From Pontibacter beigongshangensis (GTDB lineage Bacteria > Bacteroidota > Bacteroidia > Cytophagales > Hymenobacteraceae), in contig NZ_VFSD01000002.1 in the NCBI RefSeq assembly GCF_014332515.1, positions 1 to 64,000 on the forward strand: 64,000 nt of DNA, given 5' to 3'. Shown here piece by piece: positions 1 through 64,000 of the stretch. Under the pieces are notes generated by a model. That model did no database searches. It saw only the letters and a program-made list of their open reading frames with translations, and was not told the origin of the DNA. Every line of letters starts with the position of its first letter. The stretch's first letter is position 1. The translations under genes and the position numbers were made by a program.

Positions 1-674
1 AAATACCGGATTGCCAGACGGTGATTTTCCCAGGACCTGGAGAAGGATAAAGTCTTTCTCACCAGCCGTGCGCACCTTTGGCGCAGGGTGTTGTTTAGCC
101 GCTCCATCCTGGTGGTCTCTTTCTTGCCTTCCGGCTGGTGCTGCCCCTTTTCGAAGACAGCGCCATAGGCTTCCAGCCCGTCCGTGAAAACCAGCGCCTT
201 CTCCCGGATAGCAGGTGGGATGCTCAGCCACAAACCTTTAGCTCCTTCCGTGTTGCGCTCTCCCAGGTGGAAACCCACCACCAGCCCTGTAGCCCTTTCT
301 ACTGCCAGCCACAGCCACACAGGGCAGTCTTTGGCACCAACAAAGCTCCATTGCTCATCTGCCTCCACACAAAGCAGCTCCACCTCTGTATCTGCCAGAT
401 TCCCCAGTGGTAGCTGCTCAGCTACTTGCTGCCAGAGCGCCTTGACGCGCGGCACCAGCCAGCCCAGGCCCACCTTGAGGATGCGGGCTATGGCTCGTAG
501 AGAGAGCCGCTCCAACAGCAACTCCTTTAACAACTCATCACGGCCATAGAGCTTCTCCGGCTCACGTGCTACTGCTTGTCTTCGGCAGTGGCGGCACTTA
601 TAGTTCTGCTTGCCGTAGTAGCTTTTACCGTTTTTGACTATATTTAAACTATGGCAGTGAGGACAGGTGGTCAT
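1..674 (-). CDS. IS1-family transposase, single frame, cut by window start
   Basis: Transposase of an IS1-type insertion sequence. Read on the minus strand from ATG at 674, the frame stays open to base 1 (224 codons), so only the last few residues are missing. Residues 4-30 form a zinc finger (CPHC then CRHC), about 45-75 a helix-turn-helix, and the catalytic part shows D106 (EADEQWSF), D165 (VFTDGLEAY) and E191 (RMERLNN), matching the IS1 DDE order; the end has the family signature RKTLSFSRSWENH. In E. coli IS1 the InsA and InsB' halves are joined by a -1 frameshift; here both lie in one frame. The element's end should fall between 675 and about 765, but I could not fix the terminal repeat. 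Plus-strand ORFs in this stretch are shadows. Confidence 0.9.
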   Translation of the reverse strand, partial: MTTCPHCHSLNIVKNGKSYYGKQNYKCRHCRRQAVAREPEKLYGRDELLKELLLERLSLRAIARILKVGLGWLVPRVKALWQQVAEQLPLGNLADTEVELLCVEADEQWSFVGAKDCPVWLWLAVERATGLVVGFHLGERNTEGAKGLWLSIPPAIREKALVFTDGLEAYGAVFEKGQHQPEGKKETTRMERLNNTLRQRCARLVRKTLSFSRSWENHRLAIRY

Positions 675-767
675 ATAAAATAAAGGTTTGGCGATCTCTA
701 TTTTATAACACCTGCCTCTCATTGCTAATTCCGAAAAATACCCATCCTTACTTTTAATATAGTACCG

Positions 768-804
768 AAAAAGCCTCCGGAGGACCTTTTTCATTCAAAT
801 AATT
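768..804 (+). repeat. CTCCGGAG intergenic repeat, copy 1
   Basis: Palindrome CCTCCGGAGG, short T run, then TCATTCAAATAATT. It lies 43 bases before the wbqC-like start and about 95 bases from the IS1 gene. This copy lacks the GCAGCAG leader seen in most others. Confidence 0.85.
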
Positions 805-847
805 CAAGAAACCGCAACTTTTAACTTTTAACTCTTAACTAAAAAGC

Positions 848-1453
848 GTGATTCTCCTGACCGAACTACACTACCACCCTCCCATCGAATATTTCCGGCA
901 GGTGCTGCTTGCCGACAGCATACTGGTGGAGCAGCACGAGAACTATAGCAAGCAAAGCTACCGCAACCGCTGCCACGTGCTCACCGCGCATGGCGTGCAG
1001 CCCCTGACCGTGCCCGTGCTCCGGGGCAACAGCAAAGACAAAACCCGCATCACCGACATAGAGATAGATTACAGCCAGAAATGGCAGCAGGTGCACTGGC
1101 GCACCCTGCAGTCGGCCTACGGCAAAGCCCCCTATTTTGAGTTTTACCACGATGCCCTGGCAGAGGTGTACGCCGAGCAACCGCGAAAATTATTCACTTT
1201 AAATATTAATTTGTTGCGGCTTTACTTAAAATTTCTTAAAATTAGTAAACCACTGGAGCTCACTCATTCGTACTTGTCTGTAGTGCCCGATAACGTGCTG
1301 GATCTGCGAAACCGGATTCATCCCAAAATCAATCCTGACAATTTGCGCGTAAAACCTTATTACCAGGTTTTTGGCAACAATTTTGCACCAGAGCTTAGTA
1401 TAATTGATTTGTTGTTTACACAAGGGCCGGCAGCCGCAGCTTACCTGCAATAA
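848..1453 (+). CDS. WbqC-like family protein
   Basis: A 201-residue protein resembling the WbqC family, known from polysaccharide biosynthesis loci but without an established reaction. Seen: the N-terminal TELHYHPPIEYFRQVLLADSI segment (broken across helices), NRCHVLTAHGVQ, and the central WRTLQSAYGKAPYFEFY stretch typical of the family. No signal peptide or membrane segment, so cytoplasmic. The start is GTG at 848; no ATG lies near in frame. It stands alone between the IS1 gene and clpC, so the context says nothing about pathway. Confidence 0.8.
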   Translation: MILLTELHYHPPIEYFRQVLLADSILVEQHENYSKQSYRNRCHVLTAHGVQPLTVPVLRGNSKDKTRITDIEIDYSQKWQQVHWRTLQSAYGKAPYFEFYHDALAEVYAEQPRKLFTLNINLLRLYLKFLKISKPLELTHSYLSVVPDNVLDLRNRIHPKINPDNLRVKPYYQVFGNNFAPELSIIDLLFTQGPAAAAYLQ

Positions 1454-1568
1454 GACAGAACCGCAGGTGAACAATTCATCTGCACCGCTTGTTTCATCAG
1501 TAAGGCAACAGTTAGCGCCTCAAATTCAGTTATAATTTTGACTTTTTAGAATAATTTTTAGAGTATAC

Positions 1569-4157
1569 ATGGAAGCTAAATTCTCAAACAGAGTGAAAGA
1601 GGTAATATCACTCAGCCGTGAGGAAGCTATTCGTCTTGGACATGACTACATCGGAACGGAGCATTTGGTGTTGGGCATGATTCGGGAAGGAGAAGGTACC
1701 GCTATATCCCTGCTGAAAAAGCTAGGTGTTTCGATAGATGAATTAAAGTATGCCCTGGAACAGGCTACCCGCAATACAGCTACTCAGAACAGTAACATAA
1801 CCGGCAGTATCCCGCTTACGAAGCAGACTGAGAAGGTCCTGAAAATAACCTACCTGGAGGCAAAAATCTTCAAAAGCGATGTTATCGGCACCGAACACCT
1901 CTTATTATCCATCCTCCGGGATGAGGACAATATTTCTTCACAAATTTTATCGAAATTTAACGTGAACTACGAAGCAATAAGAGATTCTCTGGATTATCAC
2001 AGCAATAATCCGCTTGCATCGTCAGATACTGACGATTCGGATGATTCCGACAAATTATTTGGCAGCTCTTCCCGCTCTGGCAGCAGCACGAGTAAGAAAG
2101 CCGGCGAAAAATCGCGTACGCCCGTGCTCGATAACTTTGGCCGCGACTTAACCAAGCTGGCCGAAGACGACAAGCTCGACCCGATCGTAGGTCGTGAAAA
2201 AGAAATTGAGCGTGTGGCCCAGGTGCTGAGCCGCCGTAAAAAGAACAACCCGATCCTGATCGGTGAGCCTGGCGTGGGTAAAACCGCCATCGCTGAGGGC
2301 CTTGCCCTGCGCATTGTGCAGAAAAAGGTGAGCCGTGTGCTGTTCAACAAGCGCGTGGTTACCCTCGACCTTGCCTCGCTGGTGGCCGGCACCAAGTACC
2401 GTGGCCAGTTCGAAGAGCGGATGAAAGCCGTGATGAACGAGCTCGAGAAGTCTCCGGACGTGATCCTGTTCATTGACGAGCTGCACACGATTGTGGGTGC
2501 TGGCGGTGCCTCCGGCTCGCTGGATGCCTCCAACATGTTCAAGCCGGCCCTGGCCCGTGGCGAAATACAATGCATCGGCGCTACCACGCTCGATGAGTAT
2601 CGTCAGTATATCGAGAAAGATGGTGCCCTGGCCCGTCGTTTCCAGATTGTGATGGTAGACCCTACCACGCCTGAGGAGACCATGGAGATCCTGCACAACA
2701 TCAAGGACAAGTACCAGGACCACCACCACGTAAACTACACCGACAAAGCCATTGAGGCCTGCGTGAAGTTGAGTGACCGCTACATGAGCGACCGTTTCCT
2801 GCCAGACAAAGCCATTGATATTCTGGATGAGGCAGGCGCGCGTGTGCACATCAACAACATCATTGTACCGGAAGATATCCTGAAGCTCGAAGAGCAGATC
2901 GAGAATATTAAGGTAGAGAAGAACCGCGTGGTGAAGAGCCAGAAATACGAAGAGGCTGCCCAGTTGCGCGACAAGGAGAAAAAACTGATCGACCAGCTCG
3001 AACAGGCCAAAAAGAACTGGGAAGAAGAGACGAAAAAGAAACGCTATACCGTAAAAGAGGAAAATGTGGCAGAGGTTATTGCCATGATGACAGGTATTCC
3101 GGTAAAACGTATCGCTCAGAACGAAGGCGTGAAACTCCTGAACATGGGCGAAGAGCTCAAAGGCAAAGTAATCGGCCAGGACAAAGCCATCGGTCAGTTA
3201 GTAAAAGCTATCCAGCGGACACGCGTTGGCCTGAAAGATCCGAAAAAGCCCATTGGCTCCTTCGTGTTCCTCGGCCCGACCGGTGTAGGTAAAACAGAGC
3301 TTGCCAAAGTGCTGTCTACGTACCTCTTCGACAAAGAAGATTCGCTGGTGCGCATCGACATGAGTGAGTACATGGAGAAATTCAGTGTATCTCGCTTGGT
3401 GGGAGCGCCTCCGGGATACGTGGGTTACGAAGAAGGTGGCCAGTTGACAGAGAAAATCCGCCGCAAGCCATATTCTGTGGTGCTGCTCGACGAGATCGAG
3501 AAAGCGCACCCCGATGTGTACAACCTGTTGCTGCAGGTGCTCGACGATGGTATCCTGACAGACGGTTTAGGCCGCAAGGTTGACTTCCGCAACACGATTA
3601 TCATCATGACATCGAACATCGGAGCCCGCGACCTGCAGGACTTTGGTGCCGGTATCGGTTTTATGTCCAAGACAAAACAGGAGAACGTGGATGATATCAT
3701 GAAAGGCACGATTGCCAGTGCCCTGCGTAAAACCTTCTCGCCGGAGTTCCTGAACCGCCTGGACGACGTGATCGTGTTTAACTCGCTGAACCGGGAGCAC
3801 ATGCACAAGATCATCGAAATCTCGCTTAGCAAGCTGTTCAAGCGTGTGGAGACACTTGGGTACACCATCCAGCTCACCAACGAAGCCAAAGACTTTGTGG
3901 CTGAGAAGGGATACGATCCTAAATACGGTGCCCGTCCGCTAAACCGAGCTATTCAGAAATATATTGAAGATCCGATAGCAGAGGAAATTCTGAGAGCCGA
4001 AATAAGCCATGGCGACACGATTGTGGTGGAGTATAAAGAAGGCGAAGAAAAATTAACCTTCTCCTCTAAGAAGTCTGACGGCAAAGGTCCTCAGAGTGCC
4101 TCTGATGAAGCTCCAGAGCCATCTAAATCTTCCGGTTCAGATAAGGCAAACGAGTAA
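1569..4157 (+). CDS. clpC: ATP-dependent Clp protease ATP-binding subunit ClpC
   Basis: Hsp100 unfoldase that feeds substrates to ClpP in the cytoplasm. 862 residues, normal for ClpC. Two Clp_N repeats occupy about 1-145, followed by an acidic/serine-rich linker (150-180). The first AAA+ domain has Walker A GEPGVGKT at 232-239 and Walker B FIDELH at 301-306. A UVR-type helical motif ([14 protein letters not shown], about 460-473) marks it as ClpC rather than ClpA or ClpB. The second AAA+ domain has GPTGVGKT at 569-576. The C-terminal tail is Ser/Glu/Asp-rich and probably disordered. It is monocistronic, with a strong hairpin terminator 18 bases after the stop. Confidence 0.97.
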
Positions 4158-4175
4158 CACATAATTGGATTATTT

Positions 4176-4209
4176 AAAAAAAGGCTGCCCACTGAGGCAG
4201 CCTTTTTTT
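4176..4209 (+). terminator. Rho-independent terminator after clpC
   Basis: A run of A's, stem GGCTGCC / GGCAGCC with a 6-base loop, then seven T's. The flanking A and T runs make it potentially bidirectional. Confidence 0.9.
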
Positions 4210-4481
4210 GTCCGTAAAAATCTCATTTTAGCAAGAAGTATACTCTTTGAGTGCATTATATTGTAATTTTGTTAAATTGAAACCTGGAAAACCATTTTGG
4301 AAGTTAACAGCTACGCTTTTTTAGCAGAAAGGCCTAGTTTTACCAAAGCCTGATGTTAGCTGGCAGCAAGCTATAACCGTTGGCTGCCGGCAATACGCAA
4401 AACAAAGCAACTGCCCCCTAATCGGGAAAGCAACATCCAGAACAGGCATTTGCCTATACAAATTACTGTAAATCATATTAC
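4210..4481. other. Intergenic region between clpC and the carboxylase gene
   Basis: No ORF of note. AT-rich for the first 110 bases, with a TAATTTTG box near 4262 that resembles the Bacteroidetes -7 element but lacks a well-spaced -33 TTTG. It probably holds the promoter of the downstream gene; nothing else is recognisable. Confidence 0.4.
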
Positions 4482-6041
4482 ATGGCCCAAAAAACCAGAC
4501 AAAGCCAGACAGAAACGCTGGAGCGCAAAAACGCAGAGGCGCTGCTCGGCGGTGGAGAAGACAGAATTAAAGCACAGCACGCCAAGGGCAAGTTAACGGC
4601 ACGCGAACGCCTGCACCTGCTCATGGATGAAGACAGTTTTGAGGAGATAGGCAAATTTGTGATGCACCGCTCCAAGGACTTTGGCCTCGACAAGCAGTAT
4701 TTTCTGGGCGATGGCGTGGTTACCGGCTATGGCACCATTAATGGCCGCCTGGTGTATGTTTTCTCACAGGATTTTACAGTACTGGGAGGGTCACTCTCTG
4801 AAACGCACGCCGAGAAGATTGTGAAGATCATGGAACTGGCCATGAAAAACGGAGCGCCCGTGATCGGCCTCAACGATTCCGGCGGTGCGCGCATCCAGGA
4901 AGGCGTAGTGTCGCTGGGCGGCTATGCCGATATTTTTTACCGCAACACGCTGGCCTCTGGGGTCATTCCGCAAATATCGGCCATCATGGGCCCTTGTGCC
5001 GGTGGCGCCGTGTACTCCCCTGCCATTACCGACTTTGTGATGATGGTAGAGAACACCTCCTACATGTTTGTGACAGGCCCTAACGTGGTGAAGACGGTTA
5101 CCCATGAGAACGTGACCTCTGAAGAGTTGGGCGGTGCCAGCACCCACAGCACCAAGAGCGGCGTTACCCATTTCTCCTGCGCCAATGAGGTGGAGTGCAT
5201 CAACTACATCAAGAAACTGCTCAGCTATATTCCCCAGAACTGCGAGGAACTCCCGCCAGCCGTGCCCTACACCAGCAGTGGCAACGAGAGCCGCGAAGTG
5301 CTCAACACCATTATACCGGAAAACCCAAACCAGCCTTACGATATACGGGAGGTGATTGAGGGCATTATAGATACCGATACCTTTTTTGAGGTCCACAAAA
5401 ACTTTGGCGACAATATTGTGGTAGGCTTTGCACGCCTGGCCGGCCGCAGCATTGGCATTGTGGGCAACCAACCTGCCGTGCTGGCTGGCGTGCTCGACAT
5501 AAACGCCAGCACCAAGGCCGCCCGGTTTGTCCGCTTCTGCGACTGCTTCAACATTCCGCTGCTGGTGCTCGAAGATGTGCCGGGCTTTCTGCCGGGTACT
5601 GACCAGGAGTGGCGCGGCATTATTACCAACGGTGCCAAGTTGCTGTTTGCCTTCTGCGAGGCCACAGTGCCGCGCATCACGGTTATCACGCGCAAAGCGT
5701 ACGGAGGTGCCTACGATGTAATGAACTCCAAGCACATCGGGGCCGACATGAACTTTGCCTGGCCCACAGCCGAGATTGCAGTAATGGGTGCCCAGGGCGC
5801 GGCCGAAATCATCTTTAAGCGCGAAATAGCCGAGGCCGACGATCCGGAGATAAAGCTGGCGGAGAAGGTAGAGGAGTACAAAAATAAATTTGCTACGCCG
5901 TACCGGGCAGCACACCGTGGTTTTATAGATGAGGTCATCACGCCCTCAGAGACAAGGTCAAAACTCATCAAGGCATTTAAGATGCTCGAAAATAAAGCGG
6001 TGCAGTTACCCAGAAAAAAACACGGCAATATTCCTTTGTAA
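4482..6041 (+). CDS. Acyl-CoA carboxylase beta subunit (propionyl/methylmalonyl-CoA type)
   Basis: Carboxyltransferase subunit of a biotin-dependent acyl-CoA carboxylase or of methylmalonyl-CoA decarboxylase. 519 residues, typical for PccB/MmdA. Seen: N-terminal [12 protein letters not shown], the substrate-binding glycine motif [29 protein letters not shown], and in the C-terminal half [11 protein letters not shown] and [21 protein letters not shown], which build the oxyanion pockets. No biotin carboxylase or biotin-carrier gene is adjacent, so the substrate (propionyl-CoA versus methylmalonyl-CoA) cannot be settled from context. Cytoplasmic. Confidence 0.93.
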
Positions 6042-6149
6042 TAAATAACACGTTTTTCTCTATTAGAATTTAGAAATCTAACGTATGTATGTACCTGAAT
6101 CGATTTCTACCATCTTTCTGACAATCCCCAATTATAATTTAGCATAAGC

Positions 6150-7220
6150 ATGCGACAAGAATCTTTTGATTTTCTACAGAAATACCTGAACAACGCTTCT
6201 CCTACCGGCTTCGAAGCAGAAGGCCAGAAACTTTGGCTTGAATACATTAAACCATACATAGACGAATATTTTGTAGACACCTATGGCACCGTAGTAGGTG
6301 TCATAAACCCGGAAGCCGCATACAAGGTGGTCATCGAGGCGCATGCCGATGAAATTTCCTGGTTTGTGAACTACATCACCAACGAAGGCTATATTTATTT
6401 GCGGCGCAACGGAGGCTCCGATGCTGTTATCGCTCCTTCCAAACGCGTAAATATCCACACCAGCAAAGGCACCGTAAAAGCGATCTTCGGATGGCCTGCC
6501 ATACACGTGCGCAAGCTCGAAAACGAAAAAGCACCAACCGTAGAAACTGTGTTCCTGGACTGTGGCGCCAGCAACAAAGAAGAAGTAGAGGCCATGGGCA
6601 TACACGTAGGCTCTGTGGTGACGTTTGAAGACGAGTTTACGATGATGAACGAGAAGTTCTATGTAGGCCGGGCCCTCGACAACCGCATTGGCGGCTTCAT
6701 GATTGCAGAGGTGGCGCGTATGCTGAAAGAAAACAATCAAAAGCTTCCGTTTGGCCTTTACATTGTGAATGCGGTGCAGGAGGAAATCGGTTTACGTGGG
6801 GCTGAGATGATTGCCCACCGCATAAAGCCGGATGTGGCCATTATCACAGACGTGACGCACGACACGCAGTCGCCAATGTACGAAAAGAAAACCAGCGGCG
6901 ACATACACTGCGGCAAAGGCCCGGTGATAGCCTATGGCCCTGCCGTGCAGAACAACGTGCGCGACCTGATCATTACCACAGCGCAGCAAAAAGAGATTCC
7001 GTTCCAAAGAGCAGCCGTTTCACGTGCCACCGGCACCGACACCGATGCCTTTGCTTATTCTAATGCAGGCGTGGCCTCGGCCCTTATCTCGCTCCCCCTC
7101 AAGTACATGCACACCACCGTAGAAACCGTGCACAAAGACGACGTGGATAACGTGACAAAGCTGATTTACGAAACACTGCTGAAAATAGAGGATAAGCAGG
7201 ATTTCCGTTACCTGAAATAG
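6150..7220 (+). CDS. M42 family metallo-aminopeptidase
   Basis: Cytoplasmic di-metal aminopeptidase or endoglucanase-like M42 peptidase, 356 residues, normal length. Metal and catalytic residues are visible in order: H65 and D67 (EAHADE), bridging D177 (GRALDNRIGG), the E211-E212 pair (VQEEIGLRG), D234 (ITDVTHD) and a late His in LKYMHTTVETV. These fix the family; the peptide substrate is unknown. 108 bases separate it from the carboxylase gene, and a perfect hairpin terminator follows. Confidence 0.93.
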   Translation: MRQESFDFLQKYLNNASPTGFEAEGQKLWLEYIKPYIDEYFVDTYGTVVGVINPEAAYKVVIEAHADEISWFVNYITNEGYIYLRRNGGSDAVIAPSKRVNIHTSKGTVKAIFGWPAIHVRKLENEKAPTVETVFLDCGASNKEEVEAMGIHVGSVVTFEDEFTMMNEKFYVGRALDNRIGGFMIAEVARMLKENNQKLPFGLYIVNAVQEEIGLRGAEMIAHRIKPDVAIITDVTHDTQSPMYEKKTSGDIHCGKGPVIAYGPAVQNNVRDLIITTAQQKEIPFQRAAVSRATGTDTDAFAYSNAGVASALISLPLKYMHTTVETVHKDDVDNVTKLIYETLLKIEDKQDFRYLK

Positions 7221-7238
7221 GCTTGTCTTTACGAAATC

Positions 7239-7274
7239 AAAAGCTCACAGCGCCAGCCAGTGCTGTGAGCTTTT
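7239..7274. terminator. Terminator after M42 peptidase
   Basis: Perfect 13-base stem AAAAGCTCACAGC / GCTGTGAGCTTTT with a 10-base loop. The flanking A and T runs allow it to work from either strand. Confidence 0.85.
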
Positions 7275-7364
7275 GATTTTAGGACCTATGGAAAGATAAT
7301 GCTAAACTACAGTAAGGCTCGCCAGCTTATCTGAATGCAGCATAATTTACTAATATGTCTCACT

Positions 7365-7552
7365 CCCGCGAGCTTTCAGCTCGTGGGTATAAGACTATAA
7401 ACATGGCTTCTCCACTATTTCGGAAAAACTAGATTATTCTTTTTCACTTATAGAAAATTATAAAGCCTTATTATCTGATTTTTAATTTGGAGCAGTGGTC
7501 CTCGCGAGTTGAAAACTCGCTACATTTAAAACCACGAGCTGAAAGCCCGCGG
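7365..7552. repeat. REPIN-like inverted hairpin pair, copy 1
   Basis: Hairpin CCCGCGAGCT-ttc-AGCTCGTGGG at 7365-7387 recurs inverted at 7532-7552 (CCACGAGCTG then AAAGCCCGCGG; 20 of 21 positions match). A different hairpin, GCGAGTTGAAAACTCGC, sits at 7504-7520, just before the second arm. The geometry matches the pair at 39074-39250. Such pairs are typical of REP elements moved by RAYT transposases; none is seen in this window. Confidence 0.7.
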
Positions 7553-7618
7553 CAAAAATAGTATTTTTCAAATAAGCTAATAAATAATAGACAATCCTGT
7601 CAAGATGTTAAACGCTCC

Positions 7619-7676
7619 AATTATTTGAATGAAAAAACCCCTCCCGAGGCTCTGCTGCTGCTTCCGCTACTGCTGT
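7619..7676 (-). repeat. CTCCGGAG intergenic repeat, copy 2
   Basis: Read on the minus strand: GCAGCAG-rich leader, CCTCGGGAGGGG (one changed palindrome base), six T's, then CATTCAAATAATT. It lies 33 bases before the BtuF-like start. Confidence 0.85.
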
Positions 7677-7708
7677 TCCTGAATAAAAGACACTGATTGC
7701 TACCGCCT

Positions 7709-8518
7709 ATGAACTACCCCTGCACTTTCACCGACCAAATGGGTCACCAGATCACGCTGCCGCACCTGCCGCGACGCATCATCTCGCTGGTGCCGTCGCA
7801 AACGGAGCTGCTCTTTGATCTGGGGCTCGACGATCGCATTGTCGGCATCACGAAATTTTGTATTCACCCAACAGACCAGGTAAAGCAAAAGCCCATTGTT
7901 GGCGGCACTAAAAACTTCCACTTCGAGACCATAGCCCAGCTCCGGCCCGACCTGATCATTGGCAACAAAGAGGAAAACTACAAGGAAGGGATAGAGCAAC
8001 TGCAGCAGGACTACCCAGTCTGGATGAGCGATATCTATCAACTGGAAGAGGCGCTGCAGATGATGCAGCAACTAGGGGAGCTCACATCAACGGAGCCAAA
8101 AGCGGCCGAACTGGTCAGCACCATAAAGAACCGTTTTGCAGACTTTACACCCGCTACACCCGGCATCTCTACTGCTTACTTTATCTGGCGCAAGCCTTAT
8201 ATGGCTGTAGGGGAGAATAATATTATAGACCATATGTTGCAGCGCTGCGGCTTCTCCAACTGCTTTGCCCACCTGGCCCGCTACCCTGAAATAACTACGG
8301 ACCAGCTACGACAGGCTAACCCACTGTTAATTTTGCTCTCCTCAGAGCCCTACCCTTTCCGGGAGAAGCATATAACCGAGTTTCAGGAGTTGTGCCCGCA
8401 GGCGCTGGTAAAGGTAGTGGATGGGGAAATGTTCAGCTGGTATGGGAGCAGGTTGCTGCAGGCGCCGGCCTACCTGGAGCAGGTGATAAAAGAAGTGCAG
8501 CAGGAGTTAAGCCGATAA
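7709..8518 (+). CDS. Helical-backbone metal receptor, BtuF-like (cobalamin/iron-chelate binding)
   Basis: A 269-residue protein with the fold of periplasmic vitamin B12 or siderophore-binding proteins: RRIISLVPSQTELLFDLGLDDRIVGITKFC near the start, LRPDLIIGNKEEN in the middle, and LLSSEPYPFREKH late. The ATG at 7709 is preferred over an in-frame TTG at 7697. Unlike classical BtuF it has no signal peptide or lipobox, so it is either cytoplasmic or exported by another route. No permease or ATPase gene lies nearby. It overlaps the convergent gene by 12 bases at the 3' ends. Ligand unknown. Confidence 0.75.
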   Translation: MNYPCTFTDQMGHQITLPHLPRRIISLVPSQTELLFDLGLDDRIVGITKFCIHPTDQVKQKPIVGGTKNFHFETIAQLRPDLIIGNKEENYKEGIEQLQQDYPVWMSDIYQLEEALQMMQQLGELTSTEPKAAELVSTIKNRFADFTPATPGISTAYFIWRKPYMAVGENNIIDHMLQRCGFSNCFAHLARYPEITTDQLRQANPLLILLSSEPYPFREKHITEFQELCPQALVKVVDGEMFSWYGSRLLQAPAYLEQVIKEVQQELSR

Positions 8519-9037
8519 TTTCTCAAACAGCACAGCGGCCCTGGCTGCCACCTGCCTGAAATAAGCCGCATCCTCCTGCACTTCTTCCCTGCTCTTCCCT
8601 ACAACCGGGCGCAGGTTTAGTAGGTCTGTTAACTTGGTGAGTGCTATGATTTGCAGCAACCTCTCTCTTTCATTTTTCGAAGGCAGCTTTTCCTGCAGTT
8701 CTTGTTCCAGTTTCTGGAGAAGCATGTCCCGGAACTCTTTGTGCTCCACTTCCTCCTCATTCAGCAGGCGCACCACGGCAGCCACCGCTTCATCCGGTTG
8801 CACCGAGTGCATGGCAATAGAGATCAACTCGTCTGTGGCAGGCGGCGGGAGCTTTATCAGCAGCAGGTACGCGCCACCCTGTGCACCTGCCACCGCATAA
8901 TATTTCATCCAGAAACGGCCGGTGGCAGCATCCCGATAAATACTGGCCCAGCCTCCTTCAGATGTTTCGACGAGCTCCAGCTTTTTCAGGAACACCTCTA
9001 TAAGCCCGGCATCACCAAAAAGTTTTCGCTCATTCAT
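8507..9037 (-). CDS. Conserved hypothetical protein (176 aa), possibly Imm27-like
   Basis: Not firmly recognised. 176 residues, soluble, no signal peptide. The N-terminal half carries GGWASIYRDAATGRFWMKYY, which recalls immunity-protein-27-like domains, but the similarity is weak and no toxin gene is nearby. The C-terminal half is helical and charged, possibly coiled coil (residues about 90-130). Its stop overlaps the convergent receptor gene. It has a 257-base upstream spacer with no recognisable site. Confidence 0.6.
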   Translation of the reverse strand: MNERKLFGDAGLIEVFLKKLELVETSEGGWASIYRDAATGRFWMKYYAVAGAQGGAYLLLIKLPPPATDELISIAMHSVQPDEAVAAVVRLLNEEEVEHKEFRDMLLQKLEQELQEKLPSKNERERLLQIIALTKLTDLLNLRPVVGKSREEVQEDAAYFRQVAARAAVLFEKLSA

Positions 9038-9294
9038 TAATTCTATTGTTAGGTTCTACTGCTTCGCCACCCTGATGCTTCGTCAAATTAAAGATAAGAA
9101 ATTAGAAATTATGATGGCACCAACGACCCCTCGTAACTCTTAATCCTTGGGCTTTGCCCGGTTTGAAGCTCTTTTGCAGGGAGCACATAATTCAAAAGAT
9201 ATATTGGAAGAGCATTAAGTACTTAGAAATTCCCTCTCCTGAATAAAAGTACAAGCATGCACGTACCTCAATTTTTAATTCCTAATTATACCAA

Positions 9295-10524
9295 TCACTC
9301 CTCAAACTTCAGCTCAAACCCTACTTTCTCCAGGTCTTCCCAGAAACGTGGGTACGACTTGCGCACCACACGGGGCTCCTGTATGGTAGTGGGCCGCAGC
9401 AAAGCCAGGGGGGCAAAAGCCATGGCCATGCGGTGGTCTTCGTAGGTGCGGAAGGTAAAGCTCTCGTTCTCGATAAGCCCCAGCTCCAGCCGGAATACGC
9501 CCTCGGTCACTTCCTGCAGCGAGCAGCCAAAGCTCAGCACCTCTAGTTGCAGCGCCTGTATGCGGTCGGTTTCTTTGATCCGCAGGCTCTCCAGCCCTGT
9601 TAGCTCCAGCGATATGCCTTTGGCCGCACACAAGGCCACAATGGTCTGAGCCAGATCCGGGCAGTCAGAAAAATCGAAGGAGAAGTGATGCTCGTGCTGG
9701 CGTTTAATTAGCTTTACGCCCTGCTCTGTAAACTCGGTATAAACTCCCAGGTGCTCCATAATGCCGACAATGGCACTGTCGCCCTGGAAGGAGTGTTTGC
9801 GCAGGCCCGGCAGTTCAATCTCCGCCTCCTGTGCCAGCGCCACCAGGCTGTACCAGTAGCTCGCCGCCGACCAGTCGGGCTCTATGCTGTAGCTGGCAGC
9901 CTTGTAGGGCTGGTGCGGCACTGTAATGGTATTGCCTGTAAAATTTGCCTCCACACCAAAGTGGCGCATCAGCGAGAGTGTCATCTCGATATAAGGCCGT
10001 GAGCCGATTTTTCCTTCCAGCTCTAGCACCAGCCCCTCCGGCAGCATAGGGCCAACCATCAGCAACGAAGAAATGTACTGGCTGCTGATGTCGCTGCGTA
10101 CCTTCAGTTTGTTGTTGCCGTTGCCTTTAAACGCATCGATCTTCATAGGCGGATAACCTTCCTCGCCCAGGTACTCTATACTGGCTCCCAACTCACGCAG
10201 GGCATCTACCAAAACTTTAATAGGTCGCTGGCACATGCGCGGGGTGCCCGTCATCACTTTCTGCTGCCCCGTTACGGCGTAATAACCTGTCAGGAAGCGC
10301 ATCACAGTGCCGGCATCTTCGGCATTTATTTCTACTGCATCGCTTTTGAGCAGGCGCTGCAGCAGTTGGGTATCGTTGGCTTCTGAAAGGTTGTCGAGTT
10401 CAGAAGCTTCTCCGGACAAGGCGGCAATAATCAGGGCGCGGTTTGCCTCGCTCTTGGAGGCGGGCAGTTTTATGGCTCCTTTCAGGATGCCTGAAGGATG
10501 CGTGAGGGTAACAGATTTGGTCAT
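9295..10524 (-). CDS. aroA: 3-phosphoshikimate 1-carboxyvinyltransferase (EPSP synthase)
   Basis: Sixth step of the shikimate pathway: shikimate-3-phosphate plus phosphoenolpyruvate to EPSP. 409 residues, close to the family length. Visible marks are LPASKSEANRALIIAAL (phosphate-binding lysine), EDAGTVMRFLTGYYAV (AGTxxRF), DISSQYISSLLM and, near the end, RTYEDHRMAMAFAPLAL. The start codon overlaps the aroB stop as ATGA, so the two are translationally coupled. Cytoplasmic. Confidence 0.95.
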   Translation of the reverse strand: MTKSVTLTHPSGILKGAIKLPASKSEANRALIIAALSGEASELDNLSEANDTQLLQRLLKSDAVEINAEDAGTVMRFLTGYYAVTGQQKVMTGTPRMCQRPIKVLVDALRELGASIEYLGEEGYPPMKIDAFKGNGNNKLKVRSDISSQYISSLLMVGPMLPEGLVLELEGKIGSRPYIEMTLSLMRHFGVEANFTGNTITVPHQPYKAASYSIEPDWSAASYWYSLVALAQEAEIELPGLRKHSFQGDSAIVGIMEHLGVYTEFTEQGVKLIKRQHEHHFSFDFSDCPDLAQTIVALCAAKGISLELTGLESLRIKETDRIQALQLEVLSFGCSLQEVTEGVFRLELGLIENESFTFRTYEDHRMAMAFAPLALLRPTTIQEPRVVRKSYPRFWEDLEKVGFELKFEE

Positions 10525-11558
10525 AGCAATTGGTAGTAACGTAACGACTCCTGGATTTCGGCAAGCGTAATTGGTTGGTCGTATACAGCCTCCCCTATCT
10601 TTTTAAGCAAGGTGCAGTTTATGGTTGATTTTGAATTCTTTTTATCCTGAAGCGCCAGCGCAGCGATGTCCGTCAGATCATCATTATGCAGCTTCACCTT
10701 CTCATACACCGTCATCAGAAAAGTCTCTATCTGCTCCAGCTCCTTTTGCGAGAGCAGCCCTTTCTTTACAGAAAGCCAGGTTTCGCACAGCATGCCTACA
10801 GCTATGGCTTCTCCATGGAGCAACTCCCGGCCGGGCTTTTCCATCAGGTAGCTTTCCACGGCGTGGCCCACGGTATGGCCAAAGTTGAGCACTTTGCGGT
10901 AGCCGCCCTCCAGCGGATCGGCTGCCACTACTTTTGCCTTTATAGCCACCGAGTGCGGAATCAGTGTCTCCCAATCGGCTGAGAACAGGCCTATGTTACG
11001 CTGCTCCTCAAACTTGTCGCCATCCTCTATCAGCCAGTGCTTCACAATTTCGGCATAGCCTGATTTTACCTGGCGGTCGGGCAGGGTCTGCAGAAAAGCA
11101 GGGTTTATGAAAACGGCGCGGGGTTCTTTAAACACGCCGATATGGTTTTTCAGGCCATGGAAATCGATGCCCAGTTTTCCGCCCACGCTGGCATCTACCT
11201 GCGAGAGCAAGGTGGTGGGAACTTGTACAAAGTAAATGCCGCGCTTGTACACGGCCGCACAAAAACCACCCATATCACCGATTACGCCGCCGCCCAGGTT
11301 CACGAGCACCGCCCACCGATCGAGGTTGAAACTGGTCATCTGTTGCCAGATGTGCTCGCATGTTTGCAGGGTTTTGTTTTCCTCACCGCTTTTTATCTGG
11401 ATCAGTTGGTGCTCCGGCAGGTGCTTATTCAGCTCCGGATAGCAATGGAGCAGGGTGTTTTCATCTACCAGCACCACCACTTTAGAGAAAGCACGGTTCT
11501 GCAGCAGCACCTCCAACTGCTGCAGGGCATCTTGCCCAATATGGATATTTTCTGTCAC
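10521..11558 (-). CDS. aroB: 3-dehydroquinate synthase
   Basis: Second step of the shikimate pathway, converting DAHP to 3-dehydroquinate with NAD and a divalent metal. 345 residues. Family motifs: NLGGGVIGDMGGFCAAVYKRG (NAD-binding, broken here by a variable residue), QVPTTLLSQVDASVGGK, KSGYAEIVKHWLI and NFGHTVGHAVES, carrying metal-binding histidines. First gene of an aroB-aroA operon on the minus strand. No other aro gene is in the window. Confidence 0.95.
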   Translation of the reverse strand: MTENIHIGQDALQQLEVLLQNRAFSKVVVLVDENTLLHCYPELNKHLPEHQLIQIKSGEENKTLQTCEHIWQQMTSFNLDRWAVLVNLGGGVIGDMGGFCAAVYKRGIYFVQVPTTLLSQVDASVGGKLGIDFHGLKNHIGVFKEPRAVFINPAFLQTLPDRQVKSGYAEIVKHWLIEDGDKFEEQRNIGLFSADWETLIPHSVAIKAKVVAADPLEGGYRKVLNFGHTVGHAVESYLMEKPGRELLHGEAIAVGMLCETWLSVKKGLLSQKELEQIETFLMTVYEKVKLHNDDLTDIAALALQDKKNSKSTINCTLLKKIGEAVYDQPITLAEIQESLRYYQLL

Positions 11559-11752
11559 GCTCAGGCTACATTAAGGCATTAAAATGGCAAGCTACTCAAA
11601 AAGCTGACAAATCTGAAAGTATTCTCGCGCCAAAATAGCAATCCTTAAATTTTTCACCCTTTTTGCTGCCTTTCCATTAATAAGAAATTTTGACGGAGTG
11701 AATGACAGGATGAGGGAATAAATAAATTTAGCTCTTCAATTTTAAACTTATA

Positions 11753-11888
11753 GACTTCGACTTTACTTTCCGGAATCGTAAGTTGCATCACCTTGAGAAA
11801 AACGACACACGTATTACGTATCATGATACACGACATTTTATTATATGCATAAAAGGTAAAACAAATTCTGATAAGTGGTGTCGCAGTC
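11753..11888 (-). repeat. MITE-like element (about 130 bp), copy 1
   Basis: Imperfect terminal inverted repeats (GACTTCGACT... and ...GTGTCGCAGTC) flank a conserved inner part with TTGCATCACCTTGAG, CGACACACGTAT and the palindrome GTATCATGATAC. Same family as 52451-52573 and 61861-61995. Confidence 0.75.
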
Positions 11889-11940
11889 TATATAAAGTAG
11901 GGCATGTGTCTTACGTCCTGTGTCTTGTGTCCTTCCTAAG

Positions 11941-11990
11941 GGCAGCAGAAGCGGCAAAGGCTCCGGAGGGCCATTTTGATTGAAATAATT
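11941..11990 (+). repeat. CTCCGGAG intergenic repeat, copy 3
   Basis: Leader GCAGCAGAAGCGGC, palindrome core CTCCGGAG, then TTTTGATTGAAATAATT. A GTCTTGTGTCCTT motif (11922-11934) directly precedes it. It ends 8 bases from the stop of the AI-2E-type gene. Confidence 0.9.
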
Positions 11991-11997
11991 AGTTGGC

Positions 11998-13083
11998 TCA
12001 GGGGGTATCCTGATGGGCTCGTTTTTCAGGCTTCTTGTTTTTGGTTACACCGGTTCCGAGGAGCAGCGACACAGGTTTCATGCCCTCATATTTGTCGGCT
12101 ATCAGTTTTAAGATTGCCAGGAAGGGCACGAACAGGATCATGCCTGAGGCCCCCCACAAAATACCGCCCGCTACAATGGCCAGCAGCGTAAACAGCATGT
12201 TTACCTGCAGCCGGTAACTCACAGCCCACGGAAAAATAAGGTTGGCCTCCAGGTACTGCACCGCCGCAAACACAATCACCACCCCTGCCGGGTACCACAC
12301 CGAGTCGTAGGTAATCCAGGCTACGGTCATGGGCAGTATGGCTCCAATGGAAATACCCACATACGGGATAAAGGTGAGCACAGAAGCCACCACGCCAAAA
12401 AAGATGGCATGCGGAATACCCAGCAGGAACAACCCCAGGCTGTTGAGCACCCCCACGATCAGGTACACGAGGGCCATGCCTTTTATAAAATCATAATAAG
12501 TGGTGATGGTTTCGCGCAGAATGGTTCGAATATTCTGATGAGAATCTTTTGGAAATAGCGAGTAAAGCGCTTCTGCCAGTTGCTCCCGGTAATACAGCAG
12601 CAGGGCCACATAGATCGGGATTAGCAGCAGCAGCACCACCGACACCACCGAGGTATACAGCACATTCTGAAGCAGGTTAAACACGGTGGTTCCCGCATCA
12701 GACAACATGCTTTCCAGCCATTGCGTTTGCCGGGGGGCATCTATATCGAGCTGGTGCTCCAGGTACGCGCTCAGCTTATGCCAGGTCTTTTGCAGCTTTT
12801 CGTACAGCATCGGCCACTCTTTCCCAAAACGCACCACCTGGCGGATCAGCACCCAGGTAAGCCCGCCCATGAGCACCAGCAGGCTCAGCAAACAAACCGC
12901 AATGGCTCCCCACCGGGGCAGGCCGCGCAGTTCCAGCCACTTACAAACCGGGTACAGCAGAAAACTGATCAGCAGGGCAAAGCTGAAGGGCACAAACAAA
13001 GAGCGGCCAAAATAGAGCAACACGGCCAGCAGCACCGTATAGTTGAGCAACTTTAGCCAGTTAACCGTAATGCCTCTATCCAT
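11998..13083 (-). CDS. AI-2E family transporter (UPF0118-type permease)
   Basis: Inner-membrane protein of 361 residues with about eight hydrophobic segments: two near residues 12-60, a third at about 65-85, and a cluster from about 140 to 330. Between them lies a soluble loop with ERLxxL-type helices (about 95-140). Members include the TqsA autoinducer-2 exporter and Na+/H+ antiporters, so the substrate here is open. Seen late in the sequence are FIPYVGISIGAILP and a C-terminal basic tail. Single gene, divergent from the M28 peptidase. Confidence 0.88.
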   Translation of the reverse strand: MDRGITVNWLKLLNYTVLLAVLLYFGRSLFVPFSFALLISFLLYPVCKWLELRGLPRWGAIAVCLLSLLVLMGGLTWVLIRQVVRFGKEWPMLYEKLQKTWHKLSAYLEHQLDIDAPRQTQWLESMLSDAGTTVFNLLQNVLYTSVVSVVLLLLIPIYVALLLYYREQLAEALYSLFPKDSHQNIRTILRETITTYYDFIKGMALVYLIVGVLNSLGLFLLGIPHAIFFGVVASVLTFIPYVGISIGAILPMTVAWITYDSVWYPAGVVIVFAAVQYLEANLIFPWAVSYRLQVNMLFTLLAIVAGGILWGASGMILFVPFLAILKLIADKYEGMKPVSLLLGTGVTKNKKPEKRAHQDTP

Positions 13084-13192
13084 AATATGAGTATATTGAG
13101 GGATGATTGCCTACTATTGCTAACGCACACCAAGGGCCTGGCAGCCAATTAAAAGTATAAAATATATCAAAAAGGAAATAACCCATAAACAG

Positions 13193-14509
13193 ATGATCCA
13201 AAGGAATCTCCTGGCGCTCGCTCTCCTGCTCTGCACCTGCGTTTCGCTGCTGGCTCAGAAAATGCCGGCTATCAGCCAGGAAGAGACAACCCGTCTCATC
13301 AGAACGCTGAGTGCCGACGAGATGCGGGGCCGTGCCTCCTTTACGCCAGGCATAGACAAGGCAGCAGATTTTATTCAGCAGGAATTCCGGCGCATCGGCC
13401 TGAAGCCTATGGCGAGCGGCCTCCCAGGCGAAAGCTCAAACTTTAAGCAGACCTTTCAGCTGTATCGCCTCACGCCCGGCACGCCACAAGGGCAGGCAGA
13501 TGGCACAGTGCTTAACGCCGAAGACATGTTTATCAATACCAGCCACCAGCACCTCAACTGGACCACCGACACGCAGCGGCTGGTACTAACCATTGGCGAC
13601 AACCAGGAATTCAGGGAAACTTTCTCAAAAATAAACAGTCTTACCAACGATGTGCTGGTACTGGTAAACCCTGTACATGAAGAGACGTTCAGGGCATACC
13701 AGCACCACTTCCGGGCGGTTGGGGCCAGGCAGGAACTGGACAAGGGCAGCAGCAAAGTTTTTGTTTTATCAGACAAAACCGACTTTGCAGGCTATGCCGT
13801 CTCGGTTACCAACCAGGTGGAGCAGTTGCCACTGGCTAACGTGGCAGGCATGCTGGAAGGAAAACGCAAAAACGAGATCGTGGTCTTCTCCGGCCATTAC
13901 GACCACATCGGCATGGTGGCACCGGTTGCCGGCGACAGCATCGCCAACGGAGCCGACGACAACGCATCGGGTACCGCCGCCATGATCATGCTGGCCAGCT
14001 ATTTCGCAAAACAGCCCCAACCGGAGCGTACGCTTATTTTTGTAGCCTTTACGGCAGAAGAAATAGGCGGCTTTGGCTCCAGGCACTTTTCGGAGCAGCT
14101 CAACCCCGACCAGATCGTGGCCATGCTGAACATCGAAATGGTAGGCAAGCCCTCTAAGTTTGGTCCGAATACAGCCTACCTGACCGGGTTCGATAAATCG
14201 GACCTGGGCGTTCTGCTTCAGAAGCGGCTCAAGGGCACTCCCTACCGTATCTTTCCGGACCCTTACCCGGAGCAGAACCTGTTCTACCGCTCCGACAACG
14301 CCACCCTGGCCCGCCTCGGCGTGCCCGCCCATACCATTTCTTCGGTGCAGATAGACAAGGACGACACTTACCACACTGTGCACGACGAGTTTGAGCTGCT
14401 GCACATGGAGCACCTGACCAGCATGATCAAGGCCATTGCACTGGCAGCCCGAGGCATAGTAAACGGCCAAAACACGCCCACCCGCATAGAAAAGGACCTA
14501 CTACGATAA
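13193..14509 (+). CDS. M28 family metallopeptidase, exported
   Basis: 438 residues with an N-terminal signal peptide (hydrophobic residues 4-21, cleavage near LLAQ). The peptidase domain shows the M28 zinc ligands in order: H in SGHYDHIG, D in GADDNASGTAAM, the E-E pair in TAEEIGGFGS, and a C-terminal D/H region ending TYHTVHDEFELL. M28 enzymes are aminopeptidases or carboxypeptidases acting outside the cytoplasm. About 230 residues precede the catalytic core, which leaves room for a PA-like insert. Monocistronic; substrate unknown. Confidence 0.9.
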   Translation: MIQRNLLALALLLCTCVSLLAQKMPAISQEETTRLIRTLSADEMRGRASFTPGIDKAADFIQQEFRRIGLKPMASGLPGESSNFKQTFQLYRLTPGTPQGQADGTVLNAEDMFINTSHQHLNWTTDTQRLVLTIGDNQEFRETFSKINSLTNDVLVLVNPVHEETFRAYQHHFRAVGARQELDKGSSKVFVLSDKTDFAGYAVSVTNQVEQLPLANVAGMLEGKRKNEIVVFSGHYDHIGMVAPVAGDSIANGADDNASGTAAMIMLASYFAKQPQPERTLIFVAFTAEEIGGFGSRHFSEQLNPDQIVAMLNIEMVGKPSKFGPNTAYLTGFDKSDLGVLLQKRLKGTPYRIFPDPYPEQNLFYRSDNATLARLGVPAHTISSVQIDKDDTYHTVHDEFELLHMEHLTSMIKAIALAARGIVNGQNTPTRIEKDLLR

Positions 14510-14625
14510 TCAACAGCCACAGACGCAGCAAAACGCAAGATTTTCAGTGAAAAACATGGTCCCGGAAATCATACAGACATGTTTGTCTCTTCCGAATGAG
14601 CAACAGGCTAATTAATGTGCTTATT

Positions 14626-14649
14626 AATGTGCTGATGTGCTAATTATTC
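14626..14649 (+). repeat. Short spacer repeat (GTGCTGATGTGC), copy 1
   Basis: A 24-base stretch identical to 38993-39016, ending CTAATTATT. It lies in the same spacer as copy 4 of the CTCCGGAG repeat. Confidence 0.7.
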
Positions 14650-14655
14650 CATTTG

Positions 14656-14684
14656 AAGATGAATGAATAGAGCAGGCATTAAAC
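14656..14684 (+). repeat. Short spacer repeat (GATGAATGAATAGAGCAGG), copy 1
   Basis: A 29-base stretch matching 61602-61630 with three differences. Function unknown; it occurs only in spacers. Confidence 0.6.
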
Positions 14685-14738
14685 ACTCATAATTCTTGAC
14701 TTATGAAAGAGCCCTGTGTCTTAGGTCCTTATTAAAGA

Positions 14739-14781
14739 GCAGCAGAAAAGGCTCCGGAGGGCCATTTTCATTAGAATAATT
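14739..14781 (+). repeat. CTCCGGAG intergenic repeat, copy 4
   Basis: Leader GCAGCAG, core CTCCGGAG, then TTTTCATTAGAATAATT. It abuts the TTGGAG terminus of the next element, so one probably inserted at the end of the other. Confidence 0.9.
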
Positions 14782-15076
14782 GGAGTGCCTTGCATATTAA
14801 GGAGTATCTATACAGCCATTACCAGTTCCACTGACCATTGTGCTGCATCAGCCTTGGCTATCGAGCAAATCTCAGTCCCTGGCTTGAGGCGCCGGGGAAG
14901 GGACTCGCTATTTAAGAAGCCCGGTGTCACGTTAGCGGCAGCCAGAGCGAGAGCGAGTCAGAATGGGGGCCCCTGCGCGAACACAGCGTAAGGGCATCGG
15001 ATAAACCGGCAGCGAAGACAGATGGAACCAATAGGTATCAGAATATCGATACCCCAATCTATGTTACACACTCCAA
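14780..15076 (+). repeat. TIR element with GC-rich interior, copy 1 (about 297 bp)
   Basis: Terminal inverted repeats TTGGAGTGCCTTGCATATT (left) and, inverted, TTGGAGTGTGTAACATAG (right). The interior shares CAGTCCCTGGCTTGAGGC, GAGCGAGTC and GCGAACACAGCG with the reverse complement of 23841-24215. No coding sequence recognised, so it is a non-autonomous mobile element or a structured RNA. With flanking repeats it fills the 741-base spacer 14510-15250. Confidence 0.7.
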
Positions 15077-15250
15077 TAACTCGGGCAAGATGCTGCGCGG
15101 CCTGGAACCCTGAAGGCAAAGCTTATCTCAGCCCCGCTCCAGTTGTAACTGCATAACTTTTTTTCTCAACCAAAAAGAATGGCCTGCGTTTTGTGTCCTT
15201 TTACTTTTCAAGCCGTAGTACCATATACAAAAAATATATTGCCACCCGCT

Positions 15251-16711
15251 ATGACACGATTAACCCTTTCCCTGTTCTTACTCTTCCTGGCCATAGTCCC
15301 GGTTGCCTTTGCGCAGGAGCCTGTATTTACCTGGGGCACTGCCATAGATCGGGAGCCGCGTGAGCTTCAGAACATGCATGTGGTGGGCATAAGCCAGGAT
15401 AGCGGCTTTTTTGCCACTTACACCGAGGAAGAAAAAACAACGCTGGAGCGCTACAACAGGCACCATCAGCGGATCTGGGCCACCGTACTGCTACCCAGGA
15501 CACCCGAAAACCAGGCCGCAGTTTACCATGATGCCATTGTGCTGCAACACAGAGTTTACATGATCTCGACCAGCCTGAAAAAAGGAACCACTACCGTATT
15601 TGCCCAGGAAATAACGGCCAATGGCAATTATGTTCCTCAGATACAACCCCTCCTGCAGGTAAAACATGCAGGCAGCCTGCACCTGGCTACCACCCGGCTA
15701 AACGATCTGCTGCTGGCCACCCTCTCCGACCAGGAAAAAAAAACAACCACCGTTGCCTTGCTGGAGGCTAACCTGAAGCCTCGCTGGGAAAGGTCCTTTT
15801 CTACCAGGGCTGTCGCCGTACAGACGCACCTGCTTGATAATGGCACTGCCTATGTGCTGGCAAAGTCGCCTCCTGCCGAAGCTGCCGCCAAAAGCTACCT
15901 GCTGTACCGCCTCAAAGACGGCTCTAAACCTGACGAAACCGCCATTGGGCAGGAAAAGCAGCGGCCACTGCAGGCCAAAATCACCACCACGGCCTCCCAG
16001 CAGGTAGTTGTAGCCGGTTACTACAGTTCTGCATCCGAACCAACAACAGAAAACCCCGTGCTTGCCGGCACTTTTTACTACAGGTTTAACCAGGAGCAGC
16101 CCCGGAAAAAGGTGACACGCTTTACCCCTTTCAGTGCAGAGGAACTGATGAAGCACAACCGCTACAGACAAGACCCAGACAGCACTAAGTGGCTCCGCCA
16201 CCTGCAACTGCAGCAACTCTTGCCGGTGCCGTATGGCGGCGTACTTGTTTTAGGAGAAGTAACGTACACGGCAGCTACTCCTGCCTCTTTGGTGCAGCAC
16301 CAGGAAGATATACTGGCCGTGATGCTGGAGGAAGACGGCAGCCCCTACTACACAACAAGCATTTACAAGAAACAAGTCAGCCCGAACAACAACGAGAATG
16401 TTGGCTCTTTTATGGCCACTACCTCCGGCAATTACCTGCAGTTGCTTTACCTCGACTTCGAGTACAACTTTACCGAAAACGACAAACTGGTGATTGCAGG
16501 AGAGAATGCCAGCAACAAGGAGCCCGTGCTGATTACTATTTTATCGAATGGGGAGCAGCAGGTAAAACCGTTGCACCGTAGCCAGACAGGGCGTGAACAG
16601 CCGCATTTCTACCTGCGCCCGTCATCTGCTTACCGTATTTCAGAGAAGGAGTTTATTATACTCGGCATCGGGCCTGGCTATTACAAATATGGCCGGGTAA
16701 GATTTCAGTAG
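15251..16711 (+). CDS. Exported hypothetical protein (486 aa)
   Basis: Not recognised. From ATG at 15251 the protein starts with a clear signal peptide (LTLSLFLLFLAIVPVAFAQ, cleaved near residue 20), which decides this start over an upstream in-frame ATG at 15179 that would precede the signal with spacer repeat sequence. The mature part is rich in beta-strand-like alternation, has no membrane segment, and may be a beta-propeller-like outer-membrane-associated or periplasmic protein. No C-terminal T9SS sorting domain is visible. Single gene behind a repeat-filled spacer. Confidence 0.75.
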   Translation: MTRLTLSLFLLFLAIVPVAFAQEPVFTWGTAIDREPRELQNMHVVGISQDSGFFATYTEEEKTTLERYNRHHQRIWATVLLPRTPENQAAVYHDAIVLQHRVYMISTSLKKGTTTVFAQEITANGNYVPQIQPLLQVKHAGSLHLATTRLNDLLLATLSDQEKKTTTVALLEANLKPRWERSFSTRAVAVQTHLLDNGTAYVLAKSPPAEAAAKSYLLYRLKDGSKPDETAIGQEKQRPLQAKITTTASQQVVVAGYYSSASEPTTENPVLAGTFYYRFNQEQPRKKVTRFTPFSAEELMKHNRYRQDPDSTKWLRHLQLQQLLPVPYGGVLVLGEVTYTAATPASLVQHQEDILAVMLEEDGSPYYTTSIYKKQVSPNNNENVGSFMATTSGNYLQLLYLDFEYNFTENDKLVIAGENASNKEPVLITILSNGEQQVKPLHRSQTGREQPHFYLRPSSAYRISEKEFIILGIGPGYYKYGRVRFQ

Positions 16712-16806
16712 CACGATGGCTCACCTGCCGAAGTGCCCTGCCTGGGGATAAACTGTGAGGGAGCTGCGCACGGTAGTACAAAGCCGGGCAACCAGAGGAG
16801 AGATTA

Positions 16807-16855
16807 AATTATTTAAATGAATCTGGGCCTCCGGAGGTTAATTGGCTGCTGCTGC
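16807..16855 (-). repeat. CTCCGGAG intergenic repeat, copy 5
   Basis: On the minus strand it follows the stop of the next gene by 5 bases: GCAGCAGCAG leader, CCTCCGGAGG, then ATTCATTTAAATAATT. Its position suits a terminator for that gene, though the T run is degraded. Confidence 0.85.
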
Positions 16856-16860
16856 CGGCA

Positions 16861-17625
16861 TTACAACGATGGCAGGTCGCTTGCCTTTACTTCCTCCAGG
16901 GTTATTTCCTGCGGCTCGTTAAACCGGCCGAGCTCAAAGGTATTATCCAGCCGCTCCAGGGAAATACGGTGTGTGGTGGCGTATATATTATAATCCTGAA
17001 AGCGGATTCCGCCCACCATTCTGGGGTTTTTGGCCTCCCAAAACTGCACCGCACCTTCCTTTTCGGGCGCATAGGCTATATAATCAAGCATGTGGGTCCG
17101 CTCATGAAACCAGCCTACCAGTTCCATTTCTTCGCCTGCTCCGTTTTTCTCGGGAGGCATCCGGAACCTGATTTTATGGTACATCTCGCCCTTCAGCTCT
17201 GTATTTCCTTCATAATCTATTTCTGAGGCATTGTTGAGGTTAAAAGGCAGTAGCGCCAGAAAAATCTCTTTCGATACAGAAGAGGCGACTTCCTCCGTCA
17301 TTTCCTGGCTCATCTTCACCTCCTGATCGTTTACCGTACGGGTGAAGCCACTGTTCTGCACCACGTCGTGCACCCGCTGCCCCGAGTGGCCCTTAAAAGT
17401 GCGGCCGTACACAAAAGCGTCTTCATGGCGCAGCACCCGATACTGCACCCCACCAGTCCGGAAGGAAATGACACCCTGCTGGTAGCCGGCATGCCCGTGC
17501 GCTTTCAGGGCGTTCTCCACCACCTGCTTCGGGTCAGGCTCGGTAGGGTCGCAGGAGAATAAAAACAGCAGCGCTGATAACATCAGCCTGGAACCGGAAT
17601 TTAAGCACTTCTGAACAACTGACAT
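16861..17625 (-). CDS. Putative lipoprotein, DUF6503-like
   Basis: 254 residues from the ATG at 17625; a further in-frame start at 17652 would add nine residues before the signal. Hydrophobic segment LMLSALLFLFSC ends in a lipobox with the cysteine near residue 25, predicting lipid anchoring. The mature part has PKQVVENALKAHGHAG, FRMPPEKNG and GWFHERTHMLDYIAYA, resembling the DUF6503 family of Bacteroidetes lipoproteins, whose function is unknown to me. Convergent with the 486-aa gene; followed by a CTCCGGAG repeat. Confidence 0.75.
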   Translation of the reverse strand: MSVVQKCLNSGSRLMLSALLFLFSCDPTEPDPKQVVENALKAHGHAGYQQGVISFRTGGVQYRVLRHEDAFVYGRTFKGHSGQRVHDVVQNSGFTRTVNDQEVKMSQEMTEEVASSVSKEIFLALLPFNLNNASEIDYEGNTELKGEMYHKIRFRMPPEKNGAGEEMELVGWFHERTHMLDYIAYAPEKEGAVQFWEAKNPRMVGGIRFQDYNIYATTHRISLERLDNTFELGRFNEPQEITLEEVKASDLPSL

Positions 17626-17845
17626 ATTTGAAGAATCTCTATAAGATACCAAAGATACAAAGAACCTTACAAAGAACAGGCACCCTGCAGTAGCAACTTA
17701 CGAATTGCCTGGCCCTGGTGTTGGGCGCCGTGCACACATGATTTGCCCGGTTATCAGCCTTTCCAGAAGCTACTGCCCAGGCTAAAATAGAGATGGCTGC
17801 ACCTGGCTTGCAGCCATAAGCCGGAGCAACAGCCCCAAACGCAAA

Positions 17846-17877
17846 CCGCACCGGCCCCTTAGGAAGAGCCGGTGCGG
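17846..17877 (-). terminator. Hairpin after yceI-like gene A
   Basis: Perfect 10-base stem CCGCACCGGC / GCCGGTGCGG, 29 bases past the stop on the minus strand. The T run after it is weak. Confidence 0.65.
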
Positions 17878-17906
17878 TGAAGGAAGCGTGTCGTTATAAA
17901 AGTTGC

Positions 17907-18566
17907 CTACTTTATAGCGGCAATAGCAAGCGACAATGTAAAGTTATCGTCGATGGCCTTGTCTCCCAGGTTATCGAAGAAGCTTTTGGAGCCATAACGG
18001 ATGTCGTATTTGGCACGGTTTACCACTATATCGGCTTTGGCAGAGGCAGCTCCGTTTTTCACGGTGATAGTAGCCGGGAACTCGATCGGGTGGGTGATGC
18101 CTTTAATGGTGAGGTCGCCTTTTACGGTATAATTTGGCTTACCGGCTGCCGCATTCTTGGCAGGCGTAAGGCTGGTAATTTTAAACGTGGAGGTCGGGAA
18201 CTTGTCTACGCTGAAGAAGTCGTCGTTTTTGAGGTGGCCGATCAGTTTGCCATTATACTCTTTGTCGGCAATGTCGGAGCAGGTAATAGAGTTCATATCG
18301 ATTACAAAAGAACCTCCGGTTGGCTTGTTGCCACTTACAAGTATTTGCCCTTCTTTCAGCTTAATGGCGCCCATATGCTCACCAGTTACTTTTTTGGCAT
18401 GCCATTTCACTTCGCTTTTTGCTGCTTCTACTTTATAAGCAACAGCTTTAGCGGGCGCTGCAGTAGTGGCTGTGGCAGCAGCGTTAGTAGTAATAGCAGT
18501 AGTGCCTGTAAATGCCGAGAACATAAACATGGCGGCAAATGACGCTAGGATTGCTGTCTTTTTCAT
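17907..18566 (-). CDS. YceI-like protein A (exported)
   Basis: 219 residues. A signal peptide (MKKTAILASFAAMFMFSAF) leads an Ala/Thr-rich linker and a YceI domain from about residue 45: YKVEAAKSEVKWHAKK, FVIDMNSI, HLKNDDFFSVDKFPTSTFKI, YTVKGDLTIKGITHPIEFPATI and KYDIRYGSKSFFDNLGDKAI. YceI proteins are lipocalin-like periplasmic proteins; some bind isoprenoids. One of three paralogues here. It has its own upstream palindrome (18618-18653), which is shared with MarR-like gene A, so the same regulator probably controls both. Confidence 0.93.
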   Translation of the reverse strand: MKKTAILASFAAMFMFSAFTGTTAITTNAAATATTAAPAKAVAYKVEAAKSEVKWHAKKVTGEHMGAIKLKEGQILVSGNKPTGGSFVIDMNSITCSDIADKEYNGKLIGHLKNDDFFSVDKFPTSTFKITSLTPAKNAAAGKPNYTVKGDLTIKGITHPIEFPATITVKNGAASAKADIVVNRAKYDIRYGSKSFFDNLGDKAIDDNFTLSLAIAAIK

Positions 18567-18617
18567 TTTTGGATTTGTTGATGACTATACTTAAAGTCTA
18601 TTATTTTTGATTACGCT

Positions 18618-18653
18618 ACAAATATATGTACATACATTTAATGTACATATATT
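18618..18653. promoter_or_regulatory. Palindromic operator upstream of yceI-like A
   Basis: Perfect 13-base inverted repeat AATATATGTACAT / ATGTACATATATT with a 7-base spacer, 52 bases before the start. 29 of 30 bases match 19971-20000 in front of MarR-like gene A. It is a likely MarR-family binding site (inference). Confidence 0.8.
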
Positions 18654-18727
18654 TTATTAAAATTTATTTTCAGCTCCACCCTACTCCCACCTGCCTGGAG
18701 CCTTCGGCGCATTGCATTGGCGGGCAC

Positions 18728-18759
18728 AAAAAACCCTGGCTCCAGTTCAGGAGCCAGGG
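18728..18759 (-). terminator. Terminator after yceI-like gene B
   Basis: Perfect 10-base stem CCCTGGCTCC / GGAGCCAGGG with a 6-base loop, followed on the minus strand by six T's. Confidence 0.9.
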
Positions 18760-18787
18760 CAACAAAAGAATAAAGGTATTATGCGTA

Positions 18788-19459
18788 TTATTTGCTGGCA
18801 GTAACATCCAGCGACACCGTAAATTCATCGGAGATAGCCTTGTCGCCGAGGTTATCGAAGAAGCTGTTAGAGCCGTAGCGCACATCGTATTGGGCACGGT
18901 CTACTTTCACGTCGGCTTTTGCCTTGGCCACCCCATTGTCAACCGAAATGGTAGCAGGGAAAGAAACCTGGTTTGTTTTCTCTTTTATAGTCAGGTCGCC
19001 TTCTACGTTGTAGTTGGGCTGTCCGGCAGTTGCATTGGCAATCGGTGAAATGTTTCTGATCTCAAAAGTAGCTGTAGGATAAGTCTCTACGCCAAAGAAG
19101 TCATCTGACTTCAGGTGGCCCACCAGTTTGCCATTATCTTCGGCAGCCGTAATATCCGTGTTTTTGATGGAGGCCATGTCGATCACAAACTTTCCGCCTG
19201 TTACCTGGTTATCGGCTACGTTCAGTTCGCCATCTTTGATATCTATAGTGCCAAAATGCTCTCCGGCCACTTTAGTTCCGTGCCACTTGGCCTCGCTCTC
19301 CTCGGCAACTACCTTATAGGTTTCGCCTTCAGCGGTAGCAGCTGCCAGTTCGGTGGTGGTTCCCTGCGTTTCGGTGGTAGCTGTGGTGCTGGAAGTGTCG
19401 TTACAGGCGGTAAGTGCCAGTACGGCAGCAAAAGAGGCTAAAATTGCGGTTTTCTTCAT
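18788..19459 (-). CDS. YceI-like protein B (lipoprotein)
   Basis: 223 residues. The first twelve residues, MKKTAILASFAA, are identical to paralogue A, but here the signal ends in a lipobox (LALTAC, Cys19), so this copy should be lipid-anchored whereas A is soluble. The YceI domain follows a Thr/Ser-rich linker: YKVVAEESEAKWHGTK, HLKSDDFFGVETYPTATFEI and QYDVRYGSNSFFDNLGDKAI. It lies 37 bases behind MarR-like gene A and is probably co-transcribed with it. A strong terminator ends the unit. Confidence 0.93.
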   Translation of the reverse strand: MKKTAILASFAAVLALTACNDTSSTTATTETQGTTTELAAATAEGETYKVVAEESEAKWHGTKVAGEHFGTIDIKDGELNVADNQVTGGKFVIDMASIKNTDITAAEDNGKLVGHLKSDDFFGVETYPTATFEIRNISPIANATAGQPNYNVEGDLTIKEKTNQVSFPATISVDNGVAKAKADVKVDRAQYDVRYGSNSFFDNLGDKAISDEFTVSLDVTASK

Positions 19460-19496
19460 TGTTAAAATTTAATTGTTGGTTAATGTTTAATGTTTA

Positions 19497-19952
19497 TTAT
19501 GATCTTATTTTATCTAAAATTCGGTTCAGTTCGCGGGCTTCCGTCTCGGTCAAGTTGGCGATGCCAGTTCCTTTGCCACCTTCGCACCCGTCCATGGCCT
19601 TCAAAAGTTTCAGGGCCTTCTCCGTTATCAGCACATCAACCGTCCGGCGGTCTTCAGAGCATTGCTTCCTGGTAACCAGTTTCTTCGCCTCCAGCCTGTC
19701 TACGATCCGGGAGGCGTTGGATGTCTTGTCCATCATCCGCTCTATCAGCAAAGTGATGGTGGCAGGCTTAGGGTGCTGACCGCGCAGGATGCGCAGAATA
19801 TTGAACTGAGGCAGTGTAAGTCCGTATGGCTTAAACAAAGCTGCCTGCTTCACCTGTAGCCGCGAAGAAGTAAATACCAGGTTTATGTAGGCCTTCTGAT
19901 ATTCGTCAATAAACTGCTCTTGTTTTATCTCGTCCTCTATTCTCACAATCAC
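19497..19952 (-). CDS. MarR family transcriptional regulator A
   Basis: 151 residues if GTG at 19952 is used; alignment with paralogue B favours GTG at 19946 (RIEDEIKQ). Winged helix in the middle: LTLPQFNILRILRGQHPKPATITLLIERM (recognition region) and ASRIVDRLEAKKLVTRKQ, then the wing CSEDRRTVDVLIT. MarR proteins are usually dimeric repressors released by small ligands or oxidation. C70s-type sensing cannot be judged from sequence. It heads a two-gene unit with yceI-like B and lies just behind a palindrome that also precedes yceI-like A, so autoregulation is likely. Confidence 0.92.
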   Translation of the reverse strand: MIVRIEDEIKQEQFIDEYQKAYINLVFTSSRLQVKQAALFKPYGLTLPQFNILRILRGQHPKPATITLLIERMMDKTSNASRIVDRLEAKKLVTRKQCSEDRRTVDVLITEKALKLLKAMDGCEGGKGTGIANLTETEARELNRILDKIRS

Positions 19953-19970
19953 CTATTTTCAAATGGCGTC

Positions 19971-20000
19971 ACAAATATATGTATATACATTTAATGTACA
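19971..20000. promoter_or_regulatory. Operator-like site upstream of MarR A
   Basis: 29 of 30 bases match the palindrome before yceI-like A; here the right arm is partly degraded after ATGTACA. It lies 19 bases before the first possible start, in promoter range. Confidence 0.75.
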
Positions 20001-20118
20001 AACAAATAACTACAATAGTTTCAAAATGAGAAAAGTAAGGCTGGGAATGGCGAGAAATTATAATGCAAGGTAAGGTTATTGCTGCTCCCGGCAGGCAAAT
20101 TCACCAGAGCCTGGGCAT

Positions 20119-20157
20119 AAAAAGCCCGTTCTGCACCTGGCTCAGGCACAGAACGGC
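20119..20157 (-). terminator. Terminator after yceI-like gene C
   Basis: On the minus strand, CCGTTCTG and CAGAACGG pair around a loop that contains extra CCTG/CAGG pairing, followed by GC and five T's. Confidence 0.85.
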
Positions 20158-20179
20158 GTTTGCGGTAATTACCCGAGGT

Positions 20180-20836
20180 TTAGATAGCCGCTTTCTGGGC
20201 GACCACATCCAGCGAGACAATGAACTCATCGTTAATTGCCTTGTTGCCCAGGTCCTCAAAAAAGTTGCTGGAGCGGTACTTAATATCAAATTTGGTTCGG
20301 TCTATCACTACATCGGCTTTGGTTGTAACCACCCCTTCTCTCACAGCAATTATGGCCGGAAACGTGATGGCGTTCGTTATACCTTTTATAGTCATGTTGC
20401 CAGTTACGTTATAGTTGAGTTGGCCGGCTACCGCATTCGCCAGCGGTTTTACACTGGTAATTTTAAAGGTGGCAGTCGGGTATTTGGGTACATCAAAAAA
20501 GTCGTCGTTGAGCAGGTGCGCTCCTACCTTGGCATTGTCGGTGCACACCAGGCTGGTCATGTCGATAACAAAAGTGCCGGCTGTTACTTTGCTTTTATCG
20601 GCAGTAAGCTCGCCACTTTTTAGCCGAAGTGTACCGTAATGCTCTCCCACTACCTTTGCGGCTTTCCACTTCAATTCACTTTTATCCAGTATAACCTGGT
20701 AGGTTTTGCCTTTGGCCGGGGGTACCACTTCCGTTGTATCAGCAGCTGCCATATTGCCCGTTTCGGATGGCATGGTTTTAAAGGACGCGAAAATAGCTAT
20801 TGCAGCAACGGCAGCAAAAAGTGTGTTCTTTTTCAT
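20180..20836 (-). CDS. YceI-like protein C (exported)
   Basis: 218 residues; signal peptide MKKNTLFAAVAAIAIFASF, then a YceI domain from about residue 45 (YQVILDKSELKWKAAK, HLLNDDFFDVPKYPTATFKI, KFDIKYRSSNFFEDLGNKAI). It is the most divergent of the three paralogues in its signal and N-terminal part. It lies 28 bases behind MarR-like gene B in the same order (regulator, then YceI) as pair A/B, showing a duplicated cassette. Terminator follows. Confidence 0.93.
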   Translation of the reverse strand: MKKNTLFAAVAAIAIFASFKTMPSETGNMAAADTTEVVPPAKGKTYQVILDKSELKWKAAKVVGEHYGTLRLKSGELTADKSKVTAGTFVIDMTSLVCTDNAKVGAHLLNDDFFDVPKYPTATFKITSVKPLANAVAGQLNYNVTGNMTIKGITNAITFPAIIAVREGVVTTKADVVIDRTKFDIKYRSSNFFEDLGNKAINDEFIVSLDVVAQKAAI

Positions 20837-20864
20837 GGGAAAGGCTGTTGATGGTTCGTTAATA

Positions 20865-21314
20865 TCAGTCTCTGATTTTGTCGAGCAGGCGATTCAGTTC
20901 ACGGGCTTCGTCTTCGGAGAGGCTCCGGAAACCCGGTTTCCCACTTACCTCCAGGCCATCCATTTCTTTGAGCAGCGCAAGCCCTTTGTCGGTAATCAGC
21001 ACATCTACGGTGCGGCGGTCGTGTTCACACTGGCTGCGGGTCACCAGTTGTTTGGCTTCCAGCTTATCCACAATGCGCGAGGCATTGGAGGTCTTATCCA
21101 GCATCCGCTCTATCAGCAGGCTGACAGTAGCCGGCTTTGGGTGCTGCCCCCGGAGTATGCGCAAAATATTGTACTGAGGAAGCGTGAGCCCGTAGCCTTT
21201 AAACACGCTGCTTTGCGCCAGCTGTAACCACCCAGCAGTGTACACCAGGTTGATATAGGCTTTATGATACTCATCCTGAAAAGTGTGTTGCTTGATCTCT
21301 TCCTCTATCCTCAT
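20865..21314 (-). CDS. MarR family transcriptional regulator B
   Basis: 149 residues, starting with MRIEEEIKQ. It is a close paralogue of regulator A: the stretch LTLPQ(Y/F)NILRILRGQHPKPAT is nearly identical, as are LLIERM(L/M)DKTSNASRIVD and DRRTVDVLIT. The conserved recognition helix suggests related DNA sites, but its own upstream palindrome (21376-21397) differs from that of A. First gene of the regulator B - yceI C unit; divergence between the two cassettes is mainly in the N- and C-terminal helices that form the dimer and ligand pocket. Confidence 0.92.
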   Translation of the reverse strand: MRIEEEIKQHTFQDEYHKAYINLVYTAGWLQLAQSSVFKGYGLTLPQYNILRILRGQHPKPATVSLLIERMLDKTSNASRIVDKLEAKQLVTRSQCEHDRRTVDVLITDKGLALLKEMDGLEVSGKPGFRSLSEDEARELNRLLDKIRD

Positions 21315-21375
21315 ACCAGATTAACTTGTTGGGGGCGAAATTTTGATGGCAGCCATCTCACTCTTGCCCCACCTC

Positions 21376-21397
21376 TAATATATAAAAATCTATATTA
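21376..21397. promoter_or_regulatory. Inverted repeat upstream of MarR B
   Basis: TAATATA / TATATTA separated by 8 bases, 61 bases before the start. AT-rich and symmetric as MarR operators often are, but unlike the site shared by the A cassette. Confidence 0.5.
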
Positions 21398-21529
21398 CTG
21401 CAAATAACTGAAAACGAATGTAATATTGCAGCAGCCTGCCTCTATTAAATTTCCATGGTCTGGCATGCACCTGATGCAACTGGTCGTAAATTCAGCCCCG
21501 GCCTGTTTGCGCCTCTGTACCAGCCCTTC

Positions 21530-22519
21530 TTACTTTAGATACAACAGCCCGTCTTTCTCGTTTATAAGCCCAAAGGGCTCCTCCTCCAGAATCAGGTAGC
21601 CGTCCAGGTCGGCAAAATCGAAGGAGCCACTCATTTGCATGGCCGACCAAATGCCGAGCGTGGTTTCTACCATACAGCCGATCATGGTCATCAGACCGTG
21701 CCGGCGGGCCTCCTTCAGCAGCCGCACCGCATTCAGGTAGCCGCCAGCCTTCATCAGCTTAATGTTAATGCCATGAAACTGGCTCCTGATCAGCTCCATC
21801 TCCACCTGGTCTGTTACGGACTCATCTGCCACAATCGGCAGCGGGCTTCGGTCTTTTATGTGCGCATAGGCCGCCACATGCGAGGCCGGCATGGGCTGTT
21901 CCACGAACAGCACACGGCGGGTATCCAGCTGCTCCAGAAAAAGCATCAACCCATCGGGATCGTGCCAGCCTTCGTTGGCGTCTATCACCAGGGGGCGCTC
22001 CACCACGCGCAGCACCTCCTGCACCAGGTCGAGGCCTTGCTCCCGGTTCACTTTCAGCTTAAGGCTCTGGAAACGGTGCAGCTGGTTCTTCTGCACGAAC
22101 TCCGCTACCTCGCCCACCTCCATAATAGGCAGCGAAAAGCAGGTAGCCTGCCGGTGCGGCGCCTCCTGCCCCAGCAGCACATGTACGGCAATGCCTTTGT
22201 GCTGACAGAAATAGTGCAGGTACGCCGACTCCACGGCAAAGCGCAGCGAGTTAACCGGCGTATGCTCGGTAAGCAGCTCCAGCAGCTCCTCCATAGACCG
22301 CACCTTGCTCAGCCCTGCCATGAGCAGCACCTGGTACTGCTTGAGCAGCAGTTCCGGTGTTTCGCCATACCGGATATTAGGCGCCGCCTCTCCAAAGCCG
22401 CTGAAAGTGCCGTCAGACACCTGCACCAGGAAATTGGTTTTCTCGTTACTGGCATTTCGGGATATCTTCCAGGTATACTTCAGTTTGAGGTGAAGGGCTT
22501 CGATGCGCCAGTTTAGCAT
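21530..22519 (-). CDS. Dipeptide epimerase (L-Ala-D/L-Glu type), enolase superfamily
   Basis: 329 residues. Muconate-lactonizing subgroup of the enolase superfamily: catalytic K-x-K in SLKLKVN, metal ligands in VIDANEGW (Asp), LFVEQPM (Glu) and IVADESV (Asp), and the second catalytic Lys in GINIKLMKAGG. Dipeptide epimerases of this group recycle murein tripeptide-derived L-Ala-D-Glu. No murein-recycling neighbour is present, so the exact dipeptide is open. Cytoplasmic, single gene. Confidence 0.9.
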   Translation of the reverse strand: MLNWRIEALHLKLKYTWKISRNASNEKTNFLVQVSDGTFSGFGEAAPNIRYGETPELLLKQYQVLLMAGLSKVRSMEELLELLTEHTPVNSLRFAVESAYLHYFCQHKGIAVHVLLGQEAPHRQATCFSLPIMEVGEVAEFVQKNQLHRFQSLKLKVNREQGLDLVQEVLRVVERPLVIDANEGWHDPDGLMLFLEQLDTRRVLFVEQPMPASHVAAYAHIKDRSPLPIVADESVTDQVEMELIRSQFHGINIKLMKAGGYLNAVRLLKEARRHGLMTMIGCMVETTLGIWSAMQMSGSFDFADLDGYLILEEEPFGLINEKDGLLYLK

Positions 22520-22660
22520 AAGTGTGAGCTATTATAAGCAGTTCAGGTGCTCAAGTTGCGTTAAAATAATTTAATTACCTATAGGTTCTCCCTGCCTTAC
22601 AGGCTGGTTTTCAGATGAAATTGTTTGTAGCAGGCAGTGCTGCTGTTGCGGCTTACCCCC

Positions 22661-23737
22661 TTACTGCTTCACGATTTTAGCCTGGTACGTAGTGTGGCCA
22701 GCTACCATCTTCACGATAAAGACACCGGCAGGCAAATCAGCAACTCCAGCCCTTAGCGATTGCTGCACCGCCTCCTGGCTTCCTGCCACACCAAGCAGCT
22801 GCTTTCCGTTTACAGACCAAACCGACAGCATTACCTTATCCAGCGCGGCCACCTGCGCCGGCAGCTCTATCGTAAGCGGTTGTTCCTTTAGGGGGTTAGG
22901 ATAAACCCGGAAGCTTTGCTTTGCAGCAGTGCCGGGGCTACTGGTTGCAACTGCTGCTGGGGTAACGGAGGCCCAGGTGGTGCCTACTCTTATCTCATCC
23001 AAGTAGGCTTTCGGGGAGTTGGTGCTGTTGCGGAGGCTTATAAGTGTGACTGAGGCTGGCCTGGTGGTGCCGCTGCTGTTGCTTACACCTTCTTCCGACT
23101 CCTCGCCTCCTAACTCCAGAGGGCTTACCCATAATGTGGCCACGGCATTGCCCGCAGCACGCATATCGTACTTCACCACCACCAGGTACGTTGTTTCATA
23201 AGCCAGGTCCAGCGGAAACTCCGTCTGGCTTGTGCTTCCGCCCGGAGCATTTTGTATGGCCAGCCTGAAGTTGTTCCTGGAGTTTACGCCTTTAATTCCG
23301 AGGCGCGCCAGGTGGGTGGTGGCGCTGCTGCCCAGGTGCAAAAAATAATCGAAGGCGGCGGTGCTGAGCTGCGTCCGGTCCAGCACCTGCAGCAAAGCTG
23401 AGTAATAGATAACGGAGGTGCCTGCCGGGAAAGCCAAGGGTGCGCTCACATCACGTGGCACATTGGCATTATCGCCGGGGAGCAGCACCTTATTACCTGC
23501 AGGGGCCTGCAGGCCAGTATAACTCAGACTACCTTCTACTATCGGAATAACGCCTGCCTTGGTATTGCTGTGGCTCGTCCAGCCATTATTGGTGGTGCCT
23601 GCAGCTTCAGTAGCACCGCCTATGTCTCCTGCTCCTTCAAACGGGTCGTAAAAAACCTGGGCGCTTGCCTGCCCGGTCATTAACATGAAACAATAAACAA
23701 GTAAGGTAGAAGTTAACTTTTGCCAGCACTGCTCCAT
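22661..23737 (-). CDS. Secreted protein with T9SS type A sorting domain
   Basis: 358 residues. An N-terminal signal peptide (hydrophobic residues about 10-26, ending ASAQ) is followed by a beta-rich region of roughly 240 residues with no enzyme motif that I recognise, then the C-terminal domain of T9SS cargo: FRVYPNPLKEQPLTIEL, VWSVNGKQLL, LPAGVFIVKMV and a final KIVKQ. The protein should cross the outer membrane through the type IX system and be cleaved or anchored. PorD-like protein at 42342-43247 is a T9SS component in the same window. Confidence 0.9.
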   Translation of the reverse strand: MEQCWQKLTSTLLVYCFMLMTGQASAQVFYDPFEGAGDIGGATEAAGTTNNGWTSHSNTKAGVIPIVEGSLSYTGLQAPAGNKVLLPGDNANVPRDVSAPLAFPAGTSVIYYSALLQVLDRTQLSTAAFDYFLHLGSSATTHLARLGIKGVNSRNNFRLAIQNAPGGSTSQTEFPLDLAYETTYLVVVKYDMRAAGNAVATLWVSPLELGGEESEEGVSNSSGTTRPASVTLISLRNSTNSPKAYLDEIRVGTTWASVTPAAVATSSPGTAAKQSFRVYPNPLKEQPLTIELPAQVAALDKVMLSVWSVNGKQLLGVAGSQEAVQQSLRAGVADLPAGVFIVKMVAGHTTYQAKIVKQ

Positions 23738-23840
23738 GTTTTTTGCTTTTGAAGGTTTTCAGTTCATTTCAGTAAGTTTTGCAGCACTTGTGGCTGCTTG
23801 TAGTTTTTTTGAGAATAGCCCCTCTGTTCAACTCGAACTA

Positions 23841-24215
23841 TTGGAGTACATAACATATGTTGGGGGATGCATATTCTGATACATCTTGGTTCCACCTGTC
23901 TTAGCCGGTGCTTGACCCAGTGCCCTTATACTATCTTGTTGCATAGTGGAAGTCTTAGCGCTCACGGCTGGGGAAGGGGCCCTCTATAAGCGGGGCCTCG
24001 TCCCTGGCCATCGGCGCTGTGTTCGCTCCTGCCAGGGGTGCAGGTGCCCCTTTTAGACTCGCTCCCGCTCAGGCTGCCTGCGGCACCGGACCTCTCAAAT
24101 AGAGGGGCCCTTCCCCCGGTGCCTCAAGCCAGGGACTGGGATCTGTGAGGTAGCCAGAGCATTTTTATAATTAGCAATAGCTATATAGATACCCCAAAAT
24201 ATGTTATGCATCCAA
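23841..24215 (-). repeat. TIR element with GC-rich interior, copy 2 (375 bp)
   Basis: Ends TTGGAGTACATAACATATG and, inverted, TTGGATGCATAACATATT. The interior has long GC-rich arms: GGGGAAGGGGCCCTCTAT near 23969 pairs with ATAGAGGGGCCCTTCCCCC near 24098. It is homologous, in reverse, to 14780-15076 and about 80 bp longer. It occupies most of the 551-base spacer and contains no recognisable coding sequence. Confidence 0.7.
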
Positions 24216-24242
24216 GTTATTAACACATTGGCCCATTAAACA

Positions 24243-24287
24243 AATTATTCCAATCAAAAAGCCCCTCCGGAGGATATTCCTGCTGCT
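24243..24287 (-). repeat. CTCCGGAG intergenic repeat, copy 6
   Basis: On the minus strand, directly after the next gene's stop: GAGCAGCAG, CCTCCGGAGGGGC, five T's, GATTGGAATAATT. It is well placed to act as that gene's terminator. Confidence 0.9.
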
Positions 24288-24288
24288 C

Positions 24289-25446
24289 TTATATCTTCTC
24301 CAGCGCCTGCTCTATGTCCCGGATCAGGTATTCAGCATCTTCCAGGCCAATGTAGAAGCGCACCAGGTTAAAGGGCAATTTGGGCTTTAGCTTACCTGGC
24401 GCATAAGAGGCCGCCAACGGGAAAATGAGCGACTCATGGCCTCCCCACGAAGCAGCCATCAGGAAATGCTGCAGGCTGTTGCAGAAGAGCTCCACTTTAC
24501 CGATATCATCTGTTTTGAGCAGAATCGAGAACTGCCCGGTGTTATTGCGGAGCTGTTTTTTTGCCAGTTCGTACTGCGGGTGCGAAGGCAGGAAAGGGAA
24601 CAGCACCTGCTCCACCTTTGGCTGCCCTTCCAGCCAGGCCACCACCTGCCGGGTTGTTTCGGCTACACGGGCCATGCGCACAGGCAGGGTGCGCAGCCCC
24701 CGCAGGAGCAGCCAGGCATCGTGCGGCGAGAGCACGGCCCCAAGGGGCATAAACTCCGACACAAAAATCTTGTTCACTACCTCTCTGCGGCCACACACTA
24801 TGCCACCCATGGTGTCGGAGTGGCCGCCAATGTACTTGGTAGCCGAATGCACCACTATATCAACTCCCATCGCAATCGGGTTCTGGTTAATGGGGCTGGC
24901 AAAGCTGTTGTCTATAATGGTTACCAGGCCGTGCTCCTTGGCTATAGCCACCACCGCCTCAATATCCTGAAGCTCGAAGGTGTAGGAATTGGGGCTCTCC
25001 AAGTACAGTATTTTGGTGTTGGGCCTAATGGCATTGCGGTAGTTGGCGGCAGCAGTGCCATCGACCATGGTTACGTCTACTCCAAAGCGCGGCAGAAACT
25101 TCTGCATCAGCGCATTGGTCCAGGAGTAGGGTTTCTGCACACTCACCACATGGTCCCCAGCCCCGAGCTGCGAAAGCACTGCTGCCGATACTGCTGCCAT
25201 GCCGCTCCCAAAAGCAATGGCATGCTCGGCTCCCTCCAGCGCAGCTATTTTCATTTCGAGCATGGTCACGGTAGGGTTATTACCCCGTGTATAGAGCGTT
25301 GCCTCCGGCTCCTGCAGCATCTTTTGCCGCAGGTCCTCTACCGTGCGGCTGGCAAAGTTGCTGGTCTGTATGATAGGCGGCGCCACAGCATTAAAATAGT
25401 GCTCCCGCTCCTCCCCCAATTCATTAATGATGTACGAAATATCCAT
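24289..25446 (-). CDS. Trans-sulfuration PLP enzyme (cystathionine gamma-synthase/lyase family)
   Basis: 385 residues, fold-type I PLP enzyme of Met/Cys metabolism. PLP-binding lysine K204 lies in VVHSATKYIGGHSD; other marks are YTRGNNPTV (residues 52-60), AFGSGMAAVSA, and IIDNSFASPINQNP. The family includes cystathionine gamma-synthase, beta- and gamma-lyases and methionine gamma-lyase, which sequence alone does not separate. It is divergent from the 342-aa gene and followed at once by a CTCCGGAG hairpin. Confidence 0.9.
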   Translation of the reverse strand: MDISYIINELGEEREHYFNAVAPPIIQTSNFASRTVEDLRQKMLQEPEATLYTRGNNPTVTMLEMKIAALEGAEHAIAFGSGMAAVSAAVLSQLGAGDHVVSVQKPYSWTNALMQKFLPRFGVDVTMVDGTAAANYRNAIRPNTKILYLESPNSYTFELQDIEAVVAIAKEHGLVTIIDNSFASPINQNPIAMGVDIVVHSATKYIGGHSDTMGGIVCGRREVVNKIFVSEFMPLGAVLSPHDAWLLLRGLRTLPVRMARVAETTRQVVAWLEGQPKVEQVLFPFLPSHPQYELAKKQLRNNTGQFSILLKTDDIGKVELFCNSLQHFLMAASWGGHESLIFPLAASYAPGKLKPKLPFNLVRFYIGLEDAEYLIRDIEQALEKI

Positions 25447-25687
25447 GCCTTATCTTGAAAAGTGCCATATCCTCCTACATACTTTCCTAGTCGGTTGCAG
25501 GTTTTGCGGATCGTGATATTCTTATGAAATCCTACCTGATAAAAAAGCAGAACAACTTACTTATAATACTAAAAATATTAGCAAAATGAGTGATAAACAG
25601 GTTGATTAACAGGTTTTTATTTGTATATTACTGCTAATTTTATTAGTTTTATTGCAACTAACGCACACTCTTTTTTGTTTTAATTTT

Positions 25688-26716
25688 ATGAAAGAGACAG
25701 AAGAAAACAACATCATTTCCTTATTTCCGGAAGAGCAGAAACAGCTGGATAAGGAGTGGCAGAAATCTATTCCGGCGCAGGTGTTTCTCAACTACTTCTT
25801 CGCCATAAACTACCACATAAAGAATTTTGATGCCGGAGGGCTTGAGCAGCTTCCCTTTTTCAGGGAAGTGCCTGCTCCGCTTGCCGAACAGGATATAGAA
25901 GCGATTAAACACCTGCTCCTGAAGAGCTGGAACACGGAGTATGCCCTGCGGGCCACCGCTGAGCTAGGAGACGAAGCCTATATCAGAAACGCCCTGCACT
26001 GGACCTTTCCGCAGGCTTACTATGCTGTGTTTGCCGGCTTGCAGGCCTTTCTGTATACCCGTCAGGTAAAGTCGGGCAACGAAGGGCTCGTAATGCGCGA
26101 GGCGGGACGGCTGGTCGTAAAAAATGCTTACCCGAGGGCCATCGGCTTTTATGCGGCCGGCCATTACAACGACTTCAGCGTACGCAGGCTGCCGCTCGCG
26201 CACTACAAGCCGGGCCTGCACATGGCTGGCAGGGAGCTGGAAGCGCAGGCGCAGATAGGGCAGTTTTTGCGCACCACCCGCCGCATAAAAGCCAAAGTGG
26301 TGAGGCAGCAGGTACAGGCAAGCCCGGCCATGGCCATCAGGAGCAGCCGGACAGGCGAGGTTCTGCAGAAATTTGGCCCACAGCACTGGCAGCAGCTCAC
26401 CTGGCGCATGGGCTACACCACTATTTTTGACCTGCTGTCGCGGTTGCGGATATCTTCTTCGCACCGGGAGATTGAGCGGTTCGTACAGTCGGGTATCGAT
26501 TTTAAGCTGTTCCATGAGTCGCTGCTGGAAATTGTGAGTTACCTGAACGGTATTCATGAGTGCTATGTGGCGCAGGCAATGGGGCTGCAGCAGTATGAGG
26601 CCTTTGTGGCGCAGCTTCCGCTCTACCTGCAACACTCTTTTGTGACTGCCAGGCTTCAGGAAAAGGTACGGCCGCTTTTGCAGAACAGCAGCGCCGGCCT
26701 GAACATAGCAGCATAA
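25688..26716 (+). CDS. Hypothetical protein (342 aa)
   Basis: Not recognised. The ATG at 25688 (KETEENN) is chosen; an in-frame upstream extension would add twelve unlikely residues. Soluble, no signal, largely helical by composition. A middle region (YALRATAELGDEAYIRNALHWTFPQ, broken by turns) recalls alpha-helical HEPN-like folds, but no catalytic RxxxxH motif is visible. The C-terminal half is helical and basic (RTTRRIKAKVVRQQ). A clean terminator follows. Function unknown. Confidence 0.7.
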   Translation: MKETEENNIISLFPEEQKQLDKEWQKSIPAQVFLNYFFAINYHIKNFDAGGLEQLPFFREVPAPLAEQDIEAIKHLLLKSWNTEYALRATAELGDEAYIRNALHWTFPQAYYAVFAGLQAFLYTRQVKSGNEGLVMREAGRLVVKNAYPRAIGFYAAGHYNDFSVRRLPLAHYKPGLHMAGRELEAQAQIGQFLRTTRRIKAKVVRQQVQASPAMAIRSSRTGEVLQKFGPQHWQQLTWRMGYTTIFDLLSRLRISSSHREIERFVQSGIDFKLFHESLLEIVSYLNGIHECYVAQAMGLQQYEAFVAQLPLYLQHSFVTARLQEKVRPLLQNSSAGLNIAA

Positions 26717-26738
26717 AATTTGCGAAGGCTTTCTTATT

Positions 26739-26771
26739 GCCCTTGCTGGTTTTGCCGGCAAGGGCTTTTTT
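26739..26771 (+). terminator. Terminator after 342-aa protein gene
   Basis: Perfect 8-base stem GCCCTTGC / GCAAGGGC with an 11-base loop, then six T's. Confidence 0.9.
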
Positions 26772-26862
26772 AGGCTATGTAAAGCATTAGCCTGAGGAGC
26801 GGGTTTATTACGGGTACTCTATACCTGACTAAGGATTCCTCACTTCTCAATTGTAAAATCCA

Positions 26863-26908
26863 AATATTTTGAATGAAACAGCCCCTCCAGAGGCGCATTA
26901 TGCTGCTC
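26863..26908 (-). repeat. CTCCGGAG intergenic repeat, copy 7 (variant)
   Basis: Minus-strand reading: GAGCAGC, CCTCTGGAGGGGC, TGTTTCATTCAAAATATT. One palindrome base and the end motif differ from the consensus. The rest of the spacer 26772-27067 shows nothing recognisable. Confidence 0.75.
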
Positions 26909-27067
26909 AGAGCCGTTTGCCTCCTGTTTTACAGAAGAAATAAATGTTATGGCAACGAACAGGAAGGAAAAAGAAGAAGAAAACCTGGCTGGCCTAGTCT
27001 GAGAATTATTGATGCTGGAGCCTAAACATTGGCTACAACTGGTCACACTTGGGAGTTTGTAAAATTG

Positions 27068-27568
27068 TCAGGAAGGGGATGAAACAGCAAATTGGCCCAT
27101 AGGCACACCATTTACGGTAATTCTTTTCTCCATGGCTGCCAACCGTATACTGGCTTGTATATGGTGCGCCACCTCCGCAGACTGAATTGCACCTGTACGC
27201 ATGCTGAGCAGTTTCCCGTTTTTCATACAAAAAGCAACCCGATGGCGGGCAATCTGTACACTTGCCACCTCATCCCACCTTACGCATTGCTCACTCCCAA
27301 AAACAGAGAGCCGGTAGCGCATTTGTTCAGGGTTCATGGAGAAGTAGGCGTCGTTCAGCTTGATTTTATCTAATCCGGTACAGAGGCAGACACTACCGGC
27401 TATGATGAGAGCAGCCGCGGCCATAGTCCATTCAAACCTGACCTCCTCCCGTAGCCACACCTCATTAAAGAGGGCAAATGAGCCTCCGCCAATAAAAAAA
27501 AGTCCTAATTTGGTAAAGAACACCTTCGTACTGCGAAGCTGTTTGTGGGGATACAGGTTTATGTACAT
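27068..27568 (-). CDS. Small membrane protein with PH-like tail (paralogue 2)
   Basis: 166 residues. Two hydrophobic segments (about 18-38 and 48-66) are followed by a beta-rich cytoplasmic part with QMRYRLSVFGSEQCVRWDEVASVQ and FCMKNGKLLSMRTG, resembling bacterial PH-like domains. It aligns with the upstream gene in topology and in the order RYR, W-E/D-V, V-LKNG/D, so the two are probably an ancient duplication. It lies 23 bases downstream of that gene and is likely co-transcribed. Function unknown. Confidence 0.65.
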   Translation of the reverse strand: MYINLYPHKQLRSTKVFFTKLGLFFIGGGSFALFNEVWLREEVRFEWTMAAAALIIAGSVCLCTGLDKIKLNDAYFSMNPEQMRYRLSVFGSEQCVRWDEVASVQIARHRVAFCMKNGKLLSMRTGAIQSAEVAHHIQASIRLAAMEKRITVNGVPMGQFAVSSPS

Positions 27569-27591
27569 ATAAAATACAGTGAAGCGACTAG

Positions 27592-28068
27592 CTAAACCAC
27601 GACCAGAATATCTTTTTTCCGCGCAATTTTCTTTATCTTTCTCGTGGCCTGCTGTAAGACAGTCGGGTTCTGAATTTTGTCAAGCCTCACTTCATGGCGC
27701 TCATCATTTTTCAGCACAAACAGCAGCCTGTCCTGCTCAAAATGGATCGAGTCTACCTCTTCCCACTCAAATTCCTCTTCCTTTTGCAAATGCACCGTCC
27801 GGTAGCGTACGCCACCCGATGTTAGCGTAAAATGCAGCCGGTACTGTGGCCGGTACTGGTACCACAGGTAACGGCAAAAGTAAGCTGCAAAAAACAGGTT
27901 CGACAGAAAAATCAGAAATCCTACTAAAAAGCCATTGGTATAGGCAAGGTAAAGCAACAGAATCAGGTTAACGGCTATAGCAGCATAAATGGCACTGCTC
28001 AGCCGTTGCTGCGCTTTCGGCTCCAGGGTGTAGGTATTCTCAAACAACTTTAAGCTAAAGTTCGGCAT
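27592..28068 (-). CDS. Small membrane protein with PH-like tail (paralogue 1)
   Basis: 158 residues. Hydrophobic segments at about 24-44 and 46-66 precede a C-terminal domain with GVRYRTVHLQKEEEFEWEE, VDSIHFEQDRLLFVLKNDE and a basic, helical end (TRKIKKIARKKDILV). The pattern matches bPH-like domains that follow two membrane helices. First gene of a two-gene minus-strand unit with its paralogue. Function unknown. Confidence 0.65.
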   Translation of the reverse strand: MPNFSLKLFENTYTLEPKAQQRLSSAIYAAIAVNLILLLYLAYTNGFLVGFLIFLSNLFFAAYFCRYLWYQYRPQYRLHFTLTSGGVRYRTVHLQKEEEFEWEEVDSIHFEQDRLLFVLKNDERHEVRLDKIQNPTVLQQATRKIKKIARKKDILVVV

Positions 28069-28341
28069 ACCTTATAGGGTTATGTAGAATTAAACTTACG
28101 TAGAAAAAAACAATTCTCAAAACGAACGTCTATACAATTTTAAGCGGCCATACCTGATTCTGCTTCCACAATTCCGCGTCCATTTATGCAAGATCAGCAG
28201 ATTTAAAGCCGTTTACAGACGTTTACAGCTATCCGCACATCCTGCCTTGGCTCCTTAATGCCGTCTAAAAAAAACAAAAACTCACCAGCAAACCAGATCA
28301 TTCCCTGTTTTTCATATATTGATGCTCTATAAGGCACGCTC

Positions 28342-30297
28342 ATGAAATTTAGAAACTACTATATTATAATTATAGCAGGAGTATTTTTACTGGCCTCCTG
28401 CCGGCAACAGCCACAACAAGGCGACAGCCTGGCACCTGCCCTAAACAAATTTCATGATGCCAGCTTAGTAACTATTTATACGTTGCAGGATGAACGAAAG
28501 ACGACCGATCTGCTGCCTTACCTGAGCCACCCAAAGCCGCAGTTCAGGAAGGAAGCCGCCCTGGCCTTTGCCTCTGTCCAGGACACGCTGGCGCTGCCAC
28601 CCCTGCTGTTGATGCTCTCCGATACCGCCACGGCTGTACGCGAGGCCGCTGCTTTTGCCATTGGCCAGATAGGGCACCAGAAGGCGGAGGACGGGCTAAT
28701 CCAGCACCTAACGCAGGAAACCCAGCCGGCTGTGCAGGCTGCGCTCCTGGAGGCCCTGGGCAAGCTGGCTACCATGGCCGGAGCAGACTACCTGGCCACT
28801 TATAATGCTACAAACGCGACGGCTAAGGCCGGGCAGGCATGGGGGCTCTACCGCACGGGGTTGCGGAAGCTCTCCAGCATTAAGGCAACAGAACTAGCCG
28901 TGCAGCTACTGGCACAGCAGCACCAACCGGAGGTCAGGCTCGCAGCGGCTCATTACCTGGCCCGCACGCCCAGGATCGATCTTACCCAGTTCCGGCAGCC
29001 AATCCTGAACGCCGCCACCTCCGACGAGGCTCCTGAAGTAAGAATGGCGCTGGCCCAGGCCCTTGCCAAGATCCGAACCCGCGACAAGGCTCCTATTTTA
29101 GCAGGCATAGCCCAAAGCGACCCCGATTACCGGGTGCGGATAAATGCCATTCGCGCCATGGCGGGCATAGAAGATTTTAAGGAGATAGAACAAGCCGTGC
29201 TGGCAGCGCTGCAGGACAAAAACAGACAGGTAGCCGTGGCCACTGCTGAGTTTCTGGAGGCCAATGCGCGTTTTGTAGATGCTGGTGCTTTGCAAAAACC
29301 GCTCAGCCAGCTAAAAGACGAACGCGTAAAAGCAGGCCTGATGTGGGTTACCCTGCGCAACAGCGTGGTTAAAAGCAGGCTCAGCAACCAATACAGGCAA
29401 CTCTACAGCAGCACACAAAACCCCTACGCCAGGGCGCACCTGCTAAAAGCCCTCTCCGCCGACTACAGCAACTACCAGTTTATTGCCACAGAGACCTTTG
29501 CCGCACCGCAACCTGTGGTAGCCACTTATGGCATAGAGGCGCTTGCCGCCATGCGCCAGCAGCCGGACTTTCCGCAGGCGCTGGAGCAGGAATTCGCCGC
29601 CCTGTTCAAAAAGGCAGTTTCTTCCGGCGATGTGGCACTCACAGGCATTGCCGCAGGCGTGATCCGCGAACCAAAACTGAATTTCAGAGGAGTGTACCAG
29701 GACATCAGTTTTCTGAAACAGGCGCAGCAAAAGCTGCAGCTGCCCCGCGACATGGAGACAAACATGGAGCTGCAGAAAACGATCGATTTCCTGAACGGCA
29801 AAACTACATCGCAGCCACCTCAGAACCCCTACACACACCCCGTTAACTGGAAACTGGTAAAAAACATTCCTACAGACCAGCTGGTTACCATCAGAACCGG
29901 CAAAGGAGATATTCAACTGCAGCTTCTGGTGGAGGATGCCCCCGGCACGGTCGCCAACTTTGTGGAGCTGACACAGCAAGGCTTTTTCAACGGGCTCAGC
30001 TTCCATCGGGTGGTGCCGAACTTTGTAGTGCAGGGCGGCGATAAGCGCGGCGACGGCTGGGGCAGCTCCGACTACGCTATTCGCTCGGAGTTTACCCTGC
30101 TCAGGTTCCGTGAAGGCTCTGTAGGCATGGCTTCGGCAGGCAAAGACACCGAGAGCAACCAGTGGTTTATCACGCACTCCCCCACTCCGCACCTCGACGG
30201 CCGCTACACCATCTTCGCCAAAGTAGTGCAGGGCATGGAGGTAGTGCACCAGCTGGAAGTCGGCGATGCGATTCTGGGTGTGGAGCTGGCCGAATAG
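28342..30297 (+). CDS. HEAT-repeat lipoprotein fused to cyclophilin-type peptidyl-prolyl isomerase
   Basis: 651 residues. Signal with lipobox GVFLLASC (Cys20) predicts a lipid-anchored envelope protein. Residues about 60-340 hold HEAT-type helical repeats (AALAFASVQDTLALPPLLLML; AAFAIGQIGHQKAEDGLIQHL; ALAKIRTRDKAPILAGIAQ). A further helical region leads to a cyclophilin domain at 514-651: TGKGDIQLQLL, FHRVVPNFVVQGGD (554-567), NQWFITHSPTPHLDGRYTIF. The active-site Arg and the Gln/Phe surroundings are kept, so prolyl isomerase activity is plausible. It may act as an envelope foldase with a scaffold for clients (inference). A CTCCGGAG repeat follows at 60 bases. Confidence 0.92.
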   Translation: MKFRNYYIIIIAGVFLLASCRQQPQQGDSLAPALNKFHDASLVTIYTLQDERKTTDLLPYLSHPKPQFRKEAALAFASVQDTLALPPLLLMLSDTATAVREAAAFAIGQIGHQKAEDGLIQHLTQETQPAVQAALLEALGKLATMAGADYLATYNATNATAKAGQAWGLYRTGLRKLSSIKATELAVQLLAQQHQPEVRLAAAHYLARTPRIDLTQFRQPILNAATSDEAPEVRMALAQALAKIRTRDKAPILAGIAQSDPDYRVRINAIRAMAGIEDFKEIEQAVLAALQDKNRQVAVATAEFLEANARFVDAGALQKPLSQLKDERVKAGLMWVTLRNSVVKSRLSNQYRQLYSSTQNPYARAHLLKALSADYSNYQFIATETFAAPQPVVATYGIEALAAMRQQPDFPQALEQEFAALFKKAVSSGDVALTGIAAGVIREPKLNFRGVYQDISFLKQAQQKLQLPRDMETNMELQKTIDFLNGKTTSQPPQNPYTHPVNWKLVKNIPTDQLVTIRTGKGDIQLQLLVEDAPGTVANFVELTQQGFFNGLSFHRVVPNFVVQGGDKRGDGWGSSDYAIRSEFTLLRFREGSVGMASAGKDTESNQWFITHSPTPHLDGRYTIFAKVVQGMEVVHQLEVGDAILGVELAE

Positions 30298-30356
30298 CGA
30301 AATGGCTGCCTCAAAGTCTGGCCCTCCGCCACCGGACATGCCCCAATTCAAAAAAT

Positions 30357-30404
30357 CAGCAGCAGAGGCAAGGGCTCCGGAGGGGCATTTTCATTGAAAT
30401 AATT
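30357..30404 (+). repeat. CTCCGGAG intergenic repeat, copy 8
   Basis: CAGCAGCAG leader, GGCTCCGGAGGGGC, then TTTTCATTGAAATAATT. 60 bases after the isomerase stop, sense orientation. Confidence 0.9.
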
Positions 30405-30601
30405 GTTGATTGTTGGTTGCTGATAGTTATAAGCCTGGTTTTTTGATTTGAAGATGTGGAGATTGGGAGATCCTGATATGAGTGGCAAGGATAGACTGAC
30501 AAAAGTGATCAACTCTTCACTCAGAACTCTTCATTGAATAAAGCCCGGTGTGCTGCATCGTGAATCGTGATCCTAAAGTCTTGCGTCTTGTGTCCTTTTC
30601 G

Positions 30602-30648
30602 GCAGAAGCAGCAGAAACCTCCGGAGGTGCTTATCAATTAGAATAATT
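30602..30648 (+). repeat. CTCCGGAG intergenic repeat, copy 9
   Basis: GCAGAAGCAGCAG leader, CCTCCGGAGG, then ATCAATTAGAATAATT. A GCGTCTTGTGTCCTT motif (30583-30597) precedes it, as before copies 3 and 4. 90 bases before the epimerase start. Confidence 0.9.
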
Positions 30649-30738
30649 TGCGCGATAAGTCAAGCTGTTTGCGGCATCTGTCATTAACGAAATGACCTCT
30701 GTACCAGATCTTTGTATTTTAACAAAAAGACGAAGCTC

Positions 30739-31704
30739 ATGGCGCATGGCAAAAATCATTACCTCGTATTAGGCGGCACAGGCAGCATCGGGTACGCCTT
30801 TACCCGGGAGTTACTGGCGCATCAGGAGCACACCACGCTGCTGGCCCGAAACACGCGGAAGGCCCAGAAGCTGTTCGGCGGCCACCCTTGCCTGACAATT
30901 GCAGAAGGAGACGCCAACAGCCCCGAACTCCTGAAAAAGCTGGCCGCTGGCGCCTCCCACATTTTCCATGGCATCAACTACCCCTACCCCGAATGGGAAG
31001 GAAATATGGAGCGCATAACACAGTATATCATAGAGGCTGCCACTCCTAACAAGGCCACGATCCTGTTTCCGGGAAATATTTACAACTACGGCCTCACGCA
31101 GCACATAACGGAGACCAGCCCCGAAGCACCCTGCTCCCGGAAAGGCCGGATCAGGGTGCACCTGGAGCAGCTTCTGAAAGATGCCGCTGCTGCCGGCAAA
31201 TGCCATGTGGTTAACCTCCGGCTGCCCGACTTCTGGGGACCTAACGTCTTGAACGAAGGCATCGCCCCCATTTTCTGCGGGGCGCTGGCGGGCAAGGCCA
31301 TGCCCTGGCTCATCCGCAACGACATTCCGCACCAGCTCGTGTACACACCCGATGCCGCCAAAGCCTTTTATCAGCTCTCCCAATTGCAGCCAGAGCTACC
31401 GCCGTATGCCCTGTATAATTTTGCCGGTGAGGTGGTGCCCTCCATTAGGGCATGGCAGCAGCAGATTGCGCAGCTGGCGGGCACCAGCCCCAGGCACAAA
31501 GTCTACAGCAAAGGCCTGGTAAGTTTTCTGAGTCTGTTTATGCCCCTGATGAGAGAGATAAAAGAGATGGCCTACCTGTGGGGCAACACCCTCCTGCTCC
31601 ACGACGACAAATTACGCCACACATTGCCCCAACTAACTCCTACGCCTATGCCAGAAGCCATACAACAAACGCTTGCGTGGTTTCGGCAGCAGAGAGCGGG
31701 ATAA
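30739..31704 (+). CDS. NAD(P)-dependent epimerase/dehydratase family protein
   Basis: Extended short-chain dehydrogenase of 321 residues from ATG at 30739; a TTG at 30712 is in frame but less likely. Rossmann motif LVLGGTGSIGYAFTREL (residues 8-24) with GxxGxxG. Later, ATILFPGNIYNYG supplies the Tyr of the active site, and the usual YxxxK spacing is not obvious, which is common in the atypical SDR groups. No signal peptide. Substrate unknown; neighbours give no pathway. Confidence 0.8.
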   Translation: MAHGKNHYLVLGGTGSIGYAFTRELLAHQEHTTLLARNTRKAQKLFGGHPCLTIAEGDANSPELLKKLAAGASHIFHGINYPYPEWEGNMERITQYIIEAATPNKATILFPGNIYNYGLTQHITETSPEAPCSRKGRIRVHLEQLLKDAAAAGKCHVVNLRLPDFWGPNVLNEGIAPIFCGALAGKAMPWLIRNDIPHQLVYTPDAAKAFYQLSQLQPELPPYALYNFAGEVVPSIRAWQQQIAQLAGTSPRHKVYSKGLVSFLSLFMPLMREIKEMAYLWGNTLLLHDDKLRHTLPQLTPTPMPEAIQQTLAWFRQQRAG

Positions 31705-31802
31705 GGAGTTCTTGCCGATCAAAAGAAATGCCCGTACCCGGAAAGCTTATCGCTTTTACAGGTACGGGCACCAAGACGTGGCCCGGCCAGGTTACAGAAC
31801 CC

Positions 31803-32267
31803 TTACAGAAGTTCCAGCCCCTGAGCACCTAAGTACATGCCTGCCGCCATTATGACACAGGAACTTATTACTCCTAAGCTGATGGCCAGGAAAGCTCTCT
31901 TTCGTTCTATTTTAAAGACATTGGCGGCGATAGTGCCCATATAGGCCCCGGTTCCCGGCAGCGGAACCATTACAAAAATCATCAAACCCCAGAATCCATA
32001 CTTCTGGTTGCTAGCTCCCACGCCGTTTTTGGCCCGCTTCGATAGCTTCACCACACTTTTACGATAAAGGCGGTTGGGCCATAATTTCTTATTAAACGAA
32101 TCAATCAGCCAGATAAACAGCGGGTATATCAACAGATTACCGATTAATCCTATTAAAAATGCCCAGCCAATATGCACATCGTTTAAGATGGCATACGGAA
32201 TTCCTGCACGAGCTTCACCCAAAGGCGATATACTGAGCAGGAAGGCAATTATGAGTACTTCAAACAT
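31803..32267 (-). CDS. Putative small multi-drug export protein (DUF/Sm_multidrug_ex)
   Basis: 154 residues, four to five hydrophobic segments. The N-terminal LLSISPLGEARAGIPYAI motif and FVMVPLPGTGAYMGTIAA loop match the small multi-drug export family, a distant relative of DedA-like proteins with re-entrant loops. Despite the name, transport of drugs is poorly established. Single gene, convergent with the epimerase. Confidence 0.8.
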   Translation of the reverse strand: MFEVLIIAFLLSISPLGEARAGIPYAILNDVHIGWAFLIGLIGNLLIYPLFIWLIDSFNKKLWPNRLYRKSVVKLSKRAKNGVGASNQKYGFWGLMIFVMVPLPGTGAYMGTIAANVFKIERKRAFLAISLGVISSCVIMAAGMYLGAQGLELL

Positions 32268-32542
32268 GGATTCTTAAAAAGAAAAGCAAAGTTCAGCATT
32301 TTCGCTTACAAACTTCGTGCTAAATTGAAAATATTAACGAAAACGACCATCAGAAAGTTTATTTCTGCGGCAACAGCAGCTGCCCACTGTTTAAAAGGCA
32401 CAAGGCTATGGCAGAACATACTCTGAAACAGGTAAGGTTCAATTATGTTCAGGTCATTTTAGCAGTTAAAACAAAGGCACGTTGACAATCTGCCGAAAGC
32501 TACGGGCAGAGTAATGAGAAGGCACTTCCGGCGTCTGAAAAT

Positions 32543-33580
32543 TTATTCGGCAAAGGTGGCAGGCCAGGCCAAGCGCTGCCGGTACTGTGCAGGAGCAAGT
32601 CCGGTCCATTTTTTAAAGGAGCGGGAGAAGACGCTGGGCTCGGCAAAACCCAGCAGGTAGGCAATATCGGAGATGGTATTCTGGTTGTCGTGCAGGTGTT
32701 TCAGGGCAATTTCTTTCCGTACCTCATCCAGCAGGGTTTGGTAGGTTACGCCTTCTTCTTTGAGTTTGCTTTGCAGGCTGCGCACGCTCATGGCCATGTT
32801 CCGCGCCACGGTGTTAATGCCAGGTTCCTCCCCCTTCAGCAATTGGGTGATTTCGCGCTGCACCCACTCGCGAACGTTTTTTGGCTCCTTCAGCTTTTGC
32901 AGGTACTCCTGCGCATATTTCTCAAACATGAGGTTCAGCTCCTGGTTTGCCGTCACCACAGGCCAGGGCAGGCAGGCTGCATCGAGCACAAAACCGCTAT
33001 GAGGCGCGCCAAACACCAGGGTAGCCGGCGCAAACAGGCGCTCGTGTGCTGCAATATTGTCTGGCCGGGGGTACACAAACAGCACCTGCTGCAGAGGCAC
33101 CTGCTGCCCCACCAAAGCTTCAAAGGCGTTTTTGTAGATCACCAGTTCGCAGTCGAGGGCATGGCGCGGATTCTGCAGAAAAGAACTGATGACCTGCAAC
33201 TTAACGTGCGCCTCCGGCCCCAGCACCTCCAGGCTCGTCCGGATGGCCTCGCAAACAATGTCCTGGTACTGGCAAAGCTTCAGAAGCGATTCATGCAGCG
33301 TGGCAGCGTTCATCATCACATAGGCAATAATGCCGGCTGATGTCGGATTTACTGCCTCCCCCACATGCAGCGCCAGGTCAGGGTCTTGTGTGGCAGCAAT
33401 GGCAGCAAGCCAAAGCGCCTGCATGTTCTCTACCGGCACCCGGCCATTAACATCCTGCAGCTTTGCCGGCTCCAGACCGGCCTGCCGGCAAAGCGCTTCC
33501 GTGTCCTGCCCTTGCTGGCGAAGCACGTGTAGGAGCAGGTTTACAGCGGGAGCGCTGAGGGTATGGGTTTCTTCGGGCAT
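32543..33580 (-). CDS. AraC family transcriptional regulator with AraC-type ligand-binding domain
   Basis: 345 residues. N-terminal 1-200 resembles the Arabinose_bd domain of the OruR/ArgR-like AraC group (LLHVLRQQGQDTEALCRQAGL near the start, GEAVNPTSAGIIAYVMMNA). The C-terminal about 100 residues hold the paired helix-turn-helix: ARNMAMSVRSLQSKLKEEG and ISDIAYLLGFAEPSVFSRSFKKW with the signature tail GLAPAQYRQR. The ligand and targets are unknown; neither neighbour is an obvious regulon member. Confidence 0.9.
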   Translation of the reverse strand: MPEETHTLSAPAVNLLLHVLRQQGQDTEALCRQAGLEPAKLQDVNGRVPVENMQALWLAAIAATQDPDLALHVGEAVNPTSAGIIAYVMMNAATLHESLLKLCQYQDIVCEAIRTSLEVLGPEAHVKLQVISSFLQNPRHALDCELVIYKNAFEALVGQQVPLQQVLFVYPRPDNIAAHERLFAPATLVFGAPHSGFVLDAACLPWPVVTANQELNLMFEKYAQEYLQKLKEPKNVREWVQREITQLLKGEEPGINTVARNMAMSVRSLQSKLKEEGVTYQTLLDEVRKEIALKHLHDNQNTISDIAYLLGFAEPSVFSRSFKKWTGLAPAQYRQRLAWPATFAE

Positions 33581-33691
33581 AGCGATTTCAATACTGCCAA
33601 GATAATAAAAATGCGTGAGGCAGGCGCAGGAATAGGTTAGCCGACGATATCTTTATAATTTGGCCCATCGAGCGTGCAGCCTTTCGGGTAG

Positions 33692-33737
33692 TAGCAGCCG
33701 TGCCGACTTCCGGAGGGCCATTTTCATTAGAATAATT
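33692..33737 (+). repeat. CTCCGGAG intergenic repeat, copy 10
   Basis: GTAGCAGC leader, TTCCGGAGGG core, then TTTTCATTAGAATAATT. 69 bases before the next start. Confidence 0.85.
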
Positions 33738-33806
33738 TGCCACAACAGGTCGATTATTCACGAGGCTCCCTATAATAGACTATTTATTCTTTCAATAAAT
33801 CCTCCA

Positions 33807-34193
33807 ATGGCATTAGAAGCAGACCTCGACGAACTTACCGGCAAAGAAGTAGCAAAAGCCTATGCGCTGCTCGACCCGGAAACAAACTGGATCGTCAGCA
33901 CCGTTTTTCAGGTGGAAAACCTTTTTCTGCTGCTGAGCCTAGAACCAGACGAAGATGAAGTAAAGGTTGCCGTACTTTCGGCAGATGCGCTGGCCGCCGC
34001 CATTACGCACGAGCACTATGTTCAGAAGCCGATCGCCAACCAGAAAAAGAGCATCGCCTACATCTGGCGGCTCATCAACCAGCGCGGTTACCAGGATGGC
34101 GTACAAATTGAGTTCGACGACTTTCACCGGCTGAATGTGCAGGTCATGGCCGAGGGGTCGAGGCTGCTGCTCACCGTCTTTAACCGGATGTAA
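33807..34193 (+). CDS. Hypothetical protein (128 aa)
   Basis: Not recognised. ATG at 33807 (ALEADLDEL) is chosen; an ORF extended upstream to 33660 would translate through a CTCCGGAG repeat and is rejected. Small, acidic, soluble; mixed alpha/beta composition with a hydrophobic strand FQVENLFLLLSLEPDEDE and a C-terminal strand LLLTVFNRM. No signal peptide. Single gene. Confidence 0.65.
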   Translation: MALEADLDELTGKEVAKAYALLDPETNWIVSTVFQVENLFLLLSLEPDEDEVKVAVLSADALAAAITHEHYVQKPIANQKKSIAYIWRLINQRGYQDGVQIEFDDFHRLNVQVMAEGSRLLLTVFNRM

Positions 34194-34285
34194 GAGCGTG
34201 TCTCAACAGAGACTCAACACAGAATTTAGAATAAGGAGTAATGACGGCACATTTACGCTTCTCTGACGTGAGCGTCATTAAAGTC

Positions 34286-34319
34286 AATTATTCTAATCAA
34301 AAAGCCCTTCCAGTACTCT
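34286..34319 (-). repeat. CTCCGGAG intergenic repeat, copy 11 (degraded)
   Basis: The minus-strand end GGGCTTTTTGATTAGAATAATT is intact, split as GGGCTTTTTG and ATTAGAATAATT, but the palindrome has decayed to CTGGAAGG. Confidence 0.7.
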
Positions 34320-34490
34320 GACTACTGTCATTTCTGTTGCTCATGTGCAGTAGGGGCAATTTTGATTCTCTTTCTTACCTGCCATTGTTCTGTCATTATA
34401 TCATAGATAACACATAAATATTATCTATCTTCGATAGTAATTTTTTGTTTTATTCCAATTTTCCATAGGCTATTTCAATTGTAGGTAATT

Positions 34491-35054
34491 TTGAAGCAAT
34501 TTTTTCATAAACTTATCCCACTATTCTTTCTACTACAATTATTTTCCTGTAAAGAGAATAGCATAACTTCCAAAGAAGATCAAGTAGTTTTTGAATGCCT
34601 TGTAAATGGAAAAACTTACCAAGCGAAAGGCAATCCATCCCTTAGCCTATATCCAAGATTAGTAGGTCAACAAGGATATTATGCCTACTACCAAAGGTGG
34701 CAACAACGAGACAACTTTGGTCTGGTGGCCTATGATTTAACAGCACAGCCTACAACCTCCATTGGTATTTTTACAAACAACTTAATGCTGGAAGTAGGCA
34801 AAACCTATGACTTGGTTCCCGGAAACACAGATGGCTCCGCAACCGCTGATTATATGGCAGGTAAAGAAGACAAGTACACTATAATTTCTTCTCTGAGAGG
34901 TGAACTTACCATTACAAACCTGGACGAGCAAGAAAAGACTGTAGGCGGTACCTTCTGGTACGATGCTGTTAACGCAGAAGGTAGTAAGGTAGAAATCAGG
35001 GAAGGCCGCTTCAATGTGTCCTATTTAGAAAGAATCTGGTTCAATAGGTGGTAG
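34491..35054 (+). CDS. AT-rich putative lipoprotein
   Basis: 187 residues from TTG at 34491. The start gives a good lipoprotein signal (KLIPLFFLLQLFSC, Cys20); no ATG is available before it. The mature part, with VVFECLVNGKTYQAKG and a beta-strand-rich remainder, resembles DUF6252-like Bacteroidetes lipoproteins, though I am not certain. The gene is far more AT-rich than its neighbours, suggesting recent acquisition. No neighbour hints at function. Confidence 0.65.
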   Translation: MKQFFHKLIPLFFLLQLFSCKENSITSKEDQVVFECLVNGKTYQAKGNPSLSLYPRLVGQQGYYAYYQRWQQRDNFGLVAYDLTAQPTTSIGIFTNNLMLEVGKTYDLVPGNTDGSATADYMAGKEDKYTIISSLRGELTITNLDEQEKTVGGTFWYDAVNAEGSKVEIREGRFNVSYLERIWFNRW

Positions 35055-35268
35055 CAGAGTAGCGCTAATGCAGGCTCTGGAAGTTAAATGTCCTTGTAAC
35101 TTACCTGTTACATTTCAAATGTATTTCACCTCCCAGCATACCCTCCTCACCACATTTTGGTTGCCTGCTGCTATCTGCGTCAAACAATAAGCAATTAAGA
35201 GTTTAAAAGCTCCCGAATATTTATCAATTTTACAGCTTGATTATTAAACCACCATTAGCAGATATAGC

Positions 35269-36795
35269 ATGCAACTGAGCGAACAGGAACTACGCAGACG
35301 CCATGAGCGCGAAGAGCTGGAGAAAATGGGCATCAACCCGTATCCGTCTGAGCTTTTTGAAGTTACTGCCACAGCCAAAGAAATAAAGGAAAATTTCAAT
35401 AAGGAGCAGAACAACTACCAGGAAGTAAGTCTGGCCGGCCGCCTGATGAGCCGCCGCATTATGGGCAAAGCCTCTTTTGCAGAACTCATGGACAGCTCCG
35501 GCCGAATCCAGATCTACGTGTCGCGCGACGATATTGCCCCCGGCGAAAACAAGGACCTGTACAACACGGTGTTCAAGAAGATGCTCGACATCGGCGATTT
35601 TATCGGGATAAAAGGATATGCCTTCGTAACACAGGTGGGCGAGATCTCGGTGCACGTAACAGAGCTGCAACTGCTTACCAAGTCGCTGAAGCCGCTCCCG
35701 ATCGTAAAACGCGAAATAGACGAGCACGGCAACGAGATTGTGCACGACGGTTTCACAGACCCGGAACTGCGCTACCGCCAGCGGTATGTAGACCTGATCG
35801 TGAACCCGCAGGTACGCGAAACCTTCCGGAAACGGACGCAGCTGGTAAACACCATGCGCAATTTCCTGAACGAAAAAGGCTACCTGGAGGTAGAAACGCC
35901 TATCCTGCAGCCGCTCTACGGCGGCGCGGCGGCCCGTCCGTTCAAGACGCACCACAACACTCTGGACATGACGCTGTACCTGCGCATAGCCAACGAGCTG
36001 TACCTGAAGCGCCTGATCGTAGGTGGCTTCGACGGGGTGTATGAGTTTGCCAAAGACTTCCGCAACGAGGGCATGAGCCGCTTCCACAACCCGGAGTTTA
36101 CGCAGGTAGAGCTGTATGTGGCCTACAAAGACTATAATTGGATGATGAACCTGGTGGAGGAAATGGTAGAGCAGGTGGCGCTGGCCCTGCACGGCAAAAC
36201 GCAGGTGCAGGTGGGCGACAACACCATCGACTTTAAGCGCCCCTGGAAACGCTTCACCATGTTCGAGGCCATTGAACACTTCACTAAAATAGATATTTCG
36301 GAGATGGAAGAGCCCGAGTTGCGCGCCACCGCCGAAAAACTGGGCATTAAAGTAGATCCGAAGCTGGGCAAAGGCAAGATCATCGACGAGATCTTTGGCG
36401 AGACCTGCGAGCCTTTCCTCATTCAACCGACATTTATTACTGATTACCCGGTAGAGATGAGCCCGCTGGCCAAGAAGCACCGCAGCAAGCCCGGCCTGGT
36501 AGAGCGCTTCGAAGCGATCTGCAACGGCAAGGAGATCTGCAACGCCTTCTCTGAGCTGAACGACCCGATCGACCAGCGTGCCCGCTTTGAGGAGCAGCTG
36601 GAGCTTGGCAAGCGTGGCGACACCGAGGCCATGGTGCTGGACGAAGACTTCCTGCGCGCGCTGGAGTATGGCATGCCGCCTACGGCTGGCCTGGGCATCG
36701 GCATCGACCGCCTGTCTATGATCATGACCAATTCACACTCCATCCAGGATGTGCTGTTTTTCCCGCAGATGAAGCCGGAGAAAACAGAAGAATAA
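35269..36795 (+). CDS. lysS: Lysyl-tRNA synthetase, class II
   Basis: 508 residues, normal length. N-terminal OB-fold anticodon-binding domain (about 55-150: [21 protein letters not shown]), then the class II catalytic core: motif 1 around [18 protein letters not shown], motif 2 [20 protein letters not shown], and motif 3 [11 protein letters not shown]. It charges tRNA-Lys in the cytoplasm. Single gene; it ends 6 bases before a very long perfect hairpin shared with the convergent ytxH-like gene. Confidence 0.97.
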
Positions 36796-36801
36796 ATCAC
36801 T

Positions 36802-36866
36802 TATCCTGCCAAACAAACAAAGGGCTTGCTGGTGTTCAGCAAGCCCTTTGTTTGTTTGGCAGGATA
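36802..36866. terminator. 30-bp perfect hairpin between lysS and ytxH-like gene 1
   Basis: Arms 36802-36831 and 36837-36866 are exact inverted copies around a 5-base loop; they include CAAACAAACAAAGGGCTTGC. Bidirectional terminator between convergent genes: the T-rich side serves lysS, the mirrored side the minus-strand gene. The right arm even covers part of the space before the ytxH-like stop. Confidence 0.85.
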
Positions 36867-36868
36867 TG

Positions 36869-37318
36869 CTATTTCAGCATACCCGGCAAACCAGTACTGT
36901 CTCCTTCACCATCTCTGATGGATTGATCTTTTACCATCGAATCCAGAGGAGTGCCGCTGGGCTTGTTCAGGTCGTTGTAAGGGCTTTGGCTGACCCTGGT
37001 TTTGTCTTGCCTGGCAGCGGTCCAGCTGTTGAGTTTGTCTTTGGTAGAGTTAAAGGAGCTGCTCATCTGCGATCCAAGCTTAGAGGCCGACTCAGCGACT
37101 TTCTTACGGGCGTCTTTTCCTTTTTCAGGTGCCAGGAGCATGCCGGCCAGCACGCCAACGCCCGCCCCGGCCAGCAGGCCAACTGCCAGTTTAGTGGTAC
37201 TGCTACTGTCTTGTGCCGTATGGCTTGAGGTTTCGCGCTGCTTCATCTGCCGTACCGACGAATTGGTGAAGTTCCCTTTAGACTCTCCTAGTGATCTGCT
37301 TTCCATATGTGTCTTCAT
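36869..37318 (-). CDS. YtxH domain protein 1
   Basis: 149 residues. A glycine-rich hydrophobic segment (LAVGLLAGAGVGVLAGMLLAP, about 43-63) followed by EKGKDARKKVAE is the YtxH signature: a membrane-associated helix with a charged coiled-coil-like tail. Extra N-terminal Ser/Thr-rich residues precede it. YtxH proteins are general-stress-linked in Bacillus; the molecular role is unknown. One of three YtxH genes in a minus-strand row. Confidence 0.8.
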   Translation of the reverse strand: MKTHMESRSLGESKGNFTNSSVRQMKQRETSSHTAQDSSSTTKLAVGLLAGAGVGVLAGMLLAPEKGKDARKKVAESASKLGSQMSSSFNSTKDKLNSWTAARQDKTRVSQSPYNDLNKPSGTPLDSMVKDQSIRDGEGDSTGLPGMLK

Positions 37319-37411
37319 TTTATTAGTTTTGGTTTACGTTTTGTCTGCTTTAACTCTTAATAAACGATATCCCAAAACTAAAGTTGAAGCAATTGCGATA
37401 GTCCTGTAAAC

Positions 37412-37445
37412 AAAAAGGTTCCTGCTCATAAACTGAGCAGGAACC
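37412..37445 (-). terminator. Terminator after ytxH-like gene 2
   Basis: Perfect 12-base stem GGTTCCTGCTCA / TGAGCAGGAACC with a 5-base loop, then five T's on the minus strand. Confidence 0.9.
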
Positions 37446-37545
37446 CTCTATAACAAGTTTTTTTCACAGCCTTAGCAGATCGCAGCGGTAACTGAGAAAC
37501 ACTGGCAGTAAATTATCTGCTTGTACTTACCACCAGGTACGGCTA

Positions 37546-37956
37546 TTAAATAGCGCCACCTGGTCTTGATCCGGCACCGCCCGTAGAACCCGTAGATCCT
37601 GTAGAAGAGCCAGTAGTTCCTGTGGAAGAACCTGTAGATCCTGTAGTCGACCCTGTAGAACCAGAGGCAGATCCGGTAGTAGATCCTGTTGAGGAGGCAC
37701 CGGTATCAGCCGATGAGCCGTTCATGGCAGAAGCTTTTTTATTAAGCGTATCCATAACCCCGCTGCTCATATTTTTGATTTCGTCCAGGCCTGTCTGCAG
37801 GTTTTTCTCAAGATCACTGCTCAGTTTGTTGGCCCACTTTTTCACGCTGGTCCTGGTGGCCTCTCCTGTATCAGGAGCCATCAGTAAGCCTGCCACAACA
37901 CCTGCGCTGGCGCCTGCCAACATAGCTAATATGATCTTTCCGCTATTGTCTTTCAT
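37546..37956 (-). CDS. YtxH domain protein 2 with Gly-Ser-Thr repeat tail
   Basis: 136 residues. YtxH segment at 9-28 (ILAMLAGASAGVVAGLLMAP) followed by DTGEATRTSVKKWANKL. The last about 50 residues are almost only Gly, Ser and Thr (GSTGSTTGSTGSSTGTTGSS), encoded by a 12-15-base imperfect tandem repeat, so its length may vary between strains. Own terminator downstream. Probable stress-induced membrane-associated protein. Confidence 0.8.
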   Translation of the reverse strand: MKDNSGKIILAMLAGASAGVVAGLLMAPDTGEATRTSVKKWANKLSSDLEKNLQTGLDEIKNMSSGVMDTLNKKASAMNGSSADTGASSTGSTTGSASGSTGSTTGSTGSSTGTTGSSTGSTGSTGGAGSRPGGAI

Positions 37957-38077
37957 AGTAATTAAAAATTAAAGTTGGTTATGAGTTTATTAAATCTTTA
38001 GGTCTCTGTTCCCTCTAACGATCAAATATAGTAATATGTTGTAGCTATATACAAAATATTAGACATATAATATATAC

Positions 38078-38123
38078 TACCGGAAAGTGTGATTTTCAGA
38101 ACGTTCAGACCTACTTTCCGGTA
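38078..38123 (-). terminator. Inverted repeat after ytxH-csbD gene
   Basis: Perfect 11-base arms TACCGGAAAGT / ACTTTCCGGTA with a 24-base loop, directly after the stop. No T run, so it could be an mRNA-stabilising hairpin rather than a terminator. Confidence 0.5.
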
Positions 38124-38124
38124 A

Positions 38125-38514
38125 TTACAAGTCAGAGATGAGCCTTACAATGTCATCTTTAGTCTTTCCGAGCTTGCGCTGAAGGCGTCCGAACAACTCG
38201 TCTTCCTTGCCCTCTATATACGTCAGGTCATCATCTGTCAGGTCGGCGTAATTCTGCTTCAACTGGCCCTTTACGTCGTCCCAGGAGCCGCGCATGGTCA
38301 GGCTGCTGCCCGCGCCCGTCACCTTATTTCTCTCCAGGCTGTCCATCCAGCGTTTCACAGTTCGCTCAATGTCATCACCTGCTTTTGTAAGCGTGCGTTT
38401 CAGGCTACCGCGTGTCGTCTGTCCATTATCCGGGGCCATCAGAATTCCGGTCACAATGCCAAGCCCTAAGCCAGCGGCAGTTGCCAGCAAGATTTTTCCT
38501 TTGTCGTCGTTCAT
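38125..38514 (-). CDS. YtxH-CsbD fusion protein
   Basis: 129 residues from ATG at 38514 (NDDKGKILLATAAG); an upstream extension to 38616 is rejected. N-terminal YtxH segment (ILLATAAGLGLGIVTGILMAP, split here by the glycine turn) is followed by a CsbD-like domain: GSWDDVKGQLKQNYADLTDD, then YIEGKEDELFGRLQRKLGKT. Both domains are general-stress proteins in other bacteria; joining them in one polypeptide links the membrane anchor to CsbD. Third of three YtxH genes in a row. Confidence 0.85.
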   Translation of the reverse strand: MNDDKGKILLATAAGLGLGIVTGILMAPDNGQTTRGSLKRTLTKAGDDIERTVKRWMDSLERNKVTGAGSSLTMRGSWDDVKGQLKQNYADLTDDDLTYIEGKEDELFGRLQRKLGKTKDDIVRLISDL

Positions 38515-38754
38515 ATTAATTAAATTTGAGTTAATGTTGCGTTTTGCGCCTAGAGCGCACACGGTGCAGTAAAGCCGAAAAAGCTGTTTATGGAAGAGCT
38601 TTGCCACTAATTGCACGTCTTTAAGTTTCCATACGGTGGCAGCACTAGTTGGTTAAATAATTACTGCTTATTAAAAGCTTTACTTTTAATGCTTTAGCAG
38701 CAAAAAGGCTGAGTATTAACCACTTTGTATATCAAAACCCAAATTTATAATCCT

Positions 38755-38979
38755 ATGAGAAAAATCTGTTTTGTTTTCTTTTTTGTACTTGGCGGCTCCA
38801 TGTTCTCTTGCAAAAGCGCCGAAGCCCCCTGCCTCGACCTCACCAAAGCCAACCCTGACCTGGCCTGCACCATGCAATACGATCCGGTGTGCGGCTGCGA
38901 CGGGAAAACTTATGGCAATGCCTGCGAAGCCGACAGGTCAGGTGTAACTTCTTATAAACCAGGAGAGTGCCCTGATTAA
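38755..38979 (+). CDS. Kazal-type protease inhibitor lipoprotein
   Basis: 74 residues from ATG at 38755. Signal with lipobox GGSMFSC; the mature part is one Kazal domain with the expected six cysteines (APC, LAC, VCGC, NAC, GEC) around [19 protein letters not shown]. Kazal domains block serine proteases by a reactive loop; bacterial examples are lipid-anchored envelope proteins. Target unknown; it could guard against host, predator or self proteases (inference). No protease gene is adjacent. Confidence 0.88.
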
Positions 38980-38992
38980 TGTGTTGATTTTT

Positions 38993-39016
38993 TAATGTGC
39001 TGATGTGCTAATTATT
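38993..39016 (+). repeat. Short spacer repeat (GTGCTGATGTGC), copy 2
   Basis: 24 bases identical to 14626-14649, in the spacer after the Kazal gene. Confidence 0.7.
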
Positions 39017-39073
39017 GTTGAGTTGAATGGTTGATTTGGAGATGTGGTGATTTGGAAATGATTTACCTTCACA

Positions 39074-39250
39074 GGGCGTAGTTTCCGACTACGCCCTTTT
39101 GTCTCCGACTTCCATTGCTTCATAGAAACAATCTACACGCAGTGCTGAATCTCCAGGATTATTTCTGCTAATACAGCTTTTTCGCTGCTTCAGGCAGCGA
39201 GGTTAGTCACAGACTAACCTATATATAAAGGCGTAGTAGGAAACTACGCC
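39074..39250. repeat. REPIN-like inverted hairpin pair, copy 2
   Basis: Hairpin GGGCGTAGTTTCCGACTACG at 39074-39096 recurs inverted at 39230-39250 with one change. A second hairpin (GGTTAGTCACAGACTAACC, 39201-39219) lies 10 bases before the second arm. Same layout as 7365-7552 but with different sequence. Confidence 0.7.
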
Positions 39251-39256
39251 TAGTGA

Positions 39257-39310
39257 AGCAGCACCAGGAGCAGCAAAAGCCTCCTGAGGGGCATTTTCAT
39301 TCAAATAATT
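39257..39310 (+). repeat. CTCCGGAG intergenic repeat, copy 12
   Basis: Leader AGCAGCACCAGGAGCAGC, CCTCCTGAGGGGC, then TTTTCATTCAAATAATT. It abuts the REPIN-like pair. Confidence 0.9.
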
Positions 39311-39345
39311 AGCCATGGCATTGGCCGGTGGCAAGGCCCTGACAT

Positions 39346-39393
39346 AAAAAAGGGAAGAGCTTCTGATCTGCACCAGAAGCTCTTCCCTTTTTT
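39346..39393. terminator. Bidirectional terminator after fabI
   Basis: Perfect 20-base arms (A6, GGGAAGAGCTTCTG and its inverse ending T6) around an 8-base loop, 69 bases past the fabI stop on the minus strand. Confidence 0.9.
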
Positions 39394-39461
39394 ATTCCTA
39401 GTACCTGTTTTAATTCATGAACGAATTAATTAAAACATCAGCACATTAAACAATCAGCACA

Positions 39462-40274
39462 TTACTTACTGATCATATCCACGATATCCTCCGAGATCCC
39501 CATGCTGGAGAAGCCGCCATCGTGCATCAGGTTTTGCATCGTTACCATTCTGGTAAGATCAGAGAAAAGCGTGATGCAGTAGTCGGCACAGGTTTCTGCT
39601 GATGCATTGCCCAGTGGCGACATCTTATCAGAGTATTCGTAGAACGCGTCGAAACCGCCCACCCCTGTACCTGCCGTTGTTTTGGTAGGAGACTGAGAGA
39701 CGGTGTTTACACGCACTTTCTTCTGCCTGCCCAGGCGGTAGCCATAGTTACGCGCTATCGACTCCAGCACCGCCTTCGCCTGCGACATATCGGTATAATC
39801 CGGGAACACGCGTTGTGCCGCTATGTACGAAAGCGCTACAATAGAGCCCCATTCATTCATGGCATCCTGCTTCTCAGCCACATGCATCACCTTATGGAAA
39901 GAAAGCGCCGAAATATCCAGCGTCTTCAGGAACCACTCGTAGTTCAGGTCGCCGTAGTCTTTTCCCTTCCGGATGTTGGGGCTCATGCCAATGGAGTGCA
40001 GCACAAAGTCAATTTTGCCGCCCAGGATCTCCTGCGCTTTGGTAAACAGGTTTTCCAGATCTTCCACAGAGGTGGCGTCAGCCGGAATAATTTCTGCGTT
40101 ACACTCTTCCGCCAGCCTCTTAATCTCACCCATACGCATGGCAAGTGGGGCATTTGAGAGCACAAACTCAGCACCTTCTTCCTTCGCCCGCTTCGCTACT
40201 TTCCAGGCGATAGACTTTTCGTCTAATGCGCCAAAAATGATTCCTTTTTTCCCTTTGAGTATATTATAGGACAT
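39462..40274 (-). CDS. fabI: Enoyl-ACP reductase
   Basis: Last step of each fatty-acid elongation round, reducing enoyl-ACP with NAD(P)H. 270 residues. NAD-binding start KGIIFGALDEKSIAW (10-24); LHSIGMSP; catalytic Tyr150 or Tyr160 and Lys167 with the FabI spacing (Y160 x6 K167 in YTDMSQAK). The substitution pattern does not tell about triclosan sensitivity. 81 bases downstream of recN on the same strand. Confidence 0.95.
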   Translation of the reverse strand: MSYNILKGKKGIIFGALDEKSIAWKVAKRAKEEGAEFVLSNAPLAMRMGEIKRLAEECNAEIIPADATSVEDLENLFTKAQEILGGKIDFVLHSIGMSPNIRKGKDYGDLNYEWFLKTLDISALSFHKVMHVAEKQDAMNEWGSIVALSYIAAQRVFPDYTDMSQAKAVLESIARNYGYRLGRQKKVRVNTVSQSPTKTTAGTGVGGFDAFYEYSDKMSPLGNASAETCADYCITLFSDLTRMVTMQNLMHDGGFSSMGISEDIVDMISK

Positions 40275-40355
40275 ATCTGATAGTATATTTTTTTAGTTGC
40301 TGTTGTGAAAAAACCGGGTGCGTCGGAAACCGGGAGGCAATTTAGCAATAACTCT

Positions 40356-42035
40356 TCAGAGTGAAAGCAATTCCTTGGCACTTTGGTAGGCATTTGTACT
40401 CGGGTTGGCTCCCGCAATCATGTGTGCAATCTCGTTTACCCGCTCCTCATCGCTCAGCTTCTTAATACGGCTTACGGTGCGGTCTTCGCGGTCGTGCTTG
40501 TATACAAAGTAATGATAATCGCCTTGCGCCGCAATTTGAGGTAAGTGTGAAATGGCTATGATCTGGTGCTTCTGCGCCATCTGCTGCATCATCCTGCCCA
40601 CTTTCACGGCCACTTCTCCGGATATCCCGGTGTCTATCTCATCAAAAACGATGGTTGGCAGAGCGGTTTTATCGGCCAGCATGTATTTAATGCTCAGCAT
40701 GAGGCGCGAGAACTCACCACCAGAGGCTGCCTTCACCAGGCTTTGCGGGGCCGCTCCCTTGTTGGCGCTGAACAGAATACTGATTTCGTCGGTGCCGGTA
40801 GCAGAAGGAGCCGTTACCTTGTGCTGAATTACGATGCGCGCATTGGGCATGCCCAGCTCTGCCAGTAAGGTGTACAACTCGCCCTCAAACTTACCGAACA
40901 CCGACTTACGTCGCTCTGAAAGAATTTCCGCTTTTTGCATGAGTTCTTTCTCGGCCGCTGCCATTGCCTTTTTGGTTTCCAGTATCACGGCGTCCAGGTT
41001 CAGCACGCTTTTTACTTTCTGCTGCAGCTCTTCCTGTATGGCCAGCAGGTCGGCTATGGTTTTGGCCTGGTGCTTGCGCTGCAGGGTGTAGATCAGGTTC
41101 AGGCGCTCCTGCACTTCTGTGGCTCGCTCAGGGTCTGCTTCTGTCTTGCGCTCGGCATCTTCCAGCTCGCCGGCTATGTCCTGCAGCTCTATCATGCAGC
41201 TCTCGGTGCGGCTGCGCAACTCCTCGTAACTGGCCGAGAACTGCGCCAGTTGCCCAAGCAGGTAAGCAGTGTCTTTCAGGGCAGAGGTAATGTTAAACTC
41301 CGACTCAGACAGGTACTGCACCGCCTGCGACAGCTTCAGCTTTATATCTTCGGCATTCTCCAATTGCTTCAGCTCCGCCTCCAGGCTTTCCTGCTCTGCT
41401 GCCTCCAGCCGCGCCTCGTCCAGCTCGTTGAGCAGGAAGGTGTGGTAATCGAGCTCCTTCTGCGACTGCGCCAGCTGGCTTTCCAGCCTGTTGTGGTCCG
41501 ACTCCAGCTTTTTGAAGTGGCGGTAGGCGGTGTGGTAATCTTTGAGGTAAGAAGAGTTTCCGGCGTAGATGTCGAGGGAGGTGTTGCCAGCGTACACGTC
41601 CAGGATGTCGAGCTGGTAGCTAGTGTCGCCGAGCTGCAGCGTGTCGTGCTGCGAATGGATATCCATCAGGTTGTCACCGATGGTCCGGATCACATCCAGC
41701 GTTACAGGCGTGTCGTTTACGAAAGCACGGGATTTGCCGCTGGGGCTGATCTCGCGCCGCAAAATGCACTGATTGTCGAAGTCGAGATCTTCGGCGACAA
41801 AAATTTCCTGCAGGTTATAAGACGAAATATCGAACACGCCTTCTATTACGCACTTCTCGCCCTGGTTAAAGAGCAGTTTGCTGTCGGCGCGGTTGCCCAT
41901 CAGCAGGCCAATGGCACCCAGCATAATAGATTTACCGGCCCCAGTCTCACCTGTAATAATATTCAGCACCGGCGATGGCGACATCTCCAGCTGCTCTATC
42001 AGGGCGTAATTCTTTATTTTAAGATCTATCAGCAT
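40356..42035 (-). CDS. recN: DNA repair protein RecN
   Basis: SMC-like ATPase involved in double-strand break repair. 559 residues. Walker A GETGAGKS at 29-36; two long coiled-coil stretches (about 160-220 and 285-360); then the ABC signature KAASGGEFSRLMLSIK and Walker B LPTIVFDEIDTGISGEVA. The end of the conserved minus-strand row bamD-rpoZ-coaBC-porD-recN. Only 3 bases separate it from the 76-aa gene before it. Confidence 0.96.
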   Translation of the reverse strand: MLIDLKIKNYALIEQLEMSPSPVLNIITGETGAGKSIMLGAIGLLMGNRADSKLLFNQGEKCVIEGVFDISSYNLQEIFVAEDLDFDNQCILRREISPSGKSRAFVNDTPVTLDVIRTIGDNLMDIHSQHDTLQLGDTSYQLDILDVYAGNTSLDIYAGNSSYLKDYHTAYRHFKKLESDHNRLESQLAQSQKELDYHTFLLNELDEARLEAAEQESLEAELKQLENAEDIKLKLSQAVQYLSESEFNITSALKDTAYLLGQLAQFSASYEELRSRTESCMIELQDIAGELEDAERKTEADPERATEVQERLNLIYTLQRKHQAKTIADLLAIQEELQQKVKSVLNLDAVILETKKAMAAAEKELMQKAEILSERRKSVFGKFEGELYTLLAELGMPNARIVIQHKVTAPSATGTDEISILFSANKGAAPQSLVKAASGGEFSRLMLSIKYMLADKTALPTIVFDEIDTGISGEVAVKVGRMMQQMAQKHQIIAISHLPQIAAQGDYHYFVYKHDREDRTVSRIKKLSDEERVNEIAHMIAGANPSTNAYQSAKELLSL

Positions 42036-42038
42036 AAG

Positions 42039-42269
42039 CTAAAAAGCCGCTTCTTTATCGTAGATGATTTCTTTAATCTGCTGTAGGGGCAGCACGCGCC
42101 GCTCGAAGGTCCTGTCCCACAGCTCCGCATTTATCGGATCTATAGTGCGCAGCCTGCCTTGTATCACCACATTGGTATGCAGCACCACCTGTACCACAGG
42201 CTGCAGCAGCAGTTCCGGCACCTGCGCGAGAATGTCTTTGTTATAAACCCGGATTTGTCTTTTCCCCAT
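42039..42269 (-). CDS. Small conserved-looking protein (76 aa)
   Basis: Not recognised. 76 residues, soluble, hydrophobic beta strands alternating with basic residues (RQIRVYNKDILAQ; VVQVVLHTNVVIQGRLRT), which suits a small beta-barrel such as an SH3- or Sm-like fold. It lies between porD (72 bases) and recN (3 bases) on the same strand, so it is almost certainly expressed with recN. Function unknown. Confidence 0.65.
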   Translation of the reverse strand: MGKRQIRVYNKDILAQVPELLLQPVVQVVLHTNVVIQGRLRTIDPINAELWDRTFERRVLPLQQIKEIIYDKEAAF

Positions 42270-42341
42270 AAAAGATGCTTCTGCTCAGCCACATGGCCTG
42301 GCTTGCGTGAAGATACGCGCTTTATGGGAAATTAGGAAGGG

Positions 42342-43247
42342 TCAGCGCTGCAGCAGCACCTGGTATTTGTTGCTGTTGGGCGCATCGACCTGGTTCAGGA
42401 TGGCAAAGGCAGCCTGTTTATCAGCAGGAGGAGCCGACTTGAAAATATTGGCCAGCTCATCGGCCTTAGCATCAAAGAAAGACCGGATAATGGCTGCTCC
42501 CGGCTTCAGCTTGGAAAGGGCCTGAATATCCTGCAGCACGACCAGCACCGATTTACGTGCTTTTTCGGGGTTTTCGGCCATCAGGTCGAGGCCCTGGCGG
42601 TGCATGGTGTAGAGCCCCTCACGGAAAGACACGAACTGCGGGTCCTGGAGGTTGTCGAGAATCCAGTAGCGGTTCCGATTTCCTTCAAAAGGTTTCCAGC
42701 CTGGGTAAGAACCACCCTGAGAGGTAGCCATATTTAAAATGTTACGGGCTTTGTCGTAAGCACCGGAGCCACCCATTTTGCTGAAGCTGTCGCCATCTAC
42801 CCCGATGATCATGTAGGCGTAAAAAGCCAGCATCGAAGACAAGTTGGAGGTATAGCTGTTCTCGGCATAGTCGAGCGGTTGGGCAGCAGTGAACTGAAAA
42901 GTCCAATCTTTGTCGATCACCGAAAGAAGAATGCTTTCGTAGCCGGTGCCGTATGCCGGCCTTACTGACACTACCTGCACGTTGGCCTTAAACACGCCGA
43001 TTTCCGGCATCTCGACCAGGTTTATCAGCATCCGACATTTTATGCGTTCTTCGGCCCGGTAGGGCTGGTCGGTCCAGCGGCGGTTGTTCATGAACTCGAA
43101 AATGCGGGTCTGCATTTCTGTGAACAGCTGCCGGTCGGTGTACTGCACCTGCTCGCTGTTCACCACCACATCGCACTGCAGCTCCTGCGCCTCAGCGCGC
43201 AATGCCACCACCCATACACACAGCAAAACAAGTATTTTCTTAAGCAT
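42342..43247 (-). CDS. porD: Type IX secretion protein PorD-like (DUF4835)
   Basis: 301 residues with a signal peptide (about 1-20, ending RAEAQ). DUF4835 marks include LQCDVVVNSEQVQYTDRQLF near the start, FEFMNNRRWTD, and a C-terminal LVVLQDIQALSKLKPGAAII. PorD is listed among T9SS-associated proteins in Bacteroidetes, probably periplasmic. Its start overlaps the coaB end by 8 bases, so the genes are coupled. It serves T9SS cargo such as the protein at 22661-23737. Confidence 0.88.
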   Translation of the reverse strand: MLKKILVLLCVWVVALRAEAQELQCDVVVNSEQVQYTDRQLFTEMQTRIFEFMNNRRWTDQPYRAEERIKCRMLINLVEMPEIGVFKANVQVVSVRPAYGTGYESILLSVIDKDWTFQFTAAQPLDYAENSYTSNLSSMLAFYAYMIIGVDGDSFSKMGGSGAYDKARNILNMATSQGGSYPGWKPFEGNRNRYWILDNLQDPQFVSFREGLYTMHRQGLDLMAENPEKARKSVLVVLQDIQALSKLKPGAAIIRSFFDAKADELANIFKSAPPADKQAAFAILNQVDAPNSNKYQVLLQR

Positions 43248-43932
43248 GTAACCGCTCCCAAATTAAGTTTACAATATCCTGTGCCACCTCCTGCTTTGGC
43301 TTCAGTTCGAAGGCAGTGGTCGTGTCACGTTCAATAATCGTGATTTTATTTGTATCGTGCCGGAATCCTGCTCCCGGATCGTTGAGTGAGTTCAGCACGA
43401 TCATGTCGAGATTCTTCTTTTCGAGCTTATTCCGGGCGTTCAGGTCTTCGTCGTTTGTTTCGAGGGCAAAGCCCACCGCATACTGGCCTTCACGCTTCTG
43501 TTTCCCGAAAGCCGCTGCTATATCAACGTTCTTAACAAGTTCTATTGTTAATTCGCTCCCGTCTTTCTTTATTTTTTTGTCGGACACCACTTTAGGCTTA
43601 TAATCGGCCACGGCAGCAGCAAACACTACAATATCGGCAGCAGGAGCAAACTGCTGCACCGCCTGGTGCATTTCGTCGGCTGTGGTTACGGGGGTAATCT
43701 GAATGGCGGTGTGTACAGGCTTTAACGCGGTAGGTCCTGCCACCAGGCGCACCTTTGCCCCGTGCTGTGCAAAACATTCGGCCAGGGCATAGCCCATTTT
43801 GCCGGTAGAGTGGTTGCCGATAAAGCGCACCGGGTCTATAGGCTCGTAGGTTGGTCCTGCTGTGAGCAGCACCTGTTTTCCGTCAAACGATTTTTCCACT
43901 TCCTGAAAAGTATTGCTGAAGTACCTGCACAA
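43240..43932 (-). CDS. coaB: Phosphopantothenate-cysteine ligase part of CoaBC (split)
   Basis: Second half of coenzyme A biosynthesis enzyme CoaBC: joins 4'-phosphopantothenate and cysteine. 230 codons from TTG at 43932 (a GTG at 43899 also fits). Core starts with GKQVLLTAGPTYEPIDPVRF and HSTGKMGYALA; later AVADYKPK and KIKKDGSEL supply CTP and substrate residues. In most bacteria it is the C-terminal half of one protein. Here it lies in the +1 frame relative to coaC, the two overlapping by 50 bases. See the finding on coaBC. Confidence 0.9.
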   Translation of the reverse strand: MCRYFSNTFQEVEKSFDGKQVLLTAGPTYEPIDPVRFIGNHSTGKMGYALAECFAQHGAKVRLVAGPTALKPVHTAIQITPVTTADEMHQAVQQFAPAADIVVFAAAVADYKPKVVSDKKIKKDGSELTIELVKNVDIAAAFGKQKREGQYAVGFALETNDEDLNARNKLEKKNLDMIVLNSLNDPGAGFRHDTNKITIIERDTTTAFELKPKQEVAQDIVNLIWERLHA

Positions 43933-44443
43933 TTTCCTCGGGCTCCGCCATGCGTCCCTGCCCTACGAGGCCGCTTGCCAGCTCGCCAATACCAGCCTCA
44001 ATCAGGTGGTTTCCGTAGGCCTGCAGCTTCCGGAAATTATCCTGCACCGCGGGGTGCTGGTACATGTCCAGGTCCATGGCAGGCGCCACAAATACGGGGC
44101 AGCGCGCCGACAGATACACGGCACTGAGCAGATTATCGCATAAGCCGTTGGCAAACCTGGCCACCGTGTTGGCACTGGCCGGAGCCACTACCAGGGCATC
44201 GGCCCAAAGGCCTAGCTCCACGTGGTTGTTCCACATGCCTTGCCTGCCCTGCACAAACTCGGTGAGTACCGGCCGCTTAGAGAGCGTGGCCAGGGTGAGG
44301 GGGGTAATAAAAGCAGAAGCAGAAGTAGTCAGGATTACCTGCACTTCTGCTTCTGCTTTTACCAGTAAGCGAACCAGTATGGCCGCTTTGTAAGCTGCTA
44401 TACTGCCGCAAACGCCCAGTATAATTTTCTTATTCCGGAGCAT
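43883..44443 (-). CDS. coaC: Phosphopantothenoylcysteine decarboxylase part of CoaBC (split)
   Basis: N-terminal half of CoaBC: FMN-dependent decarboxylation of phosphopantothenoylcysteine. 186 residues. Flavoprotein motifs: KIILGVCGSIAAYKA, the active-site His in WNNHVELGLWAD, VAPASANTVARFANG, and the substrate clamp APAMDLDMYQHP. The domain ends with EEIVQVLQQYFSGSGK and then runs into a stop. Nine bases downstream of rpoZ. The whole coaC-coaB span 43240-44443 is 1204 bases, one more than a multiple of three. Confidence 0.92.
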   Translation of the reverse strand: MLRNKKIILGVCGSIAAYKAAILVRLLVKAEAEVQVILTTSASAFITPLTLATLSKRPVLTEFVQGRQGMWNNHVELGLWADALVVAPASANTVARFANGLCDNLLSAVYLSARCPVFVAPAMDLDMYQHPAVQDNFRKLQAYGNHLIEAGIGELASGLVGQGRMAEPEEIVQVLQQYFSGSGKIV

Positions 44444-44452
44444 CCGGTTTTA

Positions 44453-44779
44453 TTAGAAAGATGTCTGCTCTGTTTCGTCGTCAGGCGTGCGCACGTACAC
44501 TTTACCTTCCAGAAACTCTTCTACAGCCAGGTTGGTAGGTTTAGGCAAACGCTCGTAATACTTCGAAATCTCAATCTGCTCCCTGTTTTCGAACACCTCT
44601 TCGAGGTTATCTACTGTAGTGGCAAACTCAGCAAGTTTCGAGTTCAATTCTTCTTTCAGCTTTACAGAGATCTGGTTGGCTCTTTTAGAGATAACCGACA
44701 CTGATTTGTAAACATTGCCTGTTTGCTTTGCAAAGTCGGCCATGTTTCTGGTAACGATAGATGCTGGTACTATTGCCAT
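44453..44779 (-). CDS. rpoZ: RNA polymerase omega subunit family protein
   Basis: 108 residues, matching the Bacteroidetes omega-like family: VTRNMADFAKQTGNVYKSVS, ISKRANQISVKLKEELNSKL, and a charged C-terminal tail. Omega helps assemble RNA polymerase around beta'. 12 bases behind bamD and 9 bases before coaC, in the conserved order. Confidence 0.9.
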   Translation of the reverse strand: MAIVPASIVTRNMADFAKQTGNVYKSVSVISKRANQISVKLKEELNSKLAEFATTVDNLEEVFENREQIEISKYYERLPKPTNLAVEEFLEGKVYVRTPDDETEQTSF

Positions 44780-44791
44780 ATATATAATGTG

Positions 44792-45622
44792 TTAATTACC
44801 TTGTGATACTTGTGTTGGTTTTTTAAGCTTATCCAATTCGGCTAAGGTGTTTTCGTATACCTTTTCGGCATCGCGCAGGTACTTGCCTTGAGGGTGCAGG
44901 TCTATAAACGACAGGTAAAACTCCACTGCCTCGTTAAAGCGCTCCTGCTGCTTGTTTTGCACGCTTTCGAGCGCAAAACGGTACTGGGCGTCTAACCTCA
45001 GAAATGAGGCTTCCTCGCTGTAAGGTGAGCCGGCATGCTCGTTAATGAAGTTCGTGAGCGCCACTACCGCCGACTTGTAGTACCGCAGCTGGTAGTAAAG
45101 CCGAGCACTGTCGAAGGCTTTCCGGTCGAGCTTTACGTTCAGTTCGTTGATCATGTTGTTGGTTTCCTCCGCAAACTGGCTGTTGGGGAACCGCGACTGA
45201 AACTCGAGCAGCGACTCTAAGGCTGTCCGGGTAGTAGACTGATCCTGCTCATAGCCGGGAGAGCTCATGTACTGCGACTTGGCGTACAGAAAGATAGCCT
45301 CTTCGGCAAACTCGCTGCGCGGATAGGTTTCGTAAAAGAGTTGGAACTGGTACGCGCTGAGCAGGAACTCCCGCTGCATAAAGTGCGTGTGCGCAAACAG
45401 AAACCTGGCACGCTCTCCTTCCGGTCGCCCACCTAACATGGGCAGCACGTCGTTGAGCAGCTGATTGGCGCGGTAGTAGTCCTCTTTCTCGTAATACTTC
45501 AACGCAGCCTCGTACTTCTCATCTACGTTCGTGCTTTTTAAGAGCTTCTGGTAGTTACTACAACCAGCGGTTACCAGCAACATGCCAATAAGCACAATAA
45601 TATGGGAAAAGCCTTTCTTCAT
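44792..45622 (-). CDS. bamD: Outer membrane assembly lipoprotein BamD
   Basis: 276 residues. Lipobox IGMLLVTAGC (Cys21) and then tetratricopeptide-like repeats across about 35-240 (YEAALKYYEKEDYYRANQLL; YQFQLFYETYPRSEFAEEA; LLEFQSRFPNSQFAEETNN). BamD works with BamA to insert outer-membrane beta-barrels. First gene of the bamD-rpoZ-coaC-coaB-porD-(76 aa)-recN row. Confidence 0.95.
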   Translation of the reverse strand: MKKGFSHIIVLIGMLLVTAGCSNYQKLLKSTNVDEKYEAALKYYEKEDYYRANQLLNDVLPMLGGRPEGERARFLFAHTHFMQREFLLSAYQFQLFYETYPRSEFAEEAIFLYAKSQYMSSPGYEQDQSTTRTALESLLEFQSRFPNSQFAEETNNMINELNVKLDRKAFDSARLYYQLRYYKSAVVALTNFINEHAGSPYSEEASFLRLDAQYRFALESVQNKQQERFNEAVEFYLSFIDLHPQGKYLRDAEKVYENTLAELDKLKKPTQVSQGN

Positions 45623-45755
45623 GAACGGGCAAAATTATGGAATATCTGTGTGATTTACAACTATGTTTTAACCACCGAAAAGTGGCTATCAGTTTTCTGA
45701 CATCATTGAGGAACCCTATCGCGAAGAAGGTTCTGATTAAAACTGCCGCAGCTAC

Positions 45756-45807
45756 AGCATCAGCAGCGCAAAAACCCCTCCGGAGGTACCTTTTGATTGG
45801 AATAATT
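45756..45807 (+). repeat. CTCCGGAG intergenic repeat, copy 13
   Basis: CAGCAGCGC leader, AAAAACCCCTCCGGAGGTAC, then TTTTGATTGGAATAATT. 62 bases past the OstA-like stop. Mirrored A and T runs make the hairpin usable from either strand. Confidence 0.9.
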
Positions 45808-45869
45808 GCCTGCCTACGGAAAATTGCTACTGTTCTGGCCCAGCTCTATCAGCTAGTACCTAGTATCTA

Positions 45870-47483
45870 TCACTCCTGCCTGGCTGCTTTTTTGGCTTTT
45901 ACTGGTGGCGCTTCCGGATTTTTCTGCAGGGCAGCGGGTTGTACAGGCTCCGGCTGCACCACCGGCACGCGCTGCAGAAAGATATCTTTCCGCTCCGGAC
46001 GCTGCTCTTCCAGCCATTCAAAACCTTCCAGGGTCCTGTCAGGCTCTTTCAGTTCGTGGGGCGGAATGAAGCTGGCATCCGGACTTACCAGAAACGAGAT
46101 GGTGTTCAATTTATTCTCTTCTGAGAACTTAAGCACCATGTTGCTGCAGATGGCTTTGTTGAGGCCGGAAAGCAGTGTATCGCCCTCCAGCACGAAATAA
46201 AGGCTCTCCCCGTTGCCCTCCACATTTACCCGCCTGATCTTGCCTTCCTGAAAGAAAGCGACCATGTCACGGCCTTTCACCTGGTTAAAGTTCTGAATGG
46301 AGTCTTCGGAAGAGATAAAAGCGTTGCTGAACATGTACATCCTGTCGATGGTCTTGTTGCGGAGGTGGATGTGAATGGTGTCGGACACGATCTGGCTGTT
46401 GTCGCTCCAGAGTACCGGCTTCCGGTTCATGTGCATAATAGAGTCGGTGCGGTTGTAGCTCAGGGAGTCGCATTTGCCCTGCAGGTCGGCTTTATAGATT
46501 TTTACACCGTGGTAGGCATACAGCATGCTGGGCATGTCCGGGGTTTTCGATTCTCTGGAGATCAGGGTGTCGGCTGCCAGGAAAAGCGTGTCGCCTTCCA
46601 TCAGGGTCTCCATTCTGGGGCTGCCGTACACTTTGGCTACGCCGGTATCGCGCCAGTAGCGGCCCACCTGCCCGCGTATGGTCACATCGTCTTTGAGGGA
46701 GCGCATGGTTACGTTGCGCTGGGCATAGCCGTAGCCCCTGCCCTCGTCGTAGAACAGCTTTTCGCCGCCCAGCCTGTATTCCGGTGTCAGGATGTAGGCA
46801 TTTTTTCCAAAGTCAGAAATCCTGCGGATGGTATCGTAGGTGCCCTCCTCGGCATACAGGTCGCCCTGCTTGCCTTTAATAAAGGTGGGCCCCTGGAAGT
46901 ACACAATCTTGGTTTCGCTGTTGTAGCGCATATTTTCGGCCGTGATGTCGTAATCCTGCGAAAAGACTTTTACATCGCGCTGAAAGGTAAACATCTTGGT
47001 GTTGGTGTCGTAGGTGCCCCGGCGGCTCTGCAGGCGGTTTTCGGGGTCCACGATGGTGCCTCCTTCGGTGTACACCGCCGTGCGGGTAGTCAGGTCGTAG
47101 TCGAGGCTGGGGGTGGTCAGGGTCATGCGCGGGTCCTTCATCACCACGTCGCCGGTCATGCGGGCGGTGCGTTTGTCGCCGTCGTAGGTGGCGCGGTGGC
47201 CGGTCATGGTTACGGTATCGGCCTGGTTGATGCGTACATTGCCAAAGGCTTCCAACATCTCAGTCCCATCGTATTTGTATACCGAGTCGGCAAACAGGAA
47301 CGTGTCCTGCTGCTTAAAGCGCACGTTCCCGAGCAGTTTCGTTATCCGCTGCCCGTTAAATATGCCTCCCTTCAGACTGTCGGCCCCCTGCAGTTCTACT
47401 CTGTCCTGTTTTGCCTGCTGCCCCAAAACGGCAAAAGACATCAGCGTAAAGACAAGAGAAAACAGTATTTTTGTGAACTTCAT
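45870..47483 (-). CDS. OstA-like organic solvent tolerance/LPS-transport protein
   Basis: 537 residues with a signal peptide (about 1-21). Repeated OstA-type strands: ITKLLGNVRFKQQDTFLFAD, YDGTEMLEAFGNVRINQADT, ARMTGDVVMKDPRMTLTTPS and more. The OstA_2 fold is a beta-jellyroll shared with LptA and the N-terminal part of LptD, which carry LPS across the periplasm. The C-terminal 60 residues are Pro/Lys-rich. Divergent from tilS across a 219-base spacer that holds ATCTAACATCTAG motifs. Confidence 0.88.
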   Translation of the reverse strand: MKFTKILFSLVFTLMSFAVLGQQAKQDRVELQGADSLKGGIFNGQRITKLLGNVRFKQQDTFLFADSVYKYDGTEMLEAFGNVRINQADTVTMTGHRATYDGDKRTARMTGDVVMKDPRMTLTTPSLDYDLTTRTAVYTEGGTIVDPENRLQSRRGTYDTNTKMFTFQRDVKVFSQDYDITAENMRYNSETKIVYFQGPTFIKGKQGDLYAEEGTYDTIRRISDFGKNAYILTPEYRLGGEKLFYDEGRGYGYAQRNVTMRSLKDDVTIRGQVGRYWRDTGVAKVYGSPRMETLMEGDTLFLAADTLISRESKTPDMPSMLYAYHGVKIYKADLQGKCDSLSYNRTDSIMHMNRKPVLWSDNSQIVSDTIHIHLRNKTIDRMYMFSNAFISSEDSIQNFNQVKGRDMVAFFQEGKIRRVNVEGNGESLYFVLEGDTLLSGLNKAICSNMVLKFSEENKLNTISFLVSPDASFIPPHELKEPDRTLEGFEWLEEQRPERKDIFLQRVPVVQPEPVQPAALQKNPEAPPVKAKKAARQE

Positions 47484-47488
47484 TCTTT

Positions 47489-47661
47489 TTAGATGCTAGA
47501 TATCAGATACTAGATGTTAGATTTTTTGAGTGAGTCAAAAAGGTATCTCAGAAGTAAGTGCCCAAATTTGCTGATCACCTGGCTGAATTGTATTGACCAG
47601 GAAACAAATTTTTGCATGACACATTTCAAGTCTAGAATCTAACATCTAGTATCTAACATCT
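47489..47661. repeat. Short ATCTAACATCTAG spacer motifs between ostA-like and tilS
   Basis: The block 47489-47517 (AGATACTAGATGTTAGAT) and its inverse 47633-47661 (ATCTAACATCTAGTATC) form an inverted pair about 115 bases apart. Similar blocks are at 49135-49163 and 61689-61707. They lie in the divergent promoter region. Confidence 0.55.
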
Positions 47662-47702
47662 TATTCAATTCAAAATTAGAAAAAATTTACCACCTGCTGC
47701 TT

Positions 47703-49028
47703 ATGCTCCAGAAAGTTTTAGGTTTCATACAATCACATGCCCTATGCCAGCCCGACAGCCGCCTGCTGGCCACCGTGAGTGGCGGCATCGACTCGGTGGT
47801 GCTCTGCGAAGTGCTGCACCAGCTAAAGTTCGACTTCGCCATTGCCCACTGCAACTTCGGCCTGCGTGCCGAAGACTCGGAGGCCGACCAAGTGTTCGTC
47901 AAAAAACTGGCCAAAAAGTACAACGTGCCGTTCTTTACCGAAAACTTCAGCACCACGGCCTTTGCCGAGCAGGAGCATATCTCGACCCAGATGGCGGCGC
48001 GCGCCCTGCGCTACGCCTGGTTTGAGCAGGTGCGCCAGCAGGAAGGCTACGACTACATCGCCACCGCCCACCATAGCAACGACACGACCGAAACCATATT
48101 GCTGCACCTGACCAAAGGCACTGGTATTGCCGGGCTGCACGGCATTCCGCCAAAAAACGGCCGCATTATCCGGCCCATGCTCCCGCTCACCAAAGACGAC
48201 ATCTACGACTTTGTAACCACCAACCATATTATCTGGCGCGAAGACAGCTCCAACCTGAGCACCAAGTACCAGCGCAACAAAATCAGGCACGATGTAATTC
48301 CGGCCCTGAAGGAGATTAACCCCAACCTGGAGGAAACGCTGCAGCAGACCGCCGAACGCGTGAGCCACGCTGAGGCCATTGTGGCAGCCTATATCGCCAA
48401 CTTGGAGCAGCAGGCGGTGCGGCAGGAGGAGAAGGCCGTTTTCATTGATTTAATTCCGTTACAGGAGGCAACCGGCCTGCCGGTGGTGCTGCACGAGCTG
48501 CTGAAACCTTACAACTTTAGCTACACCATGGTGCTGGAACTGACGCGGGCACTCGATGGCCTCTCCGGCAAGCAGTTCGACTCCCCAACCCACACCCTCG
48601 TGAAGGACCGGGAGCAGCTGGTGGTCACGCCCCGCAACCTGAGCAGCTTTGGCAGCATACAGATAGCCGAAGGGCAGCAGGAGGTGCAGGAGCCACATGT
48701 CCGCCTCACGCTCACCGAGTTTGAGGCCGGTAGCTACAAACTCAATACCAAGCCGCACGTGGCCGCCCTCGATGCCGACCTGCTTAAATTCCCGCTCAAG
48801 CTGCGCCCCTGGCAGGAAGGCGACTGGTTTGTGCCGCTCGGCATGAACGGCAAGAAAAAGATCAGCGATTTTCTGGTAGACAGGAAAGTGCCGGCCAACC
48901 TGAAGCAGCAGGTACTGGTGCTCACCTCCGAGCAATCTATTGTGTGGGTAGTTGGCCAACGGCTCGATAACCGCTTTAAGGTGACGGAGAAGACGCAGCG
49001 GGTACTGGAGATCAGGTTGGTGAAGTAA
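47703..49028 (+). CDS. tilS: tRNA(Ile)-lysidine synthase
   Basis: Modifies C34 of the tRNA-Ile CAU anticodon to lysidine, essential for reading AUA. 441 residues. PP-loop ATP motif SGGIDS at 26-31; YIATAHHSNDTTETILLHLTKG; GIPPKNGRIIRPML; and RNKIRHDVIP. C-terminal TilS domains include the lysine-recognition part ending around FLVDRKVP. Its own unit; a 16-bp hairpin lies 200 bases downstream. Confidence 0.95.
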   Translation: MLQKVLGFIQSHALCQPDSRLLATVSGGIDSVVLCEVLHQLKFDFAIAHCNFGLRAEDSEADQVFVKKLAKKYNVPFFTENFSTTAFAEQEHISTQMAARALRYAWFEQVRQQEGYDYIATAHHSNDTTETILLHLTKGTGIAGLHGIPPKNGRIIRPMLPLTKDDIYDFVTTNHIIWREDSSNLSTKYQRNKIRHDVIPALKEINPNLEETLQQTAERVSHAEAIVAAYIANLEQQAVRQEEKAVFIDLIPLQEATGLPVVLHELLKPYNFSYTMVLELTRALDGLSGKQFDSPTHTLVKDREQLVVTPRNLSSFGSIQIAEGQQEVQEPHVRLTLTEFEAGSYKLNTKPHVAALDADLLKFPLKLRPWQEGDWFVPLGMNGKKKISDFLVDRKVPANLKQQVLVLTSEQSIVWVVGQRLDNRFKVTEKTQRVLEIRLVK

Positions 49029-49071
49029 TTTTGAATTTTGAGTGAGTGGAGCGGTGAAGGAGTGGATGAGT

Positions 49072-49132
49072 AATTATTTGAATGGTTTTGGCCCTTCGGA
49101 GGCTTCTGTTGCTGCTGGTGCTGCTGGTGCTG
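49072..49132 (-). repeat. CTCCGGAG intergenic repeat, copy 14
   Basis: On the minus strand: AGCACCAGCAGCACCAGCAG leader (three units), GCCTCCGAAGGGCC, then CCATTCAAATAATT. It lies 44 bases past the tilS stop. Confidence 0.85.
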
Positions 49133-49227
49133 TTTTAGATGCTAGATGTTAGATATTAGACTTTTTGGTCTGAATGTGTATATCGCTCCCCTTCCTCAAG
49201 GATTTACAGGATAAGAGGATAATTTTC

Positions 49228-49270
49228 TTCCCCCGCTGTGCGTGCTTTCCCACTACGCACAGCGGGGGAA
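49228..49270. terminator. 16-bp perfect hairpin between tilS and mdh
   Basis: TTCCCCCGCTGTGCGT / ACGCACAGCGGGGGAA around an 11-base loop. The T-rich tail is weak, so it may be a terminator or a REP-type hairpin. Confidence 0.55.
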
Positions 49271-49335
49271 TTTCATTTCCAAATCTTCGAATTCCTAAAC
49301 CAACCAATTAACTATGAAGCAATTATCAATCAACC

Positions 49336-49393
49336 AATTATTCTAATCAAAATGGCCTCCCGGAGGCTTTTGCTCCTACAGATGCTGCTGCTC
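49336..49393 (-). repeat. CTCCGGAG intergenic repeat, copy 15
   Basis: Minus strand: GAGCAGCAGCATC leader, GCCTCCGGGAGGCC (a 13-base near palindrome), then TTTTGATTAGAATAATT. With copy 14 it fills most of the 560-base tilS-mdh spacer. Confidence 0.88.
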
Positions 49394-49588
49394 AACAGAT
49401 CAGACCTTTATCAGGCGATGTCATCCGGAGCTAGGCACCACTATAGATTCCTGAACTATTGTTAGTTTTTCAGACTAGAATAAAAATCTCCCGGAAAGAA
49501 TATATATTTATTTGCCTCTAATGAGAATACTTTTTATATTTTTACCCTAGTTAACTGAATCTCAAACCCAAATAAAGTATACCCTGCA

Positions 49589-50530
49589 ATGAAAGTAACT
49601 GTAGTTGGAGCCGGAAACGTTGGAGCAACATGCGCCGATGTGTTGGCTTACCGCGAAATAGCGAACGAAGTAGTTTTATTGGATATTAGAGAAGGTTTTG
49701 CCGAGGGCAAGGCACTTGATATCTGGCAAAAGTCGCCTATTAACCTGTACGACACCCGCACCGTGGGCGTAACAAACGATTATAGCCGCACAGCTGATTC
49801 TGATGTAGTGGTGATCACCTCCGGGCTGCCGCGCAAACCCGGCATGACCCGCGATGACCTTATCTCTACAAACGCCGGCATTGTGCAGTCCGTGACCGAG
49901 AACGTGGTGAAGCATTCTCCCAATGCCATCATCATTGTGGTGTCTAACCCGCTCGATGTGATGACCTATGCGGCGCACATCACTTCTAAATTCCCGCGTA
50001 ACCGCATTATTGGTATGGCCGGCATCCTGGACACAGCCCGCTACAGAGCCTTCCTGGCCGAGGAACTGAACGTTTCGCCAAAAGACATACAGGCCGTGCT
50101 GATGGGCGGACATGGCGACACCATGGTGCCGCTACCTCGCTACACCACCGTAGGCGGCATTCCTGTAACTGAACTGATCTCTGAAGATAAACTGACTGCT
50201 ATTGTAGAACGCACCAAAAACGGTGGCGGCGAACTGGTGAAACTGATGGGCACTTCGGCCTGGTATGCACCAGGTGCAGCAGCGGCGCAGATGGTAGAAG
50301 CCATTGTGCGTGACCAGCGCCGTGTGTTCCCGGTTTGCATTAAGCTGGAAGGCGAGTACGGCATAGATGGCGTGTATCTGGGCGTGCCTGTAATTCTAGG
50401 CAAGAACGGTGTCGAGAAAGTGATAGAGCTGCAACTCAACGACGAGGAGAAGCAGCTGCTGGAAACTTCCCGCGGCCATGTAAAAGAAGTAATGGACGCA
50501 CTGGACAAAATGACGGCTGCCAAAGCTTAA
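49589..50530 (+). CDS. mdh: Malate dehydrogenase (LDH-like type)
   Basis: NAD-dependent oxidation of malate to oxaloacetate in the TCA cycle. 313 residues. NAD motif VVGAGNVGAT (5-14); active-site residues ITSGLPRKPGMTRDDL (Arg), VVSNPLDVMTY, DTARYRAFLAEEL, and the proton-accepting His in GGHGDTMVPL. The Arg/Pro pattern is malate-specific rather than lactate-type. A terminator follows, and the quinone-linked mqo is convergent. Confidence 0.96.
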   Translation: MKVTVVGAGNVGATCADVLAYREIANEVVLLDIREGFAEGKALDIWQKSPINLYDTRTVGVTNDYSRTADSDVVVITSGLPRKPGMTRDDLISTNAGIVQSVTENVVKHSPNAIIIVVSNPLDVMTYAAHITSKFPRNRIIGMAGILDTARYRAFLAEELNVSPKDIQAVLMGGHGDTMVPLPRYTTVGGIPVTELISEDKLTAIVERTKNGGGELVKLMGTSAWYAPGAAAAQMVEAIVRDQRRVFPVCIKLEGEYGIDGVYLGVPVILGKNGVEKVIELQLNDEEKQLLETSRGHVKEVMDALDKMTAAKA

Positions 50531-50554
50531 TTCCTGAAAGCGGCCATACCTATA

Positions 50555-50595
50555 ACCAAAAGCGGCGCTTCCTGCATGGAAGCGCCGCTTTTGGT
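50555..50595 (+). terminator. Terminator after mdh
   Basis: Perfect 18-base stem beginning ACCAAAAGCGGCGC and ending TTTTGGT, with a 5-base loop. Confidence 0.9.
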
Positions 50596-50729
50596 TTATC
50601 TTTTATTTTATTAATAGTGTCTTAACAAGGACCCGACACAGAAAGCGAAAACTCACAAATGCAAATATAAAACCTCTGCTTCATATAAGCCCTTTGCCTT
50701 ATGTCCTGCGTCTTGTGTCCTGTTAACTT

Positions 50730-52241
50730 TTACCTTACCGGCTCCGGGCTCGTCAGTTCCAGCACCTCGCTGGTCATAGTGCGAACTTTGTAGAGCAGCT
50801 CCGGATCATTAGCCAGCGACTGCCCAAACGAAGGAATCATCTGCCTGATCTTTTCCTGCCACTCCGGCGAATTAAATTTTTCGGGGAAGCAACGCTCCAT
50901 CAGACTCAGCATAATGGCAACAGCCGTAGACGCTCCCGGCGAGGCACCCAGCAAAGCAGCTATGGTACCATCAGCAGAGCTTACCACCTCCGTGCCAAAC
51001 TCCAGCACACCCCCCAGCTTCGGGTCTTTTTTGATCACCTGCACCCGCTGCCCGGCGTATTCCAGGTCCCAGTCCTCCTGGCGGGCGTTCGGTAAATAGT
51101 CTTTCAGGGCCAGCAAACGGTCTTCAGGCGACTGACGCACCTGGTTGATCAGGTATTTGGTAAGCGGCATGTTCTTGATGCCTGCCACCAGCATGGGTCG
51201 CAGGTTGCCTGTTTTAATAGAAAGCGGTAAATCGAACATAGACCCTTTCTTCAGGAACTTGGTAGTGAACCCGGCATAGGGCCCAAATAACAACTCCCGC
51301 TTGCCATTGATCACGCGCGTATCGAGGTGCGGCACCGACATAGGGGGAGAACCAACGGCTGCCTTGCCATAAACTTTCGCCTCGTGCTGCTCAATAATGG
51401 CCGGGTTATTACACTTGAGCCACTGCCCGCTTACTGGAAAACCGCCAAAGCCTTTCCCTTCCGGAATCCCGGATTTTATCAGCAGTGGCAGCGAGCCACC
51501 TCCGGCGCCTATAAACACGAACTTCGCCATTATTTTGCGCTTGTTGCCGGTGTTCAGGTCTTTCACCTTCACACGCCATCTTCCGTCTGCCTCCTGCTGC
51601 AGCTTTTTCACCTCAAGTCCGAAATGCAGGTTCACTCCCTCCATTTTGTGTAATTGGCTGAACGAGTCGCGGGTCAGGGCACCAAAGTTTACGTCTGTTC
51701 CGATTTCCATGCGGGTTGCGGCCACTTTCTCCGTTTTCTTACGGCCCGCCATTACAAGCGGCATCCACTCGGCGAGCTGGTCAAAGTCGTCGGAGTACTG
51801 CATACCCTGGAAGAGCACCGACTTCTGCATGGCAGCATACCGCTTCCGGAGAAACTCTACATTGGTTTGCCCCCATACGAAGCTCATGTGCGGTACACTT
51901 TTGATAAAGTTTGGTTTAATAAAGTTGCGCTGCACCAGGTAGGACCAGAACTGCCTCGATAGCTCGAAAGACTCGGCAATGTTAACAGCCTTGGACGTGT
52001 CTATGGAGCCATCGGCTCGTGGTGGGGTGTAATTCAGTTCGCAGAAGGCGGCATGTCCGGTGCCGGCGTTGTTCCAGGCATCGGAGCTTTCGGCTGCTGC
52101 AACATCGAGCCTTTCAAAAACTTCGATTTTCAAATCAGGCTGCAGTTCTTTTAGCATCATGCCCAGGGTGGCGCTCATAATACCGGCACCAATCAGAACT
52201 ACATCAGGGTTTTCTTCAAATGATCTATCGCTTTTAATCAT
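50730..52241 (-). CDS. mqo: Malate:quinone oxidoreductase
   Basis: FAD enzyme at the membrane that oxidises malate and reduces quinone, bypassing NAD. 503 residues. N-terminal FAD motif [14 protein letters not shown] (14-27); [37 protein letters not shown]; and [16 protein letters not shown] near the end, all typical of Mqo. With mdh next to it, the cell can choose between NAD- and quinone-linked malate oxidation. Upstream spacer carries a MITE-like element. Confidence 0.96.
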
Positions 52242-52450
52242 AACTGTAATCGTAGATCACAAAGTTACGTCGAAAATTGAAAATAGTCTTGCCACAAAGC
52301 GGATTTAAACATCTTTTATTGCATTATTAATAGCTGATAAGTTATAATTTTGATCCTCGCAACCTGCAATACCCTAATCTACAGACAATTGCAATAAAAG
52401 ATACTAACAATTGATAGGACTTTACGCATATTACCTCCCAAACGACTATA

Positions 52451-52573
52451 GACTGTGACTTAGCTTACCGGAACCAGAAGTTGCATCACCCTGAGAAAAG
52501 CGACACACGCATCACGACAGTTTATTATTGGTAAAAAAGGTGAAACAGATTCTGGTATGTGGTATCGCTGACA
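52451..52573 (-). repeat. MITE-like element, copy 2
   Basis: Ends GACTGTGACTTAGCTTACCG and an inverted counterpart near GGTATCGCTGACAATAGT. The inside holds TTGCATCACCCTGAG and CGACACACGCATCACGA, but the palindrome of copy 1 is broken. The rest of the spacer 52242-52678 is AT-rich without genes. Confidence 0.7.
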
Positions 52574-52633
52574 ATAGTTGTTGGTTGCCAGGAAGAGATA
52601 AATCAGCTTAAAACAAATAACAGCCAGCAACCA

Positions 52634-52676
52634 AATTATTCTAATCAAAAAGCCCCTCCGGAGCATCTGCCGCTGA
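52634..52676 (-). repeat. CTCCGGAG intergenic repeat, copy 16
   Basis: Minus strand, 2 bases after a stop: CTCAGCGGCAG, GCTCCGGAGGGGC, five T's, GATTAGAATAATT. It fits as a terminator of the gene before it. Confidence 0.9.
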
Positions 52677-52678
52677 GA

Positions 52679-53173
52679 CTACATGCCTAAGCCCGACTCT
52701 ATAGGATTCCAGCTTACTGCACTTTTGCCGGCTGCTGTGTAGGGTGATTTGCGGGAGGCTACCTGCACCAGGGTAATAATTCGTTCGCCCCGCAGCATGT
52801 GCAGGCGGGAGTTGTCGGCGAACACATCCAAAAGCGACTGCCCGAGTTGCTGCGGCACCTTGCCGAACTGGTGCAGCACCACCACCAGGCCTGTTCCTGC
52901 CACATCGTGTTCAGAAAGGCTATCGCGGAGAGAAGGCAGGGTATGGGCGTAGGTATCGGAAAAACGGAATTTTATTTTGAGGTCGGCATGCACGGCCGCT
53001 TCGTCTGACCAGTGGCTGCAATCCAAATCCAGCACCCGGTAGCGCTGGCCCCTGAACCAGAAAGTATCGGCTATCAGAATTTCTTTCGCCATGTAGAGAC
53101 TAACCCAACCGTTCTGAAAAAGAATCCAGTCCAGCCTTTGCCACTCCTCCGGCACATTTCTGAAAACAGCCAT
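52679..53173 (-). CDS. Hypothetical protein (164 aa)
   Basis: Not recognised. 164 residues, soluble, mixed alpha/beta, no signal peptide. Notable segments are NVPEEWQRLDWILFQNGWVS at the start and a Gly-rich VAGTGLVVVLHQFGKVP. It stands alone, upstream of mqo and downstream of the rhomboid row by 171 bases. Directly followed by CTCCGGAG copy 16. Confidence 0.65.
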   Translation of the reverse strand: MAVFRNVPEEWQRLDWILFQNGWVSLYMAKEILIADTFWFRGQRYRVLDLDCSHWSDEAAVHADLKIKFRFSDTYAHTLPSLRDSLSEHDVAGTGLVVVLHQFGKVPQQLGQSLLDVFADNSRLHMLRGERIITLVQVASRKSPYTAAGKSAVSWNPIESGLGM

Positions 53174-53344
53174 AGCTCAGTTACTACAGAATTTGGTGCT
53201 TGTTGCTCAAAAGACCTTTTGAAAGCTGTGAATATAAATTTAGCCATTCCTGCATCATAAACCGACGCAAAACGCTGCAATTAAAGTTCTGAAAGCAGAT
53301 TTGCCATTATTTATAATTTTGAATTTCTAATTTGACAAAGTCTC

Positions 53345-54253
53345 TCAGTCCTTTTGGCTGGCCATAAACAGCTTCTGCTTCTCTTCCTTTGATAGGCTTT
53401 CGTAGCCGGAGCTGGATATTTTGTCGAGAATCAGGTCGATCTCCGTTTGGCTTGGTTTGCCGGCAGCGTTTGCCTTCACGCCCCTGGCACCGTTCGCCAC
53501 AGCTACTTTACTGCGCCGGTGTGTTACCTTTAGGTGTGGCCTGCGCGTGAAAAGGTTTGTAATAAAGTCGAGGAAAGCGTGAAGCGGCCGCCCCAGATCG
53601 CGGCCAGCCTGCAGTTGTTTTACAAAAATCCAGCCGAGCACGGCACCGCCCAGGTGCGCTATATTACCGCCCGCATTGTCTCCTACCGCCCCCGAAATCG
53701 AGAGTATTACCAGGAACAGGGCAATATACTTTATCCGAACCGGGCCAATCAGGATCAGGTTAAAGGTAAAGTTAGGCAGCAGTGTAGCCGCACCTACCAC
53801 TATTGCCAGCACACTGGCCGAGGCTCCGATCATCACAGAGTCGAATGCCCGGGCAGCGAAAAAAGGAATCAGGTTATAGCTCAGCAGGTAAAGCAGTCCG
53901 CCGGCAATGCCGCCATACACATACAGGCTCAGCAGTTTCTTGTCGCCCAGGTACTCCCGTATCAGTTGGCCAAACCAGTACAGGTTCAGCATGTTGAAGA
54001 TGATGTGCAGAAAACCTTCATGCGTAAAGAAGTACGTGATCAGCGTCCACGGGCGCGTAAGGAAGGTCATCGGGCTGGAGTGCAGCGCAACAAAACTCAT
54101 CAGCGTATTATAGATCCCGGCATTGCTGCCCAGTACCAGAATCGTTCTGAGCACAATAAGCACCACAAAAACGATAATGTTAATCAGGATAAGCTGCTTC
54201 AGCGTGTTATTGGGCTGACGAAAGGCTTGTTTTATATCTTCAAGGATGTTCAT
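53345..54253 (-). CDS. Rhomboid family intramembrane serine protease A
   Basis: 302 residues with six membrane helices in about 20-210. The active-site dyad is Ser145 in GASAS (usually GASG) and His200 in NIAHLGGA; HIIFNMLN supplies His83 and Asn87. A long basic soluble tail of about 90 residues follows the last helix. Rhomboids cut single-pass membrane proteins. Third gene of the mutL-rhomboid B-rhomboid A row (23 bases apart). Confidence 0.9.
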   Translation of the reverse strand: MNILEDIKQAFRQPNNTLKQLILINIIVFVVLIVLRTILVLGSNAGIYNTLMSFVALHSSPMTFLTRPWTLITYFFTHEGFLHIIFNMLNLYWFGQLIREYLGDKKLLSLYVYGGIAGGLLYLLSYNLIPFFAARAFDSVMIGASASVLAIVVGAATLLPNFTFNLILIGPVRIKYIALFLVILSISGAVGDNAGGNIAHLGGAVLGWIFVKQLQAGRDLGRPLHAFLDFITNLFTRRPHLKVTHRRSKVAVANGARGVKANAAGKPSQTEIDLILDKISSSGYESLSKEEKQKLFMASQKD

Positions 54254-54276
54254 TGTATATTAGATTTGTCGCGTTT

Positions 54277-55056
54277 TCAGAAGTTGCCGCGGTAATCGTT
54301 CCTCTGCCACATTTTTAAGAGTATATACGCAAAGAGCATTCCTCCCAGATGCGCAAAATGCGCCACATTATCGCCCGGCACCCGGTTAAAGCCTGAATAT
54401 AACTCAAAAGCGCCGTAGAGCAGCACAAAATATTTCGCCTTTATCGGAAACGGAAAGAATAGCAGGAAGAGCTCCATATTCGGAAAGAGCATACCAAAGG
54501 CCATCAGAATCCCGAAAACAGCACCTGATGCCCCTACCAGCGGGGTGTTGAACATCCTGGTATAAACCTCACGCACCAGTTCTTTGGTTTTCTCAACATA
54601 ACTGGGGTTATCCTCATTCCGGGCATAGGCAACCGCCAGGTTCTGGCCAGCGCCTTCTCCCAAGTGCTCCGTCATGTACTGATTAAAGCCGACAGGAGAC
54701 GGAGCTTCCAGGTAGCGCACCGTATCGGCATGCAGCTCGTTCAGCTCGTAGGCTCTTACGCCTGAATACAGCAAACTGGCTCCCAGGCCGGTAATCAGGT
54801 AAAAAGCCAGGAAGCGCTGTGGCCCCCAGAACCGCTCCAGCAAGGGCCCGAATATAAACAAACTGAACATGTTGCTGAACAGGTGGCCCCAGCTGCCATG
54901 CATAAACATGTGCGTAAGCAGCTGCACCGGCTGAAAATAACTGGAACCGAAATGGTATAAGGCAAGCTGCCCTGTTGCAAACAGCCTGTCCTGCAAAATA
55001 AAAACGACCACATTAATGATCAGAATATTTCTGACCATTGGGGTTATGTTAAACAT
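54277..55056 (-). CDS. Rhomboid family intramembrane serine protease B
   Basis: 259 residues. Ser177 in LVGASGAVFG and His236 in VAHFAHLGG form the catalytic dyad; HLFSNMFSL carries the L1-loop His/Asn. Between helices 3 and 4 an extra loop of about 65 residues (100-170) extends into the cytoplasm or periplasm. 26 bases behind mutL, 23 before rhomboid A. Confidence 0.9.
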   Translation of the reverse strand: MFNITPMVRNILIINVVVFILQDRLFATGQLALYHFGSSYFQPVQLLTHMFMHGSWGHLFSNMFSLFIFGPLLERFWGPQRFLAFYLITGLGASLLYSGVRAYELNELHADTVRYLEAPSPVGFNQYMTEHLGEGAGQNLAVAYARNEDNPSYVEKTKELVREVYTRMFNTPLVGASGAVFGILMAFGMLFPNMELFLLFFPFPIKAKYFVLLYGAFELYSGFNRVPGDNVAHFAHLGGMLFAYILLKMWQRNDYRGNF

Positions 55057-55082
55057 GCTTTATATGCTTCAAAGGTAAAAAA

Positions 55083-56903
55083 TCAGCCTTTCAGAAAAAG
55101 ATCATGCAGCTGGCCAAGCTCCATAATCACCAACGTTTTTTGCCCGCCCGGCGTGTAGTTTGGCACCTGGCAGGCAAAAAGCTTATCTACGAGCGAATTC
55201 ATTTCCAGGTCCGACATCCGGAACGGCAGCCTCGAGGCCAGGCGTTTGGCCATGGCGCGTGCCAGATTCTCGCTTCGGTCTAGCTTCATGGAGGTTGCGT
55301 TGTTTTTATACTGTTCAATCAGCTCCTCCAGCAGTTGCTTCTCGTCGGCGGCCTGCACATCGGCCGGTATGCCGTTCAGGATAATGGTGTTGCCGCCAAA
55401 CTCCTCAAACTGGAAGCCCATGTCCTTAAACTCAGCGGCGAGCTCTTTTATCAGCACGGCATCGCCCGGCGAGAGATCCACTGTCTGCGGGAAAAGCAGG
55501 GCCTGCGAGGCGCCCGTCTTTTTCTGCATGGAGCCAATGTATTTCTCGTACAGTATCCGCTCCTGAGCTGCCTGCTGGTCTATGATCATCACGCCCGACT
55601 TTACCTGCACCAGCAGGTACTTCTGATGAATCTGCAAAGCCTTGTTGGTAGCGGCAGGAATATGCGCGAAGGCATCGTCGAGCAAGCCAGTGGTTTCAGC
55701 CATGTCGGGTTGCTGCCCCTCTGCCCCTGGCTGCACCCGGGCCACCTCATACAAGGACTCCCATCCCTCTGATTTCATCCGTTTAGGGGAAGAAGGCGGG
55801 CTAAAGCCCGGGAAGCCGGAATCTTTCTCGAACTCATTCAGGCCGGGCTGCATCCGGATAGGCTGCAGTGGCGCAAAGTTAACGTCTCCTTCAAAATCGA
55901 GCGAAGGGGCAATGTTATGCGTTCCCAGGGCCTTTCTCACGGCGGCATGCACAATGGCATACACTGTTTTCTCGTCTTCGAACTTGATCTCGGTTTTGGT
56001 AGGGTGTACGTTTATATCGATCTTCTCCGGCTCAATATCAATAAAGAGCACATAAAACGGGTGGCTCTCTTTTGACAGCAGCCCTTCAAAGGCCGTCATC
56101 ACAGCATGGTTCAGGTAGCCACTCTTTATAAAGCGGTTATTTACAAAGAAAAATTGCTCTCCCCTTGTTTTTTTGGCAAATTCAGGCTTTCCGATGTAGC
56201 CACGCACATTCAGAAACGAGGTATCTTCCTCGCAATAGGCCATCTGCTCTTTGTAGTTGTTGCCAAACAGGCCCACAATACGCTGGCTGAGCTTGGTGGC
56301 AGGCAGGTTAAACACCTCCAGGTCGTTATGAAACAACGACATGCTCACCTGCGGAAAGGCCAGCGCCACCCGCTGAAACTCATCGAGAATATGACGCATC
56401 TCCACTGCGTTTGTTTTCAGGAAGTTGCGGCGGGCCGGCACGTTATAGAACAGGTTTTTAACGGCTACAGAGGTTCCTTCCGGCACGGCGGCAGGTTCCT
56501 GGCTAACGAGCGCAGAGCCTTCTACGAGCAGGCGGGTGCCTGTTTCGGTACTGTGTGGCCTGGATTTAAGTTCTACCTGCGCCACGGCCGCTATCGAGGC
56601 CATCGCCTCTCCCCTGAAACCCATGGTCCGGATCCGGAACAGGTCTTCGGTAGAACTGATCTTGGAGGTGGCGTGGCGCTCCAGGCACATGCGGGCATCT
56701 GTCTCCGACATGCCGGATCCATTGTCCACCACCTGCACCAGTTGCTTGCCGGCATCTTTTACAATTAATTGAATGCTGGTGGCCCTGGCGTCTATCGCAT
56801 TTTCGAGCAGTTCTTTCACCACCGATGCCGGCCGCTGCACCACCTCTCCGGCAGCAATCTGGTTGGCAAGGTAGTCAGGCAATAAATTTATTATGTCGGG
56901 CAT
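55083..56903 (-). CDS. mutL: DNA mismatch repair protein MutL
   Basis: 606 residues. N-terminal GHKL ATPase: LLENAIDARA, DNGSGM, TMGFRGEAMASIA and a Lys-containing INVHPTKTEIKF loop. The C-terminal domain shows DQQAAQERILYE (442-453) where nuclease-type MutL has DQHA(x)2E(x)4E; the later CPHGRP motif is not seen, with TPGGQKTL in its place. This fits a Bacteroidetes-type MutL, with unclear nuclease activity. First gene of a unit with two rhomboids. Confidence 0.95.
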   Translation of the reverse strand: MPDIINLLPDYLANQIAAGEVVQRPASVVKELLENAIDARATSIQLIVKDAGKQLVQVVDNGSGMSETDARMCLERHATSKISSTEDLFRIRTMGFRGEAMASIAAVAQVELKSRPHSTETGTRLLVEGSALVSQEPAAVPEGTSVAVKNLFYNVPARRNFLKTNAVEMRHILDEFQRVALAFPQVSMSLFHNDLEVFNLPATKLSQRIVGLFGNNYKEQMAYCEEDTSFLNVRGYIGKPEFAKKTRGEQFFFVNNRFIKSGYLNHAVMTAFEGLLSKESHPFYVLFIDIEPEKIDINVHPTKTEIKFEDEKTVYAIVHAAVRKALGTHNIAPSLDFEGDVNFAPLQPIRMQPGLNEFEKDSGFPGFSPPSSPKRMKSEGWESLYEVARVQPGAEGQQPDMAETTGLLDDAFAHIPAATNKALQIHQKYLLVQVKSGVMIIDQQAAQERILYEKYIGSMQKKTGASQALLFPQTVDLSPGDAVLIKELAAEFKDMGFQFEEFGGNTIILNGIPADVQAADEKQLLEELIEQYKNNATSMKLDRSENLARAMAKRLASRLPFRMSDLEMNSLVDKLFACQVPNYTPGGQKTLVIMELGQLHDLFLKG

Positions 56904-57307
56904 CCGGTTTATCTGCTTCTCTCTGAAATCGTTCTGGTATCTAAATACGCCCTTTTTATAACGGCCAGGTTTTTGTGTATACTATTTTATCTAAAACAGA
57001 ACTTATTCAGAATTAATTTTATTATTAAATTACAGACTGATTCAGAATAAGAAAGATAATCCTGTAGTTATTCCCGGTGCTATTACCTTTTGAAATAAGC
57101 AGCAAAAACCGTATTTTTTCTGTTGCAAAAAGACTTTTGCAACAGTTGCGGCACCTGAACACAGGTCTGCGTCACATCAGTCAGGATTTTAACTTTTTTC
57201 ATAGATCAGTTCGTGCGGAGCAGCATTTTTCCGTTCTTTAAATGCTGCCTTCTGCAAAAATAGACTTAATTTCGACTTGTTCCAATAGTATAAATAGCAG
57301 TAGTAGG
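56904..57307. other. Divergent spacer between mutL and the GH3 fusion
   Basis: AT-rich, no ORF. It holds the inverted repeat listed at 57121-57144 and, at 57000-57050, a loosely symmetric pair of CTTATTC / GAATAAG blocks. Promoters for both genes are expected here but no convincing -7/-33 pair was found. Confidence 0.4.
57121..57144. promoter_or_regulatory. Inverted repeat upstream of GH3 fusion
   Basis: Perfect 10-base arms TGTTGCAAAA / TTTTGCAACA around 4 bases, 164 bases before the start. A candidate operator or hairpin; no known site. Confidence 0.4.
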
Positions 57308-60262
57308 ATGTTGAAGAGTTTCAGTTTAGGATTGTTGATACTTGCGTTCTTCGGAATGAGCTCCCTGACGGCCCTGAAGCCATCGGAAGATATTGTGGTG
57401 AGTTCGGAAGAGAAAAACTGGGTCGACAGCGTCTTTAACTCTCTTACCCCTGACCAGCGGCTGGGCCAGTTGTTTATGGTGGCCGCCTACTCTAACAAGG
57501 ACGAAAAGCATTACCGCGAGTTGGATACTCTGGTGAGCCGCTGGGGCATTGGCGGACTTATGTTTCTGCAGGGCGGCCCTGTGCGGCAGGCCAAGCTTAC
57601 CAACCGTTACCAATCGCAGGCAAAGCTGCCCCTGCTTATTGCCATGGATGCCGAGTGGGGCCTGAGCATGCGCCTCGACAGCAGCATGAACTTTGCCAAG
57701 CAAATGACCTTGGGAGCACTCGACGATGAAAAATACGTGTACCTGATGGGCCGCGAAATCGCCCTGAAGATGAAACGCATGGGCGTGAACGTGAGCTTCT
57801 CGCCTGTAATGGACGTGAACGTGAACCCGGCCAACCCGGTTATCGGCAACCGCTCTTTCGGGGAGTCTAAAGAAGAAGTTACCCGGCGGGGCATTGCCTA
57901 CATAAAGGGCCTGCAGGACCATGGCATCATTGCCGTTGCCAAGCACTTCCCAGGCCACGGCGACACCGACACCGATTCGCACCTGGCCCTGCCTATAGTG
58001 CCGCACGACCTGCAGCGGCTCACGGAGGTAGAACTGTACCCCTTCAAAAAATCGTTTGATGCCGGCGTTATGGGCGTAATGGTAGCCCACTTATATCTGC
58101 CTCAGATAGACTCCACTAAAAACCTGGCCAGCACCCTCTCCTACCCACTGGTGACTACGCTCCTGAAAGAGAAGATGAAGTACAAAGGTCTTGTATTTAC
58201 CGATGCCCTGAATATGAAAGGCGTGAGCAAATACTACAAACCAGGCGAGGTGGATGTAAAGGCACTTTTAGCAGGAAATGACATTCTGCTTTTCTCGGAG
58301 GACGTGCCAACTGCCACCAAGGAAATAAAGCAGGCACTTGCCAAAGGCCAGCTCAGCGAAGATGAGGTGTATCAGCGCGTGCGAAAAATCCTGCATGCCA
58401 AATACTGGGTAGGCCTGAACAGGTACAAGCCCGTACAGCTCGCCAACCTGCAGGAAGAAATTGACCGCCCGATGAGCAAAGTGGTGCAGGAACAGCTCTA
58501 CGAGCATTCTATAACGGTAGTAAGAAACAAAGATTCGTTCCTGCCTTTCCGCAACCTCGACACACTGAGCATCGCTTCTGTGGCTGTAGGCGCTCCGGCT
58601 GGCAATGTTTTCCAGAAAACGCTAGGCAACTACGCTCCCATCACCAATTTTGTCATTCCCAACCGGATGGCCCCGGACTCGGCCTTCTACAAGATTATTC
58701 CCGAACTGCGCGACCATGATGTGGTGGTGGTGAGCATCCATAACATGAACTTTACGGCCTCCAATAATTTTGGCATCGGCGTAGGCACGCGCGCCTTCAT
58801 AAAATTCCTGCAGGAGCGCACCGACAAGAAAGTGGTGGTGGCCGTAATGGGCAATGCGTATAGCCTTAAATTCTTTGAAGGCAGCGACTGGCTTCTGTGC
58901 GGCTACGAAGACAATACTGTGTCGCAGTTGTTTGTGCCACAGGTGTTGTTCGGGGCGCGTAGCGCCAGTGGCAAGCTTCCTGTTACCGCTTCTGCCAATT
59001 TTAAGGCAGGCACCGGTATCACAACCCCCATCATCGACCGCCTGAAGTATGGTGTGCCCGAAAGCGTAGGAATGGACTCCAGAAAACTACAGCAGATAGA
59101 CAATATAGCCCTTGAAGCCATTGCCTATGCTGCCACACCAGGTTGCCAGGTACTGGTGGTAAAAGATGGCACTGTGGTTTTTAACAAGTCTTACGGCCAT
59201 TACACCTACGAGAAGGAAACGCCTGTAACAAACAACACGGTTTACGACATCGCTTCCATTACCAAAGTAGGCGCTACGCTGCAGGCGGTCATGTTCCTGA
59301 AGGATCAGGACAAAATCAAGCTCAACGAAAAGATATCCACTTACCTGCCTGAGCTAAAAGGTACCAACAAGGAAGGGCTTATTATACGTGACCTCCTGAC
59401 GCATCATGCAGGCCTGCAGTCTACGCTGGCACACTGGCAAAAAACACTCGACTCTAAAAAATTGCTGAACCAGACCTTCTATGCCAGCACCCAGACCGAT
59501 GTTTTCCCGAACGAGGTAATTCCGGGAGTGTACTCTATTAAATCGATGGAGGACTCGCTGTGGGCCTGGACGGTTCGGTCGCCTTTGCTGCCGAAAAAGA
59601 AAGGAGCCAAAACCTTTGAGTACAAATACAGCGACCTGGGCTTTTATATTCTGAAACGCATGTCGGAGCGCCTGCTCAACCAGCCGATCAATGAGTTTCT
59701 GGATCAGAACTTTTATGCACCGCTTGGCCTGAGCACCATGGGATATACGCCCCTGCTCCAGCACCCGCGCGAGATGATCGCCCCAACCGAAGATGACAGC
59801 TACTTCCGTAAGAACCTGATCTGGGGAACCGTGCACGATCAGGGAGCCGCCATGATGGGAGGCGTAGGTGGCCATGCCGGCCTGTTCTCTAATGCCAACG
59901 ACCTGGCCATACTCATGCAGATGAACCTGCAGAACGGCTCTTACGGCGGGCACAAATACTTTAAAACGAACGTTGTGCCGGAATTTTCTAAAAAGCAATT
60001 AGCAGATAGCCGCCGCGGCCTGGGCTGGGACAAACCGGAGCCGGATGGCAACGGCCCGACATCCGACATGGCCCCGCTGAGCACCTTTGGGCATACCGGT
60101 TTTACCGGCACCTGTGCCTGGGTCGATCCTGAAAACAAGCTGATTTATATCTTCCTGTCTAACAGGGTTTATCCTGATGCTGGCAACACCAAGCTCGTAA
60201 AATACAATATCCGTACACGCATACACGATGTGGTGTACAGATCCATTGTTCCTAAAACATAA
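57308..60262 (+). CDS. Glycoside hydrolase family 3 fused to serine beta-lactamase-like hydrolase
   Basis: 984 residues from ATG at 57308 (an upstream in-frame ATG at 57242 would put 22 residues before the signal). Signal segment 1-22. Residues about 40-580 are GH3 of the NagZ type: KHFPGHGDT at 212-220, which marks the N-acetylhexosaminidase group with a catalytic His-Asp, and nucleophile Asp299 in VFTDALN. From about 585 a serine hydrolase domain: SxxK as S650-I-T-K653, YSDLGFY later, and GHTGFTG near the end. Such fusions are seen in Bacteroidetes; joining a muropeptide hexosaminidase with a penicillin-binding-like hydrolase suggests cell-wall recycling in the periplasm (inference). Confidence 0.93.
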   Translation: MLKSFSLGLLILAFFGMSSLTALKPSEDIVVSSEEKNWVDSVFNSLTPDQRLGQLFMVAAYSNKDEKHYRELDTLVSRWGIGGLMFLQGGPVRQAKLTNRYQSQAKLPLLIAMDAEWGLSMRLDSSMNFAKQMTLGALDDEKYVYLMGREIALKMKRMGVNVSFSPVMDVNVNPANPVIGNRSFGESKEEVTRRGIAYIKGLQDHGIIAVAKHFPGHGDTDTDSHLALPIVPHDLQRLTEVELYPFKKSFDAGVMGVMVAHLYLPQIDSTKNLASTLSYPLVTTLLKEKMKYKGLVFTDALNMKGVSKYYKPGEVDVKALLAGNDILLFSEDVPTATKEIKQALAKGQLSEDEVYQRVRKILHAKYWVGLNRYKPVQLANLQEEIDRPMSKVVQEQLYEHSITVVRNKDSFLPFRNLDTLSIASVAVGAPAGNVFQKTLGNYAPITNFVIPNRMAPDSAFYKIIPELRDHDVVVVSIHNMNFTASNNFGIGVGTRAFIKFLQERTDKKVVVAVMGNAYSLKFFEGSDWLLCGYEDNTVSQLFVPQVLFGARSASGKLPVTASANFKAGTGITTPIIDRLKYGVPESVGMDSRKLQQIDNIALEAIAYAATPGCQVLVVKDGTVVFNKSYGHYTYEKETPVTNNTVYDIASITKVGATLQAVMFLKDQDKIKLNEKISTYLPELKGTNKEGLIIRDLLTHHAGLQSTLAHWQKTLDSKKLLNQTFYASTQTDVFPNEVIPGVYSIKSMEDSLWAWTVRSPLLPKKKGAKTFEYKYSDLGFYILKRMSERLLNQPINEFLDQNFYAPLGLSTMGYTPLLQHPREMIAPTEDDSYFRKNLIWGTVHDQGAAMMGGVGGHAGLFSNANDLAILMQMNLQNGSYGGHKYFKTNVVPEFSKKQLADSRRGLGWDKPEPDGNGPTSDMAPLSTFGHTGFTGTCAWVDPENKLIYIFLSNRVYPDAGNTKLVKYNIRTRIHDVVYRSIVPKT

Positions 60263-60279
60263 TCGTTTAAACTTCTGAC

Positions 60280-60309
60280 AAAGCGCTGCATTTAAATGCT
60301 GCGCTTTTG
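60280..60309 (+). terminator. Terminator after GH3 fusion gene
   Basis: AAAGCGCTGCAT / ATGCTGCGCTTT with one mismatch and a 4-base loop, then TTG and T's. Confidence 0.75.
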
Positions 60310-60330
60310 TTATTTCTAGCCAACAAATCT

Positions 60331-61467
60331 ATGAGAATCGGCATTGTCTGTTATCCTACCTTCGGAGGAAGCGGTGTGGTAGCCACAGAACTCGGTAAAG
60401 CCCTGGCACTAAAGGGGCACCAGGTACACTTTATAACATATAGTCAGCCGGCCCGGCTCGACTTTTTTAACCAGAATCTTTTTTATCACGAGGTGTTTGT
60501 GCCTACGTACCCACTGTTTCAGTACGCACCTTACGAGTTGGCGCTGTCGAGTAAGATGGTAGATATCGTAAAGTTCGAGAAGCTCGATGTGCTGCACGTG
60601 CACTATGCCATCCCGCATGCCTCTGCAGCTTATATGGCCAAGCAGATCCTGAAAACACACGGTGTGAATATTCCGGTTATCACGACATTGCACGGTACCG
60701 ACATTACGCTGGTAGGCAAAGACCCCTCTTTTGAGCCGGTAGTAACCTTCAGTATTAACCAGTCGGATGGTGTAACGGCGGTTTCCAGCAGCCTTCGCGA
60801 CGAAACCTATGCCTACTTCCAGATTGAAAAAGACATTAAGGTTATTCCCAACTTTATAAACCTGGAAAAATTTAAGCGCCAGAAGAAAGAGCATTTTCGC
60901 ATGGCTATCAGTCCCAACGAAGAGAAGCTGCTCGTCCACACTTCTAATTTCCGGTCGGTAAAGCGTGTGGAGGATGTGATCAGGATATTTGCAGCCGTGC
61001 GCCGGCAAATCCCCTCCAAGCTCTTGCTTGTTGGCGATGGCCCCGACCGGCCCCGCATGGAGAAACTGTGCCGGGAATTGAAAATCTGCCACGATGTTCG
61101 CTTTCTGGGTAAAATGGAGGCCGTGGAGGAAGTGCTCTCCATTGCGGACCTCTTCCTGATGCCATCCGAGAAAGAAAGCTTCGGTCTGGCAGCCCTGGAG
61201 GCCATGGCCTGCGAGGTTCCTGTTGTTTCTTCTAACGCCGGTGGCATACCCGAGTTAAACATACACGGGGTTACAGGTTTCACCAGCGCCGTGGGCGATG
61301 TGGAGGACATGGTAAAAAACGCCCTCATCATCCTGAAAGATGAGAACCTGGCCACCTTCAAGGCAAATGCCCTGGCCAGGGCACACGAGTTTGATGTGGA
61401 CAAGATCCTGCCTCAGTACGAAGCCTATTACCAGAGCGTGATAAACGAACAACTCGCCCTGCTATAA
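60331..61467 (+). CDS. bshA: N-acetyl-alpha-D-glucosaminyl L-malate synthase
   Basis: First step of bacillithiol synthesis: joins GlcNAc from UDP-GlcNAc to malate. 378 residues from ATG at 60331. GT4 glycosyltransferase: GGSGVVATELGKALALKGHQ near the start, THGVNIPVITTLHGTDITLVG, and C-terminal PSEKESFGLAALEAMACEVP with the EX7E motif, then VVSSNAGGIPELN. The start MRIGIVCYPTFGGSG is typical. bshB and bshC are not in the window. A CTCCGGAG repeat begins 6 bases after the stop. Confidence 0.94.
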   Translation: MRIGIVCYPTFGGSGVVATELGKALALKGHQVHFITYSQPARLDFFNQNLFYHEVFVPTYPLFQYAPYELALSSKMVDIVKFEKLDVLHVHYAIPHASAAYMAKQILKTHGVNIPVITTLHGTDITLVGKDPSFEPVVTFSINQSDGVTAVSSSLRDETYAYFQIEKDIKVIPNFINLEKFKRQKKEHFRMAISPNEEKLLVHTSNFRSVKRVEDVIRIFAAVRRQIPSKLLLVGDGPDRPRMEKLCRELKICHDVRFLGKMEAVEEVLSIADLFLMPSEKESFGLAALEAMACEVPVVSSNAGGIPELNIHGVTGFTSAVGDVEDMVKNALIILKDENLATFKANALARAHEFDVDKILPQYEAYYQSVINEQLALL

Positions 61468-61472
61468 GCATC

Positions 61473-61519
61473 TGCAGGAGCGAAAGAACCTCCGGAGGGG
61501 CCTTTTGATTGGAATAATT
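61473..61519 (+). repeat. CTCCGGAG intergenic repeat, copy 17
   Basis: GCAGGAGCG leader, CCTCCGGAGGGGC, then TTTTGATTGGAATAATT, directly after bshA in sense orientation; it fits as terminator. Confidence 0.92.
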
Positions 61520-61601
61520 TGTTTAAGGTGCTGATTAGGCAATTGCTGGATGGTTAAATTGCTTAATTGTTAAATGGTTGATTTTATCAATTTGAAGAAT
61601 T

Positions 61602-61630
61602 GGAGATGAATGAACAGAGCAGGCTTTAAA
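61602..61630 (+). repeat. Short spacer repeat (GATGAATGAACAGAGCAGG), copy 2
   Basis: 29 bases matching 14656-14684 with three differences, between CTCCGGAG copies 17 and 18. Confidence 0.6.
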
Positions 61631-61712
61631 TATATCAGCTCCTAACTCTTTCCATTTAATGGCATGAGATCCGGACTCAAACAAGAACATCTAACAACTA
61701 ACATCTGAGAAG

Positions 61713-61762
61713 AGCAGCAGGAGCAGCAGAACCTCCGGAGGGGCTTTTTGATTGGAATAATT
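61713..61762 (+). repeat. CTCCGGAG intergenic repeat, copy 18
   Basis: GAGCAGCAG repeated twice in the leader, CCTCCGGAGGGGC, five T's, GATTGGAATAATT. The most complete copy, 240 bases after copy 17. Confidence 0.93.
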
Positions 61763-61860
61763 CAAAGCATTTCACGATCTTTAACCTCCGGCACTTCCGG
61801 TTTTAACGTTTGAAACCAAAATCTGCAGGCTGCCATAACATGCTCCCCTGTTTTGTGCCG

Positions 61861-61995
61861 GATAGCGACAGCGACACAACTTGCCGGAATTTGCTTCACC
61901 TTTTCTACAAAGAATAAAAAGTCATGTATCGTGATACGTGTGCTGTTTTTCTTAAGGTGATGCAGTTTCTGATTCCGGTAAGTTGTGTCGCTATC
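61861..61995 (+). repeat. MITE-like element, copy 3
   Basis: The best preserved copy: outer ends GATAGCGACA and TGTGTCGCTATC, inner terminal repeat CACAACTTGCCGGAAT and its near inverse, centre palindrome GTATCGTGATAC. Oriented opposite to copies 1 and 2. Confidence 0.8.
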
Positions 61996-62267
61996 TATGC
62001 ATTTCGGGGTAGTTACCTAAAAAAACACATCATGGCCTGGCGCTGACATGTAGTCTGGCTGAGAAATTCAAAACTTACATTAAAAATCCGGCACATTATT
62101 CGTAGCCGGTTTTTTTATCTGCTATCTTTACTGGCTAATAGCCCTCGCGGGCAACCAGTAACGCTTGCTCAAACCGGCACCCATACTCCTGCAACCTTCG
62201 GGGGTACTCAAATCTGGTGAAGGCAGCTTGTATCACCCTTAAAATAATAGGAAACGGCCTAATTTTT
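61996..62267. other. Spacer upstream of serA
   Basis: No ORF. A CCGGC / GCCGG stem followed by seven T's at 62088-62115 resembles a terminator or attenuator. No riboswitch known to me could be matched. The last 70 bases should hold the serA promoter. Confidence 0.4.
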
Positions 62268-64000
62268 ATGAGTAAAGACAAATACTTCATCATCGACTTC
62301 GACAGCACCTTTACACAGGTTGAAGCGCTGGATGAGTTAGGAGAAATTACACTGCAGGATGATGAGAATAAAAATCAGATCCTGACAGAGATTAAAAACA
62401 TCACCAACAGTGCTATGGATGGCAACAGCTCCTTCACCGAGGGCCTGTCCAGACGTTTGTCGTTGCTCCAGGCAAATCAGAAGCACCTGAACCCGCTTAT
62501 TGCCCGCTTAAAAAACAGAGTATCCAACTCCATCAGCCGAAACAAGCAGTTCTTCGAAGAATTTGCCGACAATATCTATATTGTATCCAGCGGCTTCAAG
62601 GAGTTTATCACGCCTATTGTAACGGAGTATGGCATTAAAGAAGAGAATATCTATGCCAACACCTTCCTTTACGATGAGCAGGGAAACATTATCGGCTTTG
62701 ATAAAGAAAATGTACTTAGTCTGGACAAAGGCAAAATAAAGCTTCTGGAAACCCTGGCCCTGGAAGGCGATGTGTATGTACTGGGCGATGGCTACACCGA
62801 CTACGAGATAAAAGAAGCCGGCCTGGCAAACAAGTTTTATGCTTTCACCGAGAACATCAGCCGCGACAATGTAGTGGCCAAGGCGGAGCATATTGCACCA
62901 AGCCTTGATGAGTTCCTTTACCAGAATAAATTACCTATGGCCATCTCCTATCCTAAAAACCGCATCAGTGTGCTGCTGCTCGAAAACATCCACCCGAAAG
63001 CAGTGGAGCTGTTCAAGCACGAAGGTTACCAGGTAGAAATTATGGCTGGTGCCCTGAGCGAAGATGAGCTTTGTGAGCGCATCAAAAATGTGTCGATACT
63101 GGGTATCCGGTCTAAAACGCATGTTACCAAGCGTGTGCTGGAGCATGCCAATAAACTGATGTGCGTGGGCGCCTTCTGCATCGGCACCAACCAGATAGAC
63201 CTGCCTGCCTGCACCGATGCCGGCGTAGCTGTGTTCAACGCCCCGTACAGCAACACCCGCAGTGTGGTAGAGCTTGCCATCGGCCAGATTATCATGCTGA
63301 ACCGCAACATCACCGAGAAGAGCATAAAGATGCACCGGGGCGAGTGGGACAAATCGGCTCACGGCAGCTTTGAAGTGCGCGACAAAAAACTGGGTATTGT
63401 AGGCTATGGCAACATTGGCTCCCAACTCTCTGTGCTGGCCGAAGCCATGGGCATGGAGGTGTACTACTACGACATTGTGGAGAAGCTGCAGCTGGGCAAT
63501 GCCCGCAAATGCGCCACGCTGAAGCAGCTGCTCGAAATCTGCGACATTGTGAGCTTGCACGTAGATGGCCGTCCGTACAACAAGAACATGTTCGGCGAAG
63601 ATGAATTTGCAGCCATGAAAGATGGCTCTATTTTCCTGAACCTGAGCCGCGGGCATGTGGTAGATATCGATGCGCTGGTAGCAGCCCTTAAATCAGGGAA
63701 AGTAAAAGGTGCCGCCGTGGATGTGTTCCCGGAAGAGCCTGCCACCAACAAAGAAGAATTTGTAAGCGAGCTGAGAGGCCTGCCAAACGTGATCCTGACT
63801 CCGCATATTGGCGGTAGCACCAGCGAGGCGCAGGAGAACATTGCCAACTTCGTTCCCAACCGCATCATGGACTATATCAACTCTGGCAATACCTACCAGA
63901 GCGTGAACTTCCCGAACATTCAGCTGCCTGAACTCAACAATGCGCACCGCCTCATACACCTGCACGCCAACGTGCCGGGCGTACTGGCCAGCATCAACAG
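62268..64000 (+). CDS. serA: Phosphoglycerate dehydrogenase with N-terminal HAD phosphatase domain, cut by window end
   Basis: Serine biosynthesis enzyme open to the right edge (577 complete codons; the family reaches about 630). Residues 1-215 are a HAD phosphatase (phosphoserine phosphatase-like): nucleophile motif IIDFDST with D10 and D12, IVSSGFKEF, and motif IV VLGDGYTDYE. Residues about 230-560 are a D-2-hydroxyacid dehydrogenase: IRSKTHVT, NAPYSNTRSVVELAIG, Rossmann GIVGYGNIGS (about 376-385), SLHVDG and TPHIGGSTSEAQ. A C-terminal ACT-type tail begins before the edge. The fusion could join the first and last step of serine synthesis in one chain. Such fusions exist in Bacteroidetes. 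Confidence 0.93.
   Translation, partial: MSKDKYFIIDFDSTFTQVEALDELGEITLQDDENKNQILTEIKNITNSAMDGNSSFTEGLSRRLSLLQANQKHLNPLIARLKNRVSNSISRNKQFFEEFADNIYIVSSGFKEFITPIVTEYGIKEENIYANTFLYDEQGNIIGFDKENVLSLDKGKIKLLETLALEGDVYVLGDGYTDYEIKEAGLANKFYAFTENISRDNVVAKAEHIAPSLDEFLYQNKLPMAISYPKNRISVLLLENIHPKAVELFKHEGYQVEIMAGALSEDELCERIKNVSILGIRSKTHVTKRVLEHANKLMCVGAFCIGTNQIDLPACTDAGVAVFNAPYSNTRSVVELAIGQIIMLNRNITEKSIKMHRGEWDKSAHGSFEVRDKKLGIVGYGNIGSQLSVLAEAMGMEVYYYDIVEKLQLGNARKCATLKQLLEICDIVSLHVDGRPYNKNMFGEDEFAAMKDGSIFLNLSRGHVVDIDALVAALKSGKVKGAAVDVFPEEPATNKEEFVSELRGLPNVILTPHIGGSTSEAQENIANFVPNRIMDYINSGNTYQSVNFPNIQLPELNNAHRLIHLHANVPGVLASIN

Follow-up and report, generated by a model that had tools for sequence, protein, structure and literature searches.

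A repeated pseudoknotted RNA-like module in probably non-autonomous inverted-repeat elements of Pontibacter beigongshangensis and in related bacteria

Two related elements beside terminator-like repeats

The window, the whole stretch of 64,000 nucleotides of the genome G000 that was analysed here, carries two related elements on opposite strands: copy 1 at 14780-15076 (plus strand) and copy 2 at 23841-24215 (minus strand). Both lie exactly where the preliminary description had placed them, and a BLAST search within their own genome linked them with E values of 5.2e-17 and 2.1e-12, one for each half of copy 1. They start with TTGGAG or TTGGAT and have CAGTCCCTGGCTTGAGGC, GAGCGAGTC and GCGAACACAGCG in common as had been noticed before, while CATAACATAT is exact in copy 2 only. 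Copy 1 is shorter by 78 bp, in agreement with the loss of about 80 bp proposed for it. Each element is bounded by imperfect terminal inverted repeats (TIRs) of about 33 bp. The left and right TIR of copy 1 (14780-14812 and 15044-15076, plus strand) align over 33 columns, 23 identical and 10 differing; those of copy 2 (left, on the element's 5' side, 24183-24215; right, 23841-23874; minus strand) align over 34 columns with 28 identical, 5 differing and one gap. The GC content of the cores (0.65-0.67) departs from that of the close flanks (0.38-0.49), as had also been stated; the value for the window as a whole is 0.507.

A second kind of repeat adjoins the elements. A terminator-like repeat of the pattern CTCCGGAGG-N4-TTTT-N-ATT-NN-AATAATT abuts copy 1 with its tail (14752-14781, plus strand), and another lies beside copy 2 and ends 27 bp away from it (24243-24272, minus strand). 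This repeat has 1,281 matches in G000, and its core is spelled CTCCGGAGG there and often CTTCGGAAGG at the places listed for G063, the closest relative compared. Uptake-sequence terminators of Neisseria and Pasteurellaceae occur in about a thousand copies, form a terminator hairpin and have a species-specific core. The 1,281-copy repeat, and not the module described below, resembles them in copy number, terminator-like hairpin and species-specific spelling of the core, but its conservation continues beyond the T-tract into ATTnnAATAATT, and of 104 intergenic copies counted over 384 kb, 35 do not follow the 3' end of a co-oriented gene.

A covarying pseudoknotted fold

The interior of the elements belongs to a module of about 128 positions. 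Its long stem (P1a/P1b/P1c) contains an internal loop and is accompanied by the side hairpins P2 and P3, by hairpin P4 and by a pseudoknot of 3 bp that joins the loop of P4 to a GAGxG located downstream. In copy 2, the structured core (23955-24143, minus strand) was recognized by the covariance models R1 and R2 with 75.3 and 74.6 bits. The 5' strand of P1a (GTCCCTGGC, 24128-24136) and its 3' strand (GCCAGGGAC, 24000-24008; both minus strand) were read from the sequence, and their pairing is backed by covariation in the alignments A4 and A5. The pseudoknot would be formed by CGC in the P4 loop (23990-23992) and GCG (23959-23961, both minus strand), as read from the sequence with support from other copies, since a mini-insert kept copy 2 out of the parsed set. 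This GC-rich mini-insert of about 21 nt is present in a left copy (24098-24117) and in a right inverted copy within P4 (23969-23989, both minus strand), and it occurs independently in further copies of the module. The two copies of the insert are the arms of the GC-rich stem that had first been noted; the arms exist, but the string quoted for them was inexact, the left arm reading GGGGAAGGGCCCCTC and the right arm the inverse of GGGGAAGGGGCCCTC. The core of copy 1 (14873-14988, plus strand, read from the sequence and unmatched by R1) is broken: one side hairpin and the long stem's 5' strand remain, whereas the stem's 3' strand has been lost together with P4 and the pseudoknot.

Compensatory changes, for which the preliminary description had proposed to look in more genome copies, were found and are overwhelming. 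In alignment A4 (94 sequences, built from 84 loci picked out of 288), 94.9% of the cells are paired compared to 40-45% in slid controls, and 26 of 33 pairs show changes on both sides. In A5 (65 sequences from four genera, 32 of them also in A4 and 33 new), the corresponding values are 95.7%, 37-48% and 29 of 33 pairs. None of the shuffles of either alignment reached any of five covariation measures; in an earlier, separate test, one of the five, further pair types, did not rise above the shuffles, 235 of 500 being as high. Of 110 copies parsed from A4 and the new rows of A5, 109 have a Watson-Crick combination at the variable pair of the pseudoknot. In A4 this holds for 77 of 78 parsed rows with three pair types (shuffled mean 25.9, maximum 41), 16 of the 94 rows being unparsed, among them 12 that carry the mini-insert inside P4 or close to it as judged by eye. 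All 32 parsed rows among the 33 new ones of A5 agree, and one of its 65 rows was unparsed.

Such pairing could also arise from mutation and not from selection if template switching in quasi-palindromes mended one arm from the other. Double changes are indeed many and intermediates few, and the loci L015 and L007 resemble, by eye, copies with one arm made perfectly complementary. However, template switching would hardly yield a pseudoknot of 3 bp between a loop and a downstream segment that covaries in nearly all parsed A4 copies, and it hardly explains why unpaired motifs are kept across four genera. We regard this origin of the pairing as very improbable.

The fold favours one strand. The plus strand folds better by z-score in 53 of 60 sampled cores, and it is this score, not the wobble counts of A4, that upholds strand specificity. 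An excess of G-T over A-C was considered as proof of RNA and was rejected. In A4, G-T and A-C numbered 76 and 46 over all pairs but 29 and 45 after omission of one column, and 7 and 5 inside P1a with that column left out; in P1a of A5 the counts are favourable with no A-C, but 33 of 39 G-T cells stem from the same column. Rfam gave no match at gathering score within the window and nothing near a gathering score in the further loci tried.

Copies, their surroundings and the TIR shell

Rather than two copies without covariation, the genome of the window contains the strongly covarying module in many places: 39 BLAST matches merged to at least 28 related places, of which at least 11 miss an intact core according to R2 (17 matches). 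Within the genus, 43 of 50 genomes, G000 included, gave covariance-model matches; seven had none and another seven only 1-4. A sample of the family gave matches in 67 of 200 genomes (43 in the genus and 24 outside), representing four of six genera (g1, g23, g24 and g27), and none among the sampled genomes of g25 and g26. A deeper search of nine genomes retrieved 17-113 copies each, namely 17 in G000 and 45 in G063, 22-29 in each of four genomes from g27, 64 in one from g23, and 78 and 113 in two from g24. All per-genome counts are possible underestimates, with 68, 17 and 150 candidates scored per genome in the genus, family and deeper searches. Copies cluster by genome: of 75 copies, 45 have their nearest neighbour in their own genome, compared to 6.8 under shuffled labels. 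Overall, the module belongs to a family of intergenic repeats whose copy number is often high. This family is distributed across several genera without requiring the TIR shell seen here. Searches of the open-licence PMC literature turned up no account of it.

Among 37 mapped places (19 in G014, 14 in G021 and 4 in G065, from 1.2 Mb of three species; one of 38 matches, at a locus border, was not counted), 17 lie between convergent genes, 9 in the same sense as co-directional neighbours, 8 antisense to them and 3 between divergent genes. Nine of the 37 overlap a frame from a simple ORF caller. The copies sit between genes and show no preferred orientation. Their intergenic position and, in G000, the adjoining terminator-like repeats would suit a riboswitch, a 5' leader or a terminator of adjacent genes. 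Against such a cis-acting element stand the even split within the 17 co-directional gaps, the scarcity of copies in the divergent gaps where leaders would sit and the variation of neighbouring genes between copies; a cis-regulatory role was rejected on the orientation counts, and we hold any cis-acting element to be extremely improbable.

No neighbouring gene is shared among the places when frames of at least 90 aa within 1.5-2.5 kb of 122 entries, a few of them duplicates, are compared by BLASTP at E 1e-10. The largest groups of neighbouring proteins comprise 5 of the 122 entries and include frames running through the element itself. This bears on the idea of a trans-acting or guide RNA useful to the host, for example the scaffold of an orphan TnpB- or IscB-like nuclease, that has multiplied. 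The guide scaffolds used by IS200/IS605-type nucleases are RNAs that occur in multiple copies. RAGATH-18-derived RNAs are the subject of a published study (PMC11061315). Like the HEARO, RAGATH-18 and IS605-orfB motifs, the module is repeated, structured and RNA-like, here with a pseudoknot, and has variable flanks. Unlike them, it gave no HEARO, RAGATH or IS605-orfB match in Rfam up to E 5 in the loci tried and has no neighbouring protein in common. Additionally, conservation within the genus extends past the core on both sides, so that there is no fixed edge at which a guide could start. A host-useful trans-acting or guide function appears improbable to us.

REP sequences are repeated intergenic hairpins of about 20-40 nt, and REPINs are inverted pairs of them. 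The module shares with REP, BIME and REPIN sequences that it is repeated, intergenic, hairpin-forming, arranged in mosaics with other repeats and found in inverted pairs: among the matches listed, all eight pairs less than 600 bp apart (six genomes, three genera) are head-to-head. The fold could accordingly act as a single-stranded DNA signal, a large REP-like hairpin that an enzyme of the Y1/RAYT or a similar type reads while the DNA is replicated and whose pairing would be maintained for this recognition; single-stranded DNA of one strand would tolerate G-T as well. Yet four helices and a pseudoknot go far beyond a REP hairpin, no gene is common to the places examined and no linked RAYT-like gene was seen in their neighbourhoods, and none of the 37 places in 1.2 Mb of three species has a partner within 1 kb. 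A DNA signal of this type is in our view unlikely.

In G000 and G063, the module is enclosed by two kinds of shell. The type A units, four of which measure 324-395 bp and a fifth 230 bp, have no frame above 90 aa, and the longest frames of the two type C units are 112 and 103 aa. Outside these two genomes, three stretches of 400 kb from other species and a set of small loci yielded no pair of type A ends, but the module fold is present there. Pairs of type A or type C ends no more than 3 kb apart were compared across 617 kb of G000 and G063, 1.2 Mb from three further species and small loci, and none of them bounded an autonomous element. G063 lacks both copies of the window at the corresponding sites, and at the site of copy 1 it has kept the terminator tail; the absence could reflect loss in G063 instead of insertion. 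An AATAATT-like, nearly palindromic sequence flanks both sides, so the insertion border is not clean and any target duplication would be indistinguishable from the TIR. The preliminary description had suggested either a non-autonomous mobile element or a structured RNA. Both suggestions fit, the former by the TIRs, the frame-free type A units and the empty sites in G063, the latter by the compensatory changes in the interior. What goes beyond it is that mobile shell and RNA-like fold are separable properties. MITEs are bacterial non-autonomous TIR elements, and the two elements of the window are best read as MITE-like, apparently non-autonomous units of about 300-400 bp. They resemble MITEs in being short, dispersed and TIR-bounded, in the type A units lacking a long frame and in being present or absent between two related species, but differ in that the cargo is a strongly conserved pseudoknotted fold that is far wider spread than the TIR shell and, in G000 and G063, occurs in two shell types.

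A structured repeat and its possible mode of spread

We favour, with a probability of roughly 0.6, a selfish structured RNA-type repeat, here residing inside a non-autonomous inverted-repeat element next to a terminator-like repeat. From the sequences we infer that the module is transcribed and that selection acts on the RNA: one strand of the cargo would adopt a defined RNA shape that selection maintains, so that the RNA would be bound, processed, stabilised or copied. The TIR form would probably be mobilised in trans by a putative transposase. Copies would build up where they are least harmful, that is between genes and chiefly between convergent ones, and the repeat would be selfish instead of useful to the host.

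A bolder and rather unlikely extension would make the module a bacterial equivalent of SINEs: a non-coding RNA with a pseudoknot would have multiplied across several genera along an RNA-dependent route of its own, and TIR elements in one lineage would later have captured it as cargo. It would often have reached dozens of copies per genome, and extrapolation puts the maximum at about 200. Dispersed RNAs that combine a high copy number with a real tertiary fold typify eukaryotic genomes and are, to our knowledge, rare in bacteria. A repeated pseudoknotted fold, often in dozens of copies per genome in many related bacteria, is unusual for bacteria.

In conclusion, many natural variants provide an almost complete covariation map of one fold, which makes its binding partner, expression and mode of spread directly testable. 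The findings also present intergenic DNA as a set of nested layers, in which a mini-insert lies within an RNA-like module and the module within a TIR shell, next to a terminator-like repeat with species-specific spelling.

Two elements of the window and the carrier to which they belong

The module is a real pseudoknotted RNA-type repeat that occurs, often at high copy number, across several genera of one bacterial family. In the window it is carried by two elements with terminal inverted repeats (TIRs) in opposite orientation and with a GC-rich middle, which the preliminary description had located correctly; their TIRs are imperfect and about 33 bp long each. Copy 1 (14780-15076, plus strand) lies in the gap between a gene ending at 14509, judged peptidase-like by eye from its translation, and an ORF that begins at 15179. 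The genes flanking copy 2 (23841-24215, minus strand) are both on the minus strand: the first ends at 24289 and the second starts at 23737. The fold z-scores of the isolated copies are -2.94 and -4.76, respectively. Both copies are real, but the phenomenon is much larger than the two copies first reported and extends to several genera. Within G000, the 5.75-Mb genome of the window, a BLAST search with copy 2 gave 39 matches; 30 of them merge into 28 element places, and the remaining nine would add a few more. Several of these places carry internal deletions. At 17907-21314, the window also holds three adjacent similar ORFs of about 220 aa, presumably YceI-like, with two further ORFs among them, similar to each other and about 150 aa long, which we take to be MarR-like; both labels were assigned by eye.

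In the G000 lineage the carrier is a MITE-like shell adjoining a terminator-like repeat present in a thousand copies. Left ends of the G000 elements fall into types A and B, and a further type, C (CTGATGTTACGCA-like), flanks some copies in G000 and in G063, the closest relative compared. Frames longer than 90 aa are absent from five type A units, four measuring 324-395 bp and the fifth 230 bp. Type C TIRs enclose the module at L010:1302-1738 and L296:1359-1739 and also occur without it in a 158-bp unit (L013:275-432). In L229-L268 the flanks of the module are mosaics built from further hairpin repeats, which are CCCTCCCCTAAAAACAGGGGAGGG-like, GGACAGGTCGCGACCTGTCC-like and GGCACAAGCGGACGCTTGCGCC-like.

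The terminator-like repeat, CTCCGGAGG-N4-TTTT-N-ATT-NN-AATAATT, stands directly outside many element copies in G000. With up to two mismatches it was found 1,281 times in G000 (control 0), 180 times in G063 and in none of the 97 further genomes among the 99 scanned; its tail alone occurs 1,035 times in G000, 795 times in G063 and 0-3 times in each of the 48 further genomes in a set of 50 from the genus. Its hairpin is spelled CTTCGGAAGG at many of the listed G063 places, a paired change relative to G000. Within the window it lies at 775, 7619, 11961, 14752, 24243, 30375, 45778, 52634, 61490, 61733 and other positions. Along 384 kb of contig C12, 111 copies were counted at up to three mismatches, seven of them within called frames; 69 of the remaining 104 follow a gene of the same orientation and 35 do not. 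In the searched flanks of the 28 element places, the repeat was found on the left in 19 and on the right in eight (up to six mismatches), and on the left in 16 at up to two mismatches; by a rough estimate, the density on C12 would give one or two by chance. An AT-rich repeat (TTTAATGTGCTGATG...GAAATTTGAAGATGAGAAGATTTGGAAATGAATGACC, at least 44 matches in G000) often separates the terminator tail from the module, as in the 61490 region of the window and the left flanks of L006, L014, L016, L018 and L021.

Structure of the module

The GC-rich interior stem described initially is present in copy 2, but it is formed by two inverted copies (24098-24117 and 23969-23989) of a sequence of about 21 nt (GGGGGwAGGGGCCCTCnAT-like; GGGGGTAGGGGCCCTCGAYAAA-like). 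One or other arm is missing in some copies, and the motif recurs, singly or as complementary arms, in hairpins of several repeat families, including other, by eye seemingly unrelated hairpin repeats (L230:3356, L231:1166, L238:9072, L239:14946 and L111:10724). This mini-insert is therefore an insertion-like motif in its own right rather than the stem that defines the family.

In relatives, the module interior differs in sequence while the pairing is the same. In an alignment of nine sequences, 97.7% of the cells across the 30 proposed pairs were paired, compared to 35-46% for slid controls; shuffles were not exceeded in one of five measures. Changes on both sides were seen for 26 of 33 pairs in A4 (94 sequences) and 29 of 33 in A5 (65 sequences from four genera, of which A4 also contains 32), and none of 500 shuffles reached any of the five covariation measures, with the caveat that the rows of both alignments were fitted to a covariance model and are biased towards its structure. 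Whole helices are replaced (among others GTCCTTGGG/CCCGAGGAC, GTTTCTCTG/CAGAGAAAC, GCCTTTCGG/CCGGAAGGC, GTTTGGCTT/AAGCCAAAC). Segment P1c of the long stem is hypervariable but, as read from the alignments, complementary in many copies (TGATTTG/CAAATCA, TGTATTG/CAATACA, CAGAATTG/CAATTCTG); its model columns are paired in just 78-81% of cells in A4 and A5.

The pseudoknot between the loop of hairpin P4 and a downstream GAGxG provides an independent check since it is absent from the covariance model. Among the parsed rows, the third loop base pairs with x in 77 of 78 from A4 (27 U-A, 26 C-G and 24 G-C; shuffles averaged 25.9, maximum 41) and in all 32 from the 33 rows that A5 does not share with A4 (21 G-C, 11 C-G). 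More than one pair type occurs within each of four genomes out of 31, so the pair has switched repeatedly. Wobble counts leave the choice between RNA and DNA unsettled: P1a in A5 has 39 G-T and no A-C cells, with 33 of the G-T from one column, and all pairs in A4 without that column give 29 G-T versus 45 A-C, so that the G-T excess rests on it. The plus strand had the better z-score in 53 of 60 cores sampled from 125 distinct ones (means -3.2 and -2.0). Together, this strand difference and the pseudoknot favour RNA for the module, whose transcription is putative.

Placement, spread and mobility

Could the module be the leader or terminator of one gene class? This was rejected on the orientation and gap classes of 37 module places: 17 lie in convergent, 17 in co-directional (nine same sense, eight antisense) and three in divergent gaps, with 38, 94 and 50, respectively, for all 182 gaps on the same contigs that measure 300 bp or more (copy-holding gaps included). 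When frames up to 1.5-2.5 kb away from 122 entries were grouped, no group exceeded five entries. Given these gap classes and frame groups, the placement of the module is unlike that of leaders or terminators for one gene class, and its copies share no adjacent protein. Nine of the 37 places overlap a frame of 102-244 aa from a simple ORF caller.

Covariance model R1 matched 43 of 50 genus genomes including G000, seven of these with just 1-4 matches each; the remaining seven gave none. In a family sample it matched 67 of 200 genomes, 24 of them from outside the genus, and four of six genera; genus g23 is mixed, with one sampled genome carrying the module and at least one without. With model R2 the minimum counts are 17 for G000, 45 for G063, 22-29 across four g27 genomes, 78 and 113 for a pair of g24 genomes and 64 for one from g23. 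In 1.2 Mb of three other genus species, R1 found 37 places (19, 14 and 4 per 400 kb), or by extrapolation roughly 220, 180 and 40 modules per genome.

At the G063 site matching copy 1 the element is absent and the terminator tail CATTAGAATAATT is kept; at the site matching copy 2 the element is likewise absent and a different terminator is present. By eye, the genes correspond on both sides at both sites. In genome G006, a different member of the repeat family follows the gene that best matches the one preceding copy 1. The nearest neighbor came from the same genome for 45 of 75 tested copies (shuffled 6.8, maximum 16), and therefore copies multiply or homogenize within lineages. Among the matches listed, eight pairs of modules lie less than 600 bp apart, all head-to-head, in G000, G063 (two), G025 (two), G137, G109 and G110 (L306/L015, L305, L290, L316, L293, L090, L104 and contig C20 of G063).

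No described family combining these layers was found in Rfam or by literature searches of open-licence PMC. Singly, the layers match the known kinds MITE, REP-like repeat and structured RNA.
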